NCBI GenBank assembly: GCA_030652805.1
Contig: JAUSPT010000028.1
Location: forward strand, 1 to 16,921
Direction of reading: 5' to 3'
DNA: 16,921 nucleotides
Source of the DNA: a bacterium
Lineage (GTDB): Bacteria > JAHJDO01
Part shown: positions 1 to 16,921 of the stretch, in pieces
Numbering within the stretch: the first letter of the stretch is position 1
Layout of the letters: the number at the start of each line of letters is the position of its first letter
Translations under genes and position numbers: made by a program
The notes under the pieces: generated by a model
Databases searched by the model: none
What the model saw: the letters and a program-made list of their open reading frames with translations, nothing else
Told to the model about the DNA's origin: nothing

Positions 1-172
1 TGTTGCAATTATCAAAAAACGTCTCAACTTGAATCTCAGCCTCTACACTATTCTACAGATTTTAAGTATAACCTTATTTGAGAAAGTTCCTGTTTTACAG
101 CTACTTACAAATGATAATGATGAAACTCAAAACGGTGAATCTCCTAACCAATTGTTGTTGTTTGACTTATAA
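1..172 (+). pseudogene. C-terminal tail of an IS4-type DDE transposase (cut by window edge)
   Basis: Reading from base 2, an open frame runs 56 codons to TAA at 170-172. The peptide contains IKKRLNLNLSLYTILQILS, then TLFEKVPVLQLLT, and ends NQLLLFDL. This is the typical C-terminus of IS4-type DDE transposases, recognised from memory of the family. The catalytic DDE residues would lie upstream, outside the window, so it cannot be said whether the element is intact. The stop is followed at once by ATGGGACAGTAGTG, which probably belongs to the right end of the element; no target duplication can be checked. It marks the left edge of an accessory stretch. Confidence 0.72.
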
Positions 173-225
173 TGGGACAGTAGTGAAATTGAATCAAAAA
201 AAATGAGCAAAAGTTAAAACAAAGC

Positions 226-233
226 AAGGAGGG
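226..233 (+). promoter_or_regulatory. Strong Shine-Dalgarno site of the lipoprotein gene
   Basis: AAGGAGGG lies seven bases before the ATG at 241. It is one of the strongest ribosome sites in the window and fixes the start of the lipoprotein gene. Confidence 0.75.
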
Positions 234-240
234 AAAGTAA

Positions 241-1566
241 ATGAATAATAATGTTAAAAATCTATTTTTGTTCGGATTAGTCTTAGTCCTATTGTCTGGC
301 TGTACAATAGTTCATCCAATCCTAATAGAAAAACCATTTGTTTTCTCAGATGGTGAAACAAAACAAATCCCAATAAAGTCACATCCTCGCTTTGCTAAAG
401 TATATGTCAAAAACACGTATATTGGAGATGCACCATTAAAGGTATATACAGATGATGCAAAAGAATTAATTAAACATATGAAGATGGAGAAAGATGGATA
501 TTATCCTATCTATGGAAATAAAAAAAAGACGTTTAGTCAACCATCTGGAATTGAAATTTCATGGGGTATAATCCATGGATGGTTCTTTGATAAGATTCCT
601 CAGAAAAGAATAACAGCTTTGTTATCAAAGGCAGAATCCTTATATTTAGATAAAAAATATGAGGATGCAATAGCGCACTGCAAAAATGTTCTTATGATAG
701 ACCAAGACAACAAAGATGCTCAAAAATTAATGGCAAAATTGGTGGAAGAACAGAAGATGGCTCTTGAAAGACAAAGACAAAAAGAAATATCAGAATTATT
801 GGCAAAAGCAAATGCTTTGTATTCAGATGAAAAATACAATGGTTCCATAACACAGTGTAAGAGAATTCTTGTATTAGACAAATCTAATAAAGATGCTCAG
901 AAGTTAATAGTAAAGTTATTGGAAGAACAGCGTAAAGCAAAAGAATGGGCAGAGAAACAGGCAGAGATTGAACACAAGAAAAAAGAGAGGATCAGAAAGG
1001 AGAAGATAGAAAAATTGCTGGATGCAACAAAGAGAGAAGCTACTGTAAAAGAAGATTTATATGATTTTAGAAAAACTGTCTGGGGAATGAGCAGGAAGCA
1101 GGTTAAGGCAACAGAAGATAAGAAGCCTGTTTCTGAATTTGATATTGGGTTAGCTTATAAGGTTGAAATTGATGGAAAAGATTTCCTATGTGCCTATTAT
1201 TTTTTAAAAGATAAACTTTGTACTGGTATATATGTTTTTGTTGGGGAGCATTTCAATGATAATCTTTATATTGATGATTATAAAGAGCTAAAAGAAATTT
1301 TAATTAAAAAGTATGGTAGCCCAAAAACGGATTTAGGAGAAGGCTGGTTGAATGATTTACTTAAAGATGATAGAAGCCAATGGGGAACGGCTGTTAGTAT
1401 GGGGCATTTAGTATATGGGGCTACATGGGACACTCCAACAACGGAAATAAGTTTAATTTTAAGGGGTGATAATCTTAAAATTAGTTTGAAACTTGGATAT
1501 GAGAGCAAAGAATTTAAAGAAGGCGTAAGCCAAATAAATGAAAAGAAAACTTTAAAAAACTTCTAA
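241..1566 (+). CDS. Lipoprotein with PEGA-like region, two TPR-like repeats and a C-terminal domain of unknown role
   Basis: The 441-residue product begins with a lipoprotein signal: positively charged start, hydrophobic residues 8-18 and lipobox LSGC with Cys21, so it should be lipid-anchored on the outside of the inner membrane. Residues ~45-90 resemble a PEGA-type surface domain (VYVKNTYIGDAPLKVY, then KDGYYP). Two repeats of ~45 residues follow (about 126-170 and 184-226), each with the TPR pattern A-x-x-LY-x-x-x-KY-x-x-x-I and the shared phrase NKDAQKL. A highly charged, probably coiled-coil stretch spans ~229-268. The C-terminal part starts at FRKTVWGM (276-283), a motif seen at the head of small periplasmic domains of unknown function. 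An AAGGAGGG ribosome site at 226-233 supports the start. The role is unknown; scaffold or envelope-associated protein is an inference. Confidence 0.8.
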   Translation: MNNNVKNLFLFGLVLVLLSGCTIVHPILIEKPFVFSDGETKQIPIKSHPRFAKVYVKNTYIGDAPLKVYTDDAKELIKHMKMEKDGYYPIYGNKKKTFSQPSGIEISWGIIHGWFFDKIPQKRITALLSKAESLYLDKKYEDAIAHCKNVLMIDQDNKDAQKLMAKLVEEQKMALERQRQKEISELLAKANALYSDEKYNGSITQCKRILVLDKSNKDAQKLIVKLLEEQRKAKEWAEKQAEIEHKKKERIRKEKIEKLLDATKREATVKEDLYDFRKTVWGMSRKQVKATEDKKPVSEFDIGLAYKVEIDGKDFLCAYYFLKDKLCTGIYVFVGEHFNDNLYIDDYKELKEILIKKYGSPKTDLGEGWLNDLLKDDRSQWGTAVSMGHLVYGATWDTPTTEISLILRGDNLKISLKLGYESKEFKEGVSQINEKKTLKNF

Positions 1567-1725
1567 AAATTGCAACATAAATCCATTAAAAAAGATTGAA
1601 AGACATAAAAAGACAAAACAATGTCAATAATATACCCCGTTGTTCTCGTGCTGGTATTGAACGTAATTTTCTGGTTTTCAGGGATTAGTTAGTTTTGAAA
1701 AGCCAGATGAGGAAAGGCAATTTTT

Positions 1726-2136
1726 ATGGCTCAATATATTGAGTGTCCAAACTGTGGAAATACTGGAGAAGCTCAAAGAGTAGGTTGGGATGCAGCTGGT
1801 TGTTTAATCGCAATAATACTACTGATATGTTTTATTATTCCTGGAATAATTTACATCATTTGGAGAGAGAATAAGGGAGCAAAATTATGTTGTGCTTATT
1901 GCGGCAATACTAATGTAATAAGGATTTCTAAAGCAAGAGTTGTTGGTAATGGCAGTTCTGATGAGTGGGAACTCGTAAGTGAAAATAGTAATTCTGATGA
2001 ATGGGAACTCGTCAAAGAAGAAAAGAAATGTCCATTTTGTGCCGAAGAGATAAAGAAGGATGCTATTGTTTGTAGATATTGTAAAAAAGACCTCCCAAAA
2101 GAAAGCAAAGTTGAATCTGAAATAGAATTAAATTAA
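1726..2136 (+). CDS. Small membrane protein with N- and C-terminal zinc ribbons
   Basis: This is a 136-residue protein. The N-terminal part has CPNC (Cys7/Cys10), a single hydrophobic helix at about 26-46, then CAYC (Cys56/Cys59), so one zinc ribbon is split by a membrane-inserted loop. The C-terminal part has a second, compact ribbon, CPFC (102/105) and CRYC (116/119), of the common CPFCAEEIK type. Between them an SDEWELV block occurs twice (79-84 and 91-96), produced by a 36 bp duplication. GAGGAAAGG at 1709-1717 is a good ribosome site for the ATG. The stop is in the same frame as the next gene and only 15 bases before it, so the two are probably co-transcribed. Function unknown. Such ribbons usually mediate protein or nucleic-acid contacts, but nothing here identifies a partner. 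Confidence 0.72.
   Translation: MAQYIECPNCGNTGEAQRVGWDAAGCLIAIILLICFIIPGIIYIIWRENKGAKLCCAYCGNTNVIRISKARVVGNGSSDEWELVSENSNSDEWELVKEEKKCPFCAEEIKKDAIVCRYCKKDLPKESKVESEIELN
1956..2012 (+). repeat. 36 bp-spaced direct duplication inside the zinc-ribbon gene
   Basis: The 21-mers at 1956-1976 and 1992-2012 differ at one base and lie 36 bp (12 codons) apart. They give the two SDEWELV blocks in the linker between the membrane helix and the C-terminal zinc ribbon. Confidence 0.8.
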
Positions 2137-2154
2137 AAGATCACCAACTGTTTG

Positions 2155-3126
2155 ATGAAACAATATAAGCAAGTAAAAACTAAAGTAAGTTTTTTTATCG
2201 AAAATCCAAAGGTAGAAGCACTAATTGCCTTTTTAATTGTCATATCAATTGTACTTTTGTCTATAGAGCTTTTTGGACTTGCAGGTAAAAACACAATCAA
2301 GTTTGCGATTGTTTGTGGGTATTATTTAAATTTTATATTTGTTATTGAGCTGCTTTTGAGAGGATATATAATTGGAAACTTCCGAAAGTTTTTCAAATAT
2401 CATCTCATGGATATATTAGCAGTGGTCCCTCCATTATTCCAAGCTTTAAGCGTAATGCGTGTTTTACGTTTAGCCAGATTAGTACGTATAATTAAGTTGG
2501 TTAGATTGGCTAAATTCGTAAAATTAGCAAAATTTATGAAAATATTTCGCATACATAAATTGGGAACTGTTGTAGATAGACACACAGGAGTCATCCGTGG
2601 GGAAGGTTTTCCTGTAGAATTAGAGGGATGTTCTCTGGATGATTATCTAAAAAAGCAGGAAAGCGATGTTTTGGAATTCAAAGCTACACTGAGAGGTGAT
2701 ATAAGAAAGGTGGGGGGAAATAATTCTTTGCAGAAGAAATTCGTGAAAACTATAGCAGCATTTTTAAATTCTAGCGGAGGCGTTCTTCTCATAGGTGTAA
2801 AGGATAATGGCGAAGTGTATGGAATTGAAAAAGATATCGAAACTCTTGGGGAATCTAAAAATAAAGATATATTTCAACAAACCTTAACGAATATTATAAA
2901 TGAGAAGTTAGATAAAGCAATTACGAGATATATAAAAATAAGATTCGAAAAAAAGGATAGTAAAATTGTTTGTATAGTAAAAATAAAGAAGAGTGGTGAG
3001 CCTTGTTTTTACCACGAAAAAAAAGAGGATCGACATGATTTTTATATAAGAATACAAAATATGACGAAAAGATTAGATACTAAAGAAGCGCATGATTATA
3101 TTGTAAAATACTGGGGAAATAAATAA
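2155..3126 (+). CDS. Voltage-sensor domain fused to a Schlafen/AlbA_2 domain
   Basis: The 323-residue product has two parts. Residues ~1-136 (counted from the TTG at 2152) look like the S1-S4 voltage sensor of the ion-transport family: S1 23-41, S2 51-70 with FVIELLLR (Glu66, Arg70), S3 beginning at Asp87 (DILAVVPP), and an S4 with 12 basic residues at every third position from Arg103 to Lys136. No S5, pore loop or S6 follows. After a short linker, residues ~160-315 form an AlbA_2 domain: VLEFKATL (Glu175), a basic helix, FLNSSGGVLLIGVKDNG (204-220) and the C-terminal FYIR...KRL strand. AlbA_2 domains occur in Schlafen-type nucleases and in transcription regulators. Start: ATG 2155 is preferred over the adjacent TTG 2152; no clear ribosome site is visible, so coupling to the upstream gene is likely. 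Membrane-tethered nuclease or regulator is an inference. Confidence 0.78.
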   Translation: MKQYKQVKTKVSFFIENPKVEALIAFLIVISIVLLSIELFGLAGKNTIKFAIVCGYYLNFIFVIELLLRGYIIGNFRKFFKYHLMDILAVVPPLFQALSVMRVLRLARLVRIIKLVRLAKFVKLAKFMKIFRIHKLGTVVDRHTGVIRGEGFPVELEGCSLDDYLKKQESDVLEFKATLRGDIRKVGGNNSLQKKFVKTIAAFLNSSGGVLLIGVKDNGEVYGIEKDIETLGESKNKDIFQQTLTNIINEKLDKAITRYIKIRFEKKDSKIVCIVKIKKSGEPCFYHEKKEDRHDFYIRIQNMTKRLDTKEAHDYIVKYWGNK

Positions 3127-3165
3127 CATAAGTTAGTCCATACAGTGGAATCGAGAGTTTTAATA

Positions 3166-3185
3166 GGGACAGGCATGCCTGTCCC
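3166..3185. repeat. Perfect 20 bp palindrome downstream of the voltage-sensor gene
   Basis: The sequence GGGACAGGCATGCCTGTCCC is its own reverse complement. It lies 40 bases past the stop at 3126, is followed by CTACA, and belongs to the class of intergenic hairpin repeats ending in CCCCTACA that recurs nearby at 3247-3271 and 3782-3807. No T-run follows on the + strand, so it is not a canonical terminator. Confidence 0.75.
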
Positions 3186-3232
3186 CTACATAAAAATCAC
3201 AAAAGACGAGATTCCTTCGCAATGACAGAAAC

Positions 3233-3308
3233 AGGGATATTCAAACGGGCAGACGCAAGGGCTGCCCCTACAATAACCGCCAGCTAAAGCAGGCGGTTGC
3301 GGTGGAGG
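3233..3308 (+). repeat. Hairpin-rich intergenic repeat, copy A
   Basis: Copy A starts at AGGGATATTCAAACGGGCAG and ends at GGTGGAGG. It holds one hairpin of the GGGCAG...CTGCCC type and a second one with arms AACCGCC / GGCGGTT. It matches copy B (3768-3844) except for two substitutions and one single-base indel. The two copies are direct repeats and bracket the toxin relic and the antitoxin gene. The stretch just before it (about 3198-3230, GACGAGATTCCTTCGCAATG) also looks like a dispersed repeat. Confidence 0.85.
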
Positions 3309-3330
3309 AGACAACACACAGCGGAGAGTA

Positions 3331-3356
3331 CACCAGACTGCTTCAGCTGTCTGGTG
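3331..3356. repeat. Inverted repeat, 8 bp arms
   Basis: CACCAGAC (3331-3338) pairs with GTCTGGTG (3349-3356) around a ten-base loop. It lies between repeat copy A and the toxin relic and is not followed by a T-run. The rest of 3309-3383 shows no recognisable gene. Confidence 0.6.
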
Positions 3357-3383
3357 GAACAAGCAGCTGTCGGAGAAAACTCA

Positions 3384-3523
3384 GGAATTAAATGTATTGA
3401 CAGTATGCTTATATTGTCCCATATGTTCAAAACAAAGAGGAGATGTTCTTTAGAACTATTATCCCAAGTAGAAAAGCAACGCAAAAGTATTTGAAAGGAG
3501 TTGATAAAGATGAAATTGGATAA
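3384..3523 (+). pseudogene. Relic of a BrnT-like toxin gene, C-terminal part only
   Basis: In the frame ending at TAA 3521-3523, the codons from 3404 read YAYIVPYVQNKEEMFFRTII followed by PSRKATQKYLKG. This resembles the C-terminus of small BrnT-like type II toxins (IIPSRKATKKYL-type endings; recognised from memory). Upstream, a further piece (GIKCID, 3384-3401) continues the match only after a one-base shift at about 3402, and nothing toxin-like precedes it. About half of a normal ~90-residue toxin is therefore missing and the remainder is frameshifted. The relic overlaps the start of the antitoxin by 14 bases, the usual toxin-then-antitoxin order. A short in-frame ATG at 3443 could at most make 26 residues. 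Confidence 0.6.
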
Positions 3524-3764
3524 AGAGGAAAGAGAGATATTAAAATCATACGAAAGTGGAGAATGGAAATCAGTAAAAAAACTTGATTCCATAAAAAAGA
3601 AACACATGGGATATGCTAAAGCTATGTTAAAAAAAGATAAGCGTCTGAATATCAGAATATCATCACGTGATTTAGAAGAAGTTCAAAGAATTGCTGTAGG
3701 TGAAGGTATTCCATATCAAACATTAGTTTCAAGCGTAATTCATAAATATGTTACAAGACATTAA
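3510..3764 (+). CDS. CopG/BrnA-type antitoxin, apparently orphaned
   Basis: The 84-residue protein starts MKLDKEEREILKSYESGEW and has KKDKRLNIRIS (41-51) followed by DLEEVQRIA and IPYQTLVSSVIHKYV. That is a C-terminal ribbon-helix-helix domain of the CopG-antitoxin type (Pfam CopG_antitoxin, by memory). It would bind DNA as a dimer and repress its own operon, while the N-terminal half would wrap the toxin. The start is placed at ATG 3510 rather than TTG 3501, because GAAAGGAG at 3493-3500 leaves a nine-base spacer. The reading frame is intact although its upstream toxin is truncated, so it may persist as an orphan antitoxin or regulator. Stop and repeat copy B are three bases apart. Confidence 0.75.
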   Translation: MKLDKEEREILKSYESGEWKSVKKLDSIKKKHMGYAKAMLKKDKRLNIRISSRDLEEVQRIAVGEGIPYQTLVSSVIHKYVTRH

Positions 3765-3767
3765 ATT

Positions 3768-3844
3768 AGGGATATTCAAACGGGCAGCCGCAAGGGCTGC
3801 CCCTACAGATAACCGCCAGCTAAAGCAGGCGGTTGAGGTGGAGG
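3768..3844 (+). repeat. Hairpin-rich intergenic repeat, copy B
   Basis: This is the second copy of the unit at 3233-3308, 74 of 77 positions identical by hand alignment, in the same orientation. It contains GGGCAGCC-GCAA-GGGCTGCCC and the AACCGCC/GGCGGTT dyad. It is followed at ~3857-3878 by another dyad (CCCTCTT...AAGAGAGGG) of the dispersed-repeat type. Together they fill the 125 bases between the antitoxin gene and the 3' end of dus. Confidence 0.85.
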
Positions 3845-3889
3845 GGGTAATTTCTTTTCCCTCTTTGTCAAGAGAGGGTCAGGGTGAGT

Positions 3890-4831
3890 TCAAACACTCT
3901 CTATCAGGCCAATCAATTCTTCATATGATGTTACTTTGCTTATGCGAGTGCGGATTCCTTTGCTGTTATGATGGCCTTTAAAATACCACATTGTTATCTT
4001 GCCCATGAGACCTATCTTATTAGCGGGGCCTATATCCTTGTATTTTTCTATGTAAGCAAGGTGGGCTTTGAGAACCTTTTTCTTTGCAGGCAGACTTGGA
4101 TTTTTAGGAGTCTCGCCGTTTTTTAAATAATTTTCAATATTTTTGAATATCCATGGATTGCCGAGCGCACCACGCGCAACCAGGATTCCGTTGCATCCTG
4201 TTTCGTCAAGCATCTTCTTAGCCATGAAGGGGTTAAATATATTTCCGCTTCCAAATACAGGAATCTTTAAAGATTCTTTAGCAGCCTTTATTGATTCATA
4301 GTCAATATCACCTGAGTATCTCTGTGACACCGTCCTGCCATGTATAAAGACGATAGAAGCGCCGTTTGCCTCGCATTCTTCAGCAATTCTAACACATTCA
4401 CTGATATCCCTTTTATCAAAACCAGTTCTTAACTTAACTGTGACGGGAATTCGCAGTTTGGAAACTAATTTTTTAATGATTTTGCCAAGTAACGCTTTAT
4501 CTTTTAACAAGGCTGCGCCAGCGCCCTTTTTTGTTACTTTTTTTACGGGACAGGCGCTGTTTATATCCAAAAAAGATATATCAACAAGCTCTATAAGCTT
4601 TTCGGCAGCATCAAGCATTGCGGAAGGGTCTGCGCCAAGCAGCTGCGCGGAAATTGGGGAATCTTTCTTAATTGTTTTTATGAGTCCCCTATTCTTCTGA
4701 CTACCATAAAGTATAGCTTTTGAATCAAGCATTTCAAAGAAGCAGTGTGAGGCACCTAATCTGCGGCTTATAAGGCGGAAGGCGAGGTCTGTTACCCCCG
4801 ACATAGGAGCCAGATATATTTTGGGATTCAT
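3890..4831 (-). CDS. dus: tRNA-dihydrouridine synthase
   Basis: The product is an FMN- and NADPH-dependent enzyme that reduces uridines in the tRNA D-loop. From the ATG at 4831 it has 313 residues, typical for the DusB-like group. Visible marks are the N-terminal LAPMSGVTD flavin-site strand, the active-site cysteine in INSACPVKKV (Cys94), the KLRTG strand with Lys133, HGRT with His164, and the FMN-phosphate region GILVARGALGNPWIF. GSGNI stands where GNGDI is common. An open frame continues 20 codons upstream, but that part lacks homology and covers the promoter, so the start at 4831 is preferred. No ribosome site is present: TATAAT lies seven bases before this ATG, which points to a leaderless message. 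It is divergent from maf. Confidence 0.9.
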   Translation of the reverse strand: MNPKIYLAPMSGVTDLAFRLISRRLGASHCFFEMLDSKAILYGSQKNRGLIKTIKKDSPISAQLLGADPSAMLDAAEKLIELVDISFLDINSACPVKKVTKKGAGAALLKDKALLGKIIKKLVSKLRIPVTVKLRTGFDKRDISECVRIAEECEANGASIVFIHGRTVSQRYSGDIDYESIKAAKESLKIPVFGSGNIFNPFMAKKMLDETGCNGILVARGALGNPWIFKNIENYLKNGETPKNPSLPAKKKVLKAHLAYIEKYKDIGPANKIGLMGKITMWYFKGHHNSKGIRTRISKVTSYEELIGLIESV

Positions 4832-4877
4832 AGTAATTATTATACCATAAGCTCCAATCCTTTGATATAATAGACGA
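4832..4877. promoter_or_regulatory. Divergent dus/maf promoter region with two extended -10 boxes
   Basis: The 46 bp gap carries TGGTATAAT on the minus strand (TATAAT at 4844-4839) and TGATATAAT on the + strand (TATAAT at 4866-4871). Each box is extended by a TG and lies seven and six bases from the respective ATG, so transcription would start at or next to the start codon. Neither gene has a Shine-Dalgarno sequence, and no good -35 is seen for either. Confidence 0.65.
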
Positions 4878-5480
4878 ATGCTGAAATACAAGATAATATT
4901 AGCGTCAAAATCAAAGAGACGCTCAAAGATACTTAAAGAATGCGGGATACCTCACGAAGTTGTTGTAAGCAACGTTCATGAGGAGATGGACCATGAAAAG
5001 GGTGCGAAGTTCAACGTTCTGCATAATGCCCGGGGCAAGGCCGAAAAAATAGCAGTCGGATATAAGGAAGGTTATATTATCGGAGCTGATACTCTTGTTT
5101 TGTTAAAAAAGAGCCTTATAGGAAAACCAAACACAAGAAAAGAGGCAATAGCTCTTCTAAAGACATTCTCAGGAAAAACAATCTTTGTCTATACAGGTCT
5201 TTGCGTAATAGACGCTAAAAGAGGCAGATCAGAAAGCGCAATTGATGTATCAAAGGTTCATGTCAAAAAGCTCTCGCCAAAGAAAATAGATGAATTTGCA
5301 ACTGTAGCCGGGCACAACGACAAGGCGGGCGGTTTTTCAATAGAAGGTCCTGGGGCATTTATATTTGATAATATAGAAGGCTCGTTTTATAATGTACTGG
5401 GTTTGTCTATGATGAAGCTTGATGAACTTTTTAAAAAATTAGGCGTAGATCTTTTAGGAGAAGTCATTGGCAAAAAATAA
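4878..5480 (+). CDS. maf: Maf-family nucleoside triphosphate pyrophosphatase
   Basis: The 200-residue protein belongs to the Maf/HAM1-like house-cleaning pyrophosphatases, which hydrolyse dTTP/UTP or modified nucleotides to the monophosphate. It shows the N-terminal ILASKSKRR (8-15), where families usually have LASxSPRR, the central GADT (69-72) with the catalytic Asp71, GKP (82-84), KAGGFSIEG (149-157) and EGSFYNVLGL (167-176). KAGGFSIEG differs from the common KAGAYGIQG, so the exact nucleotide preference is left open. The start has TATAAT only six bases upstream and no ribosome site, suggesting a leaderless transcript. The 3' end overlaps the next gene by 14 bases, which implies translational coupling. 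Confidence 0.88.
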   Translation: MLKYKIILASKSKRRSKILKECGIPHEVVVSNVHEEMDHEKGAKFNVLHNARGKAEKIAVGYKEGYIIGADTLVLLKKSLIGKPNTRKEAIALLKTFSGKTIFVYTGLCVIDAKRGRSESAIDVSKVHVKKLSPKKIDEFATVAGHNDKAGGFSIEGPGAFIFDNIEGSFYNVLGLSMMKLDELFKKLGVDLLGEVIGKK

Positions 5481-6216
5481 AAATTCCACAATGTTATACG
5501 GAAGAAACTCAGTTTTTGAGCGATTAAAGACAAATCCTCAAACCATAAAAAAAATCTTTCTGCAGGATAATTTCAATGTGTCTCATATAGAAAAATTAAT
5601 AGAAGAGAATTCTATTCCCTCTGAACGCCTGTCTCATCAGAGGCTGGAGAGAATCAAACATACTAAAGATCTTCAAGGCATAGTTGCCAGTGTAGATGAA
5701 TTCAAATATGTCCCTTTTGATGATTTGATGAATTCCTCTAAAGACAGGCAGTTAACATTTATATTTCTCGATAGGATAAACGATCCTCACAATTTAGGCG
5801 TTATTATCCGCACCGCCGCCTGTTTTGGCAGACTTGCCATTATTATTCCGAAGTTTGAAGCTTGCGAAGTGAATGAAACAGTCCAACACGTGGCTTCAGG
5901 AGGAGAGAATTATGTGCCAATATCAATGGTAACGAACCTTTCCGATGCCATAATTGAGGCAAAGGCTCACGGATACTGGATACTGGGAACTGTTATAGCT
6001 GATGATTCTAAGGATATAAATAAAGTTGACTTCCCTTTTCCTCTGGGCATTGTGTTAGGATCTGAAGGGAAAGGTATTCGCCATGGAGTACAAAAATATC
6101 TTGATATAAAGGTTCGGATTCCTATGAACGGCGCTAAACTTTCATTCAATGTCAATATAGCCTGTGCTATTCTTTGCCATGAGATATCAAAGCAAAGCGG
6201 CGGGGTGATGCATTAA
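5467..6216 (+). CDS. rlmB: SpoU-family 23S rRNA 2'-O-methyltransferase (RlmB-like)
   Basis: The 249-residue product has an N-terminal L30e-like substrate domain (about 9-85) and a C-terminal SPOUT methylase fold with all three SpoU motifs: IFLDRINDPHNLGVIIRTA (99-117), IVLGSEGKGIR (195-205), and LSFNVNIACAIL (from 225), the last where SLNVSVA is usual. The protein would methylate a ribose in 23S rRNA using S-adenosylmethionine through its trefoil knot. RlmB is the closest named member but the target base cannot be read from sequence. The start is taken as TTG 5467, because AGGAG at 5456-5460 is six bases upstream while the next ATG (5491) has no ribosome site. It overlaps maf and forms an operon with it. 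Confidence 0.85.
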   Translation: MAKNKNSTMLYGRNSVFERLKTNPQTIKKIFLQDNFNVSHIEKLIEENSIPSERLSHQRLERIKHTKDLQGIVASVDEFKYVPFDDLMNSSKDRQLTFIFLDRINDPHNLGVIIRTAACFGRLAIIIPKFEACEVNETVQHVASGGENYVPISMVTNLSDAIIEAKAHGYWILGTVIADDSKDINKVDFPFPLGIVLGSEGKGIRHGVQKYLDIKVRIPMNGAKLSFNVNIACAILCHEISKQSGGVMH

Positions 6217-6227
6217 CTATTATAATT

Positions 6228-6236
6228 TGATATAAT
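6228..6236 (+). promoter_or_regulatory. Extended -10 promoter of corA
   Basis: TGATATAAT matches the extended -10 consensus and shares the 12-mer TTTGATATAATA with the maf promoter at 4861. A second TATAAT lies ten bases upstream at 6221. Transcription would start near 6243, giving a leader of about 45 bases before the corA ATG. Confidence 0.55.
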
Positions 6237-6287
6237 ATGAACTGAAATTAGAGACAGATATATTCTGTTGTTGATGTAGGAGGTAAG

Positions 6288-7352
6288 ATGTTTAAGTTTA
6301 TTAAAAGAGTTTCAAAAACTGCGGGGCTCGTACCCGGCGAGCTTGTTCATGTAGGAGAAAGGAAGATAGATAAAATAGAGATATCGGTGCTGGATTATGA
6401 TGATAAGAATTTTCACGAAAAAGAAATTACCAATATTGAAGAAACTTTTTCATTTAAAGATACCCCAACAGTTACCTGGATTAATATTAACGGATTGCAT
6501 GAACTGGATGTTATTGAGAAAATTGGCAATAATTTTGAAATGCACCCTTTAATTCTTGAGGATATTGTTAATACCAGTCAACGTCCTAAATATGAAGATT
6601 TTGATAAATATATCTTTGTAGTTTTAAAAATGCTTATGTTTGATGATGCGAAAAAAGAAATAATTTCAGAGCAGGTGAGCTTAATTTTTGGTTCTAATTT
6701 TGTAATATCTTTTCAAGAGAGAAAAGGCGATGTATTTAATCCTGTTCGCCAACGTATACGTAATGATAAGGGAAGGATCAGAAAAATGGGTGCGGATTAT
6801 CTTGCCTACAGTCTTTTGGACGCCGTTGTTGATAATTATTTTTCTATTTTAGAAAGACTTGGCGAAAAAATTGAAGATATGGAAGAAGAGTTACTTACCA
6901 ATCCCACACCGCAAACTCTGAAGGCTATTCATAATTTAAAACGAGATACGATATTCTTAAGAAAATCCGTATGGCCTTTACGTGAAGTTACCAGTGGTCT
7001 TGAACGGAATGAGTCTAAACTTATAAAAAAGGGTACGCATATATTTTTGCGTGATGTCTATGACCATACCATTCAAGCTATAGATACCATTGAAACATTC
7101 AGGGATATGGTTTCTGGTATATTTGATATTTATTTATCCAGTGTAAGCAACCGGATGAATGAAATAATGAAAGTTTTGACGATATTTGCAGCGATCTTTA
7201 TCCCTTTAACATTTATAGCAGGTGTTTATGGGATGAATTTTGAATTCATGCCGGAATTGAAAATGAAATGGGGATATTTTACATTGTTGGGCTTTATGGC
7301 TGTTGTTGGCTTTGGAATGTTGTTTTATTTTAGAAGAAAAAAGTGGATGTAA
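6288..7352 (+). CDS. corA: CorA-family magnesium/cobalt transporter
   Basis: The 354-residue protein matches the usual length of CorA, a homopentameric Mg2+/Co2+ channel of the inner membrane. A large cytoplasmic N-terminal funnel (to ~residue 290) includes the typical WININGLHELDVIEKIG and FEMHPLILEDIVNTSQRPK segments. Transmembrane helix 1 ends with the signature YGMN (314-317), transmembrane helix 2 spans about 329-348, and a basic tail RRKKWM closes the protein. Both termini should face the cytoplasm. AGGAGGT at 6278-6284 is a near-perfect ribosome site. It has its own promoter-like box and is followed after 15 bases by the J-domain gene. Confidence 0.93.
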   Translation: MFKFIKRVSKTAGLVPGELVHVGERKIDKIEISVLDYDDKNFHEKEITNIEETFSFKDTPTVTWININGLHELDVIEKIGNNFEMHPLILEDIVNTSQRPKYEDFDKYIFVVLKMLMFDDAKKEIISEQVSLIFGSNFVISFQERKGDVFNPVRQRIRNDKGRIRKMGADYLAYSLLDAVVDNYFSILERLGEKIEDMEEELLTNPTPQTLKAIHNLKRDTIFLRKSVWPLREVTSGLERNESKLIKKGTHIFLRDVYDHTIQAIDTIETFRDMVSGIFDIYLSSVSNRMNEIMKVLTIFAAIFIPLTFIAGVYGMNFEFMPELKMKWGYFTLLGFMAVVGFGMLFYFRRKKWM

Positions 7353-7367
7353 TAATCAGGAATAAGC

Positions 7368-8054
7368 ATGGAAGCTCGGGATTATTATAATATTTTAGGC
7401 GTAAATAAGAACGCCTCTCCTGCAGAGATTAAAGCAGCATACCGCAAACTGGCTGTTAAGTATCATCCCGATAGATGTCCGGAGGAAAAGAAAAAAGAAT
7501 GCGAGGAGAAATTCAAAGAGGTTGCAGCCGCATATTACGCTTTGGGCGACGCAAAAAGACGCAGGGAATACGATGATTATAAAAAAGGCGATTATGTATT
7601 TAGAAGCGGACATGGCTCCGGAGACTTTGCCTCACAAACAGGGTTTGATTTCGAAGATTTAATGAAGCATTTTCATGCTTCCGGATCACGTGAGACCCAA
7701 CAGCAAAAAGGATTTAACAGATATTTCTCTTTTGATGATTTATCTGATATTTTTGAAGGGGTGAGTTCAGGGCAAGGCGATCAAGGCGGAGGCGCCTATA
7801 CGACTTATCAATTCGCGAATACAGGGGGTCAACAAAAACATGATACAGATACATATGCAAATATAAAGATTCCCCAAAATCTTGCTGTGAGGGGAGGTGA
7901 AGTTAAAGTTAAATTAAGCGATGCAAGAACAATTACACTGAAAATAAATCCCGGCACAAAAAATGGTCAGAAATTAAGGTTGAAAGGCATCGGGACAATG
8001 TGTCCTACGTGTGACCATAAGGGAGATCTAATAGTTTCTATACGTTATTCATAA
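7368..8054 (+). CDS. Short J-domain co-chaperone with a single C-terminal substrate-binding domain
   Basis: The 228-residue protein has a complete J domain (about 5-73) with His-Pro-Asp at 33-35, which would stimulate DnaK ATPase. A Gly/Phe-rich region follows (75-145) and then one DnaJ C-terminal beta domain (161-228: [37 protein letters not shown]). The DnaJ zinc-finger repeats and the second C-terminal domain with the dimerisation tail are missing, so it is much shorter than DnaJ or CbpA. The usual loop before GDLIV is replaced by MCPTCDHK, adding a CxxC pair (Cys212/Cys215). AGGA about ten bases before the ATG is a modest ribosome site. It lies between corA and the DUF5661 gene in a tight + strand run. 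Confidence 0.85.
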
Positions 8055-8074
8055 ACAAGAACAAGGAGGTTTCT

Positions 8075-8341
8075 ATGAGCAGTGAAAAAAGTTTTAGTTC
8101 TGATGAAGCAAAAAAGATCGGGGAGCAGTTAGGAATAACCTGGGATAAGTTTGATGTAGAGCAGTTTCGAATGGGGATGGATGTGGAGTTGGAGCATGGT
8201 TTAGTTAGTCCGGCAACAAATGTTACCAATGATGACCCCTTAACGACAGGGAAGATTGCGCTTGCGCACTTAGAAGAATTTTCCGATTATTATACGAGAT
8301 TAGAAAAGATGGAAAAAGAAGCAGAGGATTCTCTTTTATAA
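8075..8341 (+). CDS. DUF5661 family protein
   Basis: This 88-residue soluble protein matches the DUF5661 family from memory: FSSDEAKKIGEQLGITWDKF, then QFRMGMDVELEHG, TNVTNDDPLTTGKIALAHL and DYYTRLEKME. The conserved acidic/His cluster (ELEH, then DD and H) hints at metal or ligand binding, but no function is known to me. AAGGAGG directly upstream gives a strong start. The gene follows the J-domain gene by 20 bases and is eight bases from miaB; its stop codon overlaps a TATAAT that may drive miaB. Confidence 0.82.
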   Translation: MSSEKSFSSDEAKKIGEQLGITWDKFDVEQFRMGMDVELEHGLVSPATNVTNDDPLTTGKIALAHLEEFSDYYTRLEKMEKEAEDSLL

Positions 8342-8342
8342 T
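8337..8342 (+). promoter_or_regulatory. TATAAT immediately before miaB
   Basis: TATAAT overlaps the TAA of the DUF5661 gene and ends seven bases before the miaB ATG, the same arrangement as at dus and maf. The miaB start has no Shine-Dalgarno sequence. There is no TG extension and no clear -35, so chance in AT-rich DNA is possible. Confidence 0.4.
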
Positions 8343-8349
8343 ACCCACT

Positions 8350-9453
8350 ATGAAAGTCTATATTAAAACCTTTGGATGTCAGATGAATAAGCATGATTCT
8401 GAGGTGGTTTTGGGACTGCTGTTGAGTCAGGGTTATAAAGCGGTAGAAAGCAGGGAAAAAGCCGATGTTATCTTAGTAAACACCTGTTCCGTGAGAAAAC
8501 ATGCTGAAGACAAGGTATACAGCATGCTGGGAGAATTGACGAAACTCAAAAAAAGTAAGCCCGACCTTATTGTCGGAGTCATGGGCTGTATGGCTCAGAA
8601 GGACAAGAAAGGGATTTTTAAACGCTCTTCAAATGTAAACTTTGTGTGCGGTACGCATAATTTTCAAAAAATACCTGAAATGATAAAAACCGTAGCTGAA
8701 CAAAAAACAAAGATAGACCTTACGGAGATGGGAAAACAGGTTTTCGTCTCCCCCACTCTGTCTTCCAGAGGAGAGAAGAATTCTGCATGGGTCTCTATAA
8801 TGAAGGGCTGTGATAATTTTTGCTCATACTGCATTGTGCCTTATGTAAGAGGCAGAGAAATTTCCAGACCTGCAGATGATATTATGCGGGAGGTCAAAGA
8901 ACTTGCTCATCAGGGTTATAAGGAAATAAATCTTCTCGGACAAAATGTTAATTCGTACGGCAAAGGGCTGAATGAGAATGTTGATTTCTCAGACCTGCTT
9001 AAACTGATTCACGAAATAGAAGATATTAAATCAATATACTTTATAACGTCTCATCCCAAAGACATTTCCCTGAAACTGATTGATACTATAGCAAATCTGG
9101 AAAAAGTGAGCAGATCCTTTCACTTTCCTCTGCAGTCAGGTTCGGATAAGATTCTCCATTTAATGAATCGGGGATATACTCTGTCTCATTATGTGGACAT
9201 AGTTAATAAACTGAAAGAGAGGATACATGATATTAAGCTTGGAACGGATATTATTGTGGGATTTCCGGGAGAAGATGAAACAGATTTTAATCAAACCTAT
9301 CAGATAATAAAAGAAATAAAATTTTCTCAGGTCTATATGTTTAAATATTCCCCGCGTCAGGGAACAGCCGCATTCAAGCTTAAGGATAACGTCACTGAAC
9401 AGATAAAAAAAGACAGATTAAATAAAACAATAAATTTGCAAAGGTCTATTTAA
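8350..9453 (+). CDS. miaB: tRNA-2-methylthio-N6-dimethylallyladenosine synthase, lacking TRAM domain
   Basis: MiaB is a radical-SAM methylthiotransferase that modifies A37 of tRNAs reading U-starting codons. Residues 1-~125 form the methylthiotransferase domain, whose three cysteines Cys10 (GCQMN), Cys46 (NTCSVR) and Cys80 (GCMAQ) hold one 4Fe-4S cluster. The radical-SAM cluster is CxxxCxxC at 154/158/161 (GCDNFCSYC). GCQMN and the overall match favour MiaB over RimO or MtaB. The product is only 367 residues, against about 430-470 for the family: it ends right after KDRLNKTINLQRSI, where the TRAM RNA-binding domain should begin. The stop overlaps the end of the convergent glycosyltransferase gene. 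It may be a damaged gene or an assembly join; function is uncertain. Confidence 0.85.
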   Translation: MKVYIKTFGCQMNKHDSEVVLGLLLSQGYKAVESREKADVILVNTCSVRKHAEDKVYSMLGELTKLKKSKPDLIVGVMGCMAQKDKKGIFKRSSNVNFVCGTHNFQKIPEMIKTVAEQKTKIDLTEMGKQVFVSPTLSSRGEKNSAWVSIMKGCDNFCSYCIVPYVRGREISRPADDIMREVKELAHQGYKEINLLGQNVNSYGKGLNENVDFSDLLKLIHEIEDIKSIYFITSHPKDISLKLIDTIANLEKVSRSFHFPLQSGSDKILHLMNRGYTLSHYVDIVNKLKERIHDIKLGTDIIVGFPGEDETDFNQTYQIIKEIKFSQVYMFKYSPRQGTAAFKLKDNVTEQIKKDRLNKTINLQRSI

Positions 9454-10589
9454 GACGGTTCCTGCCAGTAAATGTATTCAGAAGTGTCATAAGGAACCTT
9501 TATTATCTCACGATAGATTTCGTGATGTGCTTTGGCAGTCTTGCCCCAGTTAACTTTCTCTTTTACATATCGGAGCATATTCGTTTTGCATTGATTATAA
9601 AGTTTTGTATCTGTAAGAAGCCTGCAAATACAGTTTGTATATTCACTGTCATCATTTGCAACCAATCCACAGCCACTCGCCTCAAGCCAATTTTTCAAGC
9701 CTTTTAAGTTTGAAGTAACAACAGGTTTATTAAACGCTGTGCACTGAGCAAGTATTCCGCTTTGAGAGCCCTTTTCGTAAGGGAGCACTGCTATATCACT
9801 TGCAGAAAGTATTGTATCAAATGTATATTGTGGAAACTGACCTCTTAGAACAATGATTTTGTCGCTTACAGGTGAATTATTAATAGCATTAAAGAATTTT
9901 TTCTGATAATCCATATACTCGTATCCCCTCATTTTCCCTGCAACGACCAGAACAACATCATCCAATCTTTTACACACTTCAGGAAATATATCCACAATCT
10001 TATGAAAACATTTTGTAGGTCTAAAATATCCGCATAGAAGTATCGCTTTTTTGTTCTCTATCTGAAGTTTATTTTTTGCGTCCTTAATTGCATTTACCTT
10101 CCTGACTCCGTGGGGTATAATGTGGATTTTTTCTTCATGTCCAAAGCAACCTACTAATGTATCCTTTTGAAAATCTTCGTGAACAATTACTGCAGCGCTT
10201 TCTCTCACAATATTTTCTAAGATAATATGTTCCTGTCTTCCCAGCTTTTCACCTACTGTATGCAGAGTGACTACAACCGGTGTACCAATCATCCTGTAAC
10301 GGGCTATAAGATCCACTATCTGAACGCCCTTTAAAAGTCCGTACAAGCCATATTCGTGCTGAATATGAACCAGATCTGGTGTTATCTTTGTACTGGTATT
10401 GAAAATATTGGAAGCTATTTCATTACTCTCTACAGAATAGACGGGAAATACGTTCTTTCCCTGCGCGCTAATCTGACTTACAATGTAGATTTCATTGTTG
10501 AGCAGTTTAAGCTCATCTGTAAGATACTGGGTATAAGTTCCAATTCCACATTCAATAGGAGGATATGTAGAAACAAAACATATTCTCAT
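9450..10589 (-). CDS. GT4-family glycosyltransferase
   Basis: The 379-residue protein is a GT-B fold, retaining GT4-type transferase. The N-terminal acceptor half opens MRICFVSTYPPIECGIGTYT with the Gly-rich GIGTYT loop, HIQHEYGLYG (75-84) and TLHTVG. The second half starts after IIPHGV (157-162) and has GYFRPTK (187-193), the AGKMRG strand and LPYEKGSQSGILAQ (269-282). That last segment is a variant of the GT4 nucleotide-sugar site in which the second glutamate of E-x7-E is not in its normal place. No signal or membrane helix is seen, so it is cytoplasmic. Its ATG overlaps the stop of the GH130 gene (ATGA), indicating coupled translation and a shared pathway. Donor and acceptor are unknown; a mannoside is plausible from the neighbour. 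Confidence 0.82.
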   Translation of the reverse strand: MRICFVSTYPPIECGIGTYTQYLTDELKLLNNEIYIVSQISAQGKNVFPVYSVESNEIASNIFNTSTKITPDLVHIQHEYGLYGLLKGVQIVDLIARYRMIGTPVVVTLHTVGEKLGRQEHIILENIVRESAAVIVHEDFQKDTLVGCFGHEEKIHIIPHGVRKVNAIKDAKNKLQIENKKAILLCGYFRPTKCFHKIVDIFPEVCKRLDDVVLVVAGKMRGYEYMDYQKKFFNAINNSPVSDKIIVLRGQFPQYTFDTILSASDIAVLPYEKGSQSGILAQCTAFNKPVVTSNLKGLKNWLEASGCGLVANDDSEYTNCICRLLTDTKLYNQCKTNMLRYVKEKVNWGKTAKAHHEIYREIIKVPYDTSEYIYWQEPS

Positions 10590-11524
10590 TTACTATTTTC
10601 CATACATATATTCAATAAATCATCAAGTTTTGCTCTTGCAAGACAAAGACATGTATCTGCGGCACCATAATATATCCTTACAATTCCGTCTTCCTTGTCC
10701 AGTATAGCTCCGCAGGAGAAAATAATGTTTGAGACGTCTCCAACCCGCTCGTATGGTTCTCTTGGTGATAGAATAGGAATTATTCCTCTGCCAATTACTT
10801 TATAAGGTCTCTCAATATCAATCAATGCAACGCCTAGCCTGTATATTTTCCCTCCGGACGTATTTTTTACGCCATGATAAATTAGCAGCCATCCTTTTTC
10901 TGTCTCAATAGGAATAGGCCCTATCCCTATACGCTCAGAGTCCCACATTCTAGGTCGTGCCTTTAAGAGAACCATGGAATTTCCTCCCCAATGGACCAGA
11001 TCCCTGGATGTAGAGAGCCAGATATGGCCGCTGCTACCTACCACAGGTCTATCAGCTCTCCAATATTTACCTTCAATTTTTCTAGGAAAGAGCGCAGCGT
11101 CTTTGTTTACCGGTTGAGATATAAGAGCAACTCTCTCTACTTTCCTAAAATCTTTTGTTCTGGCAAGAGCAATTCGGGGACCAAATTCAGAGTAGGCAGT
11201 ATAAGCAATATAATAGTATTCATTAATAAACGTTATTCTCGGATCCTCTACTCCCCCCTCCTCGTAAATATGATATGGCTCTTCAGAAGAATGGGACATA
11301 AATGCTTTATTGTCTGCTTTGAAAGATATACCATCATAACTTCGCGCAAGAACCAGTGTAGATGTCCCGTCTAATCCTTCTACCCTTAGGAGAAGAATTG
11401 TCTGCCCATCAAAGGCAGCGACTCCGGCATTAAATACGGTATTACATGGAAAAGGAATATCTTCAATAGTAATAAGTGGATTTTTTTTCTCTCTTTTACA
11501 GATCTCAGGAAATTCTCTTTCCAT
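10586..11524 (-). CDS. GH130-family beta-mannoside phosphorylase
   Basis: The 312-residue protein belongs to glycoside hydrolase family 130, five-bladed beta-propellers that mostly phosphorolyse beta-mannosides to mannose 1-phosphate. Family marks are NTVFNAGVAAF (28-38), LLLRVEG, GGVEDPRITF (90-99) whose Asp94 is the proposed general acid, DAALFPRKI (142-150), RADRP, IGPIPIETEKGWLLIYHG (201-218) and YERVGDVSNIIFSCG (258-272). The phosphate-binding basic residues of phosphorylases appear present, but the linkage cut cannot be deduced. There is no signal peptide, so it acts in the cytoplasm. AAGGAAAG upstream supports the start. It lies 19 bases after guaB3 and overlaps the glycosyltransferase by four bases. 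Confidence 0.88.
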   Translation of the reverse strand: MEREFPEICKREKKNPLITIEDIPFPCNTVFNAGVAAFDGQTILLLRVEGLDGTSTLVLARSYDGISFKADNKAFMSHSSEEPYHIYEEGGVEDPRITFINEYYYIAYTAYSEFGPRIALARTKDFRKVERVALISQPVNKDAALFPRKIEGKYWRADRPVVGSSGHIWLSTSRDLVHWGGNSMVLLKARPRMWDSERIGIGPIPIETEKGWLLIYHGVKNTSGGKIYRLGVALIDIERPYKVIGRGIIPILSPREPYERVGDVSNIIFSCGAILDKEDGIVRIYYGAADTCLCLARAKLDDLLNICMENSK

Positions 11525-11543
11525 AAAATCTTTCCTTTATTTT

Positions 11544-12704
11544 TTATTTCCCCATACCTATTTTTTGGGCAACCTGAAACACTTTCCCTTCTGTCATTAT
11601 AGCAGGTGCGATAATGATATCTGTTAACTGCATTTCTTTTATATTTTTAGCTCCAAGATTACCCATTGAAGTTCTTAGGGCACCTGCAAGATTTTGCGAG
11701 CCGTCATCCAAATCTGCAGGACCAACAAGTATTTGTTTCAGAGAACCTGTTGTACCCACTTTTATTCTTGTGCCTCTGGGTAAATTAGCATGAGAAGTTG
11801 CCATACCCCAGTGGAAGCCCCTGCCAGGAGCTTCCTTTGCACGTGCCAGAGCAGAGCCAATCATTACTGCGTCTGCGCCGCACGCAAATGCCTTAGCAAT
11901 ATCTCCCCCTAGAGACATACCCCCATCAGTGATAATAGGAATGTATTTTCCTGTCTGCTTGTAATAAAAATCCCTTGCAGCTGCACAGTCGCATGTAGCA
12001 GTAACTTGTGGAACACCTATTCCCAGCACTCCTCGTGTGGTACATGCCGCGCCTGGTCCGATCCCAACAAGTATTCCAGCCGCTCCCGTAGCCATAAGCT
12101 CAAGAGTCATGGAATAGGTAACACAATTACCTATTATTACGGGGATTTTCATATTCCTGCAAAGTTTAGAAAAATCAGCTGTTTTATATTCACTGGATAT
12201 ATGCTTTATTGATGTAACTGTTGATTGTACAACAAACATATCTGCTCCTGCTTCCTCTGCCAGCTTTCCAAAGCGTTCAGCTTTCTGGGGAATAGATGAT
12301 ACTGCACACAATGCTTTTGCTTTTTTAATCTCCTTTATTCTTTTAACGACTAAATCTTCTTTTATAGGTTTGTCATAAATACCTTGAACGAGTTTCGTTG
12401 CTTTTTCAGGTGTTGCTTTTGCGATTTGTCTTAAAATTGACTCAGAATTGTCATATCTTGTCTGAATGCCTTCCAGATTCATGACAGCAAGTCCGCCGAG
12501 TCTTGACATCTCAATTGCAAGCTTTGGGTCAACCACACCATCCATTGCAGCTGCCATGATGGGGATACTCAGCTTTATATTTCCTATTTCACAATTAATA
12601 TCCACATCGTTTGGATTCACAGTTAAATTTCCCGGCACAAGCGCTATTTCATCAAATCCATAGGATCTCCGCGCTTTTCTTCCTCTTCCAATCCACATAC
12701 CCAT
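11544..12704 (-). CDS. guaB3: GuaB3-family IMP dehydrogenase-related protein
   Basis: This 386-residue TIM-barrel protein matches the GuaB3 group rather than classical IMP dehydrogenase: IGRGRKARRSYGFDEIALVP at the start, AAMDGVVD (52-59), NLEGIQTRY, and MTEGKVFQVAQKIGMGK at the end. It has no CBS pair inserted in the barrel. The catalytic loop GIGPGAACTTRGVLG keeps the nucleophile Cys221, and TDGGMSLGGD (259-268) supplies the phosphate-binding Asp260. GuaB3 proteins are known chiefly from Actinobacteria and Cyanobacteria; whether this one converts IMP to XMP or acts on another purine nucleotide (as GMP reductases do) cannot be told from sequence. AAAGGAG sits nine bases before the ATG and a good promoter precedes it. 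It heads the GH130-glycosyltransferase operon. Confidence 0.88.
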   Translation of the reverse strand: MGMWIGRGRKARRSYGFDEIALVPGNLTVNPNDVDINCEIGNIKLSIPIMAAAMDGVVDPKLAIEMSRLGGLAVMNLEGIQTRYDNSESILRQIAKATPEKATKLVQGIYDKPIKEDLVVKRIKEIKKAKALCAVSSIPQKAERFGKLAEEAGADMFVVQSTVTSIKHISSEYKTADFSKLCRNMKIPVIIGNCVTYSMTLELMATGAAGILVGIGPGAACTTRGVLGIGVPQVTATCDCAAARDFYYKQTGKYIPIITDGGMSLGGDIAKAFACGADAVMIGSALARAKEAPGRGFHWGMATSHANLPRGTRIKVGTTGSLKQILVGPADLDDGSQNLAGALRTSMGNLGAKNIKEMQLTDIIIAPAIMTEGKVFQVAQKIGMGK

Positions 12705-12745
12705 TTTTAATATCTCCTTTATGCTCTGATTCTACTTTGTTGGCT

Positions 12746-12774
12746 ATTCTATTTTAACATTGCTCAAAAGTCAA
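12746..12774 (-). promoter_or_regulatory. Sigma70-type promoter of the guaB3-GH130-GT operon
   Basis: On the minus strand TTGACT (12774-12769) and TAGAAT (12751-12746) are separated by exactly 17 bases, each matching the consensus at five of six positions. Transcription would begin near 12739, leaving about 35 bases before the guaB3 ATG. It lies in the 77-base gap after uvrB. Confidence 0.72.
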
Positions 12775-12781
12775 TCGCACA

Positions 12782-14758
12782 TTATTTTTTTCTATTTCCT
12801 TGAGCTTTTAACCTGAAGATTTCGTCTCTTATTTCTGCTGCTTTTTCAAACTCAAGGTTTTCAGCTGCTCTAACCATTTCTTTCTCCAATATTTTTATAT
12901 CCAATATTCCCTTCTTTTGAATATAAGAAAGTTTTTTATCTTTACCAATGAGCATCGTCCGGCTTATTTCTTTTTGGATGGTCTTAGGAGTAATACCATG
13001 CTCTTTATTGAATTTTGTTTGAATTCTTCTCCTGCGTTCAGTCTCCCCTATTGCTTTTTCCATAGATAGGGTCATCTCATCTGCATACATAATGACCGTG
13101 CCTGCCACATTACGTGCAGTTCTTCCGATTGTTTGAACAAGAGATGTTTCTGAACGCAAAAATCCCTCCTTATCTGCGTCTAATATTACTACCAATGAAA
13201 CTTCAGGAAGATCAAGTCCCTCTCTAAGCAGGTTTATTCCTACCAGAACATCGAATTTTGCGAGTCTAAGATCACGTAATATATCAACTCTCTTTATTGT
13301 ATCAATCTCAGAATGTAAATATCTGACACGTATTTCATGTTGATTTAGATATTCAGCCAGGTCCTCTGCCATGCGTTTAGTTAAAGTTGTAACAAGCACC
13401 CTCTCCTTTTTGGCAACTCTTTTCTGAATTTCTTTCATAAGATCTTCTATTTGATTCTCAGTAGGTCTGACTTCTATTTTTGGGTCAACGAGACCTGTGG
13501 GACGAATAATAAGCTCGATTGCCTCTCCTCCCGAATCCTTTCGGGACTTTCGGCATAATTCAAGCTCGTATTCAGAAGGCGTTGCAGAGACAAATATTAC
13601 CTGATTCATTATTTCTTCAAATTCTACAAAGTTTAAAGGTCTGTTGTCCAGAGCAGACGGTAATCTAAAACCAAAATCGACAAGGGTTTGTTTTCTAGAC
13701 CTATCGCCTTTATACATACCGCGTATTTGCGGAAGAGAAACATGAGACTCGTCAATAATCGTCAAAAAATCCTTATTAAAGTAATCAATGAGAGTGTAAG
13801 GCTTTTCTCCCGATTTTCTTCCGCTTAAGTATCTTGAATAATTCTCAATTCCAGCACAATACCCGATTTCATTAAGCATCTCCAGATCGTATTTTGTTTT
13901 TGTCTCCAAACGCTGTGTCTCAACAAGTTTCCCTTGATTTTTTAAATCTGCTAACCTTTGCTCCAATTCCTCTTTTATGAATTCTGTTGCAGCTTTAATC
14001 CGATCAGATGTCGTAACAAAATGCTTTGCAGGATATATTGCAATTCTGTCAAGATTTGTTAATACCTTACCTGTTATATAATCAATTTGTGAGATTCTGT
14101 CTATTCTGTCTTCAAAGAGTTCTATTCTCACAGGAATTTCTTCATATGAAGGAAAGATTTCTATGGTATCGCCTTTTACTCTGAATGTGCCGCGATGAAA
14201 GTCAATATCATTACGTTCATACTGAATATCAATAAGTTTTCTCAGGATATGTTCCCGTTTAAACTCATCATTCTTCTGAAACATCACCAGCAATCCCTTC
14301 CATTCATCAGGAGAGCCAAGTCCATATATGCAGGATACACTGGCAACTATAATCACATCCCTGCGTGAAAGCAGTGAGCTTGTAGCTGCAAGCCTGAGCC
14401 TGTCCAACTCATCATTTATTGAAGAGTCCTTTTCTATATATGTATCTGTCTGCGGAATGTACGCTTCAGGTTGGTAGTAATCATAATAACTGACAAAATA
14501 CTCAACGGCATTGTTGGGGAAAAACATTTTGAATTCCATGTATAGCTGTGCCGCCAGAGTTTTATTATGAGAAATAACAAGCGTAGGTTTATTTATACTG
14601 CGAATAACATTTGCCAGAACAAAGGTCTTGCCTGATCCGGTAACACCAAGAAGAGTCTGATGTTTTCTATTAGTTTTAATTCCCTCTACGAGTTGTCTGA
14701 TTGCCTTTGGTTGGTCTCCCTTTGGAGAAAAATCAGAAACCAGTTTAAAATGGTCCAT
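12782..14758 (-). CDS. uvrB: Excinuclease ABC subunit B
   Basis: UvrB verifies damaged DNA in nucleotide excision repair, loaded by UvrA and then binding UvrC. The 658-residue product has Walker A GVTGSGKT (38-45), the damage-probing beta-hairpin region [20 protein letters not shown] (91-110), the Walker B-type IIDESH (334-339), FVSATP (389-394), the helicase motif QTIGRTARN (542-550) and the C-terminal UVR motif (about 624-652) that pairs with UvrC. One oddity is the stretch CRKSRKD (402-408) between YELEL and SGG: most UvrB proteins go almost directly from YELE to SGG. That insert coincides with a DNA palindrome. The gene starts ten bases after the dxs stop without a clear ribosome site, so it is probably translated by coupling. 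Confidence 0.96.
13529..13555. repeat. Palindromic element inside uvrB coding sequence
   Basis: TCCCGAA (13529-13535) pairs perfectly with TTCGGGA (13540-13546) around TCCT, followed by CTTTCGG. It coincides with extra residues 402-408 of UvrB, which the family normally lacks, so it looks like an in-frame insertion of a short palindromic repeat. Confidence 0.6.
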
Positions 14759-14768
14759 ATTTCATCGT

Positions 14769-16643
14769 CTAAATCCAGTTCAGGATAGTGTCTGCAATAC
14801 CAGAACCATCTAGTTTATACTTTTTTAACAGGAGATGTCGCGGACCCTGCTCAATAAATTTGTCCGGCAATCCAATATGTAGAGACGCAACATCTTGCGT
14901 CTCTACATATGCTGCAACACTCATCCCAAATCCGCCGGCAATAACATTTTCTTCAACTGTTACGATCTTCTTTATCTGAGACGCTATTTTCTCAATTAGT
15001 TCCGTATCCAACGGCTTAACAAATCTCATATTCGCTACTGAAACATTTATGTTCTTCTTCTCTAATATTTCTGCTGCCTCTAAAGCTGGATAAACCATTG
15101 TTCCTATTGCTAACAGCGCAATATCATTGCCATCCCTGAGTATCTCTCCCTTTCCAATTTCAATCTTTTGAATTGAGTTGGAACTTGGTTCCTTGGAACT
15201 GGATTTCGCAGCATAATCTTTTGGATATCTTATAGAAACTGGCTGACCATATTCTACTGCTTTAGAAAGCATGCTTACAAATTCGTCCCCGTTCTTTGGA
15301 GCCATAATCGTCATGTTTGGGATCATTGAAAGATATGAAAGATCAAAAACGCCCTGATGTGTTGGCCCATCTCCTACTACTATACCTGCTCTGTCAATTG
15401 CAAAAATTACAGGTATTTTTTGCAAACATATATCATGCAATACCTGATCATATGCACGCTGTAGAAAAGTTGAGTAGATAGCGACAACAGGTTTTAACCC
15501 CTTTAAAGCTAAGCCTGCTGCAAATGTAACAGCATGCTGCTCTGCCATGCCAACATCAAAGAATCTGTCTGGAAATTTTTGAGCAAACTCTCTAAGTCCT
15601 GTTCCATCCGGCATAGCTGCAGTTATTGCTACTATTCTTTTATCTTTTTGCGCCAATTTGATCAGAGCAGAACCAAAGAGTTCTGTATATGTTTTGCGTT
15701 TCCTATCTGTGTCTTTGCTTTTCCATATACCTGTTTCAATATCAAACGGTTTTGCGCTATGAAATCTTGTGGGATTCTCTTCTGCAAACTTATATCCTTT
15801 CCCTTTCTTTGTTAATATATGTACTAATACAGGACCTTTAAAAATTTTGATATTATCGAGTGTTTCTATAAGCAATGGGATATTGTGTCCATCAATCGGA
15901 CCAATATAACGGAAGCCTAATTCATCAAATAATATTCCGGGAGTAAGGAGCAGCTTAAGACTTTTTTCTAATTTTTTTGCGCTATCAACTAATAGGTTAC
16001 CAAATTTCGGAACTCTCTTTAGTACCAGCTCCAGATCATCTCTGACTCTGTTGTATATTGGATTAGTTGTAATTCTATTCAGATACTGAGACCATGCTCC
16101 AACATTCCGGGATATACTCATCTCATTACTATTCAAGATTACAATTATATTTTTTTTAATATGTCCTGCATGGTTTAGAGCCTCAAATGCCATACCCCCA
16201 GTAAGCGCTCCGTCTCCGATTACAGCTATGAGCTTATTATTGTTGCTTGTTAATTTTTGCGCACATGCCATACCAAGAGCAGCTGATATTGAAGTGCTTC
16301 CATGTCCTGTACCAAAAACGTCATACTCACTCTCTTCTATTTTTGTAAAGCCGCTCATTCCTCCAAATTGCCTGAGTGTATGAAACTGGTTCCTTCTTCC
16401 TGTAAGAATTTTGTGTGTATATGCCTGGTGCCCAACATCCCATACTATCTTATCATCGGGGCAATTAAAGACATAGTGCAGAGCTATCGTGAGTTCAACA
16501 ACACCGAGATTTGAAGCGAGATGCCCGCCAGTTTGCGAAACGGTTTCGATTATCAGTTTTCTTACTTCAGAGACCAACAGAGGAAGTGTTTTAATATCCA
16601 GCTTCTTTAAATCTTTTAGAGTTTTTATCTTTTCTAAATACAT
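14769..16643 (-). CDS. dxs: 1-deoxy-D-xylulose-5-phosphate synthase
   Basis: DXS makes 1-deoxyxylulose 5-phosphate from pyruvate and glyceraldehyde 3-phosphate, the first step of the MEP isoprenoid pathway and a source for thiamine and pyridoxal. The 624-residue length is normal. Marks: WDVGHQAYTHKILTGRR (68-84), the thiamine-diphosphate motif GDGALTGGMAFEALNHAG (143-160) with the metal-binding asparagine N171-S-N, MAEQHAV with Glu368, DRAGIVVGDGPTHQGVFDL (417-435) and the C-terminal IGLPDKFIEQG. Residues 579-590 (YVETQDVASLHI) are encoded by a 36 bp perfect palindrome. Just after IRYP (471-474) a Ser-rich stretch replaces the usual linker. A weak AAAGG lies before the ATG. It begins the minus-strand block and is followed ten bases later by uvrB. 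Confidence 0.96.
   Translation of the reverse strand: MYLEKIKTLKDLKKLDIKTLPLLVSEVRKLIIETVSQTGGHLASNLGVVELTIALHYVFNCPDDKIVWDVGHQAYTHKILTGRRNQFHTLRQFGGMSGFTKIEESEYDVFGTGHGSTSISAALGMACAQKLTSNNNKLIAVIGDGALTGGMAFEALNHAGHIKKNIIVILNSNEMSISRNVGAWSQYLNRITTNPIYNRVRDDLELVLKRVPKFGNLLVDSAKKLEKSLKLLLTPGILFDELGFRYIGPIDGHNIPLLIETLDNIKIFKGPVLVHILTKKGKGYKFAEENPTRFHSAKPFDIETGIWKSKDTDRKRKTYTELFGSALIKLAQKDKRIVAITAAMPDGTGLREFAQKFPDRFFDVGMAEQHAVTFAAGLALKGLKPVVAIYSTFLQRAYDQVLHDICLQKIPVIFAIDRAGIVVGDGPTHQGVFDLSYLSMIPNMTIMAPKNGDEFVSMLSKAVEYGQPVSIRYPKDYAAKSSSKEPSSNSIQKIEIGKGEILRDGNDIALLAIGTMVYPALEAAEILEKKNINVSVANMRFVKPLDTELIEKIASQIKKIVTVEENVIAGGFGMSVAAYVETQDVASLHIGLPDKFIEQGPRHLLLKKYKLDGSGIADTILNWI
14875..14910. repeat. 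36 bp palindromic repeat inside dxs coding sequence
   Basis: Arms of 16 bases, ATATGTAGAGACGCAA (14875-14890) and its exact complement (14895-14910), flank the loop CATC. GTAGAGACGCAA...TTGCGTCTCTAC is a hairpin class that, from memory, is scattered in many bacterial genomes, usually between genes. Here it is read in frame and encodes residues 579-590. Confidence 0.85.
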
Positions 16644-16679
16644 TTTTTAAGGCCTTTTCATCATCTTGAAAGTTCTGAT

Positions 16680-16708
16680 AGCTTATCCAAAACCAATTGC
16701 TAAGTCAA
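16680..16708 (-). promoter_or_regulatory. Possible promoter of dxs with overlapping dyad
   Basis: On the minus strand TTGACT (16708-16703) stands 17 bases from TAAGCT (16685-16680), a good -35 with a poor -10. The start would be near 16673, 30 bases before the ATG. An imperfect inverted repeat, TTCTGATAGCT (16673-16683) and AGCTATCGGAA (16720-16730), overlaps the -10 and lies just upstream of the -35, so it could be an operator. Confidence 0.35.
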
Positions 16709-16813
16709 ATAAATTCAAGAGCTATCGGAAGCATTGTAGGGGTTTGCGCGAATAAGTCAATTCTATGCGCATATCTCTTGCATGCGGAGGCTGAGAAACA
16801 TAGGTAACACTCG

Positions 16814-16822
16814 TGGTATGAT
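16814..16822 (+). promoter_or_regulatory. Extended -10 box before the last gene
   Basis: TGGTATGAT fits an extended -10 element. No good -35 is seen. Transcription would start near 16829, immediately in front of the hairpin at 16831. Confidence 0.4.
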
Positions 16823-16830
16823 AGAAGACA

Positions 16831-16864
16831 TCCAAACATTGCGAGCTAGCGAGCAATGTTTGGA
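16831..16864. repeat. Strong inverted repeat in the leader of the last gene
   Basis: TCCAAACATTGC (16831-16842) pairs perfectly with GCAATGTTTGGA (16853-16864) around a ten-base loop. It sits between an extended -10 box and a Shine-Dalgarno site, so it may form the 5' end of the mRNA or act as a protein-binding dyad. There is no T-run after it. Confidence 0.7.
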
Positions 16865-16896
16865 GCAAGAATCTACCATATCGGAGGAGTTGCCAA

Positions 16897-16921
16897 ATGA
16901 GAAAGACAGCTAGTTTTTACT
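16897..16921 (+). CDS. Start of an unidentified gene, cut by the window edge
   Basis: GGAGGAG (16883-16889) lies seven bases before an ATG that opens MRKTASFY and runs off the window. The ribosome site and the upstream extended -10 make a real start likely, but eight residues are too few to identify the product. Confidence 0.5.

What the first reader, a model, noticed from the sequence alone, without database searches (positions are those of the whole stretch)
2155..3126. Voltage-sensor domain wired directly to a Schlafen/AlbA_2 domain, with no pore
Seen: four hydrophobic segments with FVIELLLR in S2 and Asp at the head of S3, then a cationic S4, then an AlbA_2 core (VLEFK; SSGGVLLIGVKDNG). 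Known: voltage sensors are found with channel pores, with phosphatases (VSP) or alone (Hv1); AlbA_2 domains are in Schlafen nucleases and regulators. Inference: membrane depolarisation could switch a nuclease or nucleic-acid-binding domain held at the membrane, an attractive architecture for anti-phage or stress response.
Basis: partly seen in the sequence, partly recalled or inferred. Interest (0 to 1): 0.8.

Follow-up and report, generated by a model that had tools for sequence, protein, structure and literature searches.

The report
Voltage sensor fused to Schlafen-type domain
A bacterium encodes a protein that joins the voltage-sensing half of an ion channel, without the channel's pore, to a domain related to RNA-cutting immune enzymes, so membrane voltage may directly control an attack on nucleic acids; the architecture is solid, the function untested.

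Summary
ATG 2155..3126 (+) encodes 323 residues: a voltage-sensor domain (VSD; Pfam Ion_trans S1-S4 only, above cut-off; canonical F62/E65/D86 charge-transfer centre; S4 with 12 Lys/Arg at exact three-residue spacing) followed directly by a Schlafen-type AlbA_2 domain (Pfam E 4e-19; modelled fold matches SLFN11/13/14 and SAMD9 tRNase; the E-E-D acids that are catalytic in SLFN13 are present). No S5-pore-S6. An 87%-identical orthologue in a second species, under purifying selection in both halves, rules out an assembly accident. Nothing else with this architecture turned up in about 770 genomes searched in full, an AlbA_2-motif scan of 84,980 species, phages or plasmids. The same AlbA_2 subfamily is a swappable module elsewhere: on receiver domains beside TPR-histidine kinases, periplasmic solute-binding sensors, membrane bundles, GmrSD and Type I proteins. 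Best reading: one-component, voltage-controlled effector, with S4 movement relayed through a long cationic helix to a probable RNase or nucleic-acid-binding domain. Voltage response, cleavage and direction of switching are inferred. A defence-island setting was tested and not found. A 2023 review states that all prokaryotic VSDs carry a pore; this is an exception.

The parts
2155..3126 (+). CDS of the VSD-AlbA_2 protein, 323 aa (TTG at 2152 is a possible start)
   Evidence: orthologue L003/L040, 87% identity over 1-323
2158..2199 (+). N-terminal helix (S0-like), residues 2-15
   Evidence: AF2 models
2206..2274 (+). S1, residues 18-40
   Evidence: AF2 VSD model, Pfam Ion_trans
2287..2373 (+). 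S2, residues 45-73, with charge-transfer residues F62 (2338-2340) and E65 (2347-2349)
2380..2424 (+). S3, residues 76-90, with D86 (2410-2412)
2455..2583 (+). S4 and its cytoplasmic extension, residues 101-143, one predicted helix; K/R at 102,105,108,111,114,117,120,123,126,129,132,135
   Evidence: low model confidence beyond about residue 120
2584..2658 (+). linker, residues 144-168
   Evidence: pLDDT low at 131-149, rising from about 150
2659..3075 (+). SLFN_AlbA_2 domain, residues 169-307; E169 (2659-2661), E174 (2674-2676), D217 (2803-2805) match SLFN13 E205/E210/D248
   Evidence: Pfam; PDB profile match; AF2 pLDDT 87-97 over most of it with SLFN/SAMD9 fold matches; invariant columns; SLFN13 mutants, PMC5862951
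1726..2136 (+). co-directional upstream gene, 136 aa: LITAF-like zinc ribbon with a hydrophobic hairpin plus a second zinc ribbon; 18 nt before the VSD gene; adjacent in both species
241..1566 (+). upstream gene, 441 aa, lipoprotein-like start and TPR repeats; related gene upstream of the zinc-ribbon gene in congener G003 (54% over 136 aa), only weak similarity in G001
3501..3764 (+). lone CopG/BrnA-type antitoxin gene downstream, probably not part of the system
   Evidence: Pfam CopG_antitoxin 29.0 bits, cut-off 28; absent from the orthologous locus

Best explanation
A one-component, voltage-controlled effector. The pore-less S1-S4 voltage sensor sits in the cytoplasmic membrane with both ends inside; when membrane potential collapses, S4 moves outward through the F62/E65/D86 centre and pulls on an unusually long cationic helix that continues into the cytoplasm, changing the position, pairing or access of the attached Schlafen-type AlbA_2 domain, which then cleaves (or binds) tRNA/rRNA or other nucleic acid and slows or arrests the cell. 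It works like a voltage-sensing phosphatase whose enzyme has been replaced by a Schlafen-type domain. Shown: both domains, their order, absence of a pore, conservation of charge-transfer residues, S4 charges and the E-E-D acids, selection on both halves, and use of the same AlbA_2 module behind other sensor domains. Inferred: that S4 responds to voltage, that the AlbA_2 domain cuts RNA, that depolarisation is the activating direction, that it acts as a dimer, and that the purpose is stress or phage response.
For: Domains and order. VSD by sequence profile (PDB Nav/Cav/Kv chains E 1e-24 to 1e-14) and by model: the 50 listed Foldseek hits are voltage-sensor proteins, first the isolated KvAP VSD, probability 1.00; Ci-VSP VSD Z 10.4, rmsd 3.4 over 110 residues. 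AlbA_2 by profile (SLFN14/11/8/12/5, E 7e-10 to 6e-7) and model (SAMD9 tRNase Z 12.2, SLFN11/13/14 Z about 10-11). Acids E169/E174/D217 invariant in 47 aligned modules and matching residues whose mutation abolished or reduced SLFN13 activity (PMC5862951). Orthologue 87%, dN/dS 0.26 (VSD) and 0.22 (AlbA_2). Module swapping: of 78 relatives, Response_reg 14, GmrSD_N 12, SBP_bac_3 10, DUF499 4, methyltransferases 3; ten of ten genes tested upstream of receiver-AlbA_2 genes are TPR-HATPase_c kinases.
Against: Only two genomes of one genus carry it; three congeners lack it. No defence-gene neighbours. The acids are shared by ordinary AlbA_2 proteins, so they do not prove nuclease activity. VSD model confidence is modest (pLDDT 66; Foldseek E 0.03 at best). 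Mammalian Schlafen nuclease cores have two AlbA_2 lobes; this protein has one and would have to pair.
Confidence: 0.5

Rival explanations
1. Voltage- or stress-controlled regulator without cleavage: the AlbA_2 domain binds DNA or RNA and alters transcription or translation, as the older view of AlbA_2 regulators would have it.
For: Related AlbA_2 modules sit on response-regulator receiver domains next to histidine kinases, the usual place of regulators; the own genome has ordinary AlbA_2 proteins of 457-459 aa of the kind annotated as ATP-binding or RecG-related regulators.
Against: The module also sits on restriction-type proteins (GmrSD, HsdR, methyltransferases, DUF499), and its closest solved relatives include tRNases (SLFN13, SLFN14, SAMD9 tRNase domain).
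Confidence: 0.25
2. The VSD is only a membrane anchor or senses something else (stretch, lipid, temperature, pH); AlbA_2 is not under voltage control.
For: Related AlbA_2 proteins have non-VSD membrane domains of two or six helices, so membrane attachment alone may be what is selected.
Against: An anchor need not keep F62/E65/D86 and twelve S4 charges; every charged S4 position is basic in the orthologue and the VSD is under purifying selection.
Confidence: 0.2
3. The VSD conducts protons as in Hv1 and the AlbA_2 domain is a regulator or passenger.
For: Hv1 is a pore-less VSD, and the model superposes on the Hv1 chimera 3wkv (Z 10.4).
Against: No Trp in S4, which is totally conserved in eukaryotic Hv1 and absent from prokaryotic VSDs (PMC10377628); S1 has only the Kv-type acid near its outer end.
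Confidence: 0.04
4. Assembly chimera or dying gene.
For: Both genomes are fragmented assemblies; only two copies are known.
Against: Same fusion in two species at 87% identity with dN/dS 0.22, open frame and the same zinc-ribbon neighbour.
Confidence: 0.01

Closest known systems
Voltage-sensing phosphatase (Ci-VSP / TPTE)
   Same: Pore-less S1-S4 sensor whose S4 runs through a basic linker into one cytosolic enzyme domain; the VSD model superposes on the Ci-VSP VSD (4g80 Z 10.4; 4g7v TM 0.58/0.61)
   Different: No phosphatase/PTEN or C2 domain; the output is an AlbA_2 nucleic-acid domain; bacterial; much longer S4 charge ladder
Bacterial Kv-type channels with TrkA/RCK-like tails (e.g. L034, L036, L038)
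   Same: Closest VSD sequences (32-33% identity) with the same S2/S3/S4 motifs
   Different: They have S5-pore-S6; this protein has none
Schlafen nucleases (SLFN11/13/14) and SAMD9 tRNase domain
   Same: AlbA_2 fold and, for the Schlafens, the E-E-D acids
   Different: One AlbA_2 lobe instead of the two-lobed Schlafen core; membrane-tethered; activity untested
Sensor-AlbA_2 proteins: TPR kinase plus receiver-AlbA_2, SBP_bac_3-TM-AlbA_2, dCache-like and 2TM/6TM-AlbA_2
   Same: Same C-terminal AlbA_2 subfamily, about 30-46% identity
   Different: Input is a receiver, periplasmic or unknown membrane domain, not a voltage sensor
GmrSD_N (DUF262)-AlbA_2 proteins
   Same: Closest AlbA_2 relative (L041, 47%; tree support 0.83)
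   Different: Restriction-type protein without membrane segments

Membership tests
Voltage-sensor domain superfamily | Four-helix S1-S4 bundle homologous to Kv/Nav/Cav sensors | tested here: met
   Pfam Ion_trans profile 4-113 above cut-off; PDB profile hits; model matches
Voltage-sensor domain superfamily | Charge-transfer centre (F and E in S2, D in S3) and regularly spaced S4 Arg/Lys | tested here: met
   F62, E65, D86, K/R 102-135
Voltage-sensor domain superfamily | Gating charge movement with voltage | not testable with these tools
   needs electrophysiology or fluorometry
Voltage-gated cation channel | S5-pore loop-S6 with selectivity filter | tested here: not met
   no filter motif or S5/S6 pair after S4; own genome has no other Ion_trans protein
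Hv1 proton channel | Conserved S4 tryptophan | tested here: not met
   no Trp in residues 98-143; feature from PMC10377628
Hv1 proton channel | Selectivity-filter acid in S1 (D112-type) | tested here: inconclusive
   E38 near the outer end of S1 aligns with acids of ordinary Kv-type VSDs
Voltage-sensing phosphatase | PTEN-like phosphatase domain after the VSD | tested here: not met
   Pfam gives SLFN_AlbA_2 and no phosphatase
SLFN_AlbA_2 (PF04326) | Profile match above curated cut-off and AlbA_2 fold | tested here: met
   69.8 vs 25.3 bits; AF2 fold matches
Schlafen nuclease | E-E-D carboxylate triad | tested here: met
   E169, E174, D217 aligned to SLFN chains and invariant; also present in ordinary AlbA_2 proteins
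Schlafen nuclease | Two AlbA_2 lobes in one polypeptide | tested here: not met
   single domain, residues 169-307
Schlafen nuclease | tRNA/rRNA cleavage | not testable with these tools
   needs biochemistry
Anti-phage defence system | Location among defence genes | tested here: not met
   flanks are Dus, Maf, RlmB, CorA, DnaJ, MiaB and UvrB-type genes and a lone CopG antitoxin (Dus, CorA and CopG by Pfam; the rest read from the translations); PADLOC gives only a partial pAgo-model match to the AlbA_2 region
Anti-phage defence system | Protection against phage | not testable with these tools
   needs infection assays in laboratory strains

The most novel reading that the evidence does not exclude
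A membrane-potential-gated nucleic-acid enzyme: the first prokaryotic voltage sensor known to work without a pore, coupling depolarisation directly, in one protein, to RNA cleavage and growth arrest. It would be one of several pore-less bacterial VSD architectures, since three other proteins found here (L177, L190, L205) join VSDs to extracytoplasmic, sensor-like regions.
Probability: 0.35. Interest if true: 0.92.

Novelty: new variant of a known kind. Interest (0 to 1): 0.73.

Why it matters
The voltage sensors outside channels that a 2024 review lists are eukaryotic (VSP, Hv1, SLC9C1, TMEM266; PMC13095418), and a 2023 survey states that all prokaryotic voltage-sensing domains come with a pore (PMC10377628). 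A bacterial VSD wired to a Schlafen-type domain breaks that rule and offers a concrete answer to how a cell could turn collapse of membrane potential, a common consequence of phage entry, toxins or energy loss, straight into a translational response. It also places AlbA_2 among general-purpose outputs of bacterial sensors, which gives many unannotated proteins a testable role.

Tried and rejected
Viral contigs: the protein itself, the VSD alignment and the AlbA_2 alignment found no VSD-AlbA_2 (three AlbA_2-only proteins). Plasmids: nine records, AlbA_2 part only. Phages: no match. Genomes: one AlbA_2-motif scan of 84,980 species, 523 relatives, best 80 inspected, only L040 has a VSD; about 770 distinct genomes searched with the whole protein gave only the same-genus orthologue. 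Limits: the scan used one motif and kept only the best 80, and metagenomes could not be scanned. The first structure model (whole protein) was too thin for the VSD (two rows), so the VSD was modelled alone with ten VSD relatives from viral contigs. Defence context: PADLOC and Pfam on neighbours gave nothing diagnostic in the window; a Fic gene lies downstream in the other species only. A promoter scan gave no signal above chance (10 found, 7.0 +/- 2.9 expected). Literature: no paper joins voltage-sensing domain with Schlafen and AlbA. [quoted passage not shown]

Full report
WHAT IS THERE. The frame 2155..3126 (+) encodes 323 residues. Pfam finds Ion_trans at 20-120, covering only profile positions 4-113 of 241 (S1-S4), and SLFN_AlbA_2 at 169-307, both above their curated cut-offs. 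Aligned with bacterial Kv-type channels, the invariant residues are those that define a voltage sensor: F62 and E65 in S2, D86 in S3, R102, R105 and R108 in S4. S4 is extreme: twelve Lys/Arg at exact three-residue spacing, R102 to K135. None of 20,000 shuffles of the protein reaches twelve, and among 84 VSDs collected the other values run from 2 to 11, apart from the orthologue's own 12.

NO PORE. As a control I collected VSDs from 385 genomes spread over the domain and read the frames behind them. 79 of the 84 have two hydrophobic segments after S4, and in 75 of these the spacing is 45-95 residues (median 62), as for S5-pore-S6. The remaining five are the two VSD-AlbA_2 proteins and three frames cut by contig ends. 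In the VSD-AlbA_2 proteins the only hydrophobic stretch after S4 is the AlbA_2 core. The own genus has no other Ion_trans protein in the genomes held, so no separate channel subunit of that family is in sight.

STRUCTURE. The whole-protein AF2 model has the AlbA_2 domain at pLDDT 87-97 over most of its length and it matches DIP2311 (Z 13.6), SAMD9 DNA-binding/tRNase domain (Z 12.7 and 12.2) and SLFN11/13/14 (Z about 10-11). The VSD alone, modelled with ten channel VSDs, is modest (pLDDT 66) but gives helices 2-15, 18-40, 45-73, 76-90 and 101-143. The 50 listed Foldseek matches are voltage-sensor proteins, the first being the isolated KvAP VSD, though E-values stay above 0.03. The second look gives Ci-VSP VSD Z 10.4, rmsd 3.4 over 110 residues; for helical bundles such Z values alone are not proof, but the sequence profile independently reaches Nav/Cav/Kv chains at E 1e-24 to 1e-14.

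CATALYTIC POTENTIAL. In alignments to SLFN11 and SLFN13 (the 5yd0 chain, named Schlafen 8 in the sequence file) E169, E174 and D217 fall on the E, E and D of the active site. In rat SLFN13 these are E205, E210 and D248; E205A and E210A were inactive (PMC5862951). E169, E174, K176 and D217 are invariant in 47 aligned modules. Caution: ordinary AlbA_2 proteins share the motif, so this shows potential, not activity.

CONSERVATION. A second species of the genus (G001, the same record as DAOVKY010000017.1, isolate CSMAG_1431, by matching contig position and length) has an 87% identical full-length orthologue. dN/dS is 0.22 overall, 0.26 in the VSD and 0.22 in AlbA_2; every S4 charge position is basic in both. 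Three congeners lack it. The phylum holds only five genomes here, all one genus.

NEIGHBOURS. Directly upstream (18 nt) lies a 136-aa gene with a LITAF-like zinc ribbon split by a hydrophobic hairpin and a second zinc ribbon. It is adjacent in the other species too, with a nearly identical C-terminal tail. In congener G003 the zinc-ribbon gene and a related TPR gene occur without the VSD gene; the next gene there is an unrelated 174-aa protein without Pfam or PADLOC match that contains an R-x4-H motif (RNGFMH), a possible HEPN-type signature by eye only. A slot with swappable downstream genes is therefore possible but rests on one case. Downstream flanks differ between species (a lone CopG antitoxin here, a Fic gene there), and the rest of the window is housekeeping. 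This is not a defence island.

WHAT ALBA_2 DOES ELSEWHERE. The subfamily is a mobile module, usually C-terminal. Of 78 relatives scanned, 14 carry a response-regulator receiver, 12 GmrSD_N, 10 SBP_bac_3, 4 DUF499, 3 methyltransferases and 1 HsdR. Others have two or six membrane segments. All ten upstream genes of receiver-AlbA_2 genes that I tested are TPR-HATPase_c kinases: a dedicated two-component system with AlbA_2 as output. In the tree the VSD-AlbA_2 module groups with a GmrSD-type protein (L041, 47% identity, support 0.83). So a sensor-to-AlbA_2 wiring is indicated by comparative genomics, and the VSD is a new input to it.

MECHANISM. Topology follows from an even number of membrane helices with a basic N-terminus and a cytosolic nucleic-acid domain. 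The S4 ladder is longer than the membrane is thick, so its second half should run in the cytoplasm or along the membrane surface and connect to AlbA_2, the place where Ci-VSP has its basic coupling linker (own knowledge). I therefore favour voltage control of AlbA_2 position or pairing. Direction, substrate and purpose are not shown. I put about 0.5 on the full statement and 0.97 on the architecture alone.

KNOWN OR NEW. VSD-containing non-channels listed in a 2024 review are SLC9C1, VSP, Hv1 and TMEM266 (PMC13095418). A 2023 review states that all prokaryotic VSDs are accompanied by a pore (PMC10377628). No paper in the library joins voltage-sensing domain with Schlafen and AlbA. Anti-phage roles of bacterial Schlafens are reported in a preprint cited by PMC12839542 that I could not read. 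Both parts are known kinds; their combination is new as far as I could test, hence 'new variant of a known kind'.

Noticed in passing
L177 (G273:C254, 697 aa), L190 (G136:C69, 361 aa), L205 (G307:C1, 369 aa): Bacterial VSDs (Pfam Ion_trans) followed by a membrane helix, a roughly 100-210-aa presumed extracytoplasmic region, a second helix and a cytoplasmic tail, with no selectivity filter: a second kind of pore-less prokaryotic VSD, resembling chemosensory receptors.
   Followed up: partly
L204 (G351:C450, 1623-aa frame, VSD-like at 593-703): VSD-like match inside a very large protein without a normal pore spacing; weak match (E 3e-8), not resolved.
   Followed up: no
L043, L056, L064, L070, L087, L090, L094, L095, L110, L118: Two-component systems of a TPR-HATPase_c kinase and a receiver-AlbA_2 protein in cyanobacteria and Beggiatoa relatives: AlbA_2 as a response-regulator output.
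   Followed up: partly
L050, L054, L057, L061, L065, L066, L073, L075, L089, L114: Periplasmic SBP_bac_3-type domain, membrane helix, AlbA_2: one-component sensors, mostly Bacteroidota (class assigned by length and helix pattern, four read in full).
   Followed up: partly
L208 (G003:C127): zinc-ribbon gene 1213-1719 (-), next gene 636-1160 (-): The same zinc-ribbon gene (and a TPR gene) is followed by an unrelated 174-aa protein with an R-x4-H motif in place of VSD-AlbA_2; possible slot with swappable downstream genes.
   Followed up: partly
window 3233-3308 and 3768-3844: A roughly 76-bp direct repeat (97-98% identical) flanks the lone CopG/BrnA-type antitoxin gene 3501-3764; no intact toxin gene is seen beside it.
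   Followed up: no
window residues 168-255 of the protein vs PADLOC pAgo model PDLC02394: The AlbA_2 region matches positions 29-113 of a long pAgo model (E 3.7e-5), suggesting that some pAgo proteins carry an N-terminal AlbA_2 domain.
   Followed up: no
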